Positions 1 to 64,000 of a stretch of 64,000 bases of DNA are shown here, in pieces. The position numbers and the translations under genes were made by a program. The stretch is from Oscillospiraceae bacterium. GTDB taxonomy: Bacteria > Bacillota > Clostridia > Oscillospirales > Butyricicoccaceae. The stretch's first letter is position 1. Each line of letters starts with the position of its first letter. The stretch is from contig SVKN01000002.1 in the NCBI GenBank assembly GCA_015068445.1, positions 1-64,000 on the forward strand, read 5' to 3'. The notes under the pieces were generated by a model. The model made no database searches, was not told where the DNA came from, and saw only the letters and a list, made by a program, of their open reading frames with translations.

Positions 1-4906
<4,906 letters not shown>

Positions 4907-5089
4907 AGTCAGCTTCACTCCTTCATAGTCTCGTCAACATGACGGCGCGCCCGTTGTATGGCGAGCGATCGATACGCCGGGGTGCGTTGTATCTTTCGCT
5001 CTTATTTCGGCTTTTTGACTTGCAAAGCGCCGAAAGATTTGGTACAGTATTTTTGTGATATGGTACAGGCTGGATACGTATCGATGCAG

Positions 5090-5117
5090 TTTAGTATTAT
5101 ATCACTTTTTTTATAAT
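5090..5117 (+). promoter_or_regulatory. Weak candidate promoter for the gene at 5231, opposing the rpoB promoter
   Basis: TTTAGT (5090-5095), 16-base spacer, TATAAT (5112-5117). The -10 is perfect but the -35 is poor. Its spacer contains the -10 of the rpoB promoter on the other strand, so the two would exclude each other. No other promoter is visible for the downstream gene. Confidence 0.3.
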
Positions 5118-5124
5118 CGGTCAA
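5096..5124 (-). promoter_or_regulatory. Sigma-A promoter of rpoBC
   Basis: TTGACC (5124-5119), 17-base spacer, TATAAT (5101-5096) on the minus strand. It gives a leader of roughly 180 bases before rpoB. I found no leader peptide or L10-type motif in that leader. Confidence 0.75.
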
Positions 5125-5156
5125 TGCTGATTTTGTTAGTTTTTGGTGAGCAGAAC

Positions 5157-5195
5157 GGCCGGCTGTTGGCTAAATTGCCCGCAGCCGGCCTTTTT
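5157..5195 (+). terminator. Terminator-like hairpin ahead of the 5231 gene
   Basis: GGCCGGCTG (5157-5165) pairs with CAGCCGGCC (5182-5190) and is followed by five T on the plus strand only. No plus-strand gene ends before it. It is therefore either a leader attenuator for the gene at 5231 or a block to antisense transcription. It cannot serve rpoB, which reads the other way. Confidence 0.5.
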
Positions 5196-5230
5196 CACAG
5201 GATCGGACGATATCACAGGGAGGGCATGAC

Positions 5231-5572
5231 ATGAAGGTCATCGACGTATACGAGCAGTATTTTGCGGCCGACGCCGTCGTCAGCGGCGTTGCCCGGAAGG
5301 GCGCCAAGGTGACGCTGACCGCCACCTCCGACGCCGGCGAGATCACCTATGAGGCGACGGTCACCCTCTTCCCCCACCGGGACGAGACCGACTTCGCCGT
5401 CAGCTATGACGCTTATGCCTCCGAGGTGCTGTATCACGGCAAGGGCCGCCGGTCGAAGAAGCGCGAGGCCGCGCTGACGGAGACGCTCTGGGAAGTGTTT
5501 GACCGTCTGGCCGCCTCCCTGGGCGGGACCATCGACCGCAGCGCTCCCCTGCGCGAGGCGCGTCACGGATAA
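5231..5572 (+). CDS. Conserved-looking hypothetical protein, 113 aa
   Basis: I do not recognise the family. The protein is soluble, with no signal peptide or membrane segment. Its middle looks like beta strands (KVTLTATSDAGEITYEATV) and a basic GKGRRSKKREAAL patch lies near residue 80. The ATG has a good Shine-Dalgarno (GGGAGG, seven bases away), and codon use resembles the neighbours, so it is probably real. It is a single gene divergent from rpoB, bounded by the hairpin at 5157-5195 and the bidirectional terminator at 5587-5616. No function is proposed. Confidence 0.75.
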   Translation: MKVIDVYEQYFAADAVVSGVARKGAKVTLTATSDAGEITYEATVTLFPHRDETDFAVSYDAYASEVLYHGKGRRSKKREAALTETLWEVFDRLAASLGGTIDRSAPLREARHG

Positions 5573-5586
5573 CGTTTTTCGCACGC

Positions 5587-5616
5587 AAAAGGCCCCCTCT
5601 TTCGAGGGGGCCTTTT
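5587..5616. terminator. Bidirectional intrinsic terminator
   Basis: AAAAGGCCCCCTC / GAGGGGGCCTTTTT hairpin with A/T flanks on both sides. It lies between the convergent genes at 5231 (+) and 5634 (-) and can serve both. Confidence 0.85.
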
Positions 5617-5633
5617 TGAGTTGAAGCAGATTC

Positions 5634-7052
5634 TTACCAGATCTCGGGCTTCGCGTCGGGGGGCAGCGCGCCGGGATAGGTCTCGCCGTCCAGCTCCTCC
5701 AGCCAGGTCTCGTGAGCCTTCTTGACCAGCTCGGGATCGGTGAGGAAGTCATAGGCCGTGGCGGCCATGACCTTGGCGGCGAACATGCAGCCCTTGTGGG
5801 CGACGGGGCCCTTGCCCTGGGCGACGACCTGCCAGGCGTGGCCCGGGGTGCCGGTGGCCAGCGTCACGGCGTTGAACTGGCCCGTGGGAACGACCCAGCT
5901 GACGTCGCCGACGTCGGTGGAGCCCTTACCGCCGCCTCTGGGGGTGACCAGGCAGTCCCACAGCGGCTCGTCGGCCATCTTGGAGCCTTCCTTGCCGAAG
6001 AGGTTCTTGGCCATGGTCTTCAGGTTCATGGCGTCCAGATCGGTGATGACCTCATGGAACTTCTGGGCGTAAGCCTTCTCCTCGTCGGTGTAGCCGATGG
6101 GCAGCAGCTCTTCCATATGTTTGCGGATCTGCTCGCTGACGGTGGGATCGGCGTGATAGTCGGAGTACGCGGCCACCTGACGGATATCGACGGTGGTGCC
6201 GGTGATCAGGGCGGCGCCGCGGGCGCAGTCGCTGACGCGCTCGAAGAGCTCCTTGACCTGGGTGACCTTGGGGGCGCGGATGGCGTAGAGCACCTGCGCC
6301 TCGGCCTGCACGACGTTGGGGGCCGTGCCGCCGGTGTTGATGATGGCGTAATGGATGCGGGCCTCGTCGATCATATGCTCGCGCATATAGTTGACGCCCA
6401 CGTCCATGATCTCCACGGCGTCAAGCGCGCTGCGGCCCAGATGGGGAGCGCCGGCGGCGTGGGAGGCCTTGCCGTGGAAGGTATAGAAGACGCGGAAGTT
6501 TGCCAGGGAGCCGGACTGGGTGACGCTGTTGATGGAGCCGGGATGCCAGGTGATGGCGATGTCACAGTCGTTGAAGCAGCCCTCGCGGACCAGGAACGCC
6601 TTGCCGCCGGCGTTCTCCTCGGCGGGGCAGCCGTAGTAGCGGATGGTGCCGGGCAGGCCCTTTTCCACCATGTAATCCTTCACGGCCACCGTGGCGGCCA
6701 TGGAGGCCGTGCCCAGCAGGTTGTGGCCGCAGCCGTGGCCCTCGCCGCCCGCGATGATGGGGGTGTGGACGGGGTTGTCGGCTTCCTGGGACAGACCGCT
6801 CAGCGAGTCGAACTCGCCCAGCAGCGCGATGACGGGCTTGCCGCTGCCGTACTCGGCGACGAACGCGGTGTCCTCACCGCCGATGCCTCTGGTGACCTTG
6901 AAGCCAAGGGACTCCATATAGTCGGCCTGCAGCTTGGAGGACTTGAACTCCTGGAATCTGGGCTCGGCAAAGCCCCAGATCTGATCGGAGATGTCCAGCG
7001 TCTGCGGCTGCCGCTTCTCCAGCAGAGCAGCCAGATCCTGTACGTAACTCAT
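5634..7052 (-). CDS. M20-family amidohydrolase, AbgB-like (p-aminobenzoyl-glutamate hydrolase subunit B type)
   Basis: Zinc-dependent amidohydrolase of the M20 fold, 472 residues. Metal-site motifs are visible: GEFDSLSG (79-86), GHGCGHN (105-111) and PAEENAGG (143-150). The C-terminal stretch GSTDVGDVSWVVPTGQF is characteristic of AbgB-type proteins, which cleave p-aminobenzoyl-glutamate or related N-acyl amino acids. There is no AbgA partner beside it, so the true substrate is open. An open frame extends 26 codons upstream, but the ATG at 7052 has AAGGAGG nine bases before it and fits the family N-terminus. Monocistronic, with its own promoter and a terminator at 5587-5616. A second M20 enzyme lies at 9309. 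Confidence 0.88.
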   Translation of the reverse strand: MSYVQDLAALLEKRQPQTLDISDQIWGFAEPRFQEFKSSKLQADYMESLGFKVTRGIGGEDTAFVAEYGSGKPVIALLGEFDSLSGLSQEADNPVHTPIIAGGEGHGCGHNLLGTASMAATVAVKDYMVEKGLPGTIRYYGCPAEENAGGKAFLVREGCFNDCDIAITWHPGSINSVTQSGSLANFRVFYTFHGKASHAAGAPHLGRSALDAVEIMDVGVNYMREHMIDEARIHYAIINTGGTAPNVVQAEAQVLYAIRAPKVTQVKELFERVSDCARGAALITGTTVDIRQVAAYSDYHADPTVSEQIRKHMEELLPIGYTDEEKAYAQKFHEVITDLDAMNLKTMAKNLFGKEGSKMADEPLWDCLVTPRGGGKGSTDVGDVSWVVPTGQFNAVTLATGTPGHAWQVVAQGKGPVAHKGCMFAAKVMAATAYDFLTDPELVKKAHETWLEELDGETYPGALPPDAKPEIW

Positions 7053-7101
7053 AGGTGTTTCCCTCCTTGTTGATTTAGAGCATAAAATTGCTTTCATCCA
7101 G

Positions 7102-7130
7102 ATTATACACACATGCGGAGCATTTATCAA
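7102..7130 (-). promoter_or_regulatory. Sigma-A promoter of the AbgB-like gene
   Basis: TTGATA, 17-base spacer, TATAAT on the minus strand, about 50 bases before the ATG at 7052. Confidence 0.75.
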
Positions 7131-7151
7131 GAGTTTATCGGCAGATTGGAC

Positions 7152-7183
7152 AAAAAAGAGCCTCTCGCACGGAGAGGCTCTTT
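7152..7183 (-). terminator. Terminator of the hisS-HAD operon
   Basis: AAAGAGCCTCTC (7155-7166) pairs with GAGAGGCTCTTT (7172-7183); on the minus strand it ends in six T. It begins four bases after the HAD stop codon. Confidence 0.85.
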
Positions 7184-7186
7184 GAC

Positions 7187-7807
7187 TCAGTACAGCTTCA
7201 TCAGGTCGCGGATATCATGGATGGACTTCTTGGGGTCTTCGGCGCGGCCGAAGCCGTAGGCGGCGAAGAGGAAGGGGACGTTCGCCTCTTTTGCGGCGCG
7301 CTGGTCGCCGACGGTGTCGCCGACGTAGACGGTCTCATCCCAGCCGTTGCGCTCCATGACGAGGCGGATGTTCTGCCCCTTGGTCAGGCCCGTGGTCTCG
7401 GCGTCCTCGTGGTCGGCGAAGTACTTCTCCAACCCGTGATAGCTGAGGAACGCCTCGATGTAGCCCTTCTGGCAGTTGCTGACGATGTACAGCGGGTACT
7501 TCTTCGACAGGTGATCGAGGGTCTCCTCCAGCCCGTCGAACAGGACGCCGCCGACCTTTGCGACGTGGGCGATCTCCACCTCGGTCAGGTGGGCGAAGAC
7601 CTCCATGGCGCGCTCCTGTGTCAGATACGGGAACAACGTGGTGGCGATGCCCAGCGGAGGCAGGCCCATGACGCCCTTGATCTCCTCGTCAGAGGGGCGG
7701 CGAACGTCGGGGATGTCCTCGCAGGCCCGCTTCCAAGAGTCGCTGACGGCCTGCAGGCTGTTCCACAGTGTGCCGTCCAGGTCGAAGCCGATGGCGAACT
7801 TACTCAT
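7187..7807 (-). CDS. HAD-superfamily hydrolase (phosphoglycolate-phosphatase-like)
   Basis: Phosphatase of the haloacid dehalogenase fold, 206 residues. Motif I is FDLDGTLWNS with nucleophile Asp9 and acid Asp11. The Ser of motif II is in IVSNCQKG, and motif IV is VGDTVGDQ. The helical cap follows motif I, as in Gph/PGP-type enzymes, so a small phosphorylated metabolite is the likely substrate. The start codon overlaps the end of hisS by eight bases, implying translational coupling. Exact substrate unknown. Confidence 0.88.
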   Translation of the reverse strand: MSKFAIGFDLDGTLWNSLQAVSDSWKRACEDIPDVRRPSDEEIKGVMGLPPLGIATTLFPYLTQERAMEVFAHLTEVEIAHVAKVGGVLFDGLEETLDHLSKKYPLYIVSNCQKGYIEAFLSYHGLEKYFADHEDAETTGLTKGQNIRLVMERNGWDETVYVGDTVGDQRAAKEANVPFLFAAYGFGRAEDPKKSIHDIRDLMKLY

Positions 7808-9164
7808 GGTCTTCCTCGATGATGCGAGCGTTTTTGCGGCTCTCGACGGAGGCCTGCAGGATGGCCAGCGCCTCGTCGTAGGTCAGCGTCTGCTGCTCGC
7901 CGGTCTGCATGTTCTTGAGGCTGACCTTCTGCGCGGCGATCTCGTCATCGCCGAAAATGGCGGCATAGGGGGCCTTGAGCTTGTCGGCGTAGGCCATCTT
8001 TGCCTTGAACTTGCGGCCCTCGTAGTAGATCTGCGTCCGCAGGCCCTGCTCGCGCATCTGACGGGCGAAGGCGATGGGGGCCGACAGGTCGTCGCTCATG
8101 GGCAGGACCAGCAGGTCCACGGCCGAGGGCGCGCCGGCGGCGCTGATGTATTTCTTGTCGTCCAGCACGAAGAACAGGCGCGTCAGGCCGATGGAGATGC
8201 CCACGCCGGGGAGCTTCTTGTTGGTGTAGTACCCGGCCAGATCGTCATAGCGGCCGCCGGAGCAGACGGAACCGATCTCGGGGTGGTCGAGGAGCGTCGT
8301 CTCGTAGACGGTGCCCGTGTAGTAATCGAGGCCGCGGGCGATGGTCAGGTCGATGCCGAAGTTCTCCCGGGGCACGCCGAAGTCGCCCAGATAGCGCACG
8401 ACCTCGCCCAGCTCCCGGACACCCCGATCGAACAGCTCGTTCCGGCCCTCGTACTCCTTCAGACCCTCCAGGATCTCCTCGGGCTCGCCGGTGCGGGAAA
8501 TGAAGCCCGCGATCATCTGCTGATCCTTTTCCGAGACGCCCATCTCGCTGAGCTCGGCCATGACCTTTTCGAGGCCGATCTTGTCCAGCTTGTCGATGAC
8601 GCGCAGGATGTCCATGGGCTCCAGCTCGCAGTCCAGCATGTTGAAGAAGCCGGAGAGGACCTTGCGGTTGTTGACCTTGATCTTGAAGCGGGTCAGACCC
8701 ATTTTGACGAAGGTATTGTAGATGATCGAGGGGATCTCCGCCTCGTTCTTGATGTCCAGCTCGCCGTCGCCGATGATGTCGATGTCGGCCTGGTAGAACT
8801 CGCGGTAGCGGCCGCGCTGGGGGCGTTCGCCGCGGTAGACCTTGCCGATCTGGTAGCGGCGGAAGGGGAACGACAGGCTGCCGTAGTTCATGGCCACGTA
8901 TTTGGCCAGCGGCACCGTCAGGTCAAAGCGCATGGACAGATCCGTGTCGCCCTTGGTGAAGCGGTAGATCTGCTTTTCCGTGTCGCCGCCGCCCTTGGCC
9001 AGCAGGACCTCGGAGGCCTCCAACACGGGGGTGTCCAGAGGGTAGAAGCCGTAGCTGCCGTAGACCTCACGGAGAGTCTGCATCATGGATTCCATCTGCA
9101 GCTGCCGGTCGGGCAGCAGCTCCATAAAGCCCGCCAGCGTCCGGGGCTTGATCATGTTGCTCAT
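7800..9164 (-). CDS. hisS: Histidine--tRNA ligase
   Basis: Class II aminoacyl-tRNA synthetase that charges tRNA-His, 454 residues. Motif 2 is FRRYQIGKVYRGERPQRGRY. The histidine-binding motif is LTIARGLDYYTGTVYE, GGRYDDL follows, and motif 3 lies at GVGISIGLTRLF. The C-terminal anticodon-binding domain begins near residue 355 (VDLLVLPMSD). The ATG is preceded by GAGGTG at seven bases. No T-box leader (no AGGGTGGNACCGCG-type sequence) lies in the short 5' region. It is followed by an overlapping HAD gene. Confidence 0.96.
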   Translation of the reverse strand: MSNMIKPRTLAGFMELLPDRQLQMESMMQTLREVYGSYGFYPLDTPVLEASEVLLAKGGGDTEKQIYRFTKGDTDLSMRFDLTVPLAKYVAMNYGSLSFPFRRYQIGKVYRGERPQRGRYREFYQADIDIIGDGELDIKNEAEIPSIIYNTFVKMGLTRFKIKVNNRKVLSGFFNMLDCELEPMDILRVIDKLDKIGLEKVMAELSEMGVSEKDQQMIAGFISRTGEPEEILEGLKEYEGRNELFDRGVRELGEVVRYLGDFGVPRENFGIDLTIARGLDYYTGTVYETTLLDHPEIGSVCSGGRYDDLAGYYTNKKLPGVGISIGLTRLFFVLDDKKYISAAGAPSAVDLLVLPMSDDLSAPIAFARQMREQGLRTQIYYEGRKFKAKMAYADKLKAPYAAIFGDDEIAAQKVSLKNMQTGEQQTLTYDEALAILQASVESRKNARIIEEDHE

Positions 9165-9204
9165 CGTATGTCACCTCATAGAGTCAGATTCGATAGTTAC
9201 AGTC

Positions 9205-9233
9205 ATTATAAAGCATGTTGCGCCCCGGGGCAA
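9205..9233 (-). promoter_or_regulatory. Sigma-A promoter of hisS
   Basis: TTGCCC, 17-base spacer, TATAAT on the minus strand. It lies back to back with the plus-strand promoter at 9246-9273. Confidence 0.7.
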
Positions 9234-9245
9234 GTGTTTTTCCGT

Positions 9246-9273
9246 TTGCAAGGGCGGCCGGGTGTGATATAAT
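9246..9273 (+). promoter_or_regulatory. Sigma-A promoter of the M20D amidohydrolase operon
   Basis: TTGCAA, 16-base spacer, TATAAT, about 35 bases before the ATG at 9309. Confidence 0.65.
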
Positions 9274-9308
9274 AGGGCCATAGCAATCAAAAGCAAAGGA
9301 GGAACGGT

Positions 9309-10529
9309 ATGCTGGATGAAAAGACGCTGACGGCGGAGGTCGCCGCCCTGGAGCAGGAGGTCGTCGGGCACCGCCGGGCGGTGCACCGGATGGCGGAGCT
9401 CAGCGGACATGAGGTGAACACGAGCGCCTACGTGAAGCAGACGCTGGAGGCTCTGGGCATCCCCGTGCGGACCATGGAGGGCACGGGACTGCTGGGTATT
9501 CTTGATACAGGCAGGCCCGGGCCGCACATCGGCCTGCGCGCCGACATGGACGCCCTGCCCCTGCCGGAGGACGTCTGCAACCTCAGTCGGGAGCGCGTCG
9601 TCCGCTCCGACACGCCGGACAAGACCTGCCACGCCTGCGGCCACGACGCGCATGTGGCCATGCTGCTGGGCGCTGCGAAGCTGCTGACGGCCCATAAGGA
9701 CGACCTGTGCGGCATCATCTATTTCGCCTTCGAGTCCGGCGAGGAAAACGGCGCGGGCATCGCGCCCATGCTCAAGACGCTGGACGACTATCAGATCGAC
9801 ACGTTCTGGGCGATCCACGTGCTGTCTGCCCTGCCCTCCGGGACCATCTGTGTCAGCGCGGGCCCGCGCATGGCGGGCGCGGCGATCATCAGCCTCGACT
9901 TCATCGGCCGTGGCGGCCACGGCTCGCGGCCCGACCTGTCGATCAACCCCGTTTTCTGCGCCGCCAACTATCTGGTCAACCTGGCCGTGGCGTTCCAGAA
10001 CCAGATCGACGCCAACGAGACTGTGACGCTGGGCGTCACGTCGATCCAGGGCGGCGAGGCCGCCAACGTCTTCCCCGACAGCGCGAAGGTCCTCGGCTCC
10101 ATCCGCTTCTTCAACCGCGATGAGGGCGCGAAGGCCGCGGGCATCCTCAAGGAGGTGGCGACGGACACGGCCAAGTACCTCAACTGCCGCGTCGAGTTCG
10201 ATCCCCGCATGGAGCGCGTGGGCAATCCGCTGGTCAACGACGGCTATTATGCCGGGCTGATCGGCGAGCGGCTGCAGACGGTCCTGGGCGAGGGTCACGT
10301 GGTGAAGGCCGAGCCCTGGTACGCGTCCGAGTCCTTCGGCTATTACCTGATGCGCTCGCCGGGCGTCATGGCCCATCTGGGCATCAGAAACGAGGCGCTG
10401 GGCACCGGCGCGGAGCATCACAACTCCCGCTTCGACGTGGACGAAAGCGTGCTGACCACGGGCGTCCGCGCCACCGTGGAGTACGTTCTGACCGTGATCG
10501 AAAAGGGCGTCAAGCCCGCGAATGCATAA
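9309..10529 (+). CDS. M20D-family amidohydrolase (N-acyl-amino-acid / hippurate hydrolase type)
   Basis: Metal-dependent hydrolase of amide bonds in N-acyl amino acids or related conjugates, 406 residues. M20D metal-site motifs are present: RADMDALP (78-85), CHACGHDAH (107-115) and FESGEENGAG near 141-150. The central dimerisation domain starts near GRGGHGSRPD. It begins after AAAGGAGG and its own promoter. A C39-like protein gene follows after 12 bases, so the two are cotranscribed. Subfamily is clear; the physiological substrate is not. Confidence 0.92.
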   Translation: MLDEKTLTAEVAALEQEVVGHRRAVHRMAELSGHEVNTSAYVKQTLEALGIPVRTMEGTGLLGILDTGRPGPHIGLRADMDALPLPEDVCNLSRERVVRSDTPDKTCHACGHDAHVAMLLGAAKLLTAHKDDLCGIIYFAFESGEENGAGIAPMLKTLDDYQIDTFWAIHVLSALPSGTICVSAGPRMAGAAIISLDFIGRGGHGSRPDLSINPVFCAANYLVNLAVAFQNQIDANETVTLGVTSIQGGEAANVFPDSAKVLGSIRFFNRDEGAKAAGILKEVATDTAKYLNCRVEFDPRMERVGNPLVNDGYYAGLIGERLQTVLGEGHVVKAEPWYASESFGYYLMRSPGVMAHLGIRNEALGTGAEHHNSRFDVDESVLTTGVRATVEYVLTVIEKGVKPANA

Positions 10530-10541
10530 AGGAGGCTTATC

Positions 10542-11207
10542 ATGAAATACCTGAATCAGCTGGACTATCCGCACATGCTGTACAAGACCGGCCGCAAGCT
10601 GGACTACGACTATTATCTGGCCAACAAGGAGCGGCTGGATCAGACGGACTTCCACGCCCGCTTCGAGTTCAAGCCGGGCATGGAGCCCCTGGCCTCCAAC
10701 GCCACCGTGGCAAGGGCGGGCTGCGGTCTGTGCTGCGCCGTCATGGCCGCCGACCGTCTGAGCCCCGAGAGCGACTTCTCGCTGGTGGACGCGCTGGAGC
10801 TGTCCTACGCCTGCGGCGCGGACTACGGCATCGGCACCGAGTACGACAAGTACGCCCCCGCCTACGCCGAGAAGATGGGCTACGACTGGAAGGGCACCAA
10901 CGACCTGACTGAGGTGGACAGCTGGCTGCGGAACGGCGGCGTCGCCGTCGCCAAGGTGGGCGGCGACCGCAAGGACGGTCATATCGGCCTGTTCACCCAC
11001 GGCTGGCACTACATCATCCTCATCTGGAAGCGCGAGGACGGCAAGTACGCGATCCTCGACCCCTCCCAGACCCCCACGAAGTACGACGAGGAGGGCCGCA
11101 AGGGCCTCGTCGAGGTGGACGGCAAGCTGATCTACGCCGCCCCCGAGCTGCTGGCCGAGGAGACGAAGCTCTTCGACCCGGGGTTCTATCTGTTCAGGAG
11201 AAAGTAA
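10542..11207 (+). CDS. C39-like (papain-fold) cysteine peptidase family protein
   Basis: 221-residue protein with a likely papain-type catalytic triad. The Cys is in AGCGLCCAVMAADRL (Cys61), His in THGWHYIILIW and Asp in AILDPSQ. This is the layout of Peptidase_C39-like domains, although there is no export signal or ABC domain. It sits 12 bases after the M20D gene behind AAAGGAGG, so both enzymes probably act on the same class of peptide or acyl-peptide substrate. That link is inference from the operon. A strong terminator follows at once. Confidence 0.7.
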   Translation: MKYLNQLDYPHMLYKTGRKLDYDYYLANKERLDQTDFHARFEFKPGMEPLASNATVARAGCGLCCAVMAADRLSPESDFSLVDALELSYACGADYGIGTEYDKYAPAYAEKMGYDWKGTNDLTEVDSWLRNGGVAVAKVGGDRKDGHIGLFTHGWHYIILIWKREDGKYAILDPSQTPTKYDEEGRKGLVEVDGKLIYAAPELLAEETKLFDPGFYLFRRK

Positions 11208-11229
11208 AGGAACGTTCCAACGCATACGA

Positions 11230-11264
11230 AACCGCAGGAGCCGCGAGGCCCCTGCGGTTTTTTG
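11230..11264 (+). terminator. Terminator of the 9309-11207 operon
   Basis: ACCGCAGG / CCTGCGGT stem followed by six T on the plus strand, 23 bases after the stop codon. Confidence 0.85.
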
Positions 11265-11316
11265 CGCGCTCTCCCCTGCCATGATGCTTAGCTGAACCGG
11301 CTCTTTTGACATCGAC

Positions 11317-11374
11317 TCATCCCCGGTCAAACGATCTGCGCAGGCGGAAAGGACCCTCGACAGGCTCGGGATGA
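11317..11374. repeat. REP-like palindromic intergenic sequence
   Basis: TCATCCC (11317-11323) is inverted as GGGATGA (11368-11374). The right half reads, on the minus strand, GTCATCCCGAGCCTGTCGAG, a pattern of the small dispersed REP-like repeats found between genes in many bacteria. Only one copy is present in the window, so dispersal cannot be shown here. Confidence 0.35.
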
Positions 11375-11420
11375 CAGACCTGGAAGCCGTGCGCGTTTTA
11401 CGACAGCTCCCGATAGCATG

Positions 11421-11449
11421 AAAAAAGGACCGCCGAAGCGGTCCTTTTT
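11421..11449 (-). terminator. Terminator after rubredoxin
   Basis: AAAGGACCGC-cgaa-GCGGTCCTTT hairpin with six T on the minus strand. It closes the Rrf2-rubrerythrin-rubredoxin unit. The flanking A and T runs would let it work in both directions. Confidence 0.85.
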
Positions 11450-11461
11450 ATTCTTATTGAC

Positions 11462-11596
11462 TTAGGCTTCCGGCTCGAACTGGTCCTTGCCGACGCCGCA
11501 GAGCTCGCAGGCAAAATCCTCGGGGAGGTCTTCCCACTTCGTGCCCTTTTCCTCTTCGTCGTAGACCCAGCCGCAGACCTGGCATACGTATTTCAT
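11462..11596 (-). CDS. Rubredoxin, 44 aa
   Basis: Small iron protein with a single Fe(Cys)4 site. The protein starts [15 protein letters not shown] and has ligands Cys5, Cys8 (CQVC) and Cys30, Cys33 (CELC), with the spacing of a classical rubredoxin, though it is slightly shorter than the usual 52-54 residues. The ATG at 11596 has GGAGG nine bases upstream. It lies 24 bases after the reverse rubrerythrin and most likely passes electrons to it for peroxide reduction. Clear by sequence despite its small size. Confidence 0.93.
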
Positions 11597-11620
11597 TGGT
11601 GTGTCCTCCGTTGTGCTTTC

Positions 11621-12166
11621 TTATTTGCCGAAGTAACGATCCAGCAGGCCCTTCAGAGCCTTGCCGTGACGGGCCTCGTCGCGGGCCATCTCGTGGACGG
11701 TGTCATGGATGGCGTCCAGACCCAGCTCCTTGGCCTTCTTGGCCAGAGCGGTCTTGCCGGCGGTGGCGCCGTTCTCGGCGTCGACGCGCATCTGCAGGTT
11801 CTTCTTGGTGGAGTCGGTGACGACCTCGCCCAGCAGCTCGGCGAACTTGGCGGCATGCTCGGCCTCCTCATAGGCGGCCTTCTCCCAGTACAGACCGATC
11901 TCGGGATAGCCCTCGCGGAACGCGACGCGCGCCATGGCCAGATACATACCAACCTCGCTGCACTCGCCCGTGAAGTTCTCTCTCAGGCCCTGGACGATCT
12001 CGGGATCAACGCCCTGCGCGACGCCGACCACATGCTCGGCAGCCCAGCTCATCTCCTCGTCCTGCTTTTTGAACTTGGAAGCGGGAGCCTTGCAGATGGG
12101 ACATGCCTCGGGGGGCTCGTTGCCTTCGTGGACGTAACCGCAGATGCTGCAAACATACTTACTCAT
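11621..12166 (-). CDS. Reverse rubrerythrin (NADH/rubredoxin-dependent peroxidase)
   Basis: Cytoplasmic peroxidase of anaerobes that reduces hydrogen peroxide at a non-haem diiron site, 181 residues. The order is reversed relative to classical rubrerythrin: the rubredoxin domain is first (Cys6, Cys9, Cys22, Cys25; CSICG and CPICK). The four-helix diiron domain follows, with ligand segments [22 protein letters not shown] and [12 protein letters not shown]. The ATG at 12166 has GGAGGAG upstream. Its start overlaps the end of the Rrf2 gene by eight bases, so regulator and enzyme are translationally coupled. Confidence 0.93.
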
Positions 12167-12596
12167 GGGAATCTCCTCCGTTTTCAATAATAGTGGGTTG
12201 CATAAAGTCGCTTACTTTTATTGCATAAAGCTTCTCGCGAAGCTCCTTGCTGATCTCGGAAAAAACCTGATGGAACCGGCAGCCGGTCTTGTCGATGACG
12301 CGGGTGCAGTCAAAATCGTCGCTGAGACAGTGGTTGATCTCCAGCGGGCCGTCGATGCACTCGATGACCGCGCCCAGGGAGACGTCCCGCGGCTCGACGG
12401 AAAGCTCGTAGCCGCCGCTGGAGCCCTTGTAGGAGGCGACGAGGCCGCCGGAGGCCAGCTTGCGCAGGATCTTCAGCGCGAAGCGCTGGGAGACGCCGGA
12501 GCGCTCGGAGATCTCGCGGGCGGGCAGCATCTTCCCCGCAGACGCGAGGACATACACGATGCGGACCGCATAATCGGCTTCATGTGTGATCCTCAA
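12159..12596 (-). CDS. Rrf2-family transcriptional regulator with a Cys triad
   Basis: Winged-helix repressor of the Rrf2/IscR/NsrR family, 145 residues. The family N-terminus ([18 protein letters not shown]), the HTH around residues 25-50 ([18 protein letters not shown]) and the wing (SSGGYEL) are all visible. Cys90, Cys97 and Cys106 are spaced like the Fe-S ligands of IscR/NsrR, so it may sense redox or iron through a cluster. The start is TTG at 12596, seven bases after GGAGGA; no closer ATG exists at the N-terminus. It heads the operon with reverse rubrerythrin and rubredoxin and probably controls it. Confidence 0.9.
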
Positions 12597-12625
12597 TGGT
12601 ACGTCCTCCTTTCATCTACGGTTTT

Positions 12626-12654
12626 AGTATACTTTATCCCGCTGCAAAAGTCAA
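12626..12654 (-). promoter_or_regulatory. Promoter of the Rrf2-rubrerythrin operon
   Basis: TTGACT, 17-base spacer, TATACT on the minus strand. The -10 forms part of the palindrome AGTATACT (12626-12633), which could belong to an operator. A dedicated Rrf2 site is not proven. Confidence 0.7.
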
Positions 12655-12686
12655 TCAAAAGCCATTGCTAACCTGTTAAATAATTT

Positions 12687-12712
12687 GCGGGGCAGGTTGA
12701 AGCCTGCCCCGC
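12687..12712. repeat. 26-bp palindrome, copy 1
   Basis: GCGGGGCAGG-TTGAAG-CCTGCCCCGC, a hairpin of ten perfect base pairs. An identical copy lies at 12940-12965, both preceded by ATTT. It has no strong U-tract, so terminator function is uncertain. Confidence 0.7.
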
Positions 12713-12771
12713 ATCAACTGTAACAAAGGCAGTTTTTATTTGAACGTGTCAGCGCTTCTTAACAAATCTGC

Positions 12772-12800
12772 TTTTTTGGCGGACATGCGCCGCCAAAAAA
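12772..12800. repeat. Inverted repeat, bidirectional terminator-like
   Basis: TTTTTTGGCGG (12772-12782) pairs with CCGCCAAAAAA (12790-12800) around a seven-base loop. It follows repeat copy A in the direction of the M14 gene's transcription. Confidence 0.55.
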
Positions 12801-12826
12801 ACACCTTAATAGCGAGCAAGGCGAGC

Positions 12827-12918
12827 GCTCGCGCCGACCAACTGAGGCGAAGCCGAAGACGATAAGCGCGAGTGACCTCGGAGGAAGGCCCAGCGGAGCG
12901 GTCTTCCTCCGAAGCGTG
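12827..12918 (-). repeat. 92-nt structured intergenic repeat, copy A
   Basis: Read on the minus strand, this matches 44408-44499 at 77 of 92 positions with no gap, and at 45 of 47 in the 3' half. It can form a perfect nine-pair hairpin (CGGAGGAAG / CTTCCTCCG) and a second one (CTCGCGC / GCGCGAG) closing a conserved loop that contains CTCAGTTGG. It lies in the 382-base spacer downstream of the M14 peptidase gene. No protein-coding gene is credible here. Confidence 0.75.
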
Positions 12919-12939
12919 TCGCTCTACCGACACGCATTT

Positions 12940-12965
12940 GCGGGGCAGGTTGAAGCCTGCCCCGC
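12940..12965. repeat. 26-bp palindrome, copy 2
   Basis: Identical to 12687-12712. The two copies bracket the segment holding repeat copy A and the inverted repeat at 12772-12800. It begins 13 bases after the M14 stop codon in the direction of transcription. Confidence 0.7.
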
Positions 12966-12978
12966 GACTTTATAGTGT

Positions 12979-15473
12979 TTAGCGATACAGCATGTTGAAC
13001 ACCAGCTTGAAGGTGCCGGTGGTCTGGGCGCGGTTCTGGGGACCGAAGCCGTACAGGACGACCTCGCCCTCGCCCTTCTTGCAGGTGACGACGCAGGCCT
13101 GGCCGGCGATGAGCTTCTCGCCCACCAGCAGACCGGAGCGCAGGACCTTCGTATCGGCGAAGCGCATGGCGACCTTGTAGTCGTCGGCGTGGAAGGTGTC
13201 GGTGATGGCGAAGACCGGGCCGTTCCAGTGGAAGATCAGGGTCTTGTCGGGCATGCCCCAGCAGACCTGCTGGGTCTTGTCGACGACGGTGCGCAGCGTG
13301 GAGCCGTGGTCGTTGAACTGCAGCGTGGGAACGCCGCCGACGATGTTCTTGACGCCGAGCTCCAGATACTTGATGGCGAAGTCGGAGGCGTAGTTGAAGG
13401 CCAGCACGCGGCCGCCCTTCTCGGCGAACTCCTTGATCTTCTTCGCGCCATCGGGGCCGATGCCGCTGCAGTATTCCTCAGGCTGCGGGCCGACCCACTG
13501 CATCATCATCTTCGTGCGCGGATCGTTGGCGTACTTGGGGCCGAGGATGAAGCCTTCGCCGTCGCTGGGCAGGATCAGGACGTCGAAGCCCTCCAGGCCG
13601 TTCTGGATATCCTTGTCGTGGACGGTGGTGTACTCGAAGCAGCTGTTCTCAAGGATCAGGCGGGTCCAGCCCTCGTCGGCGTTGCCGGTGTAGTAGCGCT
13701 GGTACATGGCGACCTTCAGCGGCTTGACCTCGGTCATCTTGTCGAAGGCCTTGTCCACCAGGCGATGGATCGTCGGGGCCTTCTCGAGGATCGCGGCGAT
13801 CTTGTCCTCGTCGCCCTCCACGTAGAAGTCATGCCACGGGCAGGTGTCGATGCGGTAGACCTTGAAGCCTTCCTTCAGCAGCAGGTTGACGGTCTTGAAG
13901 GCGCTGTTCTCCTTGGCGCTGATGACCACGTGGCTGCCCTTCTGGACGGCGGGCGCCCACGGGCACTCCATGCCCTGGACGATCTCGAAGGAGCCCTCGA
14001 ACTTCTGGCCCGCGGGATGGCGGCGACGTTCATGAACTCGGTGATGGTGTCGGTGGCGCAGTCATAGGCGGTGTAGGCGCCGGTGTTGTCCTTGGACCAC
14101 TGGTTGTCGGGATAATGGGTCTCGCCCAGCAGGTTCTTGATCAGGCCCATCTTGGGCTGTGCCAGGAACACGACGTAGGTGCCGGCGGGATAGGTGACGC
14201 AGTCGACGGTGAAGGGAGCGGTGGCCTTCTTGACCTCGATATTCTGCTGGCGCAGGATGCGGATCAGATGAACGACCTCGCCCTTATCGTGCTGATCGGC
14301 GGGGATGATGTACGCGAAATCGGGATCCTCGCAGCCGCGCTTCGTCTGGTTCAGGGCCTTCTGGGCCATGTTCTTCAGGATGGCCTCGCGGTTCTTGGCC
14401 ATGGTGTCCAGCAGGGCGTAGGCCGTGACGTACTGACGGTCAACGATGTCCTTCAGACGCCACCAGCCGCCGGGCCAGGGGCTGGGGAAGTTGGTCTGGG
14501 CCTCGTACTCCGGCTGGACCAGATCGCCGTCGCCCTTGAGCTGGGACGGATCGATGTATTTCGGGGTGGCCAGCTTGGCGGAGGCGGACTCGGTCAGCAT
14601 GCCGGGGATGTTGTGGCTGTTGACGATCCAGTGGTAGCCGTAATGGCCCCAGGACGGATACTGGGAGCCGGAGGTGCAGCCGTCCAGGCCCTCGGAATCA
14701 AGCTGATAGGCCATATTGGCGCCGTACCAGTTCAGTTCGCGCCAGACCAGGGGATCGACGTACTGACGCAGGGGGTTTTTGTACGGGGCGATGTAGATGC
14801 GCGCGCCGTAGCTGCCCATGTGATGGTGGTCCTGATAGGACTGGGGCATCCACTCGTGGAAGATGACCTCGCCCATGTAGCGGGACTCGATGATGTTCCA
14901 GGCCATGGCGTCGCGATTGTTGTCGTGGCCGGTGTATTTGTGGTACAGCATGGGGTAGTTGCTGCCCTCGAAGGGCGTGCCCTTGGTCTTGTAATACCAG
15001 TCGGTGACCATGATCTGGCCGTCGGGGTTGACGCAGGGCAGCATGACGAACACGACCTTGTCCAGGATGTTCAGCGTCGTTTCGTCGTTCTTCTGGCACA
15101 GGTCATAGGCCAGATTGACGGCCATCTGGGTGCCGCCGATCTCGGTGGCGTGCATGCTCATGCTCTGCACGGAGACGGCCTTGCCCTTCTTGACCAGGGC
15201 GTCGATCTCCTCCTGAGACAGGCCGCGGGGATCGGCCAGGGTCATGCTGGTCTGACGGATCTCTTCCAGATTGGCGTAGTTCTCAGGCGACGTGATGATC
15301 ACCTTGAGGAACGGATTGCCCATGGTGCTGGGGCCCATGTCGGAGACGTGGATGCGGTCGCTTTCCTTCTCAAGCTGATAGAAGTACTCTACGATCTTGT
15401 CCCACCGCGCCATTTCGCAGTCGTCGCCGGGGGTGAACCCGAAGAATTCCACAGGTTTTGTGATTTTGCTCAT
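12979..15473 (-). pseudogene. M14-family zinc carboxypeptidase, frameshifted
   Basis: Large metallocarboxypeptidase-like gene that would encode about 831 residues but is split by one missing base. The first part (15473 down to about 14020) holds the zinc motif HATE (His108, Glu111), NPDG (149-152), the substrate-binding NNRD in GHDNNRD (182-188) and a third His in IFHEW (His206). Near 14010-14020 the frame shifts. The second part continues without loss to the stop at 12979, starting GQKFEGSFEIVQG in the other frame. Homology runs smoothly across the break, so one base is absent from a CCNGCGGGCCAG-like stretch. The start at 15473 has GGAGG upstream. This may be a real pseudogene or a sequencing/assembly error. 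The remaining codons look intact, which favours a recent or artificial lesion. Confidence 0.8.
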
Positions 15474-15511
15474 AATTACCCTCCTTTTGGTATAAATACT
15501 TGGTCAATGTG

Positions 15512-15540
15512 ATTGTATCACCGAATCGCCGCTTCGTCAA
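15512..15540 (-). promoter_or_regulatory. Sigma-A promoter of the M14 peptidase gene
   Basis: TTGACG, 17-base spacer, TACAAT on the minus strand, about 35 bases before the ATG at 15473. Confidence 0.7.
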
Positions 15541-15556
15541 GGTAAAGCCGATACAT

Positions 15557-15585
15557 TTGACAATTTGCGCGCGGCAGAGTATATT
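15557..15585 (+). promoter_or_regulatory. Sigma-A promoter of the ABC exporter operon
   Basis: TTGACA, 17-base spacer, TATATT. The -35 starts 17 bases from the -35 of the divergent M14 promoter. Confidence 0.75.
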
Positions 15586-15618
15586 TTAATATGGTATAGA
15601 ATACAACGAGGAGGACCT

Positions 15619-17442
15619 ATGAGAGAGCAAAACAAGCACGGTGTGTTCGCCACCTTCTGGCAGTACACCCACGGTCTCAAACGGTACTTTTTTCTGGCGC
15701 TGCTGACCACCTTCGGCAGCATCCTGTTCAGCTTCCTGACGCCGCAGATCATCCGCCTGACCGTCGATTCGGTCATCGGCGACGAGCCCTTCGACCTGCC
15801 CCGGCTCTTCGCGGGGCTGCCGGAGCAGCTGGGCGGACGGGAGAATCTGCGGCAGCATCTGGTGGTCATCGGCATCGCCATTCTTTTATGCACGCTGATC
15901 GAGGGCGTGTGCACGCTGTGCTCCCGCCTGCTGATGAGCCACGGCACGGAGAGCTACGTCAAGCGCCTGCGCGACTCGATCTTCCGCCACATCCAGCATC
16001 TCCCCTTCCGCTGGCACACCCGCAACCGCACGGGCGACATCATCCAGCGCTGCTCGGCCGACATGGACGTGATCCGCAACTTCGTCGCCAATCAGCTGCT
16101 GGAGGTCATCCGCATCACGCTGCTGATCGGCACGGCCCTGTGGCTGATGGCGTCGATGAACGTCCGGCTGACGCTTGTCGCCGCGGCGTTCATCCCGCTG
16201 GTGGCCTGGTATTCGGGCTTCTTCTTCAAGCGGCTGTCCCGGAAGTTCCGCGTGGCCGACGAGGCCGAGGGCGAGCTGACCGTGACGGTGCAGGAGAACC
16301 TGACGGGCGTGCGCGTGGTGCGCGCCTTCGGGCAGGAGCAGCAGGAGCTGGACAAGTTCGACCGCTGGAACGGCGAGCACTACAGGCTCTGGGTCGATAT
16401 GGGCATCCTGATGGGCTCCTACTGGGGCATCGGCGAGTTCGTCACAGCGTTCCAGGTGATGACGATCATCGCCGTGGGGTCGTATCTGGCCTACCGCGGG
16501 CAGCTGACCTTCGGCGAGTTCCTGGCCTTCGTCAGCTACAACCGCACGCTGGCCTTCCCCCTGCGCAGGCTGGGGCGCATTTTGTCCGACATGAGCAAGA
16601 CGAAGGTCTCGGCCGAGCGCCTGGCGGAGATCTATCACGCGGAGGAGGAGCATGACGGTCCCGAGGCGCAGAAGCCCGTCATCCGCGGCGAGATCGATTT
16701 CGACCGCGTCACCTTCGCCTACGACGGCGCGAACGTCCTGGAGGACGTGTCGTTCCATATCCCCGCGGGCAGCACCTTCGGCATCCTGGGCAACACGGGC
16801 TCAGGCAAGAGCACGCTGTCGTACCTTCTGGACCGGCTGTACGACCTGGAGCCGGGCTGCGGCGCGATCTCGGTGGACGGGACCGACGTGCGCGACATCG
16901 ACCGCACGGTGCTGCGGCAGGCCATCGGCGTGACGCTGCAGGAGCCGTTCCTCTTTTCCAAGACGATCGCGGAGAACATCGCCGCGGCGACGCCCGGCGC
17001 GTCCATGGAGGACATCCGCCGCGCGGCGGCCATCGCCGACGTGGATGACAACATCACCGAGTTCCCCTCCGGCTACGACACGATCGTGGGCGAGCGCGGC
17101 GTGACGCTGTCCGGCGGCCAGAAGCAGCGCGTGGCCATCGCGCGCACGCTGATGCGGCGCTGTCCCATCATGATCTTCGACGACTCCATGTCCGCCGTGG
17201 ACCTGTCCACCGACGCCCACATCCGCCGGGCGCTGAAAACGGAAACGGGCGGCGCGACGGTCATCCTGATCTCGCACCGCATCAACACCCTCATAGACTG
17301 CGACAACATCCTCGTGCTGGAGAACGGCCGCGTGGCCGAATCCGGCACCCACCGGGAGCTGATCGCCAGAGAGGGCGGCATCTACCGGCGCACCTACGAC
17401 CTGCAGAGTGCCGCGTCGCTGGGAGAGGAGGTGCGCGCATGA
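15619..17442 (+). CDS. ABC exporter, permease-ATPase fusion, degenerate half of a heterodimer
   Basis: Type IV ABC exporter half-transporter, 607 residues: six membrane helices in the first 330 residues, then a nucleotide-binding domain. Walker A GNTGSGKST lies near 391 and the signature LSGGQKQR near 497. Walker B near 517 reads IMIFDDS, with Asp where the catalytic Glu should be. That, combined with the partner's altered signature, is the pattern of heterodimeric exporters such as BmrCD and TM287/288, where one ATP site is non-hydrolytic. The ATG at 15619 follows GAGGAGG. It overlaps the next gene by ATGA. The substrate (drug, lipid or peptide) cannot be read from sequence. Confidence 0.92.
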   Translation: MREQNKHGVFATFWQYTHGLKRYFFLALLTTFGSILFSFLTPQIIRLTVDSVIGDEPFDLPRLFAGLPEQLGGRENLRQHLVVIGIAILLCTLIEGVCTLCSRLLMSHGTESYVKRLRDSIFRHIQHLPFRWHTRNRTGDIIQRCSADMDVIRNFVANQLLEVIRITLLIGTALWLMASMNVRLTLVAAAFIPLVAWYSGFFFKRLSRKFRVADEAEGELTVTVQENLTGVRVVRAFGQEQQELDKFDRWNGEHYRLWVDMGILMGSYWGIGEFVTAFQVMTIIAVGSYLAYRGQLTFGEFLAFVSYNRTLAFPLRRLGRILSDMSKTKVSAERLAEIYHAEEEHDGPEAQKPVIRGEIDFDRVTFAYDGANVLEDVSFHIPAGSTFGILGNTGSGKSTLSYLLDRLYDLEPGCGAISVDGTDVRDIDRTVLRQAIGVTLQEPFLFSKTIAENIAAATPGASMEDIRRAAAIADVDDNITEFPSGYDTIVGERGVTLSGGQKQRVAIARTLMRRCPIMIFDDSMSAVDLSTDAHIRRALKTETGGATVILISHRINTLIDCDNILVLENGRVAESGTHRELIAREGGIYRRTYDLQSAASLGEEVRA

Positions 17443-19265
17443 GCGAGCGGAGAAACGATCCGGACGTCTCGAAGGGGTTCCATCTCGGCACCTGGCGCAA
17501 GCTGCTGCCCTACGTCTTCCCCTACCGCTATAAGCTGCTGGTGACGATCTGCCTGATGATCGTCACGGCCGTCATCGACGTGGCGCTGCCCCGCTTCCAG
17601 AGCTACGCCGTGGACCACTTCGTGGTGCCGCAGAGCATTGACGGGCTGCAGCCCTTCCTGCTCGTCTATCTGGCGGCCATCGCCGCCTCGGCCTGCATCA
17701 CGATTCTGCTGACGCGCATCTCCATGAAGGTGGAGCTGGGCGTCAACCGCGACATGAAGCGCGCCAGCTTCCTGCGGCTGCAGCGGCTGGATCTGTCCTA
17801 TTACAACACGACGGCCACTGGCTACATCCTCGCCCGCGTCATGAGCGATACGGAGCGCATCGGCGTGCTGATCGGCTGGTCGATCCAGGATTTCTTCTGG
17901 TCGCTGGCGTATATCCTGTTCGCCTTCGTATCCATGTTCATGGTCAACGTCCGGCTGACGCTGATCGTGCTGGCCATCGTGCCGCCCATCGCGCTCGTCA
18001 CGGGCTTCTTCCAGAAGCGCATCCTCGCCGCCAACCGCGAGGTCCGCGCCATCAACTCCCAGATCACGGGCGCCTACAACGAGGGCATCACGGGCGCCAA
18101 GACGTCCAAGACCCTCGTGATCGAGGACCGGGTCAGCGACGATTTCGCCGATCTGACGGGCACCATGTACCGCGCCCAGTTCCGGGCGGCCAGGCTCAAC
18201 GGCCTGTTCGTCCCCATCGTCACGGGTCTCAGCTCCCTGGCCGTGGCGCTGGTGCTGGTCCGCGGCGGCCTGATGGCCATGGAGAACGCCATCGAGTTCG
18301 GCACTCTATCGCTGTTCATCAGCTATTCGCTGGCGATCCTGGAGCCCATCCGCATGATGGCGCGGCTCTTCAACGAGCTGATCGCCGCCCAGGTCAACGT
18401 GGAGCGCGTCACGGGCCTCATCGACCATCCGCTGCTCATTCAGGACAGCCCGGCGGTCATTGAGAAATACGGCGACCTGTTCTCCCCCAAACGCGAAAAC
18501 TGGGAGCCTATCAAGGGTCACATCGAGTTCAAGAACGTCTGGTTCAAATACCCCGACGGCGAGGAAAACGTGCTGGAGGACTTCTCCCTGGACGTCCCGG
18601 CGGGGACGAACGTGGCCATCGTGGGCGAGACCGGTGCGGGCAAGAGCACACTGGTCAATCTGGCCTGCCGGTTCTTCGAGCCGACGAAGGGGCAGATCCT
18701 CATCGACGGCGTCGATTACCGGGAGCGCAGCCAGCTCTGGCTCCACTCCTCCATCGGCTACGTGCTGCAGAGCCCCCATCTGTTCTCCGGCACGGTCCGG
18801 GACAACATCCGCTACGGCAATCCCGGCGCGACGGACGCTGACGTGGAGCGGGCGGCGAAGCTGGTGAGCGCCGACGTGGTGGCGGCCAAGCTGGAGCACG
18901 GCTACGACACCGACGTGGGCGAGGGCGGCGACCGGCTGTCCACAGGTGAAAAGCAGCTGATCTCCTTCGCCCGGGCCATCCTGCCCGACCCGCCGATCTT
19001 CGTGCTGGACGAGGCCACGTCCTCCATCGACACGGAGACCGAGCTGCTCATACAGCGCGCCATCTGGCATATCCTGGAGGGGCGGACCTCCTTCATCATC
19101 GCCCACCGCCTGTCGACCATCCGCACGGCCGACATCATTCTGATGGTGGAGGACGGCAAGATCGTCGAGCGCGGCACCCACGCGGAGCTCATGGAGCAGA
19201 ACGGGCGCTACGCGCATCTGTATCACGAAATGGAGATCAAGGAACAAGAGGAAAGGACGGAATAG
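17439..19265 (+). CDS. ABC exporter, permease-ATPase fusion, partner subunit
   Basis: Second half-transporter, 608 residues, with the same fold. Walker A GETGAGKST is near 396. The signature near 500 is LSTGEKQL, which departs from LSGGQ. Walker B near 523 is FVLDEATSSID with the catalytic Glu. It therefore supplies the active Walker B, while the first subunit supplies the good signature: one consensus and one degenerate ATP site. It starts at an ATGA overlap behind GAGGAGG, so the two are made in equal amounts. A NimA-like gene follows after three bases. Confidence 0.92.
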   Translation: MSERRNDPDVSKGFHLGTWRKLLPYVFPYRYKLLVTICLMIVTAVIDVALPRFQSYAVDHFVVPQSIDGLQPFLLVYLAAIAASACITILLTRISMKVELGVNRDMKRASFLRLQRLDLSYYNTTATGYILARVMSDTERIGVLIGWSIQDFFWSLAYILFAFVSMFMVNVRLTLIVLAIVPPIALVTGFFQKRILAANREVRAINSQITGAYNEGITGAKTSKTLVIEDRVSDDFADLTGTMYRAQFRAARLNGLFVPIVTGLSSLAVALVLVRGGLMAMENAIEFGTLSLFISYSLAILEPIRMMARLFNELIAAQVNVERVTGLIDHPLLIQDSPAVIEKYGDLFSPKRENWEPIKGHIEFKNVWFKYPDGEENVLEDFSLDVPAGTNVAIVGETGAGKSTLVNLACRFFEPTKGQILIDGVDYRERSQLWLHSSIGYVLQSPHLFSGTVRDNIRYGNPGATDADVERAAKLVSADVVAAKLEHGYDTDVGEGGDRLSTGEKQLISFARAILPDPPIFVLDEATSSIDTETELLIQRAIWHILEGRTSFIIAHRLSTIRTADIILMVEDGKIVERGTHAELMEQNGRYAHLYHEMEIKEQEERTE

Positions 19266-19268
19266 ATC

Positions 19269-19763
19269 ATGCGGCGAAAGGACAGAGAGGTCACGAGCCT
19301 CGACACGGTCCGGGAGATCCTGGACGGCGCAAAGGTCATGCATCTGGGCATGACGGAGGGCGGCGCGCCCTACGTGCTGCCGCTCAATTACGGGTACGAG
19401 CTGAAGGACGGCGCGCTGCGCTTCTTCTTCCACTCGGCCGGCGAGGGGCGCAAGGTGCGCATCCTGGAGGAGAACCCCGCGGTGTTCGCGGAGGTGGACT
19501 GCGAGCTGGGGCTCAAGGGAGAGGGCGACGACGCCTGCGTCTACGGCTACTACTTCGCCTCCGTCATGGGGCCGGGCAAAACGCGGCTGCTGACGGATGA
19601 GACCGAGAAAATGGACGCCCTGCGGGCGCTGATGCGTCAGCAGACCGGGCGTGACGGTTTCACCTTCCGCCCGGAGACGGTGGCGCGGGTGAAGGTATAT
19701 GAGGTGAAGCTGGACAGCTTCACGGCGAAAATGAACCCGAAGCCGGGTCACGGAGGACAGTAA
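19269..19763 (+). CDS. Pyridoxamine 5'-phosphate oxidase-like flavoprotein (NimA-like)
   Basis: FMN-binding split-barrel protein, 164 residues, of the type that includes nitroimidazole reductases. It shows the opening REVTSLDTVREILDGAKVMH, then YVLPLNYGYE and FFFHSAGEGRKVRIL, which line the flavin site in this family. It is directly after the exporter and shares its transcript. A detoxification theme (flavin reductase plus exporter) is possible but unproven. The Shine-Dalgarno (AAAGGA) is modest. Nitroimidazole activity should not be assumed from the fold. Confidence 0.82.
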   Translation: MRRKDREVTSLDTVREILDGAKVMHLGMTEGGAPYVLPLNYGYELKDGALRFFFHSAGEGRKVRILEENPAVFAEVDCELGLKGEGDDACVYGYYFASVMGPGKTRLLTDETEKMDALRALMRQQTGRDGFTFRPETVARVKVYEVKLDSFTAKMNPKPGHGGQ

Positions 19764-21167
19764 ATGAAACGGGACGTCGTCATCATCGGCGCAGGCCCCG
19801 CGGGCATCTTCACCGCGCTGGAGCTGCTGCGCAGAGGCGGAAAGAAGAATATCACGCTGATCGAAAAGGGCCAGCCCGTGGAAAAGCGCCGCTGCCCCAA
19901 GGAGCAGACGGGCCGCTGCATGAACTGCAAGCCCTACTGCCATATCACCACGGGCTTTTCGGGCGCGGGCGCGTTTTCCGACGGCAAGCTGTCGCTGAGC
20001 CCCGAGGTGGGCGGCGACCTGCCGGAGCTGATCGGCTACAAGCAGACCGAGGAGCTGATCGACTACGCCGATTCCATCTATCTGGAGTTCGGCGCGGACA
20101 CGAAGGTCGAGGGTCTGGGCAACGAGGACAAGATCAAGGAGATCCGCAAGCGCGCCATCCAGGCGGGCCTCAAGCTGGTGGACTGCCCCATCCGTCATCT
20201 GGGTACGGAGAAGGCGCAGGAGATCTATCTGGCCATCCAGAACTACCTGCAGGAGCAGGGCGTGGAGCTGATCTTCGGCTACAATTGCGACGATATCATC
20301 ATGAAGGACGGCGTATGCCGCGGCGTGGTGTGTCACAAGGCCGTGGGCGGCGTCGAGCTGGCGGTGGAGGCCGACGAGACCGTCATCGCCTCGGGCCGCC
20401 GCGGGGCCGAGTGGCTGTCGGGCCTGTGCGAGAAGCACGACATCCTCCACCGCCCCGGCACCGTGGACATCGGCGTGCGCGTGGAGGTGCGCAACGAGGT
20501 CATGGAGGACGTCAACAACGTCCTGTACGAGTCGAAGCTCATCGGCTATCCCAAGCCCTTCAAGAACAAGGTGCGCACCTTCTGTCAGAACCCCGGCGGC
20601 TTCGTCAGTCAGGAGAATTACGACAACGATCTGGCCGTGGTCAACGGCCACAGCTACAAGGAGCGCAAGAGCGCCAACACGAACCTGTCGATCCTCTGCT
20701 CCCACAACTTCACCGAGCCCTTCAACCAGCCCATCGAGTACGCCCAGAAGGTGGGCGAGCTGACGAACATGCTGGGCGCGGGGCATATCCTCGTCCAGCG
20801 CTTCGGCGATATCCTGGACGGCAAGCGCACCTGGCAGAAGGAGCTGGACCGCTCCAACGTCAAGCCCACGCTGCCCGACGCCGTGGCCGGCGACATCACC
20901 TCGGCCATGCCCTACCGCACGATGGTCAATATCATCAACTTCATCCAGGCCGTGGAGCATGTGGTCCCCGGCTTCGCCTCCGTGGAGACGCTGCTGTACT
21001 CCCCCGAGCTCAAGTTCTACAGCAACAAGGTCAAGATGGACACGAGCCTCAACACCAGCATTCCCGGCCTCCACTGCCTCGGCGACTCCAGCGGCTGGAC
21101 CCGCGGCCTCATGATGGCCAGCGTCATGGGCGTCCTCATGGGCAGGAAGCTGGCGGAGAAGAAGTAA
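19764..21167 (+). CDS. FAD-dependent dehydrogenase (COG2509-like)
   Basis: Flavoprotein oxidoreductase, 467 residues, abutting the preceding gene with no gap. The N-terminal dinucleotide fold is VVIIGAGPAGIFTALELL. It is followed by a Cys-rich segment (RRCPKEQTGRCMNCKPYC) and GFSGAGAFSDGKLSL, and a C-terminal FAD loop (LHCLGDSSGWTRGLMMASVMG). These features are typical of the uncharacterised FAD-dependent dehydrogenases of COG2509. Substrate unknown. It is last in the four-gene operon and ends at the terminator at 21184-21222. Confidence 0.85.
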   Translation: MKRDVVIIGAGPAGIFTALELLRRGGKKNITLIEKGQPVEKRRCPKEQTGRCMNCKPYCHITTGFSGAGAFSDGKLSLSPEVGGDLPELIGYKQTEELIDYADSIYLEFGADTKVEGLGNEDKIKEIRKRAIQAGLKLVDCPIRHLGTEKAQEIYLAIQNYLQEQGVELIFGYNCDDIIMKDGVCRGVVCHKAVGGVELAVEADETVIASGRRGAEWLSGLCEKHDILHRPGTVDIGVRVEVRNEVMEDVNNVLYESKLIGYPKPFKNKVRTFCQNPGGFVSQENYDNDLAVVNGHSYKERKSANTNLSILCSHNFTEPFNQPIEYAQKVGELTNMLGAGHILVQRFGDILDGKRTWQKELDRSNVKPTLPDAVAGDITSAMPYRTMVNIINFIQAVEHVVPGFASVETLLYSPELKFYSNKVKMDTSLNTSIPGLHCLGDSSGWTRGLMMASVMGVLMGRKLAEKK

Positions 21168-21183
21168 AACTCAATGGCTATAT

Positions 21184-21222
21184 AAAGAGACCGGTCGCCT
21201 GATTGGGCGGTCGGTCTCTTTT
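21184..21222. terminator. Intrinsic terminator
   Basis: AAAGAGACCG / CGGTCTCTTT stem with an inner TCGCC / GGCGG pairing, followed by a T-rich tail on the plus strand. It closes the 15619-21167 operon. The A-run gives some activity for minus-strand transcripts arriving from cbiO. Confidence 0.8.
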
Positions 21223-21225
21223 GCT

Positions 21226-21480
21226 TTAATAGAAATTCACAAAGTTATCGAAACCCATATCTTTTAACGAGTATCCTGCAGGATTCAGAACTCTAGTTTC
21301 AAACGAGGCGAGTTCGTTGCATATTAGCTTTTCCCATCTCTTAACATCCTTTATGTCCAGTTTACTGCTCATGTGTTGTATCGTATTCGTATCGACTTCA
21401 AACTTATATCCTTTTGCTCGCTGTTCGGTGCTTTCCTGACTGTTGTCCCAACGCACTGTTGCTGGTTCTATTTTGCAGCG
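21226..21480 (-). pseudogene. A+T-rich remnant of a foreign gene at the cbiO 3' end
   Basis: An open frame about 80 codons long (start-like GTG at 21456, open upstream to the junction) encodes a plausible C-terminal fragment, ending in VKRWEKLICNELASFE and GYSLKDMGFDNFVNFY. Base composition is visibly richer in A and T than anything around it. The W..L....L..E...GY pattern loosely recalls sulfotransferase C-termini, but I cannot name the family. It probably entered by recombination and now overlaps the last codons of cbiO. Alternative: a genuine small gene with ATG at 21370. Confidence 0.4.
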
Positions 21481-22183
21481 ACAGCGGGAGTTCCAGACGG
21501 TGGGCTTCCAGAAGGGCGCGGTCGCGGAGGATGGTATCAGCGGGGCCGTCGGCGACGATCCTGCCTCCGGACAGGAGGAGGACGCGGTCGCAGGCGTCGC
21601 GGATCATATCAAGGTCGTGCGAGGCGATCAGCTTCGTCTGGCGCAGCTCCCGGACGGCGTTGATGACGACGCGGCGGTTATAAGGATCCAGCGCGGAGGT
21701 GGGCTCGTCCATGAGGACGGCCTTCGGCTCCATAACGAGGATCGTCGCAATGGCCGCCATGCGCTTCTCGCCGCCGGATATTTTGTGATTATAACGGTTT
21801 TTGAGCTTCGTGAGCCCCAGGCGCTCCAGCACCGCGTCCGCTTTTCTCTCAGCCTCCTCACGGCTCAGGCCGTAGTTGAGCGGCGCGAATATCATGTCCT
21901 CGTACACCGTCGGCATGAACATCTGGTTGTCGGAGTTCTGCAGCACGAAGCCGAGGCTGCGGCGGACGGCAGCGAGGTTATTCTTCTCGACCTCCAGTCC
22001 GTCGACGGTCAGGCGTCCCTCGTGCGGCAGCAGCCCCAGCATCACCTTCATCAGCGTGGACTTCCCCGCGCCGTTGGCGCCGATCAGTCCGACGCTCTCC
22101 CCATCCCCGACAGATACGGTGATATCATTCAGGACGGGTTCGCCCGTTTCATAGGCAAAGGATACGTGTTCCATTTCGATCAA
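21404..22183 (-). CDS. cbiO: Cobalt/nickel ECF transporter ATPase
   Basis: ATPase of an energy-coupling-factor metal importer, 259 residues. Walker A is GANGAGKST, the signature KISGGEKRM and Walker B AVLMDEPTSALDP; IASHDLDMI gives the switch His. The family normally ends near LEAHRLELPLSLQ; here about 22 further residues (NRTSNSALGQQ...) are read out of the A+T-rich insert at 21226-21480, so the natural C-terminus has been replaced. The catalytic core is complete. It is third in the operon, six bases after cbiQ. Confidence 0.93.
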   Translation of the reverse strand: MIEMEHVSFAYETGEPVLNDITVSVGDGESVGLIGANGAGKSTLMKVMLGLLPHEGRLTVDGLEVEKNNLAAVRRSLGFVLQNSDNQMFMPTVYEDMIFAPLNYGLSREEAERKADAVLERLGLTKLKNRYNHKISGGEKRMAAIATILVMEPKAVLMDEPTSALDPYNRRVVINAVRELRQTKLIASHDLDMIRDACDRVLLLSGGRIVADGPADTILRDRALLEAHRLELPLSLQNRTSNSALGQQSGKHRTASKRI

Positions 22184-22189
22184 CGTTCA

Positions 22190-22993
22190 TCACCTCACGA
22201 ACAGACTGCCCAGCAGCCGCGCAAGGTCGTACCGGCGCAGCAGCAGGAAAACGGCGACACAGCACAGGGCGTAGGCGGCGTCCTTCGGGACGCATGGTTT
22301 CGTTCCGGCATGGGGATACGCGCCGTGATAGCCCCGCAGCAGCATGGCGGCGTACAGTTCTTCAGCGCGGTCCATGCTGCGCAGCAGCAGTTGGCCGAGG
22401 AACGAGCCCCAGGCCGAAATATGGATGCCCTTCTGTCCGGGCGCCCGGAGACTGTAGGCGTCGGTCATGACAGCCGCTTCCTCCGCCAGCACGCCGACGT
22501 AGCGATATGTCAGCAGCAGGAGCGTCACCATCGTTTCCGGTACGCGGATGCGCCGCAAGGCGGCGCACAGAGCGTCGATAGGTGTGGTGGCCGCCAGCAG
22601 GAACGCTGCCGTGAGGCACAAGACGCCCTTAACCATCAGCGTGATCATCGAGATCATGCCGCCAGTCAGCGTCACCTCGCCCACGCGCAGCAACGGCGCA
22701 CGATCGAAAAACGGATTCAGCAGCCCCACCGCCAGTACCAGCGGCAGCACGAGCCGCAGCTTGCGGAAGCAGGCGGAAACGGGGATCCCGCTGAGCTGAA
22801 ACAGCAGGACGGGATAGAGCGCCATCGGCACGAGGGCCGTCAGGGCATTTTTGGGGAAGGAGACGACGGTGACGATGAACGTCACCGTGACGATCAGCTT
22901 GCACAGCGGGCACAGCCCATGCACGGGCGAGCGGCGCAAGGCCAGCTCGTCCATCTCATGCAGCTCCCGCAGGGACGCGCCGATCTGATCCAT
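22190..22993 (-). CDS. cbiQ: Cobalt/nickel ECF transporter transmembrane (T) component
   Basis: Membrane coupling subunit of the ECF importer, 267 residues with about five helices. The coupling-helix signature that contacts the ATPase appears as SLRAPGQKG, and a second Ala-Arg-Gly-like motif as AMLLRGYHGAYP. It lies between cbiM and cbiO, which gives the standard CbiM-CbiQ-CbiO set. The start at 22993 is supported by AGGGGGGAGAAGA just upstream. Confidence 0.9.
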   Translation of the reverse strand: MDQIGASLRELHEMDELALRRSPVHGLCPLCKLIVTVTFIVTVVSFPKNALTALVPMALYPVLLFQLSGIPVSACFRKLRLVLPLVLAVGLLNPFFDRAPLLRVGEVTLTGGMISMITLMVKGVLCLTAAFLLAATTPIDALCAALRRIRVPETMVTLLLLTYRYVGVLAEEAAVMTDAYSLRAPGQKGIHISAWGSFLGQLLLRSMDRAEELYAAMLLRGYHGAYPHAGTKPCVPKDAAYALCCVAVFLLLRRYDLARLLGSLFVR

Positions 22994-23014
22994 TCTTCTC
23001 TCCCCCCTTATCGC

Positions 23015-24076
23015 TCAGTGCTGTTTTGCGTTCTTTTTGCGGAAGAAGCCGCCCAGCATGCTGATCAGCACGGCGACGCCCGCAACGATGGCCGAGCCGA
23101 CGAGGCCCGAGACCGTGGTGCCCGCGGCGCTTTCGCTGTCGGGGAAAGCGTAATCGGGCAGGAAGGACGTGGCCTCCTGAATGGAAGCTGCCGCATCCGC
23201 GATGCCGGATTTGACGCCGAAATCTTCCTCATCAAGGCCCATATTCTCCGCGTAGCCCGCCTCGGCGTTGCCGAACAGCGCCCATTCGAGGCCGTCGGGA
23301 TTGGAGCTGGCCAGCAGGGACAGCCCGCCGCCCACGACGACGGCCAGCGCGGCAAGGATGGCGACAGTTGTTTTCAGCGTACGCTTGCCGTCGTGATGCT
23401 CCATATCCTCCACCTCGCGCAGCAGCTCGGGGCGGGACTCATAGACAAACACCAGCACGGCGGCAGTGATCAGGCCCTCCACGAGGCCGATGGCCAGATG
23501 GATCGGCTGCATCAGCGCCATAAACGCGCCGAAGGGCAGCTCCGTGATGCCGGAAAGGCTCGTCTCCAGCACGACGGAGAACGCGCCCAGCTGCAGCGTG
23601 ACAACACAGCCGATGATCGACGCCAGGATGATCCGGGCGCGTATGGTCTTCCGCTGCTCCATGCCGGAAAACAGGTTGCTGTGAAGGATGGGCCGCCATA
23701 TGAGGTAATACCCCACAAAGCAGCCGTAAAACGCCATGTTCCAGACGTTCGCGCCCAACGCCATCAGCCCACCGTCGGCAAAGAACAGGCACTGGATCGC
23801 AAGGATCGTGATCATGCTCAGGAACCCGGCTTGCGGGCCCAGAAGGGCGGACAGCATCATGCCGCCGCACAGATGGCCGGAGGAGCCGGTGCCGGGGATC
23901 GTGTAGTTGATCATCTGTCCGGCGAAGACGAGAGCGCTGGTGACCGCCATGACGGGCAGGCGTTTGACATCGTCGTCCATTTTCAGCTGCTTGAGGGAAA
24001 CGGCCGCGGCTGCGCCGGAGGCCGCATACATCGTGACTGCCACCGCAGGTGACAGCAAGGCATCTGCCATATGCAT
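23015..24076 (-). CDS. cbiM: Cobalt/nickel ECF substrate-binding component, CbiM with fused CbiN-like domain
   Basis: Metal-recognising S component, 353 residues. The mature N-terminus MHMADALLSP carries the Met-His metal motif of CbiM/NikM, followed by about six membrane helices. From about residue 210 a C-terminal PDGLE-type domain (SSNPDGLEWALF) with a final membrane helix corresponds to CbiN, here fused. The frame is open further upstream, but the ATG at 24076 has AGGAGA eight bases away and produces the required N-terminal Met-His. Cobalt versus nickel cannot be decided. The gene sits behind an attenuator-like leader. Confidence 0.92.
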   Translation of the reverse strand: MHMADALLSPAVAVTMYAASGAAAAVSLKQLKMDDDVKRLPVMAVTSALVFAGQMINYTIPGTGSSGHLCGGMMLSALLGPQAGFLSMITILAIQCLFFADGGLMALGANVWNMAFYGCFVGYYLIWRPILHSNLFSGMEQRKTIRARIILASIIGCVVTLQLGAFSVVLETSLSGITELPFGAFMALMQPIHLAIGLVEGLITAAVLVFVYESRPELLREVEDMEHHDGKRTLKTTVAILAALAVVVGGGLSLLASSNPDGLEWALFGNAEAGYAENMGLDEEDFGVKSGIADAAASIQEATSFLPDYAFPDSESAAGTTVSGLVGSAIVAGVAVLISMLGGFFRKKNAKQH

Positions 24077-24205
24077 AGGATTGCTCTCCTTTTCCGTGCG
24101 CAAAAAAGGCGCGCGTCTCTCTTCGGAGAAAACGCGCGCCTTCATAGCACACAATAAAAATAGAATCGTTCAAGGCGCTTCGGCGCCGATGCAGCTTCAG
24201 CTTGC
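24077..24205 (-). promoter_or_regulatory. cbiM leader with alternative hairpins (candidate metal or corrinoid attenuator)
   Basis: The roughly 130-base leader can form three competing structures on the minus strand. One is a hairpin GGCGC-cgaa-GCGCC. The second is GCGCCTT pairing with AAGGCGC, which would use the 5' arm of the terminator. The third is the terminator itself at 24102-24140. That is the logic of transcription attenuation. I found no B12-box-like element and no NiCo-riboswitch consensus, so the sensor is not identified. Confidence 0.5.
24102..24140 (-). terminator. Intrinsic terminator inside the cbiM leader
   Basis: GGCGCGCGT and ACGCGCGCC pair (24140-24132 with 24116-24108), extended by TCTC / GAGA in the loop, and run into six T on the minus strand. 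It lies between the promoter and the cbiM start, so it would stop transcription unless read through. Confidence 0.8.
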
Positions 24206-24211
24206 GGTGGT

Positions 24212-24240
24212 ATTATAGCTTTTTTGCGTCACTTTGTCAA
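24212..24240 (-). promoter_or_regulatory. Sigma-A promoter of the cbiMQO operon
   Basis: TTGACA, 17-base spacer, TATAAT: a full consensus promoter on the minus strand, starting four bases beyond the stop of the zinc-operon lipoprotein. Confidence 0.85.
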
Positions 24241-24244
24241 TACG

Positions 24245-24778
24245 TCAGCCCCTTGCGATCGTGGCGTCGACGAGGTGGCAGTAGAGGGTGCCGAGCTCCT
24301 CGTAGGTCTCGAAGGTGCCGGTGACGACGACCTCGGTGTCGTCCTTCGGGTAGAGGGAATCGTCCGCGAGGACGTATTCCAGGCCCTGGGAGCAGCAGGC
24401 GGTGGCATCCTGGATGATGACGGCGTAGTAGGTCTGCTTCGTCTCGTCCACGTAGACGGAGTAGCAGGGGCCGCCCATGCGCACGGTCTTGCCCACATAG
24501 TCCTCGGGGCTGACCATGATGTTGTTGACCTCGGCGTAGACCATGTTGGCGTTCATCTGCGTCAGGTCGAGGTCCACGTCATCGTCTGCGGACGCTTCGG
24601 GGAGCTGGTCGGCGGTCAGGCCGGTCTTTTCCTCCGGCTTCGCGTTTTCGGCGTTCAGCACGTCGGCGACGGTGGGCGTATTGGTACTGCTGGCCTTGGA
24701 TGCGGCCGTTTCTCCGCTGCCGCAGGCGGTGAGCATAAGCACACAGAGGGTCAGCGCGAGGATGATGGTTCTTTTCAT
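24245..24778 (-). CDS. Lipoprotein linked to zinc uptake, unknown family
   Basis: 177-residue secreted lipoprotein: signal peptide with lipobox LTAC (Cys19), a Thr/Ala-rich linker to about residue 70, then one globular domain. That domain contains VNNIMVSPEDYVGKTVRMGG and a vicinal Cys pair in QDATACCSQGLEY. The last part (EVVVTGTFETYEELG) looks like an OB-type beta barrel. It is the last gene of the zinc importer operon and overlaps znuB by four bases. I suggest, without proof, a zinc-binding or delivery role at the cell surface. Confidence 0.8.
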   Translation of the reverse strand: MKRTIILALTLCVLMLTACGSGETAASKASSTNTPTVADVLNAENAKPEEKTGLTADQLPEASADDDVDLDLTQMNANMVYAEVNNIMVSPEDYVGKTVRMGGPCYSVYVDETKQTYYAVIIQDATACCSQGLEYVLADDSLYPKDDTEVVVTGTFETYEELGTLYCHLVDATIARG

Positions 24779-25623
24779 CGGATGAAACCTCCTGTTTTCA
24801 ATTTATCCCAGAGGGCGAACAGCCCGAAGGCGGCGAGATCGACGGCCACGATGGTGGAGCCCACGGGCGTCGAGGTGACGATGGAGATCAGCAGCCCCAG
24901 CAGGGCGCAGATCACGGACAGAACGGCGGAGCAGATCGTCACGGAGCGGAAGCTCCGGAACACCCGCATGGCCGACAGCGCCGGGAAGATGACGAGGGCC
25001 GAGATCAGCAGCGACCCCACGAGATTCATGGCCAGCACGATGATGACCGCCGTCATCAGCGCGAGGATCATATTGTACGTCCCGGCGCTGACGCCGGTGG
25101 CGGAGGCGAAGTTCTCGTCAAACGTGACGGCGAACAGCTTGTTGTAAAGCAGCACGAAGGCGGCCAGCACCAGCGCGGACAAGACGATGCACAGATACAC
25201 CTCCCCCTTCGTCAGCGTCAGGATCGACGTGGAGCCGAAAAGCGTGGTGCACACGTCGCCCGAGAGGTTGCCGCCGGGGGTGAAGATGTTCATCAGCAGG
25301 TAGCCGATGGCCAGCGCGCCCACGGACAGCATGGCCACGGCGGCGTCGCCGCTGAGCTTCGCCTTCTGCCCCGTGCGCAGCAGCAGCACGGCGCAGACCA
25401 TGGTGATCAGCAGCGTCAGCGGCATTTCGTTGGTCATTTTCATCACGGACGCCACGGCCATGGCGCCGAAGGCCACGTGGGACAGGCCGTCGCCGATGAA
25501 GGAGAAGCGCTTGAGCACCAGCGACACGCCCAGCAGCGACGAGCACAGAGCGATCAGCACACCGACGATCAGCGCGTAGCGCACAAAGGGGAAGCCGAGG
25601 TAATAGATCAGTCTGTCGATCAC
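24775..25623 (-). CDS. znuB: Zinc ABC transporter permease (ABC-3 family)
   Basis: Integral membrane subunit of a high-affinity zinc importer, 282 residues, about eight helices. ABC-3 family landmarks include LKRFSFIGDGLSHVAFG near residue 40 and NLVGSLLISALVIFPALSA near 200. It overlaps znuC by four bases upstream and the lipoprotein gene by four bases downstream. Zinc rather than manganese is inferred from the His-rich loop of the cognate binding protein. Confidence 0.93.
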   Translation of the reverse strand: MIDRLIYYLGFPFVRYALIVGVLIALCSSLLGVSLVLKRFSFIGDGLSHVAFGAMAVASVMKMTNEMPLTLLITMVCAVLLLRTGQKAKLSGDAAVAMLSVGALAIGYLLMNIFTPGGNLSGDVCTTLFGSTSILTLTKGEVYLCIVLSALVLAAFVLLYNKLFAVTFDENFASATGVSAGTYNMILALMTAVIIVLAMNLVGSLLISALVIFPALSAMRVFRSFRSVTICSAVLSVICALLGLLISIVTSTPVGSTIVAVDLAAFGLFALWDKLKTGGFIR

Positions 25624-26336
25624 GCCTGTTCCCCTCCCCTCTCCTCGCTGAGGAACAGCCGGCCCACGGCGCTTTTGACGTACTCGTCCCGGGGGCCGAA
25701 AAAGACGCTGTGGCCGATGTGCAGGATGTGGCTGGCCCGGCGCAGAGCGACGGCGATATCGTGGGAGATCATGATGATCGTGATGCCCTCCTTCTTGTTG
25801 AGGTCATCGATGAGGCGGTACATCTCCTCGGTGACGACGGGATCGAGACCGGACACCGGCTCGTCCAGCAGCAGGAGCTTCTGGGTGGCGCACAGCGCCC
25901 GGGCCAGCAGGACCCGCTGCTGCTGGCCGCCCGAAAGCTCCCGGTAGCAGCGGTCCTCCATGCCCTTGAGGCCCATCTTCTCGATGTTGCGGGCGGCCAG
26001 CGCCTTTTCCTCTTTATTGTAAAAGGGGCGGAAGCCACAGCGACCCTGACAGCCGGACAGGACGATCTCGCGGATCGAAGCGGGGAAATCCCGCTGGACA
26101 AGCGTCTGCTGGGGCAGGTAGCCGATCTCCCGCTGGGTGAGGCCGTCACCGGTCGTGATGCTGCCGCCCATGGGCGCGCGAAGGCCGAGGATCGTCTTCA
26201 TCAGCGTGCTTTTGCCGGAGCCGTTTTCGCCGACGATGCACAGATAGTCCCCGGGGTCCACCTGAAAATTGAGACCCCGGAGGATGGTCTCGCCGTCATA
26301 GCCCAAGGCGAGATCACAACAGGTGATATAGGCCAT
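25620..26336 (-). CDS. znuC: Zinc ABC transporter ATPase
   Basis: ATPase of the zinc importer, 238 residues. Walker A is GENGSGKST, Q-loop region YLPQQT, signature LSGGQQQR, Walker B LLLLDEPVSGLD and switch His in MISHDIA. The order znuA-znuC-znuB, with an 11-base gap and then a 4-base overlap, is a standard operon. Confidence 0.94.
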   Translation of the reverse strand: MAYITCCDLALGYDGETILRGLNFQVDPGDYLCIVGENGSGKSTLMKTILGLRAPMGGSITTGDGLTQREIGYLPQQTLVQRDFPASIREIVLSGCQGRCGFRPFYNKEEKALAARNIEKMGLKGMEDRCYRELSGGQQQRVLLARALCATQKLLLLDEPVSGLDPVVTEEMYRLIDDLNKKEGITIIMISHDIAVALRRASHILHIGHSVFFGPRDEYVKSAVGRLFLSEERGGEQA

Positions 26337-26347
26337 ACCGTTTCTCC

Positions 26348-27352
26348 TTACTTGAGCGCGTCTTTCAGCACGCGCAGGTTGTTTTCCATCACGGACAGAT
26401 AGTCATCGTCGAGGCTGGTGGTGGACTGCATGGAGTCGAGCTCCAGCACCGCGGCGGTCTTGTCCGCCGTGTTTTCCACCACGGTCTGCGCCAGCTTGCC
26501 GTCACCGCCCTCCAGCTTCATGACGCAGCCGAGGCCCAGCGCGTCCACCTTGTTCGCCAGGAAGATGACGGTCTCAAAGGACGCCTCGCTCTCGGCGGAG
26601 CAGCCGACGAAGGCGGCGTAGTAATCGAGGCCGTAGTCGCCCGCGAGATAGAGGAACGGGAACCGGTCACCGAAGACGAGGGTGTCCTTCGTCCCGGCGG
26701 CCACGGCCGCGGCGTAGCGCCGATCCAGATCCGCCAGCTTTTCATCGTAGGCGGCGGCGTTTTTATTGTAGGTCTCCGCATGGTCGGGGTCGAGCTCGCA
26801 GAGCTCGTCCGCGATGGCGGCGACGAAGGTCCGGGCGTTCTTCAGCGACAGCCAGACGTGCTCGTCATACTCGTGCTCATGCTCTTCTTCGTCATGGTCC
26901 TCGTCATGGTCCTCGTCATCGTGATGGTGGTCCTCCGGCTCCATGCCCTCCTTGATCTCTTCCTCCCGGGCGTCGTCGCCCAGCAGGGCCAGCATATCAA
27001 GGGTGGCCATGTCCTTATTCTCAGCGGTCTTGAGGGCGTCCTCCACCCATTCGTCAGATTCGCCGCCCACGTAGAGGAACAGGTCTGCGCCGCCGACCTT
27101 GACGAGGTCGTCCACCGTAGGCTGGTAGCTGTGCAGATCGACGCCCTTGTCCAGAAGCAGCGTCAGTTCCACGTCGCCTGCCCGGTCGCCCAGCACCTGC
27201 CGGGTCCAGTCGTACAGCGGGAACGTGGTGGCGACGACCGAGAGCTTTGCGTCCGGCTGTGTATCGGACGCTGTGTTCCGGCCGCCGCAAGCGGTCAGCG
27301 TAAGGACCAGGGCGAGAGATAACGCCAGGGCCAGGATGTATTTTGTTTTCAT
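26348..27352 (-). CDS. znuA: Zinc ABC transporter substrate-binding lipoprotein
   Basis: Surface zinc-binding protein of the cluster A-I (ZnuA/AdcA) type, 334 residues. Lipobox LTAC gives Cys22. The fold motif ATTFPLYDWTRQVLGD follows. Metal ligands are expected at HSYQPTVDD and DEHVWLSLKNA. Between them is a long acidic His-rich loop (EDHHHDDEDHDEDHDEEEH), typical of zinc rather than manganese carriers. The ATG at 27352 is preceded by AGGAG; the longer open frame has no ribosome site. No promoter is evident directly upstream, so expression probably depends on read-through from 27831. Confidence 0.94.
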   Translation of the reverse strand: MKTKYILALALSLALVLTLTACGGRNTASDTQPDAKLSVVATTFPLYDWTRQVLGDRAGDVELTLLLDKGVDLHSYQPTVDDLVKVGGADLFLYVGGESDEWVEDALKTAENKDMATLDMLALLGDDAREEEIKEGMEPEDHHHDDEDHDEDHDEEEHEHEYDEHVWLSLKNARTFVAAIADELCELDPDHAETYNKNAAAYDEKLADLDRRYAAAVAAGTKDTLVFGDRFPFLYLAGDYGLDYYAAFVGCSAESEASFETVIFLANKVDALGLGCVMKLEGGDGKLAQTVVENTADKTAAVLELDSMQSTTSLDDDYLSVMENNLRVLKDALK

Positions 27353-27395
27353 TGTTTTTACTCCTTTGTTTGTCAAGCTAACAGAATTGGGCATA

Positions 27396-27459
27396 AAAAG
27401 ATACAAGGGACGGCAAATGCCAAGCGGCCTGCCGGTGCGGCAGACCTGTCCCTTGTATC
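27396..27459 (-). terminator. Long three-way-junction terminator between the small zinc-operon gene and znuA
   Basis: Perfect 12-base arms GATACAAGGGAC / GTCCCTTGTATC enclose two smaller hairpins (CTGCCG-cac-CGGCAG and GGC-attt-GCC), followed by five T on the minus strand. It would reduce znuA expression relative to the gene at 27469 unless regulated. Confidence 0.7.
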
Positions 27460-27468
27460 AGAAATGCG

Positions 27469-27765
27469 TCAATTCGAGAGCTTGACCCTCAGCGTCACCG
27501 GGGTGCAGCGTTCGGCGGCGGGCGCGGAAATACGCCCGTCACGCGCGGCGGCCGCGTTCATGCTCAGCGCGACGGCCGTCATACAGACGATGACCGTCAG
27601 CCCTCTGAGCGCGGCGGCGCACAGCGCCAGCACCCGGCAGGTGAAGCAGTCCTCACCCGTGCAGTCATGGTCGGCGTTATGGACGATAAAGCACGCCGAG
27701 CCAAGCAGGGCGAGGACCAGCGCGGCGGCTGTGAGCGCCGTCAGCAGACGTGTTTTGTTGTTCAC
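27469..27765 (-). CDS. Small Cys/His-rich membrane protein at the head of the zinc operon
   Basis: 98 residues with two predicted membrane helices (about 8-28 and 44-70). The short segment between them is rich in possible metal ligands: His29, His33, Cys35, Cys40 and Cys43 (HNADHDCTGEDCFTC). The GTG start at 27765 has GGGAGGG seven bases upstream. It has its own promoter with an inverted repeat and is separated from znuA by a terminator-like structure. I do not know a named family. A role in zinc sensing or handling is inferred from position and ligands only. Confidence 0.75.
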   Translation of the reverse strand: MNNKTRLLTALTAAALVLALLGSACFIVHNADHDCTGEDCFTCRVLALCAAALRGLTVIVCMTAVALSMNAAAARDGRISAPAAERCTPVTLRVKLSN

Positions 27766-27800
27766 GTTCGGTCCCTCCCTTCGGGTTCGTTTATGATTCC

Positions 27801-27831
27801 GCATGATACCACATTCATGCGAAAAAGTCAA
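27801..27831 (-). promoter_or_regulatory. Promoter of the zinc operon with overlapping inverted repeat
   Basis: TTGACT, 17-base spacer, TATCAT (27831-27803) on the minus strand. A 20-bp inverted repeat, GCATGA-N8-TCATGC (27801-27820), covers the -10 and part of the spacer and is a good place for a Zur-like repressor. It does not match the B. subtilis Zur box closely. Confidence 0.6.
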
Positions 27832-27835
27832 ATCG

Positions 27836-28654
27836 TCACTGCGGAACGGCCCAGTGATCCGGCGCGCTGCGGGCGGCCGGGCACAGGGGCGCGGACGCGC
27901 CGTCCAGCAGGAAGAGCTTCGCCTCCGTGTACGTCAGCCCGTCGGGGAGCCAGAGGCTGAGCCACTGCTCGCCGGCCGCCGTCACCTCTTCCTCATGGGT
28001 GTAAACGAGCCTGCCGCCGTTGTAAAAAGCGAACAGCGCCCTGATCGTACCGCTCTCGTTGTCGAGCTTTGCGTTGATGCTGCCGTTATAGTACCCGCGG
28101 CCCATGTCGGCGACATGGGTGCGCCGGAGGCCGTCGGAGAAATACGGGGCCAGGTGACTTGTGATCGTCTCGCCGTCGCGGACGTTGTCGAAGGTGTCCA
28201 CCACCACGCCATCCCTGACGAGGGCGCAGATGCCGAAGCTCCGGGCGTCGCGGTAAGCGTCCGCCAGCAGCCAGTTGGCTCCCCTGCCCCAGCAGAAGGT
28301 CAGATGGCCCTCGGGGTCGCAGTATTCGGCGAACTGGCGGGTCGGCTCCTCGCCATAGTTGTTGGCGTCCAGGAGCAGGACCTCGACGCCCGGGTCGTTG
28401 AGCCAGTAGATGTCGGCCAGCGCCTGGGCGCACCGCATCGACAGTCCGCAGACGGGTGTGCCGTCGGGGTACATCTGGGTCTTGACGAAGACGAGCAACA
28501 GGAGCTTGTTCCGATAATCGTCCTGCGTGACCGTCCCGCCGTCCAGGGTGTTCACCGTGAACCGCAGCCGGTCACCCACACTGGCCGAGGCCGCCAAAGA
28601 CAGCGGCGCCAGCATCAGGCAGAGCGACATAAGCAGACTCAGGCACTTTTTCAT
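27836..28654 (-). CDS. Secreted protein with a thioredoxin/redoxin-like region
   Basis: 272 residues with a clear signal peptide (MKKCLSLLMSLCLMLAPLSLAASA). The next 120 residues resemble a TlpA/AhpC-type domain (VGDRLRFTVNTLDGGTVTQDDYRNK, LLLDANNYGEEPTRQFAEYC), but the usual CxxC is absent and is replaced by widely spaced Cys (VCGLSMRC). The C-terminal 80 residues may be a separate beta domain. It overlaps the lipoprotein gene before it by four bases. Function unknown; catalytic redox activity is doubtful. Confidence 0.72.
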   Translation of the reverse strand: MKKCLSLLMSLCLMLAPLSLAASASVGDRLRFTVNTLDGGTVTQDDYRNKLLLLVFVKTQMYPDGTPVCGLSMRCAQALADIYWLNDPGVEVLLLDANNYGEEPTRQFAEYCDPEGHLTFCWGRGANWLLADAYRDARSFGICALVRDGVVVDTFDNVRDGETITSHLAPYFSDGLRRTHVADMGRGYYNGSINAKLDNESGTIRALFAFYNGGRLVYTHEEEVTAAGEQWLSLWLPDGLTYTEAKLFLLDGASAPLCPAARSAPDHWAVPQ

Positions 28655-29757
28655 CCTTCTTCACACTCCATCATTTTGATCTCGCTTCCGTCCATATACC
28701 AGGCCGCGCCGTCGACGAAGACGGTCTCGGCGGGGAGGATGTCGCGCTTCTCCTGCTCCGGGTCGCTCATGCGCAATGCGCAGATCCCGCCGCCGGGACG
28801 GCGCAGGTAGACGGTGTCGCCCCAGACGTAGACAAGGCGGTCGTCGCCGAGGTTTTCAAAAACCATCAGCTGGCGCACCTCGCCGGAGCTGTCGGCCGCG
28901 GAAAGGGAAAACTGGTTGTCCAGCACGCGGCTGCGCTCCTGCCGGGAGGCGACGAACACCTTGTCCCCCACGCGCACGGCGGCGCCGTAGGCGCCCAGCG
29001 AGACGCTGCCGCCGCTTTTGAGATCGACGCGGCGCAGGGTGTTGCCGCCGTCGTTTTCACTGTAATAGCAATACCGGTCCGTGACAAGGACGATGGCGTC
29101 CGGCAGGCTCGCCAGCTCGCTGCGCTCGGAGCCAAAGAGCATCTGACGGTAGAGCTTGCCGTCCTCGGCGGAGATAAAATAGACCCAGCCGCTGCGGATG
29201 GCAAAGCTCCCGGCCACCTCCCCGGGCAGGATGACGACGGCCCCGCCGCCGTCCTTGTCCATGCACCACAGCTCGCCCTTGGGGCGGTAGGACTCGGGGT
29301 CGGTCTGCTTGATATAATAGAGCTTGCGCTGGTCGATGCGCATGAACTTCGTCACGTCCTCCGCCAGGCGCACTGTCTCGCCGCTTGCGGGATCGGTGCG
29401 GTAAATGCCGTCGTCAGAGGCGTAGTAGACGTAATCGCCGTCAAAGAAGATGCGCTCCGCGCCGTAGAAGGGCACGGCGGCAGTCTCTCCTGTTTCCAGG
29501 TCGGACACCACCAGATGCGCGCCGTCCGAGGCGATGACATCGTCGCCCAGCTTGACGAGCCGGCCACCGGTCTCCATGGCCAGACGCACCTCGTCGGCGT
29601 CGTAGACGGGGATGGGCTCCGGCTCCTCCTCGGCCGGAAGCACGGGGGCGGGAGCCGGCTCCTCCGCCACGGTCTCCGCCGGCGCGGCAGGCGCTTCCCC
29701 GGCGCCGCAGGCGCTCAGCGCCAGCAGCAGAAGCAGCGGGATGATCCATCTTTTCAC
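28651..29757 (-). CDS. Lipoprotein with a beta-propeller-like (DUF5050-type) domain
   Basis: 368 residues. Lipobox LSAC gives Cys17, followed by a Pro/Ala/Glu-rich linker to about residue 50. Repeating blades of about 45 residues follow with the motif YYAS/YFIS-D-G-xLYR (YVYYASDDGIYRTDP, WVYFISAEDGKLYRQ, RYCYYSENDGGNTLRR), as in DUF5050 propellers. The GTG start at 29757 has AAAGGGGG eight bases upstream. It forms a two-gene unit with the secreted protein downstream. Probably a surface-displayed scaffold or sensor domain; partner unknown. Confidence 0.75.
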   Translation of the reverse strand: MKRWIIPLLLLLALSACGAGEAPAAPAETVAEEPAPAPVLPAEEEPEPIPVYDADEVRLAMETGGRLVKLGDDVIASDGAHLVVSDLETGETAAVPFYGAERIFFDGDYVYYASDDGIYRTDPASGETVRLAEDVTKFMRIDQRKLYYIKQTDPESYRPKGELWCMDKDGGGAVVILPGEVAGSFAIRSGWVYFISAEDGKLYRQMLFGSERSELASLPDAIVLVTDRYCYYSENDGGNTLRRVDLKSGGSVSLGAYGAAVRVGDKVFVASRQERSRVLDNQFSLSAADSSGEVRQLMVFENLGDDRLVYVWGDTVYLRRPGGGICALRMSDPEQEKRDILPAETVFVDGAAWYMDGSEIKMMECEEG

Positions 29758-29790
29758 GGCGAAAACCCCCTTTCTCTGCGGTTTTTACAC

Positions 29791-29819
29791 TTTACAAAAC
29801 CGACCGGTTGATATAGGAT
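29791..29819 (+). promoter_or_regulatory. Candidate promoter of the phosphoribosyltransferase gene
   Basis: TTTACA, 17-base spacer, TAGGAT, about 48 bases before the ATG at 29868. The -10 is weak. No purine-riboswitch elements are seen in the short leader. Confidence 0.35.
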
Positions 29820-29867
29820 AGTAAATGGAATAACAGGCGGACTGCGTCCGCGGAAAGGTGCAAAGCA

Positions 29868-30419
29868 ATGGAATACAAAATGAAGATCGCGGGTCTTGAG
29901 CGCGCGCTGCCGCTGTGTCCCATCTCCGATGAGCTGCAGATCGGCGCCTTCGTCATTTTCGGCGACGTGGAGCTGACCGTGGCCTGCGCCCGTGAGCTGC
30001 TCAAAAAGGCCCCCGATTACGATTATCTGATCACCGCCGAGTCCAAGGGCATCCCCCTGGTCTATGAGATGGCCCGCCAGCACAAGGACAGCTTCTGGTT
30101 CCTTGCCCGCAAGTCGGCCAAGCTGTACATGAAGGACGTGCTGAGCGTGGAGGTCAAGTCCATCACCACGGCCGCGAAGCAGGTGCTGTATCTGGACGGC
30201 GAGCACGCCGCCATGATGAAGGGCAAGCGCATCCTGATCATCGACGACGTCATCTCCACCGGCGAGTCCCTGCACGCCATCGAGACGCTGGTCGAGAAGG
30301 CCGGCGGCATCGTATGCGGCAAGATGACCATCCTGGCCGAGGGCGACGCCCAGCAGCGCGGCGACATCATTTATCTGGAGAAGCTGCCCCTGTTCAACAA
30401 GGACGGTCAGCCCCTCTAA
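29868..30419 (+). CDS. Type I phosphoribosyltransferase (adenine/purine PRTase-like)
   Basis: Purine-salvage-type enzyme that joins a nucleobase to PRPP, 183 residues. The PRPP-binding motif ILIIDDVISTGESLHA lies near residues 121-136, and YLITAESKGIPLVYEMAR corresponds to the APRT/XPRT loop. It is close to adenine and xanthine PRTases in size, but the base-specificity hood is too diverged for me to choose. Monocistronic. Its stop overlaps the stop of the convergent gene at 30416. Confidence 0.85.
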   Translation: MEYKMKIAGLERALPLCPISDELQIGAFVIFGDVELTVACARELLKKAPDYDYLITAESKGIPLVYEMARQHKDSFWFLARKSAKLYMKDVLSVEVKSITTAAKQVLYLDGEHAAMMKGKRILIIDDVISTGESLHAIETLVEKAGGIVCGKMTILAEGDAQQRGDIIYLEKLPLFNKDGQPL

Positions 30420-30856
30420 TCGCGGCGCTCCCGCATCTGCCGATAGGCGCGGGCCGTGGCGAACGCGGCCAGCGCCTGCATGGCGACATAGCACCCCAGC
30501 GTCAGCATCAGCACCGCCGCCGGGGCCTCCAGCGCCGCGGACACCAGCAGCAGAACGCCCAGCATCACGCCCATCAGGTCGAAGGCGAAGGCCTTCCCCG
30601 CATTGGCCGCGTGCTTCGAGTCGTCCGTCTGGCGGGAGATGGCGCTGACGCTGCCAAAGTTCGGGTCCTTCGTCTTGACGATCTCACGGACGTTGAAGAA
30701 CGTGAAGAACGCGGTGACGAACAGCCCGCCGTAAACGAATATATTCTTCAGGAACAGCGCCGACGGGTCGTCAAAGGTCAGAATGCCCACCGTGAAGATG
30801 AGCAGACCCATGATGATGCCCGAAATGTTCGCCATCACCTTATTGAGATGTTCCAT
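30416..30856 (-). CDS. Four-helix membrane protein, unknown
   Basis: 146 residues with four hydrophobic segments: ISGIIMGLLIFTVGILTF, IFVYGGLFVTAFFTFF, a third at FDLMGVMLGVLLLVSAA and a fourth at VLMLTLGCYVAMQALAA. The ATG at 30856 follows GGAGGT by eight bases, whereas the open frame further upstream lacks a ribosome site. It has its own promoter. I do not recognise the family and see no catalytic motif. Confidence 0.75.
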   Translation of the reverse strand: MEHLNKVMANISGIIMGLLIFTVGILTFDDPSALFLKNIFVYGGLFVTAFFTFFNVREIVKTKDPNFGSVSAISRQTDDSKHAANAGKAFAFDLMGVMLGVLLLVSAALEAPAAVLMLTLGCYVAMQALAAFATARAYRQMRERRD

Positions 30857-30888
30857 GATCTCTACCTCCGGAGCTTGATACAGGGGTA

Positions 30889-30917
30889 TTGTACCACAGA
30901 ACGTCCCGGCGTTCAAT
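30889..30917 (-). promoter_or_regulatory. Promoter of the membrane protein gene at 30416
   Basis: TTGAAC, 17-base spacer, TACAAT on the minus strand, about 33 bases before the ATG. Confidence 0.65.
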
Positions 30918-30957
30918 CGCGGCAGATGTAAACATTCTCGGTCGGAGCGCTCCCCTC

Positions 30958-30986
30958 TTGACAAATCGATTTGATTGGATTATAAT
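30958..30986 (+). promoter_or_regulatory. Consensus sigma-A promoter of the glutathione peroxidase operon
   Basis: TTGACA, 17-base spacer, TATAAT, a perfect consensus. A strong promoter like this would need a repressor, and OhrR-like boxes start at the -10. Confidence 0.88.
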
Positions 30987-31010
30987 TTAATTGTATTCAA
31001 TCTAATTGAC
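30981..31010 (+). promoter_or_regulatory. Tandem OhrR-type operator
   Basis: Box 1 TATAATTTAATTGTA (30981-30995) differs by two bases from the TACAATTAAATTGTA form of OhrR operators known from Bacillus. Box 2 TTCAATCTAATTGAC (30996-31010) is a weaker adjacent copy. Together they cover the -10 and the likely transcription start. An OhrR-family gene is the last gene of this operon, suggesting autoregulation by organic peroxides. Confidence 0.65.
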
Positions 31011-31029
31011 TGTTAAGGAGGTCAATGCC

Positions 31030-31503
31030 ATGAGTCTGTACGACTATCAAATGAAGGACATCAACGGCGCGCTCGTCGACCTTTCCGATTACAGAGGGAA
31101 GGTCCTGCTGATCGTCAACACCGCAACCAATTGAGGCTTCACGTCACAGTACAAGGGGCTGGAGGTCCTCTACGAAACCTATAAGGATCGGGGTTTTGAG
31201 ATCCTTGACTTTCCCTGCAATCAGTTTGGCGGTCAGTGCCCGGGGTCCGAGCAGGAGATCGCCGCGTTTTCCGAAAGCAATTACGGCGTGACGTTCCGTC
31301 AGTTCGCCAAGATCGAGGTGAATGGCGACAACGAGGCGCCGCTGTATGCCTGGCTGAAATCCCAGAAAGGCGGGATGCTGGGCAGCAACATCAAATGGAA
31401 CTTCACAAAGTTCCTCATCGACCGTGACGGAAGAGTCGTGGACCGTATCGCGCCCAACGTCCCAGCCGCAAGGATCGAGAAAAAAATCAAGGAGTTAATC
31501 TGA
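31030..31503 (+). CDS. Glutathione peroxidase, selenocysteine-containing (TGA at 31132-31134 read as Sec35)
   Basis: Thiol-dependent peroxidase of the GPx family, 157 residues if the in-frame TGA at codon 35 is read as selenocysteine. The context NTATN-U-GFTSQYKG is exactly the catalytic loop of Sec-GPx. The rest is complete: Gln69 in FPCNQFGGQ, and Trp123-Asn124 in IKWNFTKFLID complete the catalytic tetrad. It is a short, GPX4-like form without the oligomerisation loop. The ATG follows AAGGAGG at eight bases, and the promoter is consensus. No other lesion interrupts 158 codons, so a nonsense pseudogene is unlikely. A candidate SECIS hairpin lies just after the TGA. The alternative is a stop that leaves a 34-residue peptide. 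It heads an operon with TSCPD, flavodoxin and OhrR genes. Confidence 0.85.
31149..31173 (+). promoter_or_regulatory. Candidate bacterial SECIS hairpin
   Basis: Lower stem GTA / TAC (31149-31151 with 31171-31173), a three-base bulge CAA, upper stem GGGG / CCTC (31155-31158 with 31067-style partner 31167-31170, one G-U pair), and apical loop CTGGAGGT (31159-31166). The loop starts about 24 bases after the TGA, inside the range known for bacterial SECIS elements, and contains exposed G residues. Pairing was done by eye. Confidence 0.45.
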
Positions 31504-31504
31504 C

Positions 31505-31765
31505 ATGCGCTACAGCTACAACACCACGGGCGTCTGCTCGAGACAGATCAATTTTGATATCAACGGCGATTACATCACCAACATCAGCTTCGTCAGCGGC
31601 TGCGACGGCAACCTCAAGGCCATCGCCAAGCTGTGCGACGGCATGACCGTCGACAAGATCGAGGAGACGCTGAAGGGCAACACCTGCGGCTGGAAGCCTA
31701 CCTCCTGCGCCGACCAGCTGGCCATCGCCGTGCGTCAGGCCTGGAACGAGACGCATTCCGCGTGA
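31505..31765 (+). CDS. TSCPD-domain protein (TIGR03905-like, Cys-rich)
   Basis: 86-residue single-domain protein beginning MRYSYNTTGVCSRQINFDI, with Cys11, Cys33, Cys44, Cys61 and Cys68. The last lies in TSCADQLA, equivalent to the TSCPD motif found at the C-terminus of some ribonucleotide reductases and as small free-standing proteins. The four conserved Cys suggest metal binding. It starts one base after the GPx stop behind AAGGAG, so the two are tightly linked. Its task in peroxide defence is unknown. Confidence 0.85.
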   Translation: MRYSYNTTGVCSRQINFDINGDYITNISFVSGCDGNLKAIAKLCDGMTVDKIEETLKGNTCGWKPTSCADQLAIAVRQAWNETHSA

Positions 31766-31781
31766 GAAAGGAACGAAACGA

Positions 31782-32201
31782 ATGAACATCGCGGTCCGTT
31801 ATTATTCCCGCGGCGGCAACACGCAAAAGCTGGCCGAGGCCGCTGCCGAGGCCGTGGGCGTGACCGCCTGCGATCTGAGCGTCCCCCTGGACGAGAAGGT
31901 CGATCTGCTTCTGCTGGGCAATTCCCTGTACGCCGGGAGCTTTGACGGCGCCGTCAGGCGCTTCCTGACGGACAACGCCCAGAAGATCGGCACGCTGGCG
32001 AGCTTCGGCTCCTCGGCCTCCGGGCGCTCCACCTACGCGAAGCTCAAGGCGCTGGCCGCCGAGCTGAGCATCCCGGTATCCACCGAATATTACAACTGCC
32101 CCGGCAGCTTCCTGTTCATGCACCGCGGCAGGCCCGATCAGGGCGACTTGACGGCCGTGGCCGCCTTTGCCAAAAGGACTGCCGAGCGATGCGCCAAATA
32201 A
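31782..32201 (+). CDS. Flavodoxin-like protein
   Basis: 139-residue flavodoxin fold. The phosphate loop for FMN is YYSRGGNTQKLAEAAA (residues 7-22), followed by LLLLGNSLYAGSFD and SFGSSASGRS as the other flavin-contacting loops. It is third in the operon, after GPx and the TSCPD protein. It could supply electrons to the peroxidase system, which is an inference from gene order. Confidence 0.88.
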   Translation: MNIAVRYYSRGGNTQKLAEAAAEAVGVTACDLSVPLDEKVDLLLLGNSLYAGSFDGAVRRFLTDNAQKIGTLASFGSSASGRSTYAKLKALAAELSIPVSTEYYNCPGSFLFMHRGRPDQGDLTAVAAFAKRTAERCAK

Positions 32202-32223
32202 TATCCCCCAAGCGAGGTTAACC

Positions 32224-32670
32224 ATGGAAGACCACACCTACGACGCGCTTTTGCTGGAGAACCAGCTCTGCTTCCCGCTGTACGCCGCCTCCCGCGAGGT
32301 GATCAAGCGGTATCGTCCCTATCTGGACGAATTGGACCTGACCTACACCCAGTACGTTGCCATGATGGTCCTCTGGGCCGAGGAGCAGATCAGTGTCAAG
32401 GAGCTGGGACAGCGGCTGTATCTTGACAGCGGCACACTAACGCCCGTGCTGAAGAATCTGGAGAGCAAGGGGTACATCACCCGTCACCGCTCCCATGAGG
32501 ACGAGCGCGTGCTGCTGGCCGGGCTGACCGAGGAAGGCCGCGCCCTGCGGGACCGCGCGATCGAGGTGCCCCGGCAGATGGCCGGCTGCATCCATCTGGA
32601 GCCCGCGGACGCCGGGCAGCTCTACGCCCTGCTGTACAAGCTGCTGGGGTCCATCGAGCCGGAAGCATGA
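32224..32670 (+). CDS. OhrR/MarR-family peroxide-sensing regulator
   Basis: 148-residue winged-helix repressor. The N-terminal motif ENQLCFPLYAASREV carries Cys16 at the position of the reactive Cys15 of Bacillus OhrR. YLDELDLTYTQYVAMMVLWA and the recognition region KELGQRLYLDSGTLTPVLKNLESKG follow the OhrR pattern. It ends the operon it probably represses through the boxes at 30981-31010. The ATG at 32224 is preferred over the longer open frame because it fits the family and follows GAGG. It is a one-Cys-type candidate, since other Cys are scarce. Confidence 0.9.
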   Translation: MEDHTYDALLLENQLCFPLYAASREVIKRYRPYLDELDLTYTQYVAMMVLWAEEQISVKELGQRLYLDSGTLTPVLKNLESKGYITRHRSHEDERVLLAGLTEEGRALRDRAIEVPRQMAGCIHLEPADAGQLYALLYKLLGSIEPEA

Positions 32671-32680
32671 TACTGTCACG

Positions 32681-32713
32681 AACGCCACGGCGCTTTTGCG
32701 CCGTGGCGTTTTC
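32681..32713 (+). terminator. Terminator of the GPx-OhrR operon
   Basis: AACGCCACGGCGC-tttt-GCGCCGTGGCGTT, a 13-pair perfect stem ending in TTTTC. Confidence 0.85.
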
Positions 32714-32746
32714 ATTCAGATTACAAAGAAAGGCAGGCGACCATTT

Positions 32747-33508
32747 ATGATCAAAATCGATCCCGCATCCTATCCCGATGTTCTGCCGCTGGTCGAGGCG
32801 GATGAACGCGGCGCGGTCTATCCCCTGTCCGTTCTGCAATCGAAGCAAGCCGGGGACGTCTTCCGGGAAGGCGGCGCGTATCTGATCTGGCACTGTTCCG
32901 GCTTCGCCTATCTCTACGGCGACTGCCTGGGCAGCTTTCCGGAGCGCATTTACCGGGGCTTTCTGGCTCCCGGCAGTAAAGCGCCGCGGCGGCTGATCCT
33001 GTTTGCCTTCGATCCCACGGTCGAGCGGTTCTTCCGGGAAAAGGAGGCGCTGGCCTTCGGCACGCGGTACTTCTTTTCATATCAGCCGCAGCAGGCGGAC
33101 CAGAGTATCATCGTCCCGGAGCCATATGAGCTCCGCCCCTTCGATCGTGAGCTGTTCGACCGGGTGCAGGGCAAGGTCACGCCGCACCTCTTCTGGGGCA
33201 GCAGCGAAGCGTTCCTGCGCGGCGGGCAGGGATACTGCCTCCTGCATGACGGGCAGCCGGCCTCCTGGGCCTTTTCCGCGGCGGTCAGCGACAGGGAGCT
33301 CGACATCGGGGTCGAGACCGCCCCGGAGCATCAGCATCGGGGCCTCGCTCTGCTGGTTGCCCGGCGGATGATCGACTACACGCTCGCGCAGGGCAAACGT
33401 CCCGTGTGGGCCTGCGCCGCCGGCAACGAGGGCTCGCGCCGTCTGGCTTTGAAGCTGGGCTTCGTCAAAACGGCGGAATGCACCACGATCAAGGCTGCTT
33501 CCCTCTGA
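32747..33508 (+). CDS. GNAT-family acetyltransferase (GNAT_acetyltran type)
   Basis: 253-residue acyl-CoA N-acyltransferase. The GNAT core is in the C-terminal half: RELDIGVETAPEHQHRGLAL contains the acetyl-CoA loop (Q-H-R-G-L-A), and NEGSRRLALKLGFVKT is motif B. The N-terminal 130 residues form the extra domain of this subfamily. A gene of the same type and length lies at 45119-45880. The ATG at 32747 lies after AAAGGCAGG. Substrate unknown. Confidence 0.85.
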   Translation: MIKIDPASYPDVLPLVEADERGAVYPLSVLQSKQAGDVFREGGAYLIWHCSGFAYLYGDCLGSFPERIYRGFLAPGSKAPRRLILFAFDPTVERFFREKEALAFGTRYFFSYQPQQADQSIIVPEPYELRPFDRELFDRVQGKVTPHLFWGSSEAFLRGGQGYCLLHDGQPASWAFSAAVSDRELDIGVETAPEHQHRGLALLVARRMIDYTLAQGKRPVWACAAGNEGSRRLALKLGFVKTAECTTIKAASL

Positions 33509-33528
33509 CCGATATTCGGATATACGCA

Positions 33529-33561
33529 AAAGAGCACGGACCAAATCGGTCCGTGCTCTTT
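33529..33561. terminator. Bidirectional intrinsic terminator
   Basis: AAAGAGCACGGACC / GGTCCGTGCTCTTT, 14 perfect pairs around a five-base loop, between the convergent GNAT and nfnB genes. Confidence 0.85.
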
Positions 33562-33583
33562 GCATAATTGAGCCTTGCGGCAA

Positions 33584-34978
33584 TTACTTGTTCTGGATGT
33601 ACTCGTCGATGGCCTTGGAAGCGGTCTTGCCGGCGCCCATGGCCAGGATGACGGTAGCAGCGCCCGTGGAGGCGTCGCCGCCGGCGAACACGCCCTCGCG
33701 GGAGGTGCCGCCGTTCTCAGCGGTGACGATGCAGCCCTTGGCGTTGGTGTCCAGACCCGGCGTGGTAGAGCGGATCAGGGGGTTGGGAGAGGTGCCCAGA
33801 GCGGGGATGACGCAGTCGACTTCCATCTCGAACTCGCTGCCCTCAACGGGAACGGGACGACGGCGGCCGGAAGCATCGGGCTCGCCCAGCTGCATCTGGA
33901 TGCACTTCATCTTGCAGACATGGCCCTTGTCATCGCCTTCGATGGCCAGAGGAGCGGTCAGGAACTTGAAGATGATGCCCTCTTCCATGGCGTGATGGAC
34001 TTCTTCCTTACGGGCGGGCAGCTCGGCCTCGCCGCGGCGGTAAACGATGTAGACGTTCTCGGCGCCCATTCTCTTGGCGCAGCGGGCGGCGTCCATGGCG
34101 ACGTTGCCGCCGCCGATGACGGCCACGTTCTTGCTGTGCATGACGGGGGTCTCGGAACCCTTGTCGCCGCGGAAGCCCTTCATCAGGTTGATACGGGTCA
34201 GATACTCGTTGGCGGAGAAAACGCCCACCAGGCTCTCGCCGGGGATGCGGGCGAACATGGGCAGGCCGGCGCCGGAGCCGATGAAGACGGCCTCGAACTT
34301 CTCTTCCTCGAACAGCTCGTCGATGGAGAGGACCTTGCCGATGACCATGTTGGTCTCGATCTTGACGCCCATCTTCTCGAGATTGGCAACTTCGGCGTTG
34401 ACGATCTCCTTGGGCAGACGGAACTCGGGGATGCCGTAGGACAGCACGCCGCCGGCCAGATGCAGAGCCTCGAAGACGGTGACGTCATAGCCCTTTCTGG
34501 CCAGCTCGCCGGCGCAGGTCAGGCCGGCAGGGCCGGAACCGATGACAGCCACGCGGTGGCCGTTGGCGGGAGCGGTCTCCAGGTTGGTGACGCCGTTGTT
34601 GCGGGCCCAGTCGGCGACGAAGCGCTCCAGACGGCCGATGGCGACAGGCTCGCCCTTGATGCCGCGGATGCACTTGCTCTCGCACTGGCTCTCCTGGGGG
34701 CAGACACGGCCGGAGATGGCGGGCAGCGCGTTGGCGGTGCTCAGGATCTTGTAAGCGCCGGCCAGATCGCCCTCGCGGATCTTGGCGATGAAATCAGGAA
34801 TGGGGATGTTGACGGGACATCCGCTGACGCAGGGTCTGTTCTTGCAGTTCAGGCAGCGCTCGGCCTCTTCCTGAGCCTGCTCCAGGGTATAGCCCTGAGC
34901 GACCTCGAAGAAGTTCTTGTTGCGGACGTTGGGCTCCTGCTCGGCCATTTTGACCTTGGTGAGTGACATGTTAGGCAT
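33584..34978 (-). CDS. nfnB: NADH-dependent ferredoxin:NADP oxidoreductase large subunit (NfnB; GltD-like)
   Basis: 464-residue flavoprotein with two N-terminal [4Fe-4S] sites (CLNCKNRPCVSGCP near residue 42 and CPQESQCESKC near 93). An FAD fold (VAVIGSGPAGLTCAGELA) and an NADP fold (VAVIGGGNVAMDAAR) follow. Alone it would be called a glutamate-synthase small subunit. Its eight-base overlap with a PyrK-like partner, with no gltB nearby, identifies the electron-bifurcating Nfn complex, which couples NADPH, NADH and ferredoxin. The start at 34978 follows GAGGT. Confidence 0.9.
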   Translation of the reverse strand: MPNMSLTKVKMAEQEPNVRNKNFFEVAQGYTLEQAQEEAERCLNCKNRPCVSGCPVNIPIPDFIAKIREGDLAGAYKILSTANALPAISGRVCPQESQCESKCIRGIKGEPVAIGRLERFVADWARNNGVTNLETAPANGHRVAVIGSGPAGLTCAGELARKGYDVTVFEALHLAGGVLSYGIPEFRLPKEIVNAEVANLEKMGVKIETNMVIGKVLSIDELFEEEKFEAVFIGSGAGLPMFARIPGESLVGVFSANEYLTRINLMKGFRGDKGSETPVMHSKNVAVIGGGNVAMDAARCAKRMGAENVYIVYRRGEAELPARKEEVHHAMEEGIIFKFLTAPLAIEGDDKGHVCKMKCIQMQLGEPDASGRRRPVPVEGSEFEMEVDCVIPALGTSPNPLIRSTTPGLDTNAKGCIVTAENGGTSREGVFAGGDASTGAATVILAMGAGKTASKAIDEYIQNK

Positions 34979-35828
34979 TCGTCTTACCTCTCAATCTGCA
35001 GATATGTTCTTCCTTCTTCATGGCCTCGAACTCCATATAGGACCTGTTGCGGGCGATGGTCTCGTCGAAGTCGACCAGATGGCCGTCGAAATCGGGGCCG
35101 TCGACGCAGGCGAACTTGGTCTCGCCGCCGACCGTGACGCGGCAGCAGCCGCACATGCCGGTGCCGTCGACCATGATGGGGTTCATGGAGATGGTGGTGG
35201 GGATATTGTACTGGGCAGTCAGACGGCAGACGAACTTCATCATCATCAGGGGGCCGATGGCCACGACGTGATCATAGGTCTTGCCTTCCTCGTCGATCAG
35301 CTTCTTCAGACGATCGGTGCCGAAGCCGTGGAAGCCGTAGTCGCCGATATCGGTGCACATATACAGGTTGGTGCAGGCGGCCTTCATCTCGTCCTCAAGG
35401 ATGATCAGATCCTTGTTGCGGAAGCCGGCGATGACGTCGACCTCAACACCGGCCTCGTGCAGGGCCTTGGCGATGGGGTAAGCGATGGCGCAGCCGGCGC
35501 CGCCGCCGACGACGGCGACCTTCTTGCCCATCTCGGCGATGTTGGTGGGAACACCCAGGGGGCCCACGAAGTCATGCAGGCAATCGCCCTCGTTCAGGGC
35601 GTCCAGCGCCAGCGTGGAGCCGCCGACCTTCTGGAAAATGATAGCGACGGTGCCCTTTTCCTTATCGGTGCCGGCAATCGTCAGAGGCACTCTCTCGCCC
35701 TCTTCATCCACGCGGAAGATGATGAACTGGCCCGCCTTCGCCTTCTTGGCGATGAGGGGGGCGTAGATCTCCATCATGGTGATGTCAGGTTTGAGAGGCT
35801 TTTTCAGTGCGATCTCGTATTTCTTCAT
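34971..35828 (-). CDS. nfnA: NADH-dependent ferredoxin:NADP oxidoreductase small subunit (NfnA; PyrK-like)
   Basis: 285-residue ferredoxin-NADP reductase-type protein. The FAD domain opens with ALKKPLKPDITMMEIYAP and contains RVPLTIAG. The NAD domain contains VAVVGGGAGCAIAYPIAK. The C-terminal [2Fe-2S] site is DGTGMCGCCRVTVGG plus a later Cys in KFACVDGPDFDGH. It precedes nfnB and has its own promoter. The ATG at 35828 follows AGGAGA. The pair transfers electrons between NADH, NADPH and ferredoxin, central to anaerobic redox balance. Confidence 0.9.
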   Translation of the reverse strand: MKKYEIALKKPLKPDITMMEIYAPLIAKKAKAGQFIIFRVDEEGERVPLTIAGTDKEKGTVAIIFQKVGGSTLALDALNEGDCLHDFVGPLGVPTNIAEMGKKVAVVGGGAGCAIAYPIAKALHEAGVEVDVIAGFRNKDLIILEDEMKAACTNLYMCTDIGDYGFHGFGTDRLKKLIDEEGKTYDHVVAIGPLMMMKFVCRLTAQYNIPTTISMNPIMVDGTGMCGCCRVTVGGETKFACVDGPDFDGHLVDFDETIARNRSYMEFEAMKKEEHICRLRGKTNA

Positions 35829-35891
35829 CTGATCCGTACTCTCCTTAATCTTATAATGATTTCTTATTGGGAGCATTTTGCACACATATCA

Positions 35892-35920
35892 ATCATATAG
35901 CCATTATCCCTGTTTGTCAA
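35892..35920 (-). promoter_or_regulatory. Sigma-A promoter of nfnAB
   Basis: TTGACA, 17-base spacer, TATGAT on the minus strand. Confidence 0.78.
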
Positions 35921-35983
35921 CAGAAAAACAGACAGTTTTTAACCGTTTTGTTACCGCTTCTGTGGAAATATAAAACAAAAGGC

Positions 35984-36012
35984 GACAAAAGAGGACCTGC
36001 AGGTGCAGGTCC
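35984..36012 (-). terminator. Terminator after typA
   Basis: GGACCTGC-acct-GCAGGTCC followed by TCTTTTG on the minus strand, about 15 bases beyond the typA stop. Confidence 0.75.
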
Positions 36013-36026
36013 CCTTGGTATAAAAA

Positions 36027-37853
<1,827 letters not shown>

Positions 37854-37928
37854 ATATATCCCCTTACATCGTTAGTTTTAACGTCTTATTTTACCATGGC
37901 AAAGAAGCAAACGCAACTGCCGATTCGG

Positions 37929-37959
37929 AAAAACAGCCAGAAAACGGCCGCCCTGTTTT
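37929..37959 (-). terminator. Probable terminator of the ger operon
   Basis: AAAACAG / CTGTTTT arms around a 16-base loop, with five T on the minus strand, just beyond the gerB-like stop. The stem is short, so strength is uncertain. Confidence 0.5.
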
Positions 37960-37961
37960 GT

Positions 37962-38948
37962 CTAATTTGACTTTTTTCTCCGGTCGAGAAGCACGCAGCA
38001 GCCCCAGAGGACCGCCGATCCCAGCGTGACGTACGGCATGAGCGCGTTCCACCGCCCGGCGCCGCCGACCGTGGACAGCGCCGTGACGCCCATGATCGTC
38101 GCCGCGGCCGCACAGACCAGCAGCGCAGGGACGCCGCTCCCCTTCCCTCTCAGCGTCTCCCGGCAGAAGCGCAGCAGCAGCGTGTCCCGCAGCAGCCGCC
38201 CGGCGAAGACGGCGCACAGCAGCGCCTCCTCGACGTGGAAGCCGTAGCTGCCCGCGTACTGGACGGAGGCTGCAGCGTAGGTGGGGAACGCCAGCTTCGA
38301 GGCGACCTCGAAGCCCACCGTGCACGTCAGCCGCAGCCGCTCGAGGCCCAGCGCCGTTCCCGCCAGCAGGCAGCCGGGGAGGACCGCGCATCGCAGGTCG
38401 TCTTCCCGCGTCTCCCCGTCCGGGAGGCTCACGGCGATCAGCCCCTGCAGGAAGGGCGCGGCGAGGAGCGTCAGCAGCCTCCTTCCCTCCTCTGCGCCCG
38501 CCCGCAGGGGCAGCAGCCGCCCGACGTCCCAATGAAGGCCGCCCGTGCAGAACCACAGGACCGTCAGCGCCGCGATCCAAAACACCGTCAGGTCGAACAG
38601 CCGCCCGTACCCGCCGCCGTCCGTCAGCGCCAGCAGGCAGAGCGTCCCGGCGGCCGTCAGCACGATGAGGCGCGGCGACAGGTGAAAGTCGTTGTGGCTG
38701 GTGACGAACAGGCACAACCGCCCCAGATCGGCCCCTGCCAGCGTCACCGCCAGCGGCAGGAGCGCCAGCCGCGCCCGCTTCCCGCCGCGGCCCGCCGCTT
38801 TCCGCAGCAGCAAACCCGCCGCAAGCGACGCAAGCGGAAACAGCAGCCAGTCCAGCCGCGCCGCGCCCCGCCAGCTGCCGTCGAAGGACGCGGCGCCCAG
38901 AAAGACCGCCAGGATCGCGGCGCTCCGTCCTCTCCCAGTTCGCTTCAT
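37962..38948 (-). CDS. Spore germinant-receptor permease-like protein (GerB type)
   Basis: 328-residue polytopic membrane protein with about nine to ten helices, in the APC-like fold used by GerAB-type receptor subunits. Identification rests on its size, its hydrophobic pattern and its place as third gene after gerA and gerC, with an ATGA overlap. Sequence similarity to classical GerAB is weak by eye. It is somewhat shorter than the usual 365 residues. It would bind germinant in the spore inner membrane. Confidence 0.75.
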   Translation of the reverse strand: MKRTGRGRSAAILAVFLGAASFDGSWRGAARLDWLLFPLASLAAGLLLRKAAGRGGKRARLALLPLAVTLAGADLGRLCLFVTSHNDFHLSPRLIVLTAAGTLCLLALTDGGGYGRLFDLTVFWIAALTVLWFCTGGLHWDVGRLLPLRAGAEEGRRLLTLLAAPFLQGLIAVSLPDGETREDDLRCAVLPGCLLAGTALGLERLRLTCTVGFEVASKLAFPTYAAASVQYAGSYGFHVEEALLCAVFAGRLLRDTLLLRFCRETLRGKGSGVPALLVCAAAATIMGVTALSTVGGAGRWNALMPYVTLGSAVLWGCCVLLDRRKKSN

Positions 38949-39970
38949 CGCATCTCCTCCGCGCGTCCCGCGCTCTCCACGGTCACCTGTACGTCCACCT
39001 CCGCACGGCTCCGGGCGTACAGGCGGGCCCAGTCCTCACGCACCGCCGCCCAATCATCCGGCGCGTGACGGCGCAGGTACTGTCCGGCCCCCAGCGCGTC
39101 ACAGCCGCTTTTCCGCAGGACGTCCAGCATCTCCCTCATTTGATCTTTCAGCGTGTCCCGCAGGGACGCTTCGCCGTCTGTCTCCCGCTCAGCGCGGAAG
39201 CCCAGGCGCAGGCTGAGGTGCAGCACGGGGACGCCGTCCTCCAGCGTCACGGAAAAGTCCCGTTCGGCGTCCAGCAGACGGAAGGAGGTCTCCCGACCGC
39301 CTGCGGACGCTGTGACGCTGCCCGTCCGCGCGCGGCCGCAGGCGAGCAGGAACGCGGGCGTCAGGCGCTCGTCCAGCGTCCCGGCGACATTCTCACCGTG
39401 AAGCAGCAGCAGACCGCCGGAGCGGTCATTTTCCACAAGCGGCAGCGTGACGTCCACGCCCTCGGCGAAGACGTTGTACAGCAGCTCGTTCAGCGTGCGC
39501 TCGTCGGTGGTCAGCGTGTCGGCCTCCGCCGCCGACCGACTCAGCAGCGTCTGGCTGTGCTCCTCCTCTTCCCCGAACAGCTCCGCCGGGTCGCCGGGGC
39601 AGACCATGAGCCGCGTGTTGATCCGCAGGCTGTGGTCGCCCAGCATCCGCTCGCACAGCGCATCCAGCCGTTCCTGGACGGCGGCCTCCGACAGCACCAG
39701 CAGTGACGTGTGGCGCAGGTAGGGATACCGGCCGCATTGGCACTGGATATCGGACAGGCACTCCGTCAAGGTGCGGCCCTCCCCTGTGACGACCAGCAGC
39801 TCCGGCCTGCCGGTCTCGTCCAGCCGCTGCCCCGTGCCCTCCACCGTGACGCGGTACAGATCGTCCCGGACGTCCACCGCGGCGGCGGTGACGATGGTGA
39901 AGCGCTGCAGCTCGTCTCCGCCGCAGCCCGTCAGCAGCAGCAGCGCCAGCAGACAGAAAAGGCGCTTCAT
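38945..39970 (-). CDS. gerC: Germinant-receptor lipoprotein, Ger(x)C family
   Basis: 341-residue lipoprotein of the spore inner membrane. Lipobox LLTGC gives Cys16. The family opening TIVTAAAVDVRDDLYRVTVEG is followed by the CRYPYLRHTSLLVLSE-like segment and a C-terminal alpha/beta domain ending VDVQVTVESAGRAEEMR. The true start is the ATG at 39970, which overlaps the gerA stop; the much longer open frame upstream is only gerA read in another frame. Gene order gerA-gerC-gerB is seen in several Clostridia. Confidence 0.9.
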   Translation of the reverse strand: MKRLFCLLALLLLTGCGGDELQRFTIVTAAAVDVRDDLYRVTVEGTGQRLDETGRPELLVVTGEGRTLTECLSDIQCQCGRYPYLRHTSLLVLSEAAVQERLDALCERMLGDHSLRINTRLMVCPGDPAELFGEEEEHSQTLLSRSAAEADTLTTDERTLNELLYNVFAEGVDVTLPLVENDRSGGLLLLHGENVAGTLDERLTPAFLLACGRARTGSVTASAGGRETSFRLLDAERDFSVTLEDGVPVLHLSLRLGFRAERETDGEASLRDTLKDQMREMLDVLRKSGCDALGAGQYLRRHAPDDWAAVREDWARLYARSRAEVDVQVTVESAGRAEEMR

Positions 39971-41388
39971 CGCGGCCCTCCCGCCAGGAAGCGGCGGCGC
40001 TTCATGAAGCGCATGGACACGCGGAGCAGGCTGTCCTCGTGGCTGCCCTGCCGGACGAAGGGCATGCTCGACAGGTAATCGACGCCGAAGGAGCGGATCG
40101 ACGCCAGCCTCGCGCCGATGAGCATCAGCCCCATGACGCAGCCCCACAGCCCCCCCAGCTCGGCCAGCACCAGCAGCGGGAAGCGCAGCAGGACGATCTG
40201 GTCCCTGAGTTCCGTGACGATGAGCCCCGTGACGCCGCTGAGCGCCACCAGCACCACCATGGGCGGCGACGCCACCTGCGCCTCCACGGCCGACTGGCCC
40301 AGGATCAGCGCCCCGACGATGGACAGCGTCTGGCCGATGGCGGCGGGCGTGCGCATCCCGGCCTCCCGCAGCAGATCGAAGGCCAGCAGCAGAAGCGCCG
40401 CCTCCGTAACGGCGGAGAACGGCGTCGCCTCCTGGGCCAGCGCCAGCGCGCAGATCATGCGGGTGGACAGCATGCCCGGATGGTAGTTGATCACGGCCAC
40501 GTACACGGGCACCAGCGTCACGGCGATGAAGAAGCCCGCCAGCCGCAGCATCCGCGCGGTCAGAGCGCTGTGCCACGGTGTGTAATAATCCTCCGGGCTC
40601 TGGAAATGCTCGAGAAAGACGAACGGCGCCGTCAGCACCTGGGGGCTGCCGTCCACCACGACGGCGACGCGGCCCTCCAGCAGCTTCGCCGCCGCGGCGT
40701 CGGGCCGCGCCGTGGAGCCGACCCTGCGGAAGAGGCCGAAGGGCGCATCGGCGATCAGCTCGAGGACGTGGTTGGCATCGAGGACGGCGTCCGGGTCGGC
40801 CCGCTCCAGCCGCGCGCGCAGCTCCGCCAGCACGCTTTCGTCCGCCGTGCCCTCGATCCAGCACAGGGCGCAGGCGGTCCCGCCGACGGTCACCAGCTCC
40901 GTGCGCAGCCTGCGGCTTTGCAGCCGTCTGCGCAGCAGGGACAGGTTGACCATCAGCGGCTCCACGAAGCCCTCCCGGGGCCCCCTGGCCACCTTCTCGT
41001 CCTCCGGCTCGGACACGGCGCGGAAGGCAAAGCTCCTGGCCCCGACGATGAGGCAGGACCGCTCCCCTTCGATCAGCAGCAGCGCGTCGCCGCAGCGCAG
41101 AGACGCGGTCCACTCGCGCGGCGACTCCGACGTCTTCACCTCCGGCGCCTCCAGCACGCTTTCGCGCAGCAGGTCCGGGACGCCGCGCTCCGGCAGCGGG
41201 CCGCGCCAGCTCAGCAGCGGCTTGACGACGCTGTCCGCGATCAGCTGCTGCGACGCCATCCCGTCCGAAAAGAGAACCCGGCACCGCGCCCGCCCGCCGA
41301 TCAGCAGATCCCGCTTCCGCAGCGAGGCGTCCGGCTCCAGCAGGTTGTCGAGGATGCGGCAGTCTGTCTCAAAGCTCCCTGTCAGCAT
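39967..41388 (-). CDS. gerA: Germinant-receptor subunit GerA
   Basis: 473-residue GerA-family protein: a soluble N-terminal domain to about residue 280, then about five membrane helices, then a cytoplasmic tail. Family motifs include LRKRDLLIGGRARCRVLFSDG, FLEHFQSPEDYY, VAVINYHPGML and QEATPFSAVTEA. It is slightly shorter than the usual 490-500. The ATG follows directly after the seven-T tail of a terminator, and its Shine-Dalgarno AAGGGG lies in the 3' arm of that terminator, so hairpin formation would also hide the ribosome site. Confidence 0.92.
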   Translation of the reverse strand: MLTGSFETDCRILDNLLEPDASLRKRDLLIGGRARCRVLFSDGMASQQLIADSVVKPLLSWRGPLPERGVPDLLRESVLEAPEVKTSESPREWTASLRCGDALLLIEGERSCLIVGARSFAFRAVSEPEDEKVARGPREGFVEPLMVNLSLLRRRLQSRRLRTELVTVGGTACALCWIEGTADESVLAELRARLERADPDAVLDANHVLELIADAPFGLFRRVGSTARPDAAAAKLLEGRVAVVVDGSPQVLTAPFVFLEHFQSPEDYYTPWHSALTARMLRLAGFFIAVTLVPVYVAVINYHPGMLSTRMICALALAQEATPFSAVTEAALLLLAFDLLREAGMRTPAAIGQTLSIVGALILGQSAVEAQVASPPMVVLVALSGVTGLIVTELRDQIVLLRFPLLVLAELGGLWGCVMGLMLIGARLASIRSFGVDYLSSMPFVRQGSHEDSLLRVSMRFMKRRRFLAGGPR

Positions 41389-41431
41389 AAAAAAACACCC
41401 CTTTTCGGGATAGCTTGCCCGAAAAGGGGTG
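41389..41431 (-). terminator. Terminator of the nucleotidyltransferase gene overlapping the gerA ribosome site
   Basis: CACCCCTTTTCGGG / CCCGAAAAGGGGTG, 14 perfect pairs, seven T on the minus strand, then the gerA ATG. AAGGGG in the stem is nine bases from that ATG. Confidence 0.85.
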
Positions 41432-41446
41432 CAACATGTAATCGGA

Positions 41447-42334
41447 TCAGCGCAGGGCGGGATAAAGGCCGCTTTCGTGCATGGCCCGAAGCGCGGCGGA
41501 GACGCCCTCCTTGTCCTCGCGGTAGGTGACGCCGTACCACCTGGCCGTGGTGGGCAGCACCGCCACCTCCGCCTCCCGATCGCGGATCAGACCGTCCACG
41601 AAGCTGGGCAGGTAAAACTCGCCCTTCATCGCTCTGTTCGCCGGGAGGTCCCGCAGGAAGCGAGCGAACTCTTCGCCCATGCGGTCAAAGACCTCTTTGC
41701 CGAAGCCCCAGACGTTCATGGACGCCACGGCGTCCAGCGGGACGTCGTCGCCCTGATCGCAGACGATCCTGCCGTTCTCCAGCCGGATGCCCGTATGCTC
41801 GTCCACCGTCAGCAGGCGGCCGCCCTCCACCCGGCAGATGCCGCGGGAGACCGTGCCGTTGTCGGTGAGCGTGTTTTTCAGCGGGAAGCCCACCATGCAC
41901 AGCCGGCCAGCCTTCCTGTTTTTCAAAAACTCCGCCAGCCGGACGTAAGCGTCCCGGCCGTAGAAATCGTCGGCGTTGATGACGCCGAAGGGGCCGTCGA
42001 TGACGTCCCGGGCGCACCAGACGGCGTGGCCGGTGCCCCAGGGCTTGACGCGGCCCTCGGGGCAGGTGAAGCCCGCCGGGAGCATATCGACGGCCTGGGG
42101 AGCGTAGGCCACCTCCATCGATTCGGCGGCGCGGTCGCCGATGACCTCCCGGAACGTCTCCTGCAGCTCGGGCTTGACCACGAAGACCACCCGGTCGAAG
42201 CCGGCCAGGCGGGCGTCGTGGAGGGAATAGTCGATGATGATCTCGCCGTTCGGGCCCAGAGGCTCGATCTGCTTGAGGCCGCCGAAGCGGCTGCCCATGC
42301 CGGCGGCCAGCACCAGCAGTGTCAAATGTTCCAT
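41447..42334 (-). CDS. Sugar-phosphate nucleotidylyltransferase family protein
   Basis: 295-residue enzyme of the NTP_transferase fold, which joins a nucleotide to a sugar phosphate. The N-terminal signature LVLAAGMGSRFGGLKQIEPLG holds the nucleotide loop and catalytic Arg/Lys. PWGTGHAVWCARDVI and INADDFYGRDAY supply the metal-binding Asp. The exact sugar is unknown. The ATG has GGAGG five bases upstream. Monocistronic, ending at the terminator that overlaps gerA. Confidence 0.88.
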   Translation of the reverse strand: MEHLTLLVLAAGMGSRFGGLKQIEPLGPNGEIIIDYSLHDARLAGFDRVVFVVKPELQETFREVIGDRAAESMEVAYAPQAVDMLPAGFTCPEGRVKPWGTGHAVWCARDVIDGPFGVINADDFYGRDAYVRLAEFLKNRKAGRLCMVGFPLKNTLTDNGTVSRGICRVEGGRLLTVDEHTGIRLENGRIVCDQGDDVPLDAVASMNVWGFGKEVFDRMGEEFARFLRDLPANRAMKGEFYLPSFVDGLIRDREAEVAVLPTTARWYGVTYREDKEGVSAALRAMHESGLYPALR

Positions 42335-42375
42335 AGCTTCCTCCGCAAAGTCTGTCGAAATATCGTACTGATGAC

Positions 42376-42404
42376 AGTATAACCCGTGCGGAGGAAATAA
42401 TCAA
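42376..42404 (-). promoter_or_regulatory. Promoter of the nucleotidyltransferase gene
   Basis: TTGATT, 17-base spacer, TATACT on the minus strand. The -35 overlaps the stop codon of the DUF4830 gene. Confidence 0.65.
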
Positions 42405-42871
42405 CCGTCGATCGGCTGCAGGCCGTGCATGAAGCCGTCGAGAGCGGACGTGTAGATGCTGCCGCCGATCACCTTGCCCCTGCACACCAGCAGGTCGCAC
42501 AGCACGTCGTCCGCGCCGGGGTAGTTGGTCACGGGCAGCGTGTACAGGCTGGCGGTCTTGCCCCGGTAGGGCCGCAGGTCGTAGCCGCACTGCAGCTGCA
42601 TGTCGTTGTAACGGGCGTAGACCTCGTCGAAATCACTGGGGATCGTCACCTCGCGGCTGGTGACGTTCTCCGTGTCGATCCGGCAGCCCAGCGCTTCGGC
42701 GAAGGCGACGGCGTCCTCCCGCGTCTTCACGCCTGCGTCCGCCGCCATGGCCGGGCTCGACAGCTCCCGCTTCTCAGGCAGGGTCATGATCACGGCTGCC
42801 GCGATCACCGCCAGCGTCAGAAGCAGCGCCACGGCCTTCTTCTTTGAGAACTTCGCGGTATAAATAAACAT
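42401..42871 (-). CDS. DUF4830-domain membrane-anchored protein
   Basis: 156 residues with one N-terminal membrane anchor (KKAVALLLTLAVIAAAVIM) and an extracytoplasmic domain. Typical DUF4830 motifs are visible: REDAVAFAEALGCRID, VTIPSDFDEVYARYNDMQ, YDLRPYRGKTASLYTLPVTN and GGSIYTSALDGFMHGL. Members are common in Oscillospiraceae-type genomes, and their function is unknown. The start at 42871 has GAGGTG seven bases upstream. Confidence 0.85.
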   Translation of the reverse strand: MFIYTAKFSKKKAVALLLTLAVIAAAVIMTLPEKRELSSPAMAADAGVKTREDAVAFAEALGCRIDTENVTSREVTIPSDFDEVYARYNDMQLQCGYDLRPYRGKTASLYTLPVTNYPGADDVLCDLLVCRGKVIGGSIYTSALDGFMHGLQPIDG

Positions 42872-42923
42872 GTTCGATCACCTCGGAACATGATATGCGG
42901 AAGACCGCGGCGCTATGAGGGTA

Positions 42924-42953
42924 TGGACAAAAAACCTGAAACTGTTGTATAAT
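42924..42953 (+). promoter_or_regulatory. Promoter of the DUF3343-aldo/keto reductase operon
   Basis: TGGACA, 18-base spacer, TATAAT, about 33 bases before the ATG at 42987. Confidence 0.65.
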
Positions 42954-42986
42954 AAGGCTATCCATTAAAGCGACAGAGGATCTATT

Positions 42987-43244
42987 ATGGAAACCTATTA
43001 TCTTTACGCATTCGAATCGACCCACGGGGCCATCTATTCCCACAAGCTGCTGCGGGAGCATATGGACGCCGTGATGATGCCCGTGCTGCGGGAGATCTCG
43101 GCCAGCTGCGGCATGGCGGTCAAGGTGCCCGCCGAGGACGCCAAGCGCTCCGCCGAGCTGATGCTGCAGCAGGACGAGGTGGAGTTCTCCCTCTACCGCG
43201 TCACGGGACATGAGGTCGAGAAGCTGGACCCCAAAACCCTGTAA
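42987..43244 (+). CDS. DUF3343 protein (putative Se/S carrier-like)
   Basis: 85-residue protein of the DUF3343 family, described in Pfam as a putative Se/S carrier. The conserved segment VLREISASCGMAVKV holds the single conserved Cys (P-x-R-x-I-S-x-x-C-G pattern). Such proteins often occur beside selenium-metabolism genes such as yedF and selD, which is notable because a selenocysteine GPx lies 12 kb away. Here the neighbour is an Fe-S aldo/keto reductase 29 bases downstream. Function unproven. Confidence 0.85.
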   Translation: METYYLYAFESTHGAIYSHKLLREHMDAVMMPVLREISASCGMAVKVPAEDAKRSAELMLQQDEVEFSLYRVTGHEVEKLDPKTL

Positions 43245-43273
43245 CAAAAATAATAAAATAGGAGTGATCGAAC

Positions 43274-44398
43274 ATGAGTGAGAATTATTTGGGATGTAAT
43301 ATCCCCAAGCTGGGCTTCGGTCTGATGCGTCTGCCCCAGAAGGACGGCGTCATCGACGTGGAGCAGGTCAAGAAGATGGCCGACCACTTCATGGCCAAAG
43401 GCTTCACCTACTTTGACACCGCTTACGTCTACGGCGGCGGCGCCTCCGAGCTGGCCGCGAAGGAAGCCATCGTCCAGCGCTTCCCCCGCGAGAGCTTCCA
43501 GCTGGCCGACAAGCTGCCCGTCATCGACATCAAGAAGGAAGAGGACATGGAAGCCTTCGTCCAGACGTCTCTGGAGCGCACCGGCGCGGGCTACTTCGAC
43601 TTCTATCTGCTGCACGCCATGAACGCCGCCAAGGTCGAGATCTGCGACAAGTTCAACGCCTGGGACTTCATGAAGCAGCTGAAGGAGCGCGGCATCGCCA
43701 AGCACATCGGCTTCTCCTTCCACGACAAGCCCGAGGTCCTGGAGGACATCCTCAGCAAGCATCCCGAGCTGGAGTTCGTCCAGCTGCAGATCAACTACGC
43801 CGACTGGGACAGCGAGAACGTCCAGTCCCGCCGCTGCTATGAGGTCGCCCGCAAGTACAACAAGCCCATCACCGTCATGGAGCCCGTCAAGGGCGGCAGC
43901 CTCGTCACCATGACTCCCGAGGTCCGCGAGACGTTCAAGGCCGCCAACCCCGACGCCTCCGTCGCCTCCTGGGCCGTGCGCTTCGTCGCCTCCCTGCCCG
44001 GCCTGATCACCGTGCTGTCCGGCATGAGCGACTATGACCAGATGGTGGACAACACCTCTTACATGGAGCATTTCCAGCCCCTCAGCGACGAGGAGTACAA
44101 GACCATCGACAAGGTCGTCGGGATCCTCAGGAGCGTTCCCACCATCCCCTGCACCGCCTGCAAATACTGCGTGGACGGCTGCCCGATGCAGATCAACATT
44201 CCCTCGATCTTCTCGGCCTACAACACCCTGCTGGTGTACGGCAACGAGCGCGGCGCCAAGTCCAGCTACAAGATGGCGACGAACGACCGCGGTCTCGCCT
44301 CCGCCTGCGTCCACTGCCTGCAGTGCGAGGCTCAGTGCCCGCAGCAGATCAACATCACCGAACGCCTGCACGAGATCGCCGGCATCCTCGAAGAGTAA
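43274..44398 (+). CDS. Aldo/keto reductase with C-terminal ferredoxin domain
   Basis: 374 residues: an NADPH-type TIM barrel (GFGLMRLP, FDTAYVYGGG, YFDFYLLHAMN, HIGFSFHDKPE) with the catalytic Tyr in AYVYGG. A C-terminal Fe-S segment carries CTACKYCVDGCP near residue 292 and CVHCLQCEAQCP near 346, enough for two [4Fe-4S] clusters. This fusion is frequent in Clostridia and may exchange electrons with ferredoxin. It is cotranscribed with the DUF3343 gene. Repeat copy B and a terminator follow. Confidence 0.9.
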   Translation: MSENYLGCNIPKLGFGLMRLPQKDGVIDVEQVKKMADHFMAKGFTYFDTAYVYGGGASELAAKEAIVQRFPRESFQLADKLPVIDIKKEEDMEAFVQTSLERTGAGYFDFYLLHAMNAAKVEICDKFNAWDFMKQLKERGIAKHIGFSFHDKPEVLEDILSKHPELEFVQLQINYADWDSENVQSRRCYEVARKYNKPITVMEPVKGGSLVTMTPEVRETFKAANPDASVASWAVRFVASLPGLITVLSGMSDYDQMVDNTSYMEHFQPLSDEEYKTIDKVVGILRSVPTIPCTACKYCVDGCPMQINIPSIFSAYNTLLVYGNERGAKSSYKMATNDRGLASACVHCLQCEAQCPQQINITERLHEIAGILEE

Positions 44399-44407
44399 AA
44401 AGCGTTC

Positions 44408-44499
44408 CGCGCTTCGGGGGAAGATCGCTTGGCCGGGTCCTTCTCCGACTATACTCGCGCTTATCGCCTTCGGCTTCGCCTCAGTTGGTTGGCGCGAGC
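44408..44499 (+). repeat. 92-nt structured intergenic repeat, copy B
   Basis: Aligns without gaps to copy A (12827-12918, minus), 77 of 92 positions identical. It starts nine bases after the aldo/keto reductase stop and reads in the same direction as that gene, just as copy A does relative to its upstream gene. Two of the three changes in the first hairpin keep pairing through G-U. The stem CTCGCGC / GCGCGAG is unchanged. Confidence 0.75.
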
Positions 44500-44511
44500 A
44501 ATGCTTTACTG

Positions 44512-44541
44512 AAAAAAGGCGGCCGCAAGGCCGCTTTTTTT
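44512..44541 (+). terminator. Terminator of the DUF3343-aldo/keto reductase operon
   Basis: GCGGCC-gcaa-GGCCGC flanked by A-run and seven T, 12 bases after repeat copy B. Confidence 0.85.
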
Positions 44542-44561
44542 GTACAGGAGGGTTTCGTTTT

Positions 44562-45020
44562 ATGGATCTGAGACAGTTCGACAGCAAGTGCGTGCGGATC
44601 ATCGACTGCCGCGGCGACGTCTTCGACGGCTTCTGCGCGTGGAACAGCCCGGAGTACGATCTGGATTCCTGGGGCCGTGAGGAGGAGTGTTTGCAGATCG
44701 GGGCCTTTTTGTTCTACCCCGACGACATCCGGTCCGTGGAGATCCTCGAGGACGTCGGCGGGCCTTACGGCCCCTTCCGCGACGCCTTCGGCACGCTGGA
44801 GGAGCTGATCGTGGCGGACGGCGACGTCTTCATCGACGACGCGCTGGAGTCCGAGGAAACGCTTCACGTCCTGCGGCTGTTGAACTGTCTGGAGGCCCAC
44901 CGTCATGATGCTTTCCCCGGCCGCGACCGGATTCCGGAGCTGCTGCGGACGCTGCTCAGATACCGGACGGAGCCCGCCGTCTGCGAAAAGGCCCGGCAGC
45001 TGCTGGACGCGTGGGAATAG
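44562..45020 (+). CDS. Hypothetical protein, 152 aa
   Basis: Soluble acidic protein. The first half is beta-rich (MDLRQFDSKCVRIIDCRGDVFDG, with a DIRSVEILED segment). The second half is helical and HEAT-like (TLHVLRLLNCLEA, ELLRTLLRYRTEP, CEKARQLLDAWE). The ATG follows ACAGGAGGG and lies directly behind the upstream terminator. No separate promoter is evident, so read-through is possible. I do not recognise the family. A longer open frame covering this gene is an artefact of the aldo/keto reductase read in another frame. Confidence 0.75.
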   Translation: MDLRQFDSKCVRIIDCRGDVFDGFCAWNSPEYDLDSWGREEECLQIGAFLFYPDDIRSVEILEDVGGPYGPFRDAFGTLEELIVADGDVFIDDALESEETLHVLRLLNCLEAHRHDAFPGRDRIPELLRTLLRYRTEPAVCEKARQLLDAWE

Positions 45021-45060
45021 CTCGACGCCCCGCCGCCCTTTCGACACAAAACAATAATAT

Positions 45061-45097
45061 AGCGCTGTCAGCCAAAAGGCCGACAGCGCTTTTTTTG
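45061..45097 (+). terminator. Terminator after the 44562 gene
   Basis: AGCGCTGTC / GACAGCGCT with an inner GCC / GGC and seven T on the plus strand, between two convergent genes. Confidence 0.82.
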
Positions 45098-45118
45098 CTT
45101 CACATATTCACGATCCGT

Positions 45119-45880
45119 TCAATGCGTCCGCTTGTGCGCGGAAACGGCGTAGGCGGTATACGGATGATCCAGCTCGTAGCCCAGCTTTTCTGCCAGACAG
45201 ACGGAGGCCATATTGGCGGCGTCCCAGCTGGGATACAGACCTTCCCCGAGGCAGCGGAGGATCAGCGCCGAGCAGGCAGCCAGCGCCAGGCCGCGCCGCC
45301 GCTCCGGCTCCAGGGTCTCGACCTCGAGCTCGACCGTCTCGAGGCTGCGCACATAGGACGACGCGCCGGAGACGATCTGACCGTCTTTGAGGATCACCAC
45401 GCCGCGGCCATCCCTCAGGAACCGCTCTTTACTGCCGAACACCGACACGAAATCCCGCGTAACGGGGTGCGCGAGGCATTGCCCGTACAAGGCGCCGTCG
45501 ATCTCGCGCAGCTCATAGCCCTCGGGCAGCAGCCGAAGATAGCGCCGCAATCTGTCCGCGTCGAACTGCGTGTCCTTTTTGATCGCGTACCGCGTCAGCT
45601 TCTCCGCATCCGGCCGCACCGCTTCGATCAGCGCGGCCCACCGTTCATTCTGCGGCGTGAGGATCGAAAAGCCGCCGGGGTCAAATCGGGCCAGCTCCGC
45701 ATCCGGCTCCCCGGCAAAAAAGCCGAAACAGCCCACATAGCACAGCGCCGCCCGCGGCTCCTGAGAGTCTGTGACATAGACCGTCCCCATGACCTTCTGC
45801 AGGCAGGCGTCGATCAGCGTCTCCTTCCAGCCGTCGAAAAGCGCATTGACTTTCGTTGTATCCTCCAGCCGAACGACCAT
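45119..45880 (-). CDS. GNAT-family acetyltransferase (GNAT_acetyltran type)
   Basis: 253 residues, same length and layout as the enzyme at 32747. The GNAT core is in the C-terminal half, with the acetyl-CoA loop ETLEPERRRGLALAACSAL and motif B around NMASVCLAEKLGYEL. An in-frame ATG lies at 45898, but GGAGAGG lies between the two and fits the one at 45880 better. It follows rlmH and may be read from the murA promoter. Substrate unknown. Confidence 0.82.
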   Translation of the reverse strand: MVVRLEDTTKVNALFDGWKETLIDACLQKVMGTVYVTDSQEPRAALCYVGCFGFFAGEPDAELARFDPGGFSILTPQNERWAALIEAVRPDAEKLTRYAIKKDTQFDADRLRRYLRLLPEGYELREIDGALYGQCLAHPVTRDFVSVFGSKERFLRDGRGVVILKDGQIVSGASSYVRSLETVELEVETLEPERRRGLALAACSALILRCLGEGLYPSWDAANMASVCLAEKLGYELDHPYTAYAVSAHKRTH

Positions 45881-45931
45881 TTCATCCTCTCCGAACACAT
45901 GACACGGATCCCACGGCGCCGCCGATCCGTT

Positions 45932-46390
45932 TTATTTATGATACTTGCTCCCCGCGTTGATGCTCAGGGCGCGGTAGACCTGCTCCAGCACCATGACACG
46001 GGCCAGATGATGTGGGAAGGTCATGGGCGACATGGAAAGGCGCAGGTCTGCGCGCTGCTTGACGCTGTCGTCCAGGCCGTCGGAGGAGCCGATGATCAGC
46101 GCGATCTGAGAGTATCCGCGGTTCTGGGCGTCCGCCAGCACCCGGGCCAGGCCAGGGCTGTCCATGGTCTTCCCCTCGATGCACAATGCGATGACGTAGC
46201 TCTGCTTCGGGATGGCGTCCAGGATGCGCGCGGCCTCGCGTCTGAGGCCGTCGGGCCTGCCGGATTCCTCGGGCAGCTCCAGGATCTCCGCGTTCGCCAT
46301 GGTCCTGAGGCGCTTGAGGTACTCCTCGCAGGCGCCGATGTAGAACTTTTCCTTGAGCCGCCCCACGGCGATCAGTCTGATCCTCACCAT
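45932..46390 (-). CDS. rlmH: 23S rRNA (pseudouridine-1915 N3) methyltransferase RlmH
   Basis: SPOUT-class methyltransferase that modifies helix 69 of 23S rRNA, 152 residues. Diagnostic motifs are IALCIEGKTMDS, LIIGSSDGL (SAM-binding trefoil knot) and SMSPMTFPHHLARVMVLEQ, ending in the usual GSKYHK. The start at 46390 lies two bases after the walJ stop. The longer open frame upstream is walJ read in another frame. Confidence 0.95.
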   Translation of the reverse strand: MVRIRLIAVGRLKEKFYIGACEEYLKRLRTMANAEILELPEESGRPDGLRREAARILDAIPKQSYVIALCIEGKTMDSPGLARVLADAQNRGYSQIALIIGSSDGLDDSVKQRADLRLSMSPMTFPHHLARVMVLEQVYRALSINAGSKYHK

Positions 46391-46392
46391 GG

Positions 46393-47163
46393 CTACAGCT
46401 CCACGGGGCGCTGCATCCGCAGCGCCGCGGCCACGCCCAGCAGGACCTCCCGCCGCGCGCCGATCTGATCGAGGGCCGTTTCGCTCTCGTGCACGGCGAT
46501 GTCCGGGCGGTTGTTCGTCTCGCTGAGGTGGCCCAGCATGACGCGCCTCGTTCCGTTTGCGGCCAGGCGGCCCACGACGGCGGCGCAGTCGGCGTTGGAC
46601 AGATGGCCGTTCTTCGACAGCACGCGCTCCTTGAGCGGCCAGGGGTAGGGGCCGTTTTTCAGCATGTCCACGTCGTGGTTCGATTCGATGAACAGGTTCC
46701 CGCAGGAGCACATCAGCGCAAAGATATCGGCGGTGACGACGCCCATGTCGGTGCAGTAGGCCAATCCGTGCTCCCCCTCGCCGAAGGCATAGCAGCAGCT
46801 GCCGAAGCAGTCGTGGGGCGTGGGGGCCGTGCGCACCTGCAGGTCGCCCAGCGCAAAGCTCTCCCCCTCCCAGAACAGAAGGGGGTCGCTCTGCCTGACT
46901 TTCAGTTGGAAATACGTCCCCTCGGTGCACACCAGCCGGGCGTCCGTGTGCTTCATCAGCACAGGCAGGGCCGAAACGTGGTCCGAGTGGGCGTGGGTGA
47001 TCACCACGTGGGTGAGGTCCTGCGTGGTGAGGCCCAGCTCGCGCAGGCAGGACGCGATGTATTTTGTATTGGTCCCGGCGTCGATCAGCACGCGGAGGCC
47101 GCCGTCCAGGTAGACGCCGCTGTTGCCCCGGGAACCGCTGGTGAAATTACAGAAGAAGGCCAT
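46393..47163 (-). CDS. walJ: MBL-fold hydrolase WalJ (YycJ)
   Basis: 256-residue metallo-beta-lactamase-fold protein. The metal motif is THAHSDHVSALP (near residues 56-67), with further ligands at HDCFGS, YCTDMG and the late GHLSETNN. The N-terminus FCNFTSGSRGNSGVYL is typical of WalJ/YycJ, which in Firmicutes ends the walRK operon and is thought to act on nucleic acids. Here it is separated from walI by murA. The gap to murA is only three bases. Confidence 0.93.
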   Translation of the reverse strand: MAFFCNFTSGSRGNSGVYLDGGLRVLIDAGTNTKYIASCLRELGLTTQDLTHVVITHAHSDHVSALPVLMKHTDARLVCTEGTYFQLKVRQSDPLLFWEGESFALGDLQVRTAPTPHDCFGSCCYAFGEGEHGLAYCTDMGVVTADIFALMCSCGNLFIESNHDVDMLKNGPYPWPLKERVLSKNGHLSNADCAAVVGRLAANGTRRVMLGHLSETNNRPDIAVHESETALDQIGARREVLLGVAAALRMQRPVEL

Positions 47164-47166
47164 CCC

Positions 47167-48465
47167 TTATCCGACGCGCGCGGCGCCGTCGGGAGCGTCC
47201 TCCATATAGCGGATATCCGCGCCCACGGCCTGCAGCTTGCCGACGATGTTGTCGTAGCCGCGCTCGATGTGCACGATCTCCTCCACCGACGTCTCGCCCG
47301 TGGCGGCGAGACCGGCGATGATCATGGCCGCGCCTGCGCGCAGGTCGCTGGCCTTGACGGGCGCGCCGGACAGACGGGGTACGCTGTTGATGACGGCCAC
47401 CTTGCCGTCCACGTGGATGTCCGCGCCCATCTTGCGCAGCTCATCGACGTAGCGGTAGCGGCTCTCCCAAACGCCCTCGGTGATCACGGAGGCGCCCTCC
47501 TCGGTCAGGCACAGGGGCACGGCCAGCTGCGGCTGCATGTCGGTGGGGAAGCCGGGATAGGGCAGCGTCTTGATGTTCGTCTTGTGCAGCGGGCCGCTGC
47601 GGCTGACGCGGACGGAATCGTCGAAGTATTCGACCTCCGCGCCCATCTCCACCAGCTTGGCGCTGATGCACTCCAGATGGCGGGGGATGATGTTTTTGAT
47701 CAGCAGGCTGCCGCCGGTGGCGGTGACGGCGGCCATATACGTCCCGGCCTCGATCTGGTCGGGGATAATCGTGTAGGAGCCGCCGTGGAGCTTCTCAACG
47801 CCGACGATCTTGATCACGTCGGTGCCCGCGCCGCGGACCTCCGCGCCCATGGCGTTGAGGAAGTTGGCCAGGTCGACGATGTGGGGCTCCTTGGCGGCGT
47901 TCTCGATGACTGTCTGCCCTTCGGCCAGCACGGCCGCCAGCATGATGTTCATCGTCGCGCCGACGCTGACCACGTCGAGGAAGATGTTGCGGCCCTTAAG
48001 GCCGTTTTTCGCCTCGACGCAGATGAAGCCGCCCTCGCGGATGGCGGTCTCCGCGCCCAGTGTCTCAAAGCCCTTGATGTGCAGGTCGATGGGCCGCGCG
48101 CCGCCGAAATTGCAGCCGCCGGGCATGGCGACCTCGGCGCGGTGGAAGCGGCTGAGCAGGACGCCGATGGTGTAATAGGACGCCCGGAGCTTGCGCATCA
48201 GCTCGAAGGGCGGGTGGCTCAGGTTGATGTGGGTGCTGTCGATCTCCACGGTGGTGGGATTGACGAAGCGGACGCTGGCGCCGAAGCCGCGGACGATCTC
48301 CAGCTGGGCCATGACGTCGACGATATTGGGGATGTTCTCCAGGCGGCAGACGCCCTCCACCAGCATGGCTGCGGGGACGATGGCCACCGCGGCGTTCTTC
48401 GCGCCGCTGATATTGATTTCGCCGAACAGGGGCTTGCCCCCGCGGATGACGATCTTTCTACTCAT
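47167..48465 (-). CDS. murA: UDP-N-acetylglucosamine 1-carboxyvinyltransferase
   Basis: Commits UDP-GlcNAc to peptidoglycan synthesis, 432 residues, in the cytoplasm. Family motifs include GEINISGAKNAAVAI and FPTDMQPQLAVPLCL. The active-site loop reads PGGCNFGGARPIDLH: the fosfomycin-target Cys is present, but there is one extra Gly compared with the usual C-x-x-G-x-R-P spacing. It leads the murA-walJ-rlmH operon and has its own promoter. The ATG at 48465 follows GGTGGG. Confidence 0.94.
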   Translation of the reverse strand: MSRKIVIRGGKPLFGEINISGAKNAAVAIVPAAMLVEGVCRLENIPNIVDVMAQLEIVRGFGASVRFVNPTTVEIDSTHINLSHPPFELMRKLRASYYTIGVLLSRFHRAEVAMPGGCNFGGARPIDLHIKGFETLGAETAIREGGFICVEAKNGLKGRNIFLDVVSVGATMNIMLAAVLAEGQTVIENAAKEPHIVDLANFLNAMGAEVRGAGTDVIKIVGVEKLHGGSYTIIPDQIEAGTYMAAVTATGGSLLIKNIIPRHLECISAKLVEMGAEVEYFDDSVRVSRSGPLHKTNIKTLPYPGFPTDMQPQLAVPLCLTEEGASVITEGVWESRYRYVDELRKMGADIHVDGKVAVINSVPRLSGAPVKASDLRAGAAMIIAGLAATGETSVEEIVHIERGYDNIVGKLQAVGADIRYMEDAPDGAARVG

Positions 48466-48539
48466 TCGGGACCCACCAATCTTGATTGGATTTATGTAAG
48501 AAAAGGAGGCATAGTTCGCCTTTATAACACTACGCTATT

Positions 48540-48568
48540 ATAATAGCACATCTTGGGGAAAATGCCAA
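48540..48568 (-). promoter_or_regulatory. Promoter of murA-walJ-rlmH
   Basis: TTGGCA, 17-base spacer, TATTAT on the minus strand, leaving a leader of about 70 bases. Confidence 0.6.
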
Positions 48569-48605
48569 CAATAAATCTTGTGAAAATGCGTCCTCCCACG
48601 GGCGG

Positions 48606-48638
48606 AAAAAGAGCGTACCGCGTGACTGCGGTACGCTC
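48606..48638 (-). terminator. Terminator of the gltX-walI operon
   Basis: GAGCGTACCGC / GCGGTACGCTC, 11 perfect pairs, then five T on the minus strand, starting ten bases past the walI stop. Confidence 0.85.
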
Positions 48639-48648
48639 ATCCTTTTCA

Positions 48649-49410
48649 TTATTGGGCCAGCAGCTCGCCGCTGAGGGCGCTGACGTAAAAGCCCTCGCTG
48701 CCGCTGACGGCGTGCCAGGCAGGCGTCAGGCGGACGTCGCCGGAGGGCAGCGCCGTGAGGACGCAGGCGGCCTCCACATCGTCCAGACTGTCGTAACCGA
48801 GGTCGGACGCCGCGGTGCCCAGGGCCAGGATCATGGAGGCGCGGGAGACCTGGGACGCTTCCGTGCCGCGGACCGCGCCGAAGACCCAGCTGCCGCTCCA
48901 GCCGCCGTCGCCTTTCGGCTCGATGACGGCGCCCGCGGCGGGCAGGCCGTCCAGCCACAGGCGGTAGACGCCGCTTTCCTCCCGGACCTCGGCCCGCTCG
49001 GAGACGGCGGAGGTGAGAAAGGCGGTCAGATCGGGCGCCTCCGCGCCCGTCCAGTCGATCTCGACGTAACCGCCGCTGCGGAAAACGATCTGTCCCTTTT
49101 CCGACCCATATTCGTAGATGCCGCCGCCGGGCTGCACCTCGCCGCAGGGGCCGAGCAGGCCCTCGGCGGCGGCGCGCTCCTGCTCGACGTCGCGGGTGAA
49201 GACGGCGCCCGTCATGGTCTGAGGCAGCGTCAGCAGCTTCTCCTCCGGCAGCTCGACGCCGCGGGAGCGGACGAGCTCCACGGCACTGCGCACGGTCTCG
49301 GTCTCGCGGGTGTCGCGCTCGCGGATGGTGATCAGCGCGTTGGCGCCCAACAGCAGATTGACGATCAGCAGCAGGCAGATCAGGATGGTCTTCGCCTTAC
49401 TCCATTCCAC
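48649..49410 (-). CDS. walI: WalRK-system regulator WalI (YycI-like)
   Basis: 253-residue bitopic protein: one N-terminal helix (AKTILICLLLIVNLLLGANAL) and an extracytoplasmic domain. The opening MEWSKAKTILI is the usual YycI start. It overlaps walH by 14 bases. In Bacillus, WalH and WalI bind WalK in the membrane and restrain it. Sequence conservation of the outer domain is low, so the call leans on N-terminus and order. Confidence 0.85.
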   Translation of the reverse strand: MEWSKAKTILICLLLIVNLLLGANALITIRERDTRETETVRSAVELVRSRGVELPEEKLLTLPQTMTGAVFTRDVEQERAAAEGLLGPCGEVQPGGGIYEYGSEKGQIVFRSGGYVEIDWTGAEAPDLTAFLTSAVSERAEVREESGVYRLWLDGLPAAGAVIEPKGDGGWSGSWVFGAVRGTEASQVSRASMILALGTAASDLGYDSLDDVEAACVLTALPSGDVRLTPAWHAVSGSEGFYVSALSGELLAQ

Positions 49411-50695
49411 GGCTCGCCCCTCCCTTCATCACGTAGAGGCCGGGCGTCAGCCGCCCGTCCCCGCTGCCGTAGCGGACGAAAACACCGTCGCATTTCTCCG
49501 GCAGCAGCGAAGACGCCAGTCGGTAGGGCAGCAGCTTAACGTCCTGGAGCTGCGTCAGCGCCAGAAGGCGCATGCGGATGCCCGTCACCGCGCCGTTTTC
49601 CACGGTGACGACGGCGGCGTAGCCATCTTCTCCGGTGAGGAAGGCGCCGCCTGCCGCCTGCTCGAAGGCGACGGTGACGACGCCGCGCTCGTCCACGGTG
49701 GAGCGGGCCACGGACAGGCTCATGCGGGTGGACGCGGCGGAGCAGACGTCCTGCAGCAGCGCCCGGCTCCGGGCGGCGGCATAGGCGCGCAGCTCGCGCT
49801 CGGAAAGGCCCTCCCGCAGGTCGAGGCGGAGGCCCTGCTCATCCTGGGACGTGTAGGCGACGCTGCCGTCACGGGAGAACTGCAGCGCGGTGCGCCCCTC
49901 CACGTAGACAACGTCGCCCTCGGTGGTCTTATAGACCTTGGCGAGATAAGGATTGACCGAAAAAGCGGATAGAAGCTCCTTGGAGATCGCGCCCTCCTGG
50001 GTGAAATCAAGGGCCGTGACGGCGTAGGAGGGATACCAGACCTCCCCGATCCACACGGGTTCCCACAGCGGGAGCATCTGCCAGCCGTCGGACTGACAGG
50101 CGAAAAAGGCGTTGGGTGAATCGTAGCGGGCGCAGAGGGCGCTGAGGCGCTGGTAGCCGGCGGCCGTTTCCGCCAGGTAAAAGCGCTCCTGCGCGCCGTC
50201 GTAAAAGGCAAGCTCCACGCGCCCGTCCTCCACGGTGAGCACCATGGCGGAGGCTGCCTGCTGGTCGGCGAGGCCCAGCTCGCCGGTCCACCAGTACTGG
50301 AGCAGGAAAAACGGGACCGGGTACGTGAAGGAGCAGTAGATCCCCTGCCCCTCCAGACGGTCGAGGAACTGCTGCTGCCGGATGGCCTCGATGCGGCTGA
50401 CGGAGCCGAGGGCCTCCGAGAGGATGGGCAGCGTCTCGCCCAGCAGCTCGTCGGCGGCGGTGCCGGCGGCCAGATAGAGCCCGCCGGGGCCCAGCACGCC
50501 CAGTCTCGCGGGCGTCAGCACGGCGCTTTCATCGGCGATGACCACCGACGCGCCGCGCTCGTCCGTCAGACCCAGCGTCCGGCGCACCCGGGCGAAGCGG
50601 CTGTTGTCAAGCGCCAGCAGCAGATTGAGGCCGAACAGCGCGGCGGCCGACAGGCTGAGCAGCACCAGAAGGAAACTCTTGAGCTTCTCACGCAT
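49397..50695 (-). CDS. walH: WalRK-system regulator WalH (YycH-like)
   Basis: 432-residue protein with one N-terminal membrane helix (LKSFLLVLLSLSAAALFGLNLLLA region) and a large outer domain. It lies immediately after walK (eight-base overlap) and before walI, the standard position of yycH. The Shine-Dalgarno GGAGGAG lies inside the walK end. It probably modulates WalK together with WalI. Assignment rests on topology, length and synteny. Confidence 0.85.
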   Translation of the reverse strand: MREKLKSFLLVLLSLSAAALFGLNLLLALDNSRFARVRRTLGLTDERGASVVIADESAVLTPARLGVLGPGGLYLAAGTAADELLGETLPILSEALGSVSRIEAIRQQQFLDRLEGQGIYCSFTYPVPFFLLQYWWTGELGLADQQAASAMVLTVEDGRVELAFYDGAQERFYLAETAAGYQRLSALCARYDSPNAFFACQSDGWQMLPLWEPVWIGEVWYPSYAVTALDFTQEGAISKELLSAFSVNPYLAKVYKTTEGDVVYVEGRTALQFSRDGSVAYTSQDEQGLRLDLREGLSERELRAYAAARSRALLQDVCSAASTRMSLSVARSTVDERGVVTVAFEQAAGGAFLTGEDGYAAVVTVENGAVTGIRMRLLALTQLQDVKLLPYRLASSLLPEKCDGVFVRYGSGDGRLTPGLYVMKGGASRGME

Positions 50696-52472
50696 GGCTC
50701 TGCTCCTCCGTCACGCAGGGCAGGGTGATGGTGACGGTGGTCCCCTTCCCCTCCTTGCTGACAACGGAAATGGTCCCGCCGTGGAACTCGACGATCTCCT
50801 TGGCGATGGCGAGGCCCAGGCCCGTGCCGCCCTTCTCCCGGGAGCGGGCCTTGTCCACGCGATAAAAGCGCTCGAAGATGCGGCCGATGTCCTCCTCGGG
50901 GATGCCGAAGCCCGTGTCGGCCACGGACAGCACCACCTGCCTGTCGCGCTCGGAGGCGTAGAGGTCCACCTTGCCGCCGGGCTGATTGTATTTGACGGCG
51001 TTGGAAACGATGTTGACGACCACCTGCTGCAGCCGGTCGCGGTCGCCGCGGATGGGGCTGAGGCGCTCCGGCAGATGGCAGGTCACGGTGACGCCCTGCT
51101 TGCGGGCGTCCATGTCGATGGCGGCGGCGGTGCTGCGGGCGATGGCGGCCAGATCGACGGTGGAGTCGGGATCGACCTCCAGCCGGCCGTAGTCGAGCCG
51201 CGACAGCGTCAGCAGGTCCTTGACGAGGCGGGTCATGCGGTCCACCTCGCTGTAGACGATGCCGAGGAAGCGGTGACGTGTCTCGGCGTCCATCTCGTCG
51301 AAGGCGTCCATCAGCGTTTCCGTGTAGCCCTTGATGTTCGTCAGAGGCGTGCGCAGCTCATGGGAGACGTTGGCGACGAACTCCTTGCGGGAATCGTCCA
51401 GGCGCTTCTGCTGCGTGATGTCGTGGAGCACGGCCATGACGCCGCTGTTGGCGTCGCCGATCTTCAGCGGCGCCAGGAAGACCTGCAGGCTGCGCTTGTT
51501 CACCGAATAATCGGCGCGGATGAACTTGCCGTCCTCATCCATGGTGCTCTTGTCGAGCTCCAGATCGGGGAAGACGTCGTTATAACGGGCCTGGGGCCAG
51601 AAGGAGCGGCCCAGCATATCCTCGGCCGCGGGATTGATGTGCATGATGTGGCCCTTGGTGTCGAAGGCGACGACGCCGTCGGCCATGTGGGTGAACAGAG
51701 TGTCGAGCTTGGCGCGCTCGTCCTCGATGGTGCGCAGGTTGTCCTGCAGGATGCCGCTCATCTCGTTGAACGTCTGGGTCAGCTCGCCGATCTCGTCCTG
51801 GGCGTAGACCTCGGCCTTCTGGCTGAAATCGCCCTGGGCGATCTGGATGGCCTGATCGGTCAGGCGCTCGATGGGCGTGGTGATCGTCTTGGACAGAAAA
51901 AAGCCCAGCACGACAGCCACCAGCACGCCGAACAGCATGGCGCGGATGAGGATCGTGAACAGGTTCCAGTTCGTCTCGTCCAGCTCCTGCTTCGTGTCCA
52001 TGACGCCGACGATGTACCCCTCCCCGCTCTGGACGTTGATGGGGATGGCCACGTCAAAATAGCGGCCCAGCCGCTCCACGTCGTCGCCCACCTGGCCCTC
52101 CATGGCGCGGAGCATGTTGGGCGTCAGCTCCAGCGTGGTGCTGAGGCTGTCGTCGGACCCGGCCAGATACCGGCCCGTGGAGGCGTCGAGGACGTAGAAG
52201 GAGCGGTAGCTGTCCACGCCGATGGAGCCGGAGTAGGCTTCCAGTATCCCGCGCAGCTCCTGGGCCGGATCGGCGGCGCTGCTCTCCGTCTCCTCCAGCG
52301 TCAGGATGAACTCCGGTGTGAAGACCGCGTTCATCTGCGAGAGGAAGTTGTCGATGTTGTAGCTCGTCACCGAGTTGATCATGTAGGTGCCCACCACCGC
52401 GATGACCGAGATCATGATCAGCACGATGATCAGCACGAGCTTCATATGAAGGCTGCGGAACAGAGTGGGCAC
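50688..52472 (-). CDS. walK: Sensor histidine kinase WalK
   Basis: Essential cell-wall-responsive kinase. Order: helix 1 (about 10-32), outer domain, helix 2 (about 170-195), HAMP, PAS (TLFTHMADGVVAFDTKGHIMHI), HisKA with FVANVSHELRTPLTNIKG, and HATPase with NIVSNAVKYN, DTGFGIPEED and GGTGLGLAIAKE. Start is uncertain. The GTG at 52472 touches its own AGGGAGG. A CTG at 52463, eight bases away, would give the family-like N-terminus FRSLHMKLVLI, and the first ATG is at 52445. I list the outermost start. A 60-base gap separates it from walR. Confidence 0.93.
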   Translation of the reverse strand: MPTLFRSLHMKLVLIIVLIMISVIAVVGTYMINSVTSYNIDNFLSQMNAVFTPEFILTLEETESSAADPAQELRGILEAYSGSIGVDSYRSFYVLDASTGRYLAGSDDSLSTTLELTPNMLRAMEGQVGDDVERLGRYFDVAIPINVQSGEGYIVGVMDTKQELDETNWNLFTILIRAMLFGVLVAVVLGFFLSKTITTPIERLTDQAIQIAQGDFSQKAEVYAQDEIGELTQTFNEMSGILQDNLRTIEDERAKLDTLFTHMADGVVAFDTKGHIMHINPAAEDMLGRSFWPQARYNDVFPDLELDKSTMDEDGKFIRADYSVNKRSLQVFLAPLKIGDANSGVMAVLHDITQQKRLDDSRKEFVANVSHELRTPLTNIKGYTETLMDAFDEMDAETRHRFLGIVYSEVDRMTRLVKDLLTLSRLDYGRLEVDPDSTVDLAAIARSTAAAIDMDARKQGVTVTCHLPERLSPIRGDRDRLQQVVVNIVSNAVKYNQPGGKVDLYASERDRQVVLSVADTGFGIPEEDIGRIFERFYRVDKARSREKGGTGLGLAIAKEIVEFHGGTISVVSKEGKGTTVTITLPCVTEEQSHA

Positions 52473-52532
52473 CTCCCTTCTGTGTGCCGCCGTGACGGGC
52501 GGCCATGGATACGCGTCCGCAGAGCGGACAGC

Positions 52533-53210
52533 TCAGAACTGCAGATAGTAGCCCGCGCCGCGGCGGGTCATCAGATATTTCGGATCGGCGGGGTCGTCTT
52601 CGAGCTTTTCCCGCAGGCGGCGCATGGCGACGTCGACGGCCCGAAGGTCGCCGTAGTAGTCATAGCCCCAGACCTTTTCCATCAGCTCCTCGCGGGTGAC
52701 GACCCGCGCGCCGGCCTTGAAGAAATAGCACATGATGTCGTACTCCCGCTGGGTCAGCTCCAGCTGGCGGCCGGAGCGGGAAACGGTCTGCAAGTCGCGG
52801 TCCACGGTGAAGGGGCCGTAGGTCTCCCCGGCGGCGGGGGGCCTGATGCCCGCGGAGCGGCGGATGTTGGCCTTGATGCGGGCGGCCATCTCCTTGACGG
52901 AGAAGGGCTTGGTGATATAGTCGTCGGCGCCGGTGTCGAGGCCGAAGATCTTGTCGCGCTCCTCCTCGCGGGCGGTGACCATGATGACCGGCAGGGACGA
53001 GCGCTCGCGGATGCGTCTGAGCACCTCGAAGCCGTCCATCACGGGCAGCATGACGTCCAGCAGCACCAGATCGCACTTGCCGGACAGCGCCAGGTCGAGG
53101 CCCGTCTGACCGTCGTAGGCGGCGAGGATGTCATAGCCCTCGCGCTTCAAGTTGTAGGAGATCAGATCGACGATGCTCTTTTCGTCTTCGATGATCAAAA
53201 CCGTACTCAT
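52533..53210 (-). CDS. walR: Response regulator WalR
   Basis: OmpR-class regulator of cell-wall genes, 225 residues. The receiver domain has EDE (8-10), phospho-acceptor Asp in LVLLDVMLPVMDG, Thr in VTAREEE and Lys in ITKPFS. The winged helix carries VDVAMRRLREKLEDDP and RRGAGYYLQF. The ATG is preceded by AGGAG. It lies 16 bases after the NUDIX gene, with no terminator or promoter between, so it appears to be expressed from the long gltX operon. Confidence 0.95.
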   Translation of the reverse strand: MSTVLIIEDEKSIVDLISYNLKREGYDILAAYDGQTGLDLALSGKCDLVLLDVMLPVMDGFEVLRRIRERSSLPVIMVTAREEERDKIFGLDTGADDYITKPFSVKEMAARIKANIRRSAGIRPPAAGETYGPFTVDRDLQTVSRSGRQLELTQREYDIMCYFFKAGARVVTREELMEKVWGYDYYGDLRAVDVAMRRLREKLEDDPADPKYLMTRRGAGYYLQF

Positions 53211-53226
53211 GTTGTACTCCTGTTCT

Positions 53227-53760
53227 TTACAGCAGACCTCTGCTGCGGGCCATGGCCACGATGCAAATGGTCTTGGCGTCCGTGATCCCGCCGGAGGCGA
53301 CGAGCGCGTCGAACCGGTTCAGCGGCAGGCGCTCGGCGTCGATCAGCTCGCCCTCGTCGGGGTGCTGGTCGCCGTGGTGGAGGCCGGTGGCGAAATACAT
53401 GTGGAAGATCTCGTTGTAGACGCCGGGGCTGGGCCAGATCTTTCCCAGGAACTCCAGACGGTCGCAGGTGAGGCCCGTCTCCTCGCCCAGCTCGCGCAGG
53501 GCGGCGTCGCGGGGGTCCTCCCCTTCCTCCAGCTTCCCGGCGGGGACCTCGATGAGCTCCTGCCCGGTCACATAGCGGAACTGGCGGACGATCCACATCT
53601 CATCGCCCTCCACGGCGAGGACGACCACCGCGCCGCGGTGGCAGACGACCTCGCGCAGCGTCTCCCGGCCCGTGTCCTGCCGGACACGGTCGTGATGGAC
53701 GGAGATGATCTTGCCCTTGAATACCTCTTTGGAATCGAGCTGTTCTTCAAAATGCGCCAT
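53227..53760 (-). CDS. NUDIX hydrolase (ADP-ribose pyrophosphatase-like)
   Basis: 177 residues. The complete NUDIX box is GKLEEGEDPRDAALRELGEE followed by TGL, preceded by ELIEVPA, with PSPGVYNEIFHMYFA downstream as in ADP-ribose pyrophosphatases (NudF type). It hydrolyses a nucleoside diphosphate linked to another moiety and acts in the cytoplasm. It starts one base after cinA ends. Substrate is inferred from the family. Confidence 0.9.
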   Translation of the reverse strand: MAHFEEQLDSKEVFKGKIISVHHDRVRQDTGRETLREVVCHRGAVVVLAVEGDEMWIVRQFRYVTGQELIEVPAGKLEEGEDPRDAALRELGEETGLTCDRLEFLGKIWPSPGVYNEIFHMYFATGLHHGDQHPDEGELIDAERLPLNRFDALVASGGITDAKTICIVAMARSRGLL

Positions 53761-53761
53761 A

Positions 53762-55000
53762 TTATTTCTCCAGGATCTCCTGACGGATCAGGTTGAACAC
53801 GTGGCTGGCCGTCGAATTGCGCACGCGCTGGCGGGAGCGCATGTAGCGCGGGTCGGGCTTGATGACCTTGTCCAGGCCCTCGGCGCTGATGCCGATATAG
53901 ACGGTGCCAACGGGCTTCTCCGGGGTGCCGCCGCCGGGGCCGGCGATGCCGGTGGTGGAAACGCCCACGTCGGCGCCCGTCAGGGCGCGGACGCCCCGGG
54001 CCATCTCCAGCGCCGTCTCGGCGCTGACGGCGCCGAAGGCCTCCAGCGTCTCCTTTTTGACGCCCAGCAGCTTCATCTTCATCTCATTGGAATACGTGAT
54101 CGCGCCGCCCACGTAGCAGGCGGAGCTGCCGGCGATGTCCGTCAGGCGCTTGCCCAGCAGGCCGCCGGTGCAGGACTCGGCGGTGGCGACGGTGAGGCCC
54201 TTCTCCGTCAGGCCCTTGACGACGACCTCCTCCAGCGACGAGACGTCGACGCCGTAGACGACGTCGCCCAGGACGCCGCGGATCTCCGCCACCACGGGGT
54301 CGATGAGGGCATAAGCCTCCTTCTCGCTGGCGGCGCGGGCTGTGACGCGGACCTCGCACTCGCCCTCCTTGGCGTAGGGGGCGGCGGTGGGGTTGGTCAG
54401 CGTGTTCATCAGGTAGGACAGCTTGTCCTCCATGGCGCTCTCGCCGAGGCCGAAGATCTTGATGAACCGGGAGCGGATGATCTGGCCGTCGGTGCAGAGG
54501 CGCTCCAGATACGGTCTGGCGCGGTATTTGAACATGGGGGTGCACTCGCTGGGAGGGCCGGGGAGCATCAGCACGTGGCAGCCCTCGGCGTAGAAGGCGC
54601 AGCCGGGGGCGGTGCCCCAGTCGTTGACGAGGACCTCGCAGCCCTCGGGCAGCATGGCCTGCTTTTCGTTGTTGGGCGTCATGCGCGCGCCCATGCGCTG
54701 GTGCAGGCGCTCCTGCTGCTCTTTATCCATATAGAGCTTCTTGCCGAAGCAGGCGGCGATGGTCTCCTTGGTCAGGTCGTCGGCCGTGGGGCCGAGACCG
54801 CCGGTGGTGATGATGATGTCGCTGCGGTTCTTGGCGATCTCCAGCGCAGCGGACAGCCGCGCGGGGTTGTCGCCCACCACGGTGTGATGGTAGACGTTGA
54901 TGCCCAGCTCGGACAGGCCGAGGGAGATCATCTGGGCGTCGGTGTTGGCGATCTCGCCCAGCAGCAGCTCCGTGCCGACGGCTAATATTTCACAGTTCAT
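53762..55000 (-). CDS. cinA: CinA-family protein (competence/damage-inducible protein A, NMN deamidase type)
   Basis: 412 residues. The N-terminal molybdopterin-binding-like domain has AVGTELLLGEIANTDAQ and TTGGLGPTADDLTKE. The C-terminal NMN deamidase-type domain has ATAESCTGGLLGKRLTDIAG and STTGIAGPGGGTPEKPVGTV. It is linked to NAD recycling and, in some Firmicutes, competence. It lies 18 bases after thiI and one base before the NUDIX gene; a pyridine-nucleotide theme for the pair is possible. Confidence 0.94.
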   Translation of the reverse strand: MNCEILAVGTELLLGEIANTDAQMISLGLSELGINVYHHTVVGDNPARLSAALEIAKNRSDIIITTGGLGPTADDLTKETIAACFGKKLYMDKEQQERLHQRMGARMTPNNEKQAMLPEGCEVLVNDWGTAPGCAFYAEGCHVLMLPGPPSECTPMFKYRARPYLERLCTDGQIIRSRFIKIFGLGESAMEDKLSYLMNTLTNPTAAPYAKEGECEVRVTARAASEKEAYALIDPVVAEIRGVLGDVVYGVDVSSLEEVVVKGLTEKGLTVATAESCTGGLLGKRLTDIAGSSACYVGGAITYSNEMKMKLLGVKKETLEAFGAVSAETALEMARGVRALTGADVGVSTTGIAGPGGGTPEKPVGTVYIGISAEGLDKVIKPDPRYMRSRQRVRNSTASHVFNLIRQEILEK

Positions 55001-55018
55001 CGTTTCGCTCCTTTTATC

Positions 55019-56185
55019 TTATCCTAACGTTACCTTCTCGATGCCCTCCACGGCGCGCTCGATCAGCGCGTCCACGTCAAGGCGCTTCTCCTGCTCCTCC
55101 ACCTTGTCCAGGCGGGGCTTCGTCTGGGGGTGGCGGGGGGTGAAGACCGTGCAGCAGTCCTCGAAGGGCAGGTTCGACGTCTCGAAGGTGCCGATCTTCC
55201 GGGCAATGGAGATGATCTCCTCCTTGTCCAGGCCGATGGCCGGGCGGAAGACGGGCATGTAGCACACGGCCTGGGTGCAGCCCAGCGCCTCCATGGTCTG
55301 GCTGGCCACCTGGCCCAGGCTCTCGCCGGTGATCATGGCGCCGCAGTGCTGCATCTCGGCGGCGCGCTGGGCGATGCGCATCATGAAGCGGCGCATGAGG
55401 ATCGTGAAGTAATCCTCCACGCAGTTCCTGGCGATGGCCAGCTGGATCTCGGTGAAGGGCACCAGCAGCACGGTGATCTTCCCCGTGTAGTCCGTGAGGA
55501 TGTTGGCCAGCTCCAGCACCTTGTCCCGGGCCTCCTTGGAGGTGTAGGGGTAGCTGTAGAAGTGGACGGCGGCGATCTCCAGCCCGCGCTTGGCCATCAT
55601 GTAGCCCGCCACGGGGGAATCGATGCCGCCGGACAGCAGCAGCATGGCGCGGCCGTTGGACCCCACAGGCATGCCGCCCGCGCCGCGCACCTTGTCCAGC
55701 GTGATATAGGCGCTCTTGTCGCGGACCTCCACGGTGATCGTCACCTGGGGGTCGCTCATGTCGGCCTTGAGGTGCGGATGCAGGTCGGACAGGTAGCCGC
55801 CCACCTCCACGCCGATCTGGGGCGAGGTCAGCGGGAAACGCTTGTCCGAGCGCTTGGCCTCCACCTTGAAGGTGCGGACGTTGTCCAGCCGGTCGCCCAC
55901 GTACTCCGCGGCCGTTCTTTTGATGGCTTCGATATCCTTTTCGCAGGCCGCGCCTCTGGCCACGGCGTTGATGCCGAAGATCTTCTTTGCCGCGTCAAAG
56001 GCGGCGTCCATGTCCTGCTCGCCCATAGGCTCCACGTAGACCGTGGACTGCATGGACCAGACGTCGAACTGGCCGATCTTCTTCATGCGCTCGCGGATGA
56101 TGCGCAGCAGTCGTTCTTCGAACTTATAGCGGTTGAGGCCCTTGAGGACGATCTCACCGCACTTGAGCAGCAATACTTCCTGCAT
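55019..56185 (-). CDS. thiI: tRNA 4-thiouridine synthetase ThiI (without rhodanese domain)
   Basis: 388 residues. An N-terminal ferredoxin-like and THUMP domain is followed by the PP-loop ATPase motif LLSGGIDSPVAGYM. It makes s4U8 in tRNA and may feed thiamin synthesis. The rhodanese domain of E. coli ThiI is absent, as in Bacillus, where a dedicated cysteine desulfurase (NifZ) passes sulfur directly. Such a desulfurase gene lies 11 bases upstream here. The ATG at 56185 follows AAGGAGA; the longer open frame is rejected. Confidence 0.94.
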   Translation of the reverse strand: MQEVLLLKCGEIVLKGLNRYKFEERLLRIIRERMKKIGQFDVWSMQSTVYVEPMGEQDMDAAFDAAKKIFGINAVARGAACEKDIEAIKRTAAEYVGDRLDNVRTFKVEAKRSDKRFPLTSPQIGVEVGGYLSDLHPHLKADMSDPQVTITVEVRDKSAYITLDKVRGAGGMPVGSNGRAMLLLSGGIDSPVAGYMMAKRGLEIAAVHFYSYPYTSKEARDKVLELANILTDYTGKITVLLVPFTEIQLAIARNCVEDYFTILMRRFMMRIAQRAAEMQHCGAMITGESLGQVASQTMEALGCTQAVCYMPVFRPAIGLDKEEIISIARKIGTFETSNLPFEDCCTVFTPRHPQTKPRLDKVEEQEKRLDVDALIERAVEGIEKVTLG

Positions 56186-56196
56186 GTGATTTCTCC

Positions 56197-57312
56197 TTAA
56201 AACAGTTTGGCGGCCTTCTCCAGCGACGCGCAGAACGATTCCACGTCGTCCATGGTGTTCTCCGGGCAGAAGCTGACGCGGAGGGCGGCGTCGATGTTGC
56301 GCTTGGGCAGGTGCATGGCGTCCAGCACGTGGGACTTCTTCCCTCTGGCACAGGCGGAGCCGCCGCTGACGTAGACGCCGTCGTCGCTGAGGGCGCGGAT
56401 GTACACTTCGCTGCGCCCTCTGCACATGGACAGATTGACGATGTGGTCGGCGGAGCGCTCCGGGGTGTTGATCGTACCGCCCAGCGCCCGGACGCGCGCG
56501 ATGAGTTCGTTTTTCAGCGACGCCATATGGCGGCCGTTCTCCTCCACAGCGGGCAGACGCTTTTCCACGGCGGCGGCGAAGGCCGCGATCTGAGGCATGC
56601 CCTCGGTGCCGGAGCGCATGGCGGACTCCTGTCCGCCGCCGAACAGCAGCGGGCGCAGCTTGAGCCCCGGCCGGATGTACAGTGCGCCGCAGCCCTTCAT
56701 CCCGCCGATCTTGTGAGCCGAACAGGAGGCCAGGTCCACGTTTTTCAGCGGCATAGGACGCTTGAGGAAGTTCTGCACGCCGTCCAGGTGGAACAGCCCC
56801 TCGGGGTTGCTCTTTTTGAAGGCGGCGGCCGCCTCGGCGTAGGGCAGCAGCGCGCCGGTCTCGTTGTTGACGCCCTGCATGGACATCAGGATGGTGTCGG
56901 GCCGGACGGCCGACAGGACCTTGTCCAGGCTGACCGTGCCGTCGCGCTCCGGGAGGATCAGCGTCACCTCGAAGTCCTGATTCTTCAGGTCGTTGAGCGT
57001 GCGCAGCACGGCGTCGTGCTCGATGGCCGTGGAGATGATGTGCCTGCCGCGGTGCCTGTTCTTCATGGCCGCGCCGACGAGAGAGGTGTTGATGCTCTCG
57101 GTGCCGCAGGAGGTGAAGGTGACGCAGGCGGCCGGACAGCCCAAGGCAAGGGCCACGGCGGCCCTTGCCTTTTCCAGTGTTTCACGGGCAGCCCGCCCCG
57201 CCTCGTGGAGGGAGGACGGGTTGCCGTAGTTTTCCGTCATGACGGCCAGCGCCGCCTGCGCCGCTTCGGGCAGGACGGCGGTGGTCGCCGCGTTGTCGAG
57301 ATAGACTGCCAT
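56197..57312 (-). CDS. Cysteine desulfurase (NifS/IscS class, ThiI partner)
   Basis: 371-residue PLP enzyme that takes sulfur from cysteine. N-terminal signature YLDNAATTAVLPEAA, PLP Lys in SCSAHKIGGMKG and persulfide Cys in SGGSACARGKKS. The short loop around that Cys and its position directly before thiI match the NifZ-ThiI pair of Bacillus, dedicated to tRNA thiolation. A selenocysteine-lyase side activity is possible but not indicated. It abuts glnS with no gap. Confidence 0.92.
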   Translation of the reverse strand: MAVYLDNAATTAVLPEAAQAALAVMTENYGNPSSLHEAGRAARETLEKARAAVALALGCPAACVTFTSCGTESINTSLVGAAMKNRHRGRHIISTAIEHDAVLRTLNDLKNQDFEVTLILPERDGTVSLDKVLSAVRPDTILMSMQGVNNETGALLPYAEAAAAFKKSNPEGLFHLDGVQNFLKRPMPLKNVDLASCSAHKIGGMKGCGALYIRPGLKLRPLLFGGGQESAMRSGTEGMPQIAAFAAAVEKRLPAVEENGRHMASLKNELIARVRALGGTINTPERSADHIVNLSMCRGRSEVYIRALSDDGVYVSGGSACARGKKSHVLDAMHLPKRNIDAALRVSFCPENTMDDVESFCASLEKAAKLF

Positions 57313-58974
<1,662 letters not shown>

Positions 58975-58983
58975 ATCGTTCTC

Positions 58984-60630
58984 CTATAATGTCTCCATAT
59001 AATCGCGGATGCGTTTCTCGCAGCGCTCTTTGCCCAGCAGCGCCATGACGGAGCAGAGGTCCGGGGTGTTCTTCCGGCCCGTGACCGCCATGCGCACCAC
59101 GGCGCTGACGTCGCCCACGTGGCCCTTGAATGTGCCGGGCTCAGCGGATTTGAACTCCTTGACCTCGCTGGCGAAGCCCAGCGCCGGGCAGATGGTCTTC
59201 ATCCTGGCGAACCACGTATCGCGGTCGTCGGCGGGATCGTAAACGGGCAGGTACTGCTCCAGGACCTGCTTCTGCAGCGCGGGATCCATCTCCAGCGTCT
59301 CGCTGCGCTCAAACAACTCGTCATAGAAATACGAGACGTACTCGCGCACGTCGCTCCACTTGGCGATGTCCTTGCGGGGCTTCTTGCCGCCGCGGTCGAT
59401 GGCGAACAATCCCTCGGCGTAGGCGGGATCGGCGGCCAGGCAATCATACAGCTGCCCGTCATGCTCCTTCGCCCAGGCCGTCGCCAGCGCGGCGACCTTC
59501 TGCGCGTCGAAGCGGGAGATGACCTCGGCCGAGACGGAGCGCAGCTTCTTCAGGTCGAACAGTGCGCCGGACTGGCCCATCTTGTCCAGGCGGAACTTGT
59601 ATTCGGTATAGGGCAGGTCCCGGTTGGCTCTGCGCCAGTCCTCATAGGTGGAGTTGGCCAGCGTCAGCAGGTATTCGATGACGCTGTCGGCGGGATAGCC
59701 CTCCTCGGTGAAGTAGCTGACGGCCGCCTCGGGGTCCTTGCGCTTGCTGAGCTTGCGCTTGCCGCCGTCCTCCTCCTTCATGACGGGGGCGACGTGGGCG
59801 AACTTGGGCGGCTTCATGCCCAGCACCTGGAACAGCTGCAGGTGGATGTTGACCGACGAGACCCACTCGTCGCCGCGGATGACGTGGGTGGTGCCCATGA
59901 GGCTGTCGTCCACGGCGTGGGCGAAGTGATAGGTGGGGATGCCGTCGCTCTTGAGCAGCACGATATCGACGATGTTCTCATCCATCTCGATCTGGCCCTT
60001 GATGACGTCCTTGTACTTGACGCGGCCGCCGGGCCTGCCGGGGGAGCGCAGGCGCATGACGTAGGGCTTGCCGGCCTTGATGTTCTCCTCGATCTGCTCA
60101 TACGTCAGGTCGCGGCAGCGGGCGTATTCGCCGTGGTAGCCGGGCAGCGCCTTGTCCTTTTCCTGCCTGGCGCGGATCTCGCTGAGCTCCTCCTCGGTGC
60201 AGAAGCAGGGATATGCCAGGCCGCGCTCCACCAGATCCTTGCAGAAGGTCTGATAGACCTCGGCCCGGTGGCTCTGGGTGTAGGGCCCGTAGGCCCCCTG
60301 CTCTCCTTCCTTCAGCACGCCCTCGTCGAAGCGGATGCCGAAGCTGTCGAGCCCGTTCAGGATGGCCGAGATGCCGTCCTGCTGCTCGCGTTTTTTATCC
60401 GTGTCCTCGATCCTGAGCATCAGAACGCCGCCCGTCTGGTGGGCGCAGCGCTCGTTGACGAGAGAGGTGAACACCCCGCCGATGTGCAGGAAACCCGTGG
60501 GGCTGGGGGCGAAGCGGGTGACCATGGCCCCCTCGGGCAGCTGTCTGCGGGGGTAGATCTCCTCGCGGTACTGCTGCGCCGTCTTGGTGATATGGGGGAA
60601 CAGCAGCTGAGCCAGTTTGTTGTGATCCAT
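58984..60630 (-). CDS. gltX: Glutamate--tRNA ligase
   Basis: Class I synthetase, 548 residues, longer than the common bacterial GluRS of about 485. HIGH region TRFAPSPTGFLHIGGVFTSL, RIEDTDKKR, DGIPTYHFAHAVDD and KMSKS equivalent GGKRKLSKRKDPEAA. About 30 residues precede the usual start (LFPHITKTAQQYREEIYP), and there are extra helices in the second half. The start has GGAGT eight bases away. First gene of a ten-gene operon; there is no T-box in its leader. Confidence 0.95.
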   Translation of the reverse strand: MDHNKLAQLLFPHITKTAQQYREEIYPRRQLPEGAMVTRFAPSPTGFLHIGGVFTSLVNERCAHQTGGVLMLRIEDTDKKREQQDGISAILNGLDSFGIRFDEGVLKEGEQGAYGPYTQSHRAEVYQTFCKDLVERGLAYPCFCTEEELSEIRARQEKDKALPGYHGEYARCRDLTYEQIEENIKAGKPYVMRLRSPGRPGGRVKYKDVIKGQIEMDENIVDIVLLKSDGIPTYHFAHAVDDSLMGTTHVIRGDEWVSSVNIHLQLFQVLGMKPPKFAHVAPVMKEEDGGKRKLSKRKDPEAAVSYFTEEGYPADSVIEYLLTLANSTYEDWRRANRDLPYTEYKFRLDKMGQSGALFDLKKLRSVSAEVISRFDAQKVAALATAWAKEHDGQLYDCLAADPAYAEGLFAIDRGGKKPRKDIAKWSDVREYVSYFYDELFERSETLEMDPALQKQVLEQYLPVYDPADDRDTWFARMKTICPALGFASEVKEFKSAEPGTFKGHVGDVSAVVRMAVTGRKNTPDLCSVMALLGKERCEKRIRDYMETL

Positions 60631-60683
60631 TTTTTCTCACTCCGATATTCGATAAATTGAAGATACTTAGACAATGATATCAT

Positions 60684-60712
60684 ATTATATAACAAAACAG
60701 CGTCTGAATCAA
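60684..60712 (-). promoter_or_regulatory. Promoter of the gltX-to-walI operon
   Basis: TTGATT, 17-base spacer, TATAAT on the minus strand. It is the only good promoter I see for the ten genes 60630-48649. Confidence 0.72.
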
Positions 60713-60843
60713 GGGCGGCGCATGGCCGCAGGCCGTTTTTCGGCCAAAAAATCGACGGTACGCGGAACTTTTCCCCGCGGCGGGAGTCTCTACAATATCC
60801 GTCAAATTTTAATAAATAATTATAGATTTATCTTGCCCCGCTA

Positions 60844-60852
60844 TGCTATAAT
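60844..60852 (+). promoter_or_regulatory. Extended -10 promoter of the LCP gene
   Basis: TGCTATAAT, an extended -10 without a good -35, about 42 bases before the ATG at 60895. Confidence 0.5.
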
Positions 60853-60894
60853 AGTATGACCTATTCCAACAAATCTCTTTGCAGGAGAAGCATC

Positions 60895-61986
60895 ATGCCT
60901 GAAACCCCCAATCAGAACGATCAGTACGCGCAGCAGCTCCAGCGCCGCCGCAGGCGCAGACGCGCCGTGGCGCGCCGCAGACGGCTGCTGCTCATCGCCA
61001 TCGCAGCGGTCGTGGTCTTTTTAGGATATACCATCTGGGACGTGCTGCGTCCCCCAGAGTTCAAGGACAACACGATCCAGCCCGTCAACGGCGAGCAGAC
61101 GAGCACCGAAAAGTCCAATGATCTGGACGCCCAGACGCCCGTCAGCGAGGTCACCGAGCCCGTGGAGGTCAAGCCCGAGAAGCCGCCCAAGGTGCGCAAG
61201 GAGAACTACTACACCTTCGTCCTCGCCGGCACCAACGACGACTACAACACCGACACCATCATGCTGGGCAGCGTGGATACCGAGAAAGATATCGTCAACG
61301 TCGTCTCGATCCCCCGCGACACGATGATCGACATCCCCAACAACATCAAGAAGATCAACAGCTCCTACGGCCGCAACGGCATGGACGAGCTGTGCTACCA
61401 GCTCCAGCAGGTGACTGGCGTGTATCCGGACTATTACTGTCTGGTCAACATGACCGACTTCATCAAGGTGGTGGACGTCATCGGCGGCGTGTACTTCGAC
61501 GTGCCCTACGACATGTATCACGAGGACGCCGACGAGCGCTTCAACATCAACCTCAGCAAGGGCTATCAGCTACTGGACGGCAAAAAGGCCATCCAGCTTG
61601 TCCGCTTCCGCGGCACGTCTGCCAGCGACTTCGGCCGCATGGAGGTCCAGCGCGACTTCCTCAAGGCCGTGGGCAAGAAGCTGGTGGACGAGTTCACCAT
61701 CAGCCAGGCCAGCGACATCATCACCACCGTCGCCAAGAGCATCAAGACGAACATGCCCGTCAAGGACATGATCTGGTTCTATATCAACGTGGCCCGGGAG
61801 ATCGATTTCGACAACGCCATCACCTTCGACACCATGCCCGGCACGTCCCCCGGCACGTGGAAGGGGCTGGAGTATATCTATCTGAGCCCCCGCGCCACCG
61901 TCGATTATATCAACCAGAAGATCAACCCCTTCACCACCGACCTCGATCTGGACGACGTCCATATCATCAGTCTCGTGGACAAATAA
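60895..61986 (+). CDS. LytR-CpsA-Psr (LCP) family cell-wall ligase
   Basis: 363 residues. A very basic cytoplasmic start (RRRRRRRAVARRRR) leads into one membrane helix (LLLIAIAAVVVFLGYTIW), a linker to about residue 95, then the LCP domain. The domain opens with FVLAGTNDDYNTDTIMLGSV, has catalytic-site arginines in SIPRDTMIDIP and QLVRFRGTSASDFGR, and the conserved Asp residues. Such enzymes attach polymers to peptidoglycan from lipid carriers. The ATG at 60895 follows AGGAG; the upstream open frame lacks a ribosome site. Confidence 0.92.
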   Translation: MPETPNQNDQYAQQLQRRRRRRRAVARRRRLLLIAIAAVVVFLGYTIWDVLRPPEFKDNTIQPVNGEQTSTEKSNDLDAQTPVSEVTEPVEVKPEKPPKVRKENYYTFVLAGTNDDYNTDTIMLGSVDTEKDIVNVVSIPRDTMIDIPNNIKKINSSYGRNGMDELCYQLQQVTGVYPDYYCLVNMTDFIKVVDVIGGVYFDVPYDMYHEDADERFNINLSKGYQLLDGKKAIQLVRFRGTSASDFGRMEVQRDFLKAVGKKLVDEFTISQASDIITTVAKSIKTNMPVKDMIWFYINVAREIDFDNAITFDTMPGTSPGTWKGLEYIYLSPRATVDYINQKINPFTTDLDLDDVHIISLVDK

Positions 61987-61992
61987 ACGGCT

Positions 61993-62021
61993 ACAGTCCG
62001 CAGCAGTGCTGCGGACTGTTT
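61993..62021 (+). terminator. Terminator-like hairpin after the LCP gene
   Basis: ACAGTCCGCAG-cagtg-CTGCGGACTGT, 11 perfect pairs with a short TTTC tail. It probably allows partial read-through into the phosphatase gene, which has no promoter of its own. Confidence 0.6.
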
Positions 62022-62038
62022 CATAAGGAGAGATCGCT

Positions 62039-62617
62039 GTGAGCAGTCTTTTGGAGAGCACGCGGAACACACGCGCCATTCTGGGCGAAAGCATGCGGTA
62101 CATCCGCAGCGACGCCGTCACCGCGCCCACCGGGCGGGACCTCTCGTTCCTGCTGGCGCATGACGTGCAAACGGTCATCGACCTGCGCACGGAGGCGGAG
62201 GCCGCCGCGCGTCCCTGTCCCCTGGCACGCCATCCCTCGTTCCGCTATCATCTGCTGCCCGTGACGGGCGGCGACCGCGCTCCCGCAACGCCCTTCGAGG
62301 TCCCTCAGGCTTATTTCGCCATGTGCGACCGGCAGATGGCGCGGATACTCGGCCTGGCCGAGGGCGCTCCGGGCGGCGTGCTGTATTTCTGCAACGCCGG
62401 GAAGGACCGCACGGGCGTTGTGTCCGCGCTGCTGCTGCACCGGCTGGGGTACTCCGACGATTCCATCGCCGCCGACTACATGCGCTCTGCCGAGAACCTC
62501 TCCGACGTCCTGGCCGAATACCTGCGCCTTCACCCCGACACCGACCCCCAGGTCATCACGCCCAGACGCGCCTATATCACCTCCTTCCTGCGATTGCTGC
62601 GGGAACGGGGGTATTAA
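62039..62617 (+). CDS. Protein-tyrosine/serine phosphatase (Y_phosphatase3 type)
   Basis: 192-residue phosphatase. The catalytic loop is YFCNAGKDRTGVVSALLL (C-x5-R: Cys in CNAGKDR). N-terminal NTRAILGESMRYIRSDA and VQTVIDLRTEAEAA are typical of the LipA/Y_phosphatase3 group. The start is GTG at 62039 with AAGGAGA eight bases upstream. It lies between the LCP gene and the BlaI gene. The target, protein or phosphoinositide-like, is unknown. Confidence 0.88.
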   Translation: MSSLLESTRNTRAILGESMRYIRSDAVTAPTGRDLSFLLAHDVQTVIDLRTEAEAAARPCPLARHPSFRYHLLPVTGGDRAPATPFEVPQAYFAMCDRQMARILGLAEGAPGGVLYFCNAGKDRTGVVSALLLHRLGYSDDSIAADYMRSAENLSDVLAEYLRLHPDTDPQVITPRRAYITSFLRLLRERGY

Positions 62618-62623
62618 AAAACG

Positions 62624-62648
62624 AAAGCCGCCCTCGGGCGGCTTTTTT
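62624..62648 (+). terminator. Terminator after the phosphatase gene
   Basis: AAAGCCGCCC / GGGCGGCTTTTTT hairpin with T-tail, directly after the stop. Confidence 0.82.
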
Positions 62649-62664
62649 GATGCCGAATAAAGGG

Positions 62665-62711
62665 TTGACATTTGTTATCCTCTGTGATAAGCTCTATATA
62701 ACAGCTGTTAT
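62665..62711 (+). promoter_or_regulatory. BlaI-type promoter/operator region
   Basis: TTGACA (62665-62670) is a clear -35; the -10 is poorly defined (TAAGCT or TATATA). Two dyads share the half-site GTTATC/GATAAC: GTTATC-N6-GATAAG (62674-62691) and the palindrome ATAACAGCTGTTAT (62698-62711). Their position fits autorepression by the BlaI-family product. Confidence 0.6.
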
Positions 62712-62734
62712 CCTGTTGTGTGAGGTGCATCGAA

Positions 62735-63115
62735 ATGAATAAACTCTCTCTGTCCGACGGCGAATGGAAGCTGATGAATCTGCTGTGGGACGAGCAGCCG
62801 CTGACCATCGGGCGCATAGTGGAGGCGCTGAAGGACGACACCGCATGGACGAAGGCGACGGTCAACATCATGCTGGGCCGTCTGGCCGACAAGGGCGCGG
62901 TGCGCGTGGACGCCTCCGGCCCGCGGAAGCTCTTCTATCCCCTGCTGGCCCGGGACGACGCCGTGCAGCAGGAGGCGCGGAACACGCTGTCGAAGATCAA
63001 GACCGGAGGGCTGGGCCTGCTGATCAGCACCATGACCCGGGAAAGCGAGCTGACGGACGCGGAGATCGACGAGCTGTACCGTATTCTGAAGGAGGGCCTG
63101 GACCGACATGATTAA
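62735..63115 (+). CDS. BlaI/MecI/CopY-family transcriptional repressor
   Basis: 126-residue winged-helix repressor. The N-terminal motif LSDGEWKLMNLLWDEQPLTI is followed by the recognition region TAWTKATVNIMLGRLADKGAV and a C-terminal dimerisation helix. In this family an M56 membrane protease inactivates the repressor, and such a gene overlaps the 3' end by eight bases. The ATG at 62735 follows GAGGTG. It probably represses its own operon through the dyads at 62674-62711. The inducing signal is unknown; no beta-lactamase gene is in view. Confidence 0.92.
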   Translation: MNKLSLSDGEWKLMNLLWDEQPLTIGRIVEALKDDTAWTKATVNIMLGRLADKGAVRVDASGPRKLFYPLLARDDAVQQEARNTLSKIKTGGLGLLISTMTRESELTDAEIDELYRILKEGLDRHD

Positions 63116-64000
63116 CGTGACATGGGCGCTTTCCTCCTGCGTGATGCTGCTGGCTGTCATCGCTCTGCGCGCATTCCTGGGCCGCCGTATGCGTCCGGGG
63201 CTGCGGTACGCGCTGTGGGGCCTCGTGCTGCTGCGGCTGTTGATCCCCGGCACCATCGGCAGCGCGCCCTGGAGCGTCGCCGCCACGGTCCGTCAGGCGA
63301 GTGAGACGAACACCGGGGCGCTGGCCGCAGCCGCGGCGAGCTACGATCTGCCCCGGGAGACCTTTGCGCAGGCGCGCCGGGAGGCGGCGGCCGAATATGA
63401 GGCCGCGGGGCTCGACCTGTCCCGCCTGGACGAGAGCGACCTCGACGCCCGCGCCTATGCGCGTATGAGCAGCGGCGTCACCGTCGGGAAGCTCCTGCAA
63501 TGGCTCTGGCTGGCAGGCGTCTGCGGAACGGCAGGCGTGTTCCTCGCGTCCAACACCAGACTGCTTCACGCGCTGAAAAAGCGGCGCAGGCCCCTTCCCG
63601 TTCCCTGCCCGCTTCCGGTGTACGAGGCGGAGGGCCTCGGCTCCTCCTGCCTGCTGGGGAACACGATCTACGTCTCCCCGGAAACGGCCGCCGACGAAAC
63701 ACGGCTGCGCCATGTACTGGCCCACGAGCTGAGCCACCACCGTCACGGCGACCATATCTGGGTGCTGCTGCGGTGCGCGGCGCTGGCGCTCCACTGGTAC
63801 GACCCGCTCGTCTGGTACGCGGCGTATCTGGCCAGGCAGGACAGCGAGCTCTTTGCCGACGCAGGCGCGCTGAAACATCTTGGTGAGGACGAACGGACGC
63901 GGTACGGCGCGACGCTGATCGAGCTGTCGGCCCGCCGCCCGGGGACCGCGCCGCTCCTCTGCGCGGCGACAGCCATGTACAACGGCAAGAGGTCCCTCCG
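63108..64000 (+). CDS. M56-family (BlaR1-like) membrane metalloprotease, 3' end outside window
   Basis: The first 297 codons of an antirepressor-type membrane protease. Helix 1 is at about residues 5-25 and another lies at 33-50. A loop of about 75 residues follows, then a helix near 128-145 and the zinc protease motif HVLAHELSHHRHGDH with the glutamate-containing QDSELFADAG downstream. That is the BlaR1/MecR1 protease layout. Whether a C-terminal penicillin-sensor domain follows cannot be seen. It overlaps the BlaI-type gene by eight bases, so the pair forms one signalling unit. Confidence 0.9.
   Translation, partial: MINVTWALSSCVMLLAVIALRAFLGRRMRPGLRYALWGLVLLRLLIPGTIGSAPWSVAATVRQASETNTGALAAAAASYDLPRETFAQARREAAAEYEAAGLDLSRLDESDLDARAYARMSSGVTVGKLLQWLWLAGVCGTAGVFLASNTRLLHALKKRRRPLPVPCPLPVYEAEGLGSSCLLGNTIYVSPETAADETRLRHVLAHELSHHRHGDHIWVLLRCAALALHWYDPLVWYAAYLARQDSELFADAGALKHLGEDERTRYGATLIELSARRPGTAPLLCAATAMYNGKRSL

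What the first reader, a model, noticed from the sequence alone, without database searches (positions are those of the whole stretch)
12827..12918. 92-nt structured repeat found twice behind unrelated genes
Copies at 12827-12918 (-) and 44408-44499 (+) match at 77 of 92 positions with no gap, and at 45 of 47 in the 3' half. Both lie downstream of a gene and read in its direction. Two hairpins are possible in both; in the first, two of three differences keep pairing through G-U. The most conserved part is a long-stem loop with CTTCGGCTTCGCCTCAGTTGG, which recalls a tRNA D-arm. It could be a 3'-UTR element for RNA stability or protein binding, or a small mobile repeat.
Basis: seen in the sequence. 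Interest (0 to 1): 0.65.

Follow-up and report, generated by a model that had tools for sequence, protein, structure and literature searches.

The report
Small mobile repeat duplicating transcription terminators
The 92-base repeat is the core of a roughly 220-base, protein-less jumping DNA element that has spread to about 40 or more places in this gut bacterium, in most cases right beside the stem-loop that ends a gene's transcript and with that stem-loop duplicated; it matters because the enzyme that picks out such stem-loops is unknown.

Summary
The 92 nt are part of a ~220-bp element (window 12713-12935, minus strand) made of four hairpins. The genome holds 22 matches to the 92 nt, plus a sister subfamily with the same hairpin order but different sequence (16 copies in the half of the genome read).

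Most copies are flanked by two copies of the same host terminator hairpin. Own flanks share a direct repeat in 24 of 37 copies; mismatched flanks do so in 5 of 1332. The element's 5' end lies 0-5 nt after the terminator stem. Four sister species keep the same gene pair around the window's copy with no element; their spacers are 145-160 nt against 382 nt here. At tsf, six sister species likewise lack it. It is therefore a non-autonomous mobile element that inserts at intrinsic terminators and duplicates them.

Stems covary strongly, but G-T does not exceed A-C, so the structure looks DNA-level, not RNA-specific. No Rfam family matches. The closest known kind is Yersinia YPAL/RU-2. The mobilising enzyme was not found; an RT, Cas1 and a RAYT are present but none is linked to it. 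The 44408 copy is a decayed remnant. The 3'-UTR idea is at best secondary.

The parts
12936..12965 (-). 5' copy (in element orientation) of the target-site duplication = terminator hairpin GCGGGGCAGGCTTCAACCTGCCCCGCAAAT of the upstream peptidase gene
   Evidence: Perfect 30-bp direct repeat with 12683-12712; stable hairpin, DNA fold z = -5.85
12713..12935 (-). the inserted element, subfamily 1A, 223 bp between the duplicated terminators
   Evidence: absent from the orthologous spacer of four sister species
12914..12935 (-). hairpin 1, GCGTGTCG...CGACACGC, starts 4 nt after the terminator stem
   Evidence: Alignment A3 and pair counts, 95.3% cells paired, 4 of 8 pairs with two-sided changes
12878..12913 (-). 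hairpin 2, TTCGGAGGAAGACC...GGCCTTCCTCCGA
   Evidence: 94.6% cells paired, 5 of 13 pairs with two-sided changes
   Evidence: Outer stem invariant in 17 copies; the three inner pairs tested are supported in only 34% of cells
12772..12807 (-). AAGGTG plus hairpin 4 with loop CRCATGT, the most widely shared part of the superfamily
   Evidence: Two overlapping pattern hits in the window against 0 in 100 shuffles; 19 contigs of uncultured Clostridia/Oscillospiraceae; reversed-pattern control 0 in 394 genomes
12683..12712 (-). 3' copy of the target-site duplication (same terminator hairpin)
44408..44499 (+). decayed remnant of the element: hairpin 3 intact, hairpin 2 mispaired, hairpin 4 and the terminator duplication lost
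   Evidence: 84% identical to copy 1 over 3-92; no direct repeat; fold no better than shuffles
44512..44541 (+). single intrinsic terminator after the remnant (AAAAAAGGCGGCCGCAAGGCCGCTTTTTTT)
   Evidence: Read directly
12159..12596 (-). Rrf2-family regulator gene downstream of the insertion; its pairing with the peptidase gene is conserved in sister species and marks the empty site
   Evidence: PF02082 E = 4.5e-29; synteny

Best explanation
It is a non-autonomous mobile DNA element of about 190-230 bp, GC-rich and without a gene. SHOWN: it exists in many copies in two subfamilies with the same order of hairpins; most full copies carry a direct repeat of 22-42 bp, in one case 70 bp, that contains the host's intrinsic terminator hairpin; the element's 5' end sits 0-5 nt after the terminator stem; sister species have the uninterrupted spacer with a single terminator. 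INFERRED: a trans-acting recombinase recognises the palindrome of an intrinsic terminator as a cruciform or single-strand hairpin, nicks each strand near the base of the stem, joins the element (itself recognised by its hairpins, with hairpin 4 the most conserved), and gap repair duplicates the whole terminator. Such sites would be safe havens, because the gene keeps a working terminator whichever way the element points. Any effect on mRNA ends would be a by-product.
For: 22 matches to the 92-mer in the own genome. Boundary analysis: terminator duplicated around 13 copies on first inspection. A scan for hairpin-bearing direct repeats, blind to the element, in 1.12 Mb recovers pairs clustered at 189-228 bp spacing and uncovered subfamily 1B. 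Own flanks match in 24/37 copies against 5/1332 for mismatched flanks. Stem end to element 5' start is 0-5 nt in 23 of the 24 tabulated copies (in two of these the stem was not resolved because the repeat is only 14 bp), and the repeat start is usually 0-5 nt before the stem. Empty sites: the window's peptidase-rrf2 spacer in four sister species is 145-160 nt with one terminator, against 382 nt here; tsf in all six sister species has no element, with the downstream gene also conserved in one. Insertion in both orientations relative to the gene. Covariation: 1B 22/47 pairs changed on both sides, 0/500 shuffles; 1A 14/43, 0/500. G-T 16 against A-C 22 in stems, p = 0.42, no sign of RNA wobble selection. 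The same hairpin 4 with flanking duplications in other Clostridia genomes: L059, L061, L065, L180.
Against: 13 of 37 copies show no direct repeat, among them four that start directly after a stop codon; decay or another route is assumed, not shown. No autonomous partner or mobilising enzyme was identified. In two related genomes the duplicated target is not a terminator but a gene end (L061) or a ribosome-binding-site region (L180), so hairpin targeting may be a preference, not a rule. Half of the genome was read in full, and it is a fragmented assembly. Structure recognition by the enzyme is inferred only from repeat boundaries.
Confidence: 0.86

Rival explanations
1. A structured RNA element (3'-UTR stabiliser, processing site or small RNA) kept behind genes by selection.
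For: Stable fold of the whole unit (RNA z = -8.9); covariation; the two window copies read in the direction of the upstream gene; four copies directly follow a stop codon.
Against: Orthologous sites in sister species are empty; often antisense to the gene; no excess of G-U over A-C in stems; no Rfam match; absent from most relatives.
Confidence: 0.07
2. A REP/BIME-like element mobilised by the genome's RAYT (REP-associated tyrosine transposase).
For: One RAYT homologue between recF- and gyrA-like genes: NF047646 E = 6.3e-18, below its curated cut-off; PDB 4er8 TnpArep E = 0.019. Weak Y1_Tnp hits of similar size in several element-bearing genomes.
Against: The RAYT flanks carry different GTAG-type hairpins and not this element; single-strand transposition by this enzyme class is not known to make 22-70-bp target duplications (own knowledge); seven element-bearing genomes in the same search show no hit.
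Confidence: 0.12
3. A SINE-like retroelement copied by a reverse transcriptase through target-primed reverse transcription.
For: Long, variable target duplications and a structured body; the own genome has one RT, a strong match to unknown group UG26 (565 bits), not found in sister species.
Against: Four other UG26-bearing genomes show at most one hairpin-bearing repeat pair of this type in ~465 kb, against 31 candidate pairs in 1.12 Mb here; no motif near the RT gene; no RNA wobble signal; no orientation preference.
Confidence: 0.1
4. Duplication without transposition: tandem terminators plus recombination or template switching between hairpins, with repeated spacers spread by gene conversion.
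For: Palindrome correction by template switching could keep stems perfectly paired without selection (own knowledge).
Against: Each site duplicates a different terminator while the insert is the same family; sister species carry single terminators.
Confidence: 0.03

Closest known systems
YPAL/RU-2 elements of Yersinia (described in PMC2229807, citing De Gregorio 2006)
   Same: Small (about 168 bp), no terminal inverted repeats but internal palindromes, variable target duplications, targets that span or adjoin dyad symmetry, empty sites in relatives.
   Different: YPAL duplications are 3-26 bp; here typically 22-42 bp and up to 70 bp, and the whole terminator hairpin is duplicated. No sign of shared sequence: the hairpin-4 pattern occurred only in Clostridia among GTDB genomes. 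Two subfamilies with covarying stems and a shared CRCATGT loop.
REP/REPIN/BIME elements with RAYT transposases (PMC2817692, PMC3116915)
   Same: High-copy, intergenic, hairpin-forming, non-autonomous; the genome does hold a RAYT.
   Different: ~220 bp with four unlike hairpins, large target duplications, and no association with the RAYT gene.
Bacterial MITEs such as BOX, RUP and SPRITE of S. pneumoniae (PMC10969869)
   Same: Non-coding, intergenic, structured; SPRITE resembles a terminator.
   Different: Here the terminator belongs to the host site and is duplicated; no terminal inverted repeat or short fixed TSD was found.
Group IIC introns
   Same: Insert just downstream of terminator hairpins (own knowledge; the papers listed were not read for this).
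   Different: No intron RT or catalytic core; no Rfam group II match; whole terminator duplicated here.
Cas1-Cas2 spacer integration / casposases
   Same: Analogy only (own knowledge): an integrase that attacks both edges of a palindromic ~30-bp target and duplicates it.
   Different: The own genome has one Cas1, but three sister species that carry the hairpin-4 motif have no Cas1 hit; insert is ~220 bp.

Membership tests
YPAL/RU-2 of Yersinia | sequence identity to the 168-bp YPAL repeat | tested here: inconclusive
   YPAL sequence was not in hand; the hairpin-4 pattern found only Clostridia records in a scan of genome contigs, which argues against
YPAL/RU-2 of Yersinia | target duplication of variable size spanning dyad symmetry | tested here: met
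YPAL/RU-2 of Yersinia | TSD 3-26 bp | tested here: not met
   Typically 22-42 bp, one of 70 bp
Classical MITE | terminal inverted repeats shared with an IS and a short fixed TSD | tested here: not met
   No consistent terminal inverted repeat on reading the ends; TSD variable; no larger coding relative found in 1.12 Mb
REP/RAYT | the element's hairpins flank the RAYT gene | tested here: not met
   RAYT flanks hold GTAG-type hairpins, not this element
REP/RAYT | RAYT present in genome | tested here: met
   NF047646 E = 6.3e-18, 65 bits against a curated cut-off of 80
Known Rfam RNA family | covariance-model match at gathering score | tested here: not met
   None in the window; across 13 loci the only hit over its gathering score is a T-box elsewhere in L018
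tRNA-like element | ARAGORN tRNA match | tested here: not met
Group II intron | catalytic RNA core and intron RT | tested here: not met
   No Rfam match; the only RT found is UG26

The most novel reading that the evidence does not exclude
The elements are substrates of an undescribed recombinase that recognises intrinsic terminators by hairpin or cruciform shape rather than by sequence, cuts at both bases of the stem and so duplicates the whole hairpin, working on a structured, gene-less element whose stems covary because they are read as DNA hairpins. The related elements in other Clostridia families would be one superfamily with this chemistry.
Probability: 0.35. Interest if true: 0.85.

Novelty: new variant of a known kind. 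Interest (0 to 1): 0.62.

Why it matters
Mobile elements that use intrinsic terminators as safe landing sites and duplicate them whole would explain repeated terminators in gut Clostridia and would point to a recombination enzyme that reads DNA shape. It also gives a clean natural system: dozens of insertions, two of them already checked against empty sites in sister species, two subfamilies with covarying hairpins, and a conserved loop (CRCATGT) as a handle for pulling out the partner protein.

Tried and rejected
Rfam search of the window and of 13 loci: no matching family. tRNA D-arm likeness: no tRNA. Peptide in hairpin 4 (MSAKK...): considered because AAGGAG and ATG occur, but the frame is cut at different points in many copies, so I dropped it (by eye). 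UG26 reverse transcriptase as mobiliser: other UG26 genomes lack the pattern. Cas1: present in the own genome but not detected in the sister species that carry the motif. RAYT: present, wrong flanking repeats. Autonomous long version between duplicated hairpins up to 8 kb: only ordinary genes or unrelated repeats. Viral contigs, plasmids and phages: no match. Literature searches with narrow term sets returned nothing; broader ones led to YPAL/RU-2.

Full report
Observation. The two copies are as described, 77 of 92 positions and 45 of 47 in the 3' half, with shuffled windows reaching at most 50 of 92. The genome (2.28 Mb in 103 contigs; the named genomes that share the motif are uncultured Clostridia/Oscillospiraceae MAGs, most of those whose title names a source from ruminant guts) holds 22 matches to the first copy.

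True extent. Aligning the copies with their flanks shows that the 92 nt are the middle of a longer unit: hairpin 1 (GCGTGTCGAC..CGACACGC), hairpin 2 (TTCGGATGAAGACC..GGTCTTCATCCGA), hairpin 3 (CTCGCGC..GCGCGAG), a GCTCGCTTTGCTCGC linker, AAGGAG and hairpin 4 (GTTTTTTGGCGG-CGCATGT-CCGCCAAAAAAC), and a less conserved tail. In the window this is 12713-12935 (-). The copy at 44408-44499 is a remnant without hairpin 4 and without flanking repeats, and it no longer folds better than shuffles.

Terminator duplication. The unit is flanked on both sides by the same terminator hairpin, different at each locus: for the window copy GCGGGGCAGGCTTCAACCTGCCCCGCAAAT at 12936-12965 and 12683-12712. A scan blind to the element, for direct repeats that contain a hairpin in 1.12 Mb of the genome, returned pairs clustered at a spacing of 189-228 bp. 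Those without the 1A core turned out to be a second subfamily, 1B, with the same order of hairpins but other sequences. Sixteen 1B copies and 21 1A copies entered the 37-copy flank test, in which own flanks share a direct repeat in 24 of 37 copies while 5 of 1332 mismatched flank pairs do. In the tabulated copies the element begins 0-5 nt after the end of the terminator stem, apart from one copy in which the detected repeat lies further upstream; the repeat usually starts 0-5 nt before the stem, with outliers at 10, 16 and 47 nt. The same scan in nine other genomes of the order, about 770 kb in all, found eight pairs, of which five lie in one repetitive gene stretch and only one resembles this pattern.

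Empty sites. The gene pair around the window copy (M14-type peptidase, Rrf2 regulator) is conserved in four sister species with spacers of 145-160 nt that hold one terminator-like hairpin and no element; here the spacer is 382 nt. Element plus one repeat is 253 nt, so the arithmetic fits. At tsf all six sister species lack the element after the gene, and one keeps the same downstream gene; here the tsf terminator is doubled around a 1B element that lies antisense to tsf. Orientation is mixed: same sense as the gene at the window copy and at the ftsH-like locus, antisense at tsf, the malY-like and the folC-like genes, and several between convergent genes.

Structure. In 15 copies of 1B, 22 of 47 pairs have changes on both sides and 94.7% of cells pair; no shuffle of 500 reaches this, and slid versions fall to 33-49%. 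In 17 copies of 1A, 14 of 43 pairs, also 0 of 500. These controls do not remove relatedness, but the double changes are spread over several stems and pair types. Departures from Watson-Crick pairing are as often A-C as G-T (22 against 16, p = 0.42), which does not favour selection as RNA on this strand; it fits hairpins in DNA, or palindrome correction by template switching.

Distribution. Hairpin 4 with its AAGG(A/T)G lead and CRCATGT loop occurs in 19 GTDB contigs, in 9 of 394 genomes of the order with none for the reversed pattern, and 1-5 times per genome elsewhere; in the window's genome the pattern hits 29 times (27 distinct places). Some of these other elements also sit between duplications: terminators in L059 and L065, a gene end in L061, a ribosome-binding-site region in L180. 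The family therefore seems wider than this genus, amplified here, with terminators a strong but not exclusive target.

Mobiliser. Not found. The genome has one reverse transcriptase of unknown group 26, one Cas1 and one RAYT homologue. UG26-bearing relatives lack the insertion pattern; Cas1 was not detected in the sister species that carry the motif; the RAYT is flanked by other repeats. No coding relative of the element was found, and none in viral contigs, plasmids or phages.

Comparison. The nearest described kind is the YPAL/RU-2 element of Yersinia: 168 bp, no terminal inverted repeats, internal palindromes, duplications of 3-26 bp, targets spanning or next to dyad symmetry, empty and filled sites (PMC2229807). 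The present family works like YPAL but differs in the size of the duplication, the whole-terminator target, the four-hairpin body and the shared loop; common descent is untested. I therefore call it a new variant of a known kind.

What is shown and what is inferred. Shown: multi-copy family, terminator duplication, empty orthologous sites, covarying hairpins. Inferred: that a trans-acting recombinase reads the terminator as a hairpin or cruciform and cuts at its base. Not shown: the enzyme, any present-day movement, any effect on expression.

Noticed in passing
window 12979-15473 (-): The M14-type peptidase gene is split into two overlapping ORFs (13875-15473 and 12979-13971) in different frames; in four sister species the frame is open across the fetched stretch. 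A frameshift in the genome or in the assembly.
   Followed up: partly
G000 contigs C20:18617-18835, C85:10640-10788, C19:1473-1724 and inside L019: A second, unrelated small repeat family (core AATAGATTTGCCGGAATGAATCCGGCAAATC) is also flanked by direct repeats, including one of 46 bp that covers a gene's 3' end with its stop codon; one copy is nested in a 1A element.
   Followed up: partly
G000:C99:12328-12817 and L266 1160-1340: GTAG/GTCGCAGGGGC-type palindromes in tandem, of the kind that also lie upstream of the RAYT gene; probably the RAYT's own REP family.
   Followed up: no
L265 1810-2150 (G011): A RAYT gene followed by several ATATCGA-tagged hairpins, a REP-like cluster different from the one in G000.
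   Followed up: no
G000:C91:3965-5170 (L165/L193): Stand-alone reverse transcriptase of unknown group 26 (PADLOC RT_UG26, 565 bits) next to a MATE-like gene; homologues at 44-63% identity in about a dozen genomes of the order.
   Followed up: partly
L018 2268-2517: T-box leader (Rfam RF00230, 98.3 bits) near one element copy.
   Followed up: no
G000:C84:9914-11490 and C16:14000 flank: A third repeat, AATTGACAATTGACAATTGCGG...ACCGATACCGCCTGACGGCG, follows several terminators.
   Followed up: no

Follow-up and report, generated by a model that had tools for sequence, protein, structure and literature searches.

Bacterial zinc uptake is taught as being controlled by Zur at the promoter. In the window, by which we mean the whole stretch of 64,000 nucleotides analyzed here, a small open reading frame (ORF) of 98 residues stands before znuA and shares its direction. 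The question raised by this locus is whether the protein is an extra zinc-handling part beyond ZnuABC, as the original prediction held, or whether the ORF regulates the operon that it precedes. On re-reading, the coordinates of the ORF proved exact, and the residues H29, H33, C35, C40 and C43 are present at the predicted positions. The gene behind it was confirmed as znuA by PF01297 and is followed by znuC and znuB, and the lipoprotein with Cys-Cys in TACCSQG that had been noted at the far end of the operon was likewise recovered. On one strand, the gene order is thus the ORF, znuA, znuC, znuB, the Cys-Cys lipoprotein and then a cobalt-type ECF transporter, with the following features:

27803-27831, minus strand: promoter of the leader ORF, TTGACT-17 nt-TATCAT with TG before the second hexamer (sigma-70-type, 10/12 matches)
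27469-27765, minus strand: leader ORF with stop codon, 98 residues, GTG start (ORF reading)
27682-27747, minus strand: hydrophobic stretch at the N-terminus, codons 7-28, serving as signal anchor or signal peptide (hydropathy 2.43)
27637-27669, minus strand: codons 33-43, metal motif H-x-C-x4-C-x2-C (column conservation)
27472-27504, minus strand: codons 88-98, C-terminal 11-mer TPVTLRVKLSN up to the stop codon, candidate arrest motif (conservation)
27395-27459, minus strand: three-way-junction intrinsic terminator, hairpin 27400-27459 and U5 tract 27395-27399, candidate znuABC attenuator (folding and covariance model)
26348-27352, minus strand: znuA, zinc-binding lipoprotein with His-rich loop, putative regulated gene (PF01297, E 4.4e-70)
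25620-26336, minus strand: znuC, ATPase (PF00005, E 8e-29)
24775-25623, minus strand: znuB, permease (PF00950, E 2.5e-44)
24245-24778, minus strand: Cys-Cys lipoprotein carrying TACCSQG (translation; relatives at four other leader loci)

The znuA gene starts with the ATG at 27352 and is the only PF01297 gene found in the window's genome. Neither Pfam nor NCBIfam returned a significant match for the ORF protein (P0001), twelve of its relatives matched no Pfam family consistently, and PHROGs gave a single weak match of 14 residues (E 0.009). The ORF does head the zinc operon by position, as predicted, but it is not a plain first cistron: because a strong terminator-like hairpin (27395-27459) lies between it and znuA, it is better described as an operon leader. 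Two further features of the window may be recorded here. A perfect 12/12 promoter (TTGACA-17-TATAAT, 24212-24240, minus strand) lies directly behind the Cys-Cys lipoprotein and before the cobalt-type ECF transporter genes. A glutathione-peroxidase-like frame at 31030-31503 (plus strand) contains one in-frame TGA at about 31132, at the position of the catalytic residue (NTATN-TGA-GFTSQY), and by its sequence is likely a selenocysteine enzyme; a selB gene scores over the cut-off in the window's genome.

A first search of 99 relatives yielded the window copy, five clear homologues and four poor matches (L008-L011), which were spurious by reading frame or absent motif and were dropped. Profile searches then located the leader ORF in 9 of 87 family-sample genomes, 31 of 394 order-sample genomes and 23 of 391 class-sample genomes. 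Six further genomes from the window's genus gave no copy, and the distribution is patchy, skipping whole genera. The 59 profile-found genes, 54 first examined and five further copies, form set 1. In 53 of them (48/54 and 5/5) znuA follows directly; homologues lacking a zinc context or the His/Cys ligands were looked for and were largely absent, and the predicted link to zinc is real and strong. The other six stand before relatives of the Cys-Cys lipoprotein (L034, L040, L042, L043), before znuC (L070) and before an unrelated ABC ATPase (L049). A Fur-family gene lies just upstream of the leader ORF in 18 of the 54 genes (the L003 copy matches PF01475, E 3e-18). The start codons given for relatives follow a rule applied by script, and L070, which has an internal stop, was left out of the conservation, terminator-threshold and anti-Shine-Dalgarno analyses, leaving 58 members.

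Set 1 was found by a profile that includes the C-terminus, and a fairer test of the C-terminal motif is provided by set 2, for which named genomes were searched with a 36-base pattern that covers only the metal motif (at least 120 stretches, 80 loci read, 78 ORFs complete). Among the matches listed, znuA lies within 700 nt of 69 of the 78 complete ORFs and a Fur-like gene upstream of 22 of the 78. The nine without a nearby znuA, again among the matches listed, comprise two Treponema loci with a CobW-type GTPase and then znuA, two with znuC-znuB, one with znuA as the second gene, one with an ABC ATPase, one at a contig edge and two chance matches (L144, L165), the last two being kept in the denominators. 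Hosts among these matches include Christensenella, Oscillibacter ruminantium, Coprococcus comes, Eubacterium ruminantium, Treponema and Synergistaceae.

Genes other than znuA behind the leader ORF extend this picture. Relatives of the Cys-Cys lipoprotein were recognized there at E 2e-19 and E 3e-29, and pairing the ORF with this lipoprotein, as the original prediction did, was a good guess. Because the leader ORF directly precedes this lipoprotein at four other loci, the lipoprotein probably belongs to the zinc-regulated parts. Its family has no significant match in Pfam or NCBIfam, and only a weak one to TIGR03943 (E 0.005). In the Treponema loci L101 and L119, the leader ORF is followed by a CobW-type GTPase with CICC (PF02492 in the L101 copy) and then znuA; this is possibly a zinc allocation GTPase within the leader's transcription unit. 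An ABC ATPase unlike ZnuC follows the leader ORF in L131, which has the three-way-junction terminator, and in L049 (L098); we know of no zinc link for ATPases of this type.

Conservation within the peptide is bipartite. It comprises the HxC..CxxC loop and a C-terminal 11-mer at the stop codon, separated by a spacer that is near-random in sequence and fixed in length. Among 37 members of equal spacing, mean pairwise identity is 0.45 in the metal loop, 0.56 in the C-terminal 11-mer and 0.12 in the spacer. Column identity in the metal motif of the 37 aligned members is 0.95 for the histidine, 0.62 for the first cysteine and 1.00 for each of the other two, and H33, C40 and C43 are invariant in other comparisons of homologues. 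His29, predicted as a further ligand, was dropped, its position not being conserved across relatives; H33, C40 and C43 are conserved and C35 mostly so. The distance from the last cysteine to the C-terminus is 52-57 residues in 58/58 members of set 1 and in 74/78 of set 2, exactly 55 in 44 of the latter among the matches listed; from CxxC to the C-terminal 11-mer it is 44 residues. The 11-mer has the consensus [TS][LP]VxLKV[KR]Lx[ND] and contains no RAPP, PP or proline-rich motif, and to our knowledge it resembles no proven arrest motif. A loose form of the pattern was matched by 71 of the 78 set-2 ORFs among the matches listed, although the motif was unused in finding them. Codons within the 11-mer vary synonymously, which indicates that selection acts on the peptide. 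As to the predicted loop between two helices, the first hydrophobic segment is present in all 58 set-1 members (hydropathy >1.6), while the second holds only in part: the spacer is hydrophobic in 51/58, not so in 7/58, and almost without sequence conservation. A two-helix membrane protein is possible, given the 51 hydrophobic spacers.

At the ORF end, the final codons, together with the bases immediately following the stop, pair with the Shine-Dalgarno sequence of znuA. The stretch from -20 to +16 around the stop was paired with the Shine-Dalgarno region of the next gene, and true pairs were compared with permuted ones. In set 1 (58 loci, a few of which are followed by a gene other than znuA), matched pairs reached -14.23 kcal/mol against -9.52 kcal/mol for permuted pairs (sd 0.35), with 0 of 20000 permutations as strong. 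In set 2, among the matches listed, 66 loci, with L166, L157 and L138 omitted because they were regarded as repeats of loci in set 1, gave -13.15 against -9.29 kcal/mol (sd 0.32), again with 0 of 20000. Kinship among the loci persists in these permutation tests and is equally present in the controls, for which coding segments further upstream in each locus were used; as-strong permutations numbered 16019 and 1228 of 20000 in set 1, and 117 and 2759 of 20000 in set 2 among the matches listed. The control at 117 of 20000 is mildly significant, with a shift of 0.7 kcal/mol compared with about 4-5 for the stop region. The anti-Shine-Dalgarno bases lie mostly in the last codons in three-way-junction loci and just after the stop in others. 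In the window copy this pairing is weak (-3.7 and -5.7 kcal/mol) and only the terminator is strong, while part of the family has the pairing alone, without terminator. At fixed thresholds, 14 of 58 loci have neither a terminator nor a significant anti-Shine-Dalgarno, in a count of terminators that includes some Shine-Dalgarno helices. Taken at the sequence level, these comparisons demonstrate that across the family the ORF end co-evolves with the Shine-Dalgarno sequence of the next gene, and that the mRNA has an element which would couple ribosome position at the ORF end to that gene.

Some family members, among them the window copy, have a terminator between the ORF and znuA. The window hairpin begins 9 nt after the stop codon (-44.1 kcal/mol, z -7.6) and matches the covariance model at 59.9 bits; nowhere else in the window's genome does the model match strongly. 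Where P1 is taken as the outermost helix, it begins 9-17 nt after the stop. In an alignment fitted to a related model, and hence biased toward it, 13 of 23 pairs are changed on both sides and pairing stands at 91.4% compared with 82.7% when shuffled. Across the 394 genomes of the order sample, the best 14 terminator matches all lie directly behind a leader ORF, four weak rows (G247 twice, G047, G187) being left out of this count; the named set gives 19 at E 0.01 or better among the matches listed. Rfam gave nothing at the gathering threshold for the window and, for 14 loci, weak unrelated matches besides a T-box. In many terminators, such as those of L036 and L051, conservation extends past the U tract (GCGCCC or AUGCCC, then a second T run); an antiterminator role for this tail is unlikely because it lies past the termination point.

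Promoter-like sites are enriched before the ORF, in loci without Fur upstream: 32 of 40 in set 1 (expected 7.7) and 30 of 44 in set 2 among the matches listed (expected 8.0). In the gap between ORF and znuA they are not above chance, with 2/58 (expected 3.8) in set 1, 3/66 (expected 5.7) among the matches listed in set 2 and 0/16 in three-way-junction loci, and the promoter scan found none between the window ORF and znuA. Expression of znuA therefore most likely depends on read-through from the leader. A perfect 7-base inverted repeat (CGCATGA-N8-TCATGCG, 27800-27821) overlaps the -10 box of the leader promoter and is a possible repressor operator, perhaps of Zur type.

Several other explanations deserve consideration. 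The ORF might encode a membrane-bound zinc chaperone or ZnuA partner that is translationally coupled to znuA, such that ZnuA would receive zinc from the loop, the C-terminal tail would dock onto a partner and the Shine-Dalgarno pairing would keep the two proteins in proportion. The conserved zinc-type ligands, the constant zinc-gene neighborhood, the N-terminal hydrophobic segment (58/58) and the hydrophobic spacer (51/58) would all fit such a protein, but a spacer identity of 0.12 at fixed length, and the absence of the second hydrophobic segment in 7/58, would not. Moreover, the strongest conservation adjoins the stop codon, and coupling alone leaves unexplained why there is a conserved terminator between ORF and znuA and why promoters lie only upstream. 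We regard this explanation as unlikely, and an extra zinc-handling part is not the best reading of an ORF whose spacer is unconserved in sequence but fixed in length, whose C-terminus is most conserved and whose stop region pairs with the znuA Shine-Dalgarno. It is these same properties which argue for a cis-acting regulatory leader ORF.

Conversely, the RNA itself could be the regulator, the three-way-junction terminator acting as a metal-sensing riboswitch and the ORF being incidental. Its strong covariation (13/23 pairs changed on both sides), its place before znuA and the lack of an Rfam family speak for this, but only part of the family has the terminator, others showing an anti-Shine-Dalgarno alone, and the synonymous codons reveal protein-level selection on the peptide. 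The riboswitch, very improbable on these grounds, was rejected as the best 14 matches in 394 genomes all follow the leader ORF and Rfam offers no relevant match. Equally improbable is an ordinary gene with its own terminator beside an independently transcribed zinc operon. The window does contain a promoter and a terminator for the ORF, but the ORF end pairs with the znuA Shine-Dalgarno across relatives, and this explanation was rejected for want of a promoter in the gap (0/16 three-way-junction loci; 2/58 and 3/66 overall, the latter among the matches listed).

A zinc-linked regulatory leader ORF, with a layout like that of CruR and CutF although it fails their profile and C-terminal motif, is thus well supported, and the layout, the promoter position, the terminator and the co-evolution of ORF end and Shine-Dalgarno are established by sequence comparison. 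In our view, the ORF of 98 residues probably acts in cis as a zinc-responsive leader of this kind for the znu operon, for which we infer arrest and zinc sensing. When zinc is scarce, the C-terminal motif would stall the ribosome on the stop codon or close to it. In this position, judged by its usual footprint, the ribosome would cover the anti-Shine-Dalgarno and the 5' arm of the terminator, so that the polymerase would read on and znuA would be translated. When zinc is available, it would bind the loop emerging beyond the ribosome (and the translocon), and folding or pulling would release the arrest; with the ribosome gone, the terminator and the helix blocking the Shine-Dalgarno would form and zinc import would be turned off. 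Arrest near the stop, masking of both elements and release by zinc would operate alongside Zur, the likely gene for which stands immediately upstream of the leader in many relatives.

Like CruR of Bordetella pertussis (DUF2946, PF11162), the znu leader is a short, putatively exported uORF heading a metal-uptake operon, with a CxxC metal motif at a conserved distance from the C-terminal motif, namely 45 residues from CXXC to the arrest motif in CruR (PMC9426467) and 44 in the znu leader. In CruR, copper relieves arrest and shuts off the uptake gene (PMC9426467) by transcription termination between uORF and gene, as would putatively happen in the znu leader; the sign of the switch proposed here, in which zinc relieves arrest and turns import off, follows this example. 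Arrest by CruR was later shown in vitro (PMC12992588). Unlike the znu leader, CruR senses copper and uses a RAPP arrest motif and Rho-dependent termination, where the znu leader combines an 11-mer abutting the stop with an intrinsic three-way-junction terminator, an anti-Shine-Dalgarno or both.

CutF of Rhodobacter capsulatus (DUF2946; PMC9973294) is likewise an exported nascent metal sensor, a role that the znu leader may share, and its layout is similar: a stem-loop hides the Shine-Dalgarno of the next gene and is opened by uORF translation (PMC9973294). However, copper switches the next gene on in CutF, which carries CxxxC and a proline-rich C-terminus (PMC9973294), and this C-terminus caused no arrest in a SecM-type assay (PMC9973294). 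Copper sensing is placed in the periplasm by the CutF authors (PMC9973294) and in the cytoplasm by the CruR authors (PMC9426467). The filter of the CutF survey required PP near the C-terminus (PMC9973294), and the znu leader family would therefore have failed it. SecM, MifM, VemP and other Sec/YidC monitors share an N-terminal targeting segment, a C-terminal arrest motif (a candidate one here), a downstream regulated gene and a patchy distribution, but differ in that they monitor protein export (PMC10987492).

Of the DUF2946 traits, the znu leader has the CxxC at fixed distance and lacks the PF11162 profile and the RAPP or proline-rich motif; PF11162 was not among the families matched up to E 1 in 13 members scanned (P0001 and 12 relatives). 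It also has the trait of metal-sensing uORFs of lying directly before a metal-homeostasis gene on the same strand. RAPP-type arrest peptides before metal genes have been reported (PMC12992588), and neither zinc nor znu occurs in the available text of that paper or in that of the Sec/YidC monitor survey (PMC10987492). Among open-licence papers, we found none on a zinc-linked arrest peptide before znuA.

More broadly, we incline slightly toward the view that these ORFs form a large undescribed family of zinc-sensing arrest peptides in Clostridia, Treponema, Synergistaceae and other groups, which would be a second, translation-level switch beside Zur, with a new arrest motif at the stop codon whose codons double as anti-Shine-Dalgarno in part of the family; related leaders would also drive other zinc-linked genes, namely those for the Cys-Cys lipoprotein and a CobW-type GTPase. 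If true, this would provide a zinc counterpart of CruR and CutF, in which the nascent chain reads zinc on leaving the ribosome and gates znuABC, and metal-sensing arrest peptides would then be known from Gram-positive gut bacteria and spirochaetes as well. It would furthermore establish a new arrest motif, supply the function of a family without a Pfam or NCBIfam name, and caution against annotating such ORFs as zinc-binding membrane proteins.
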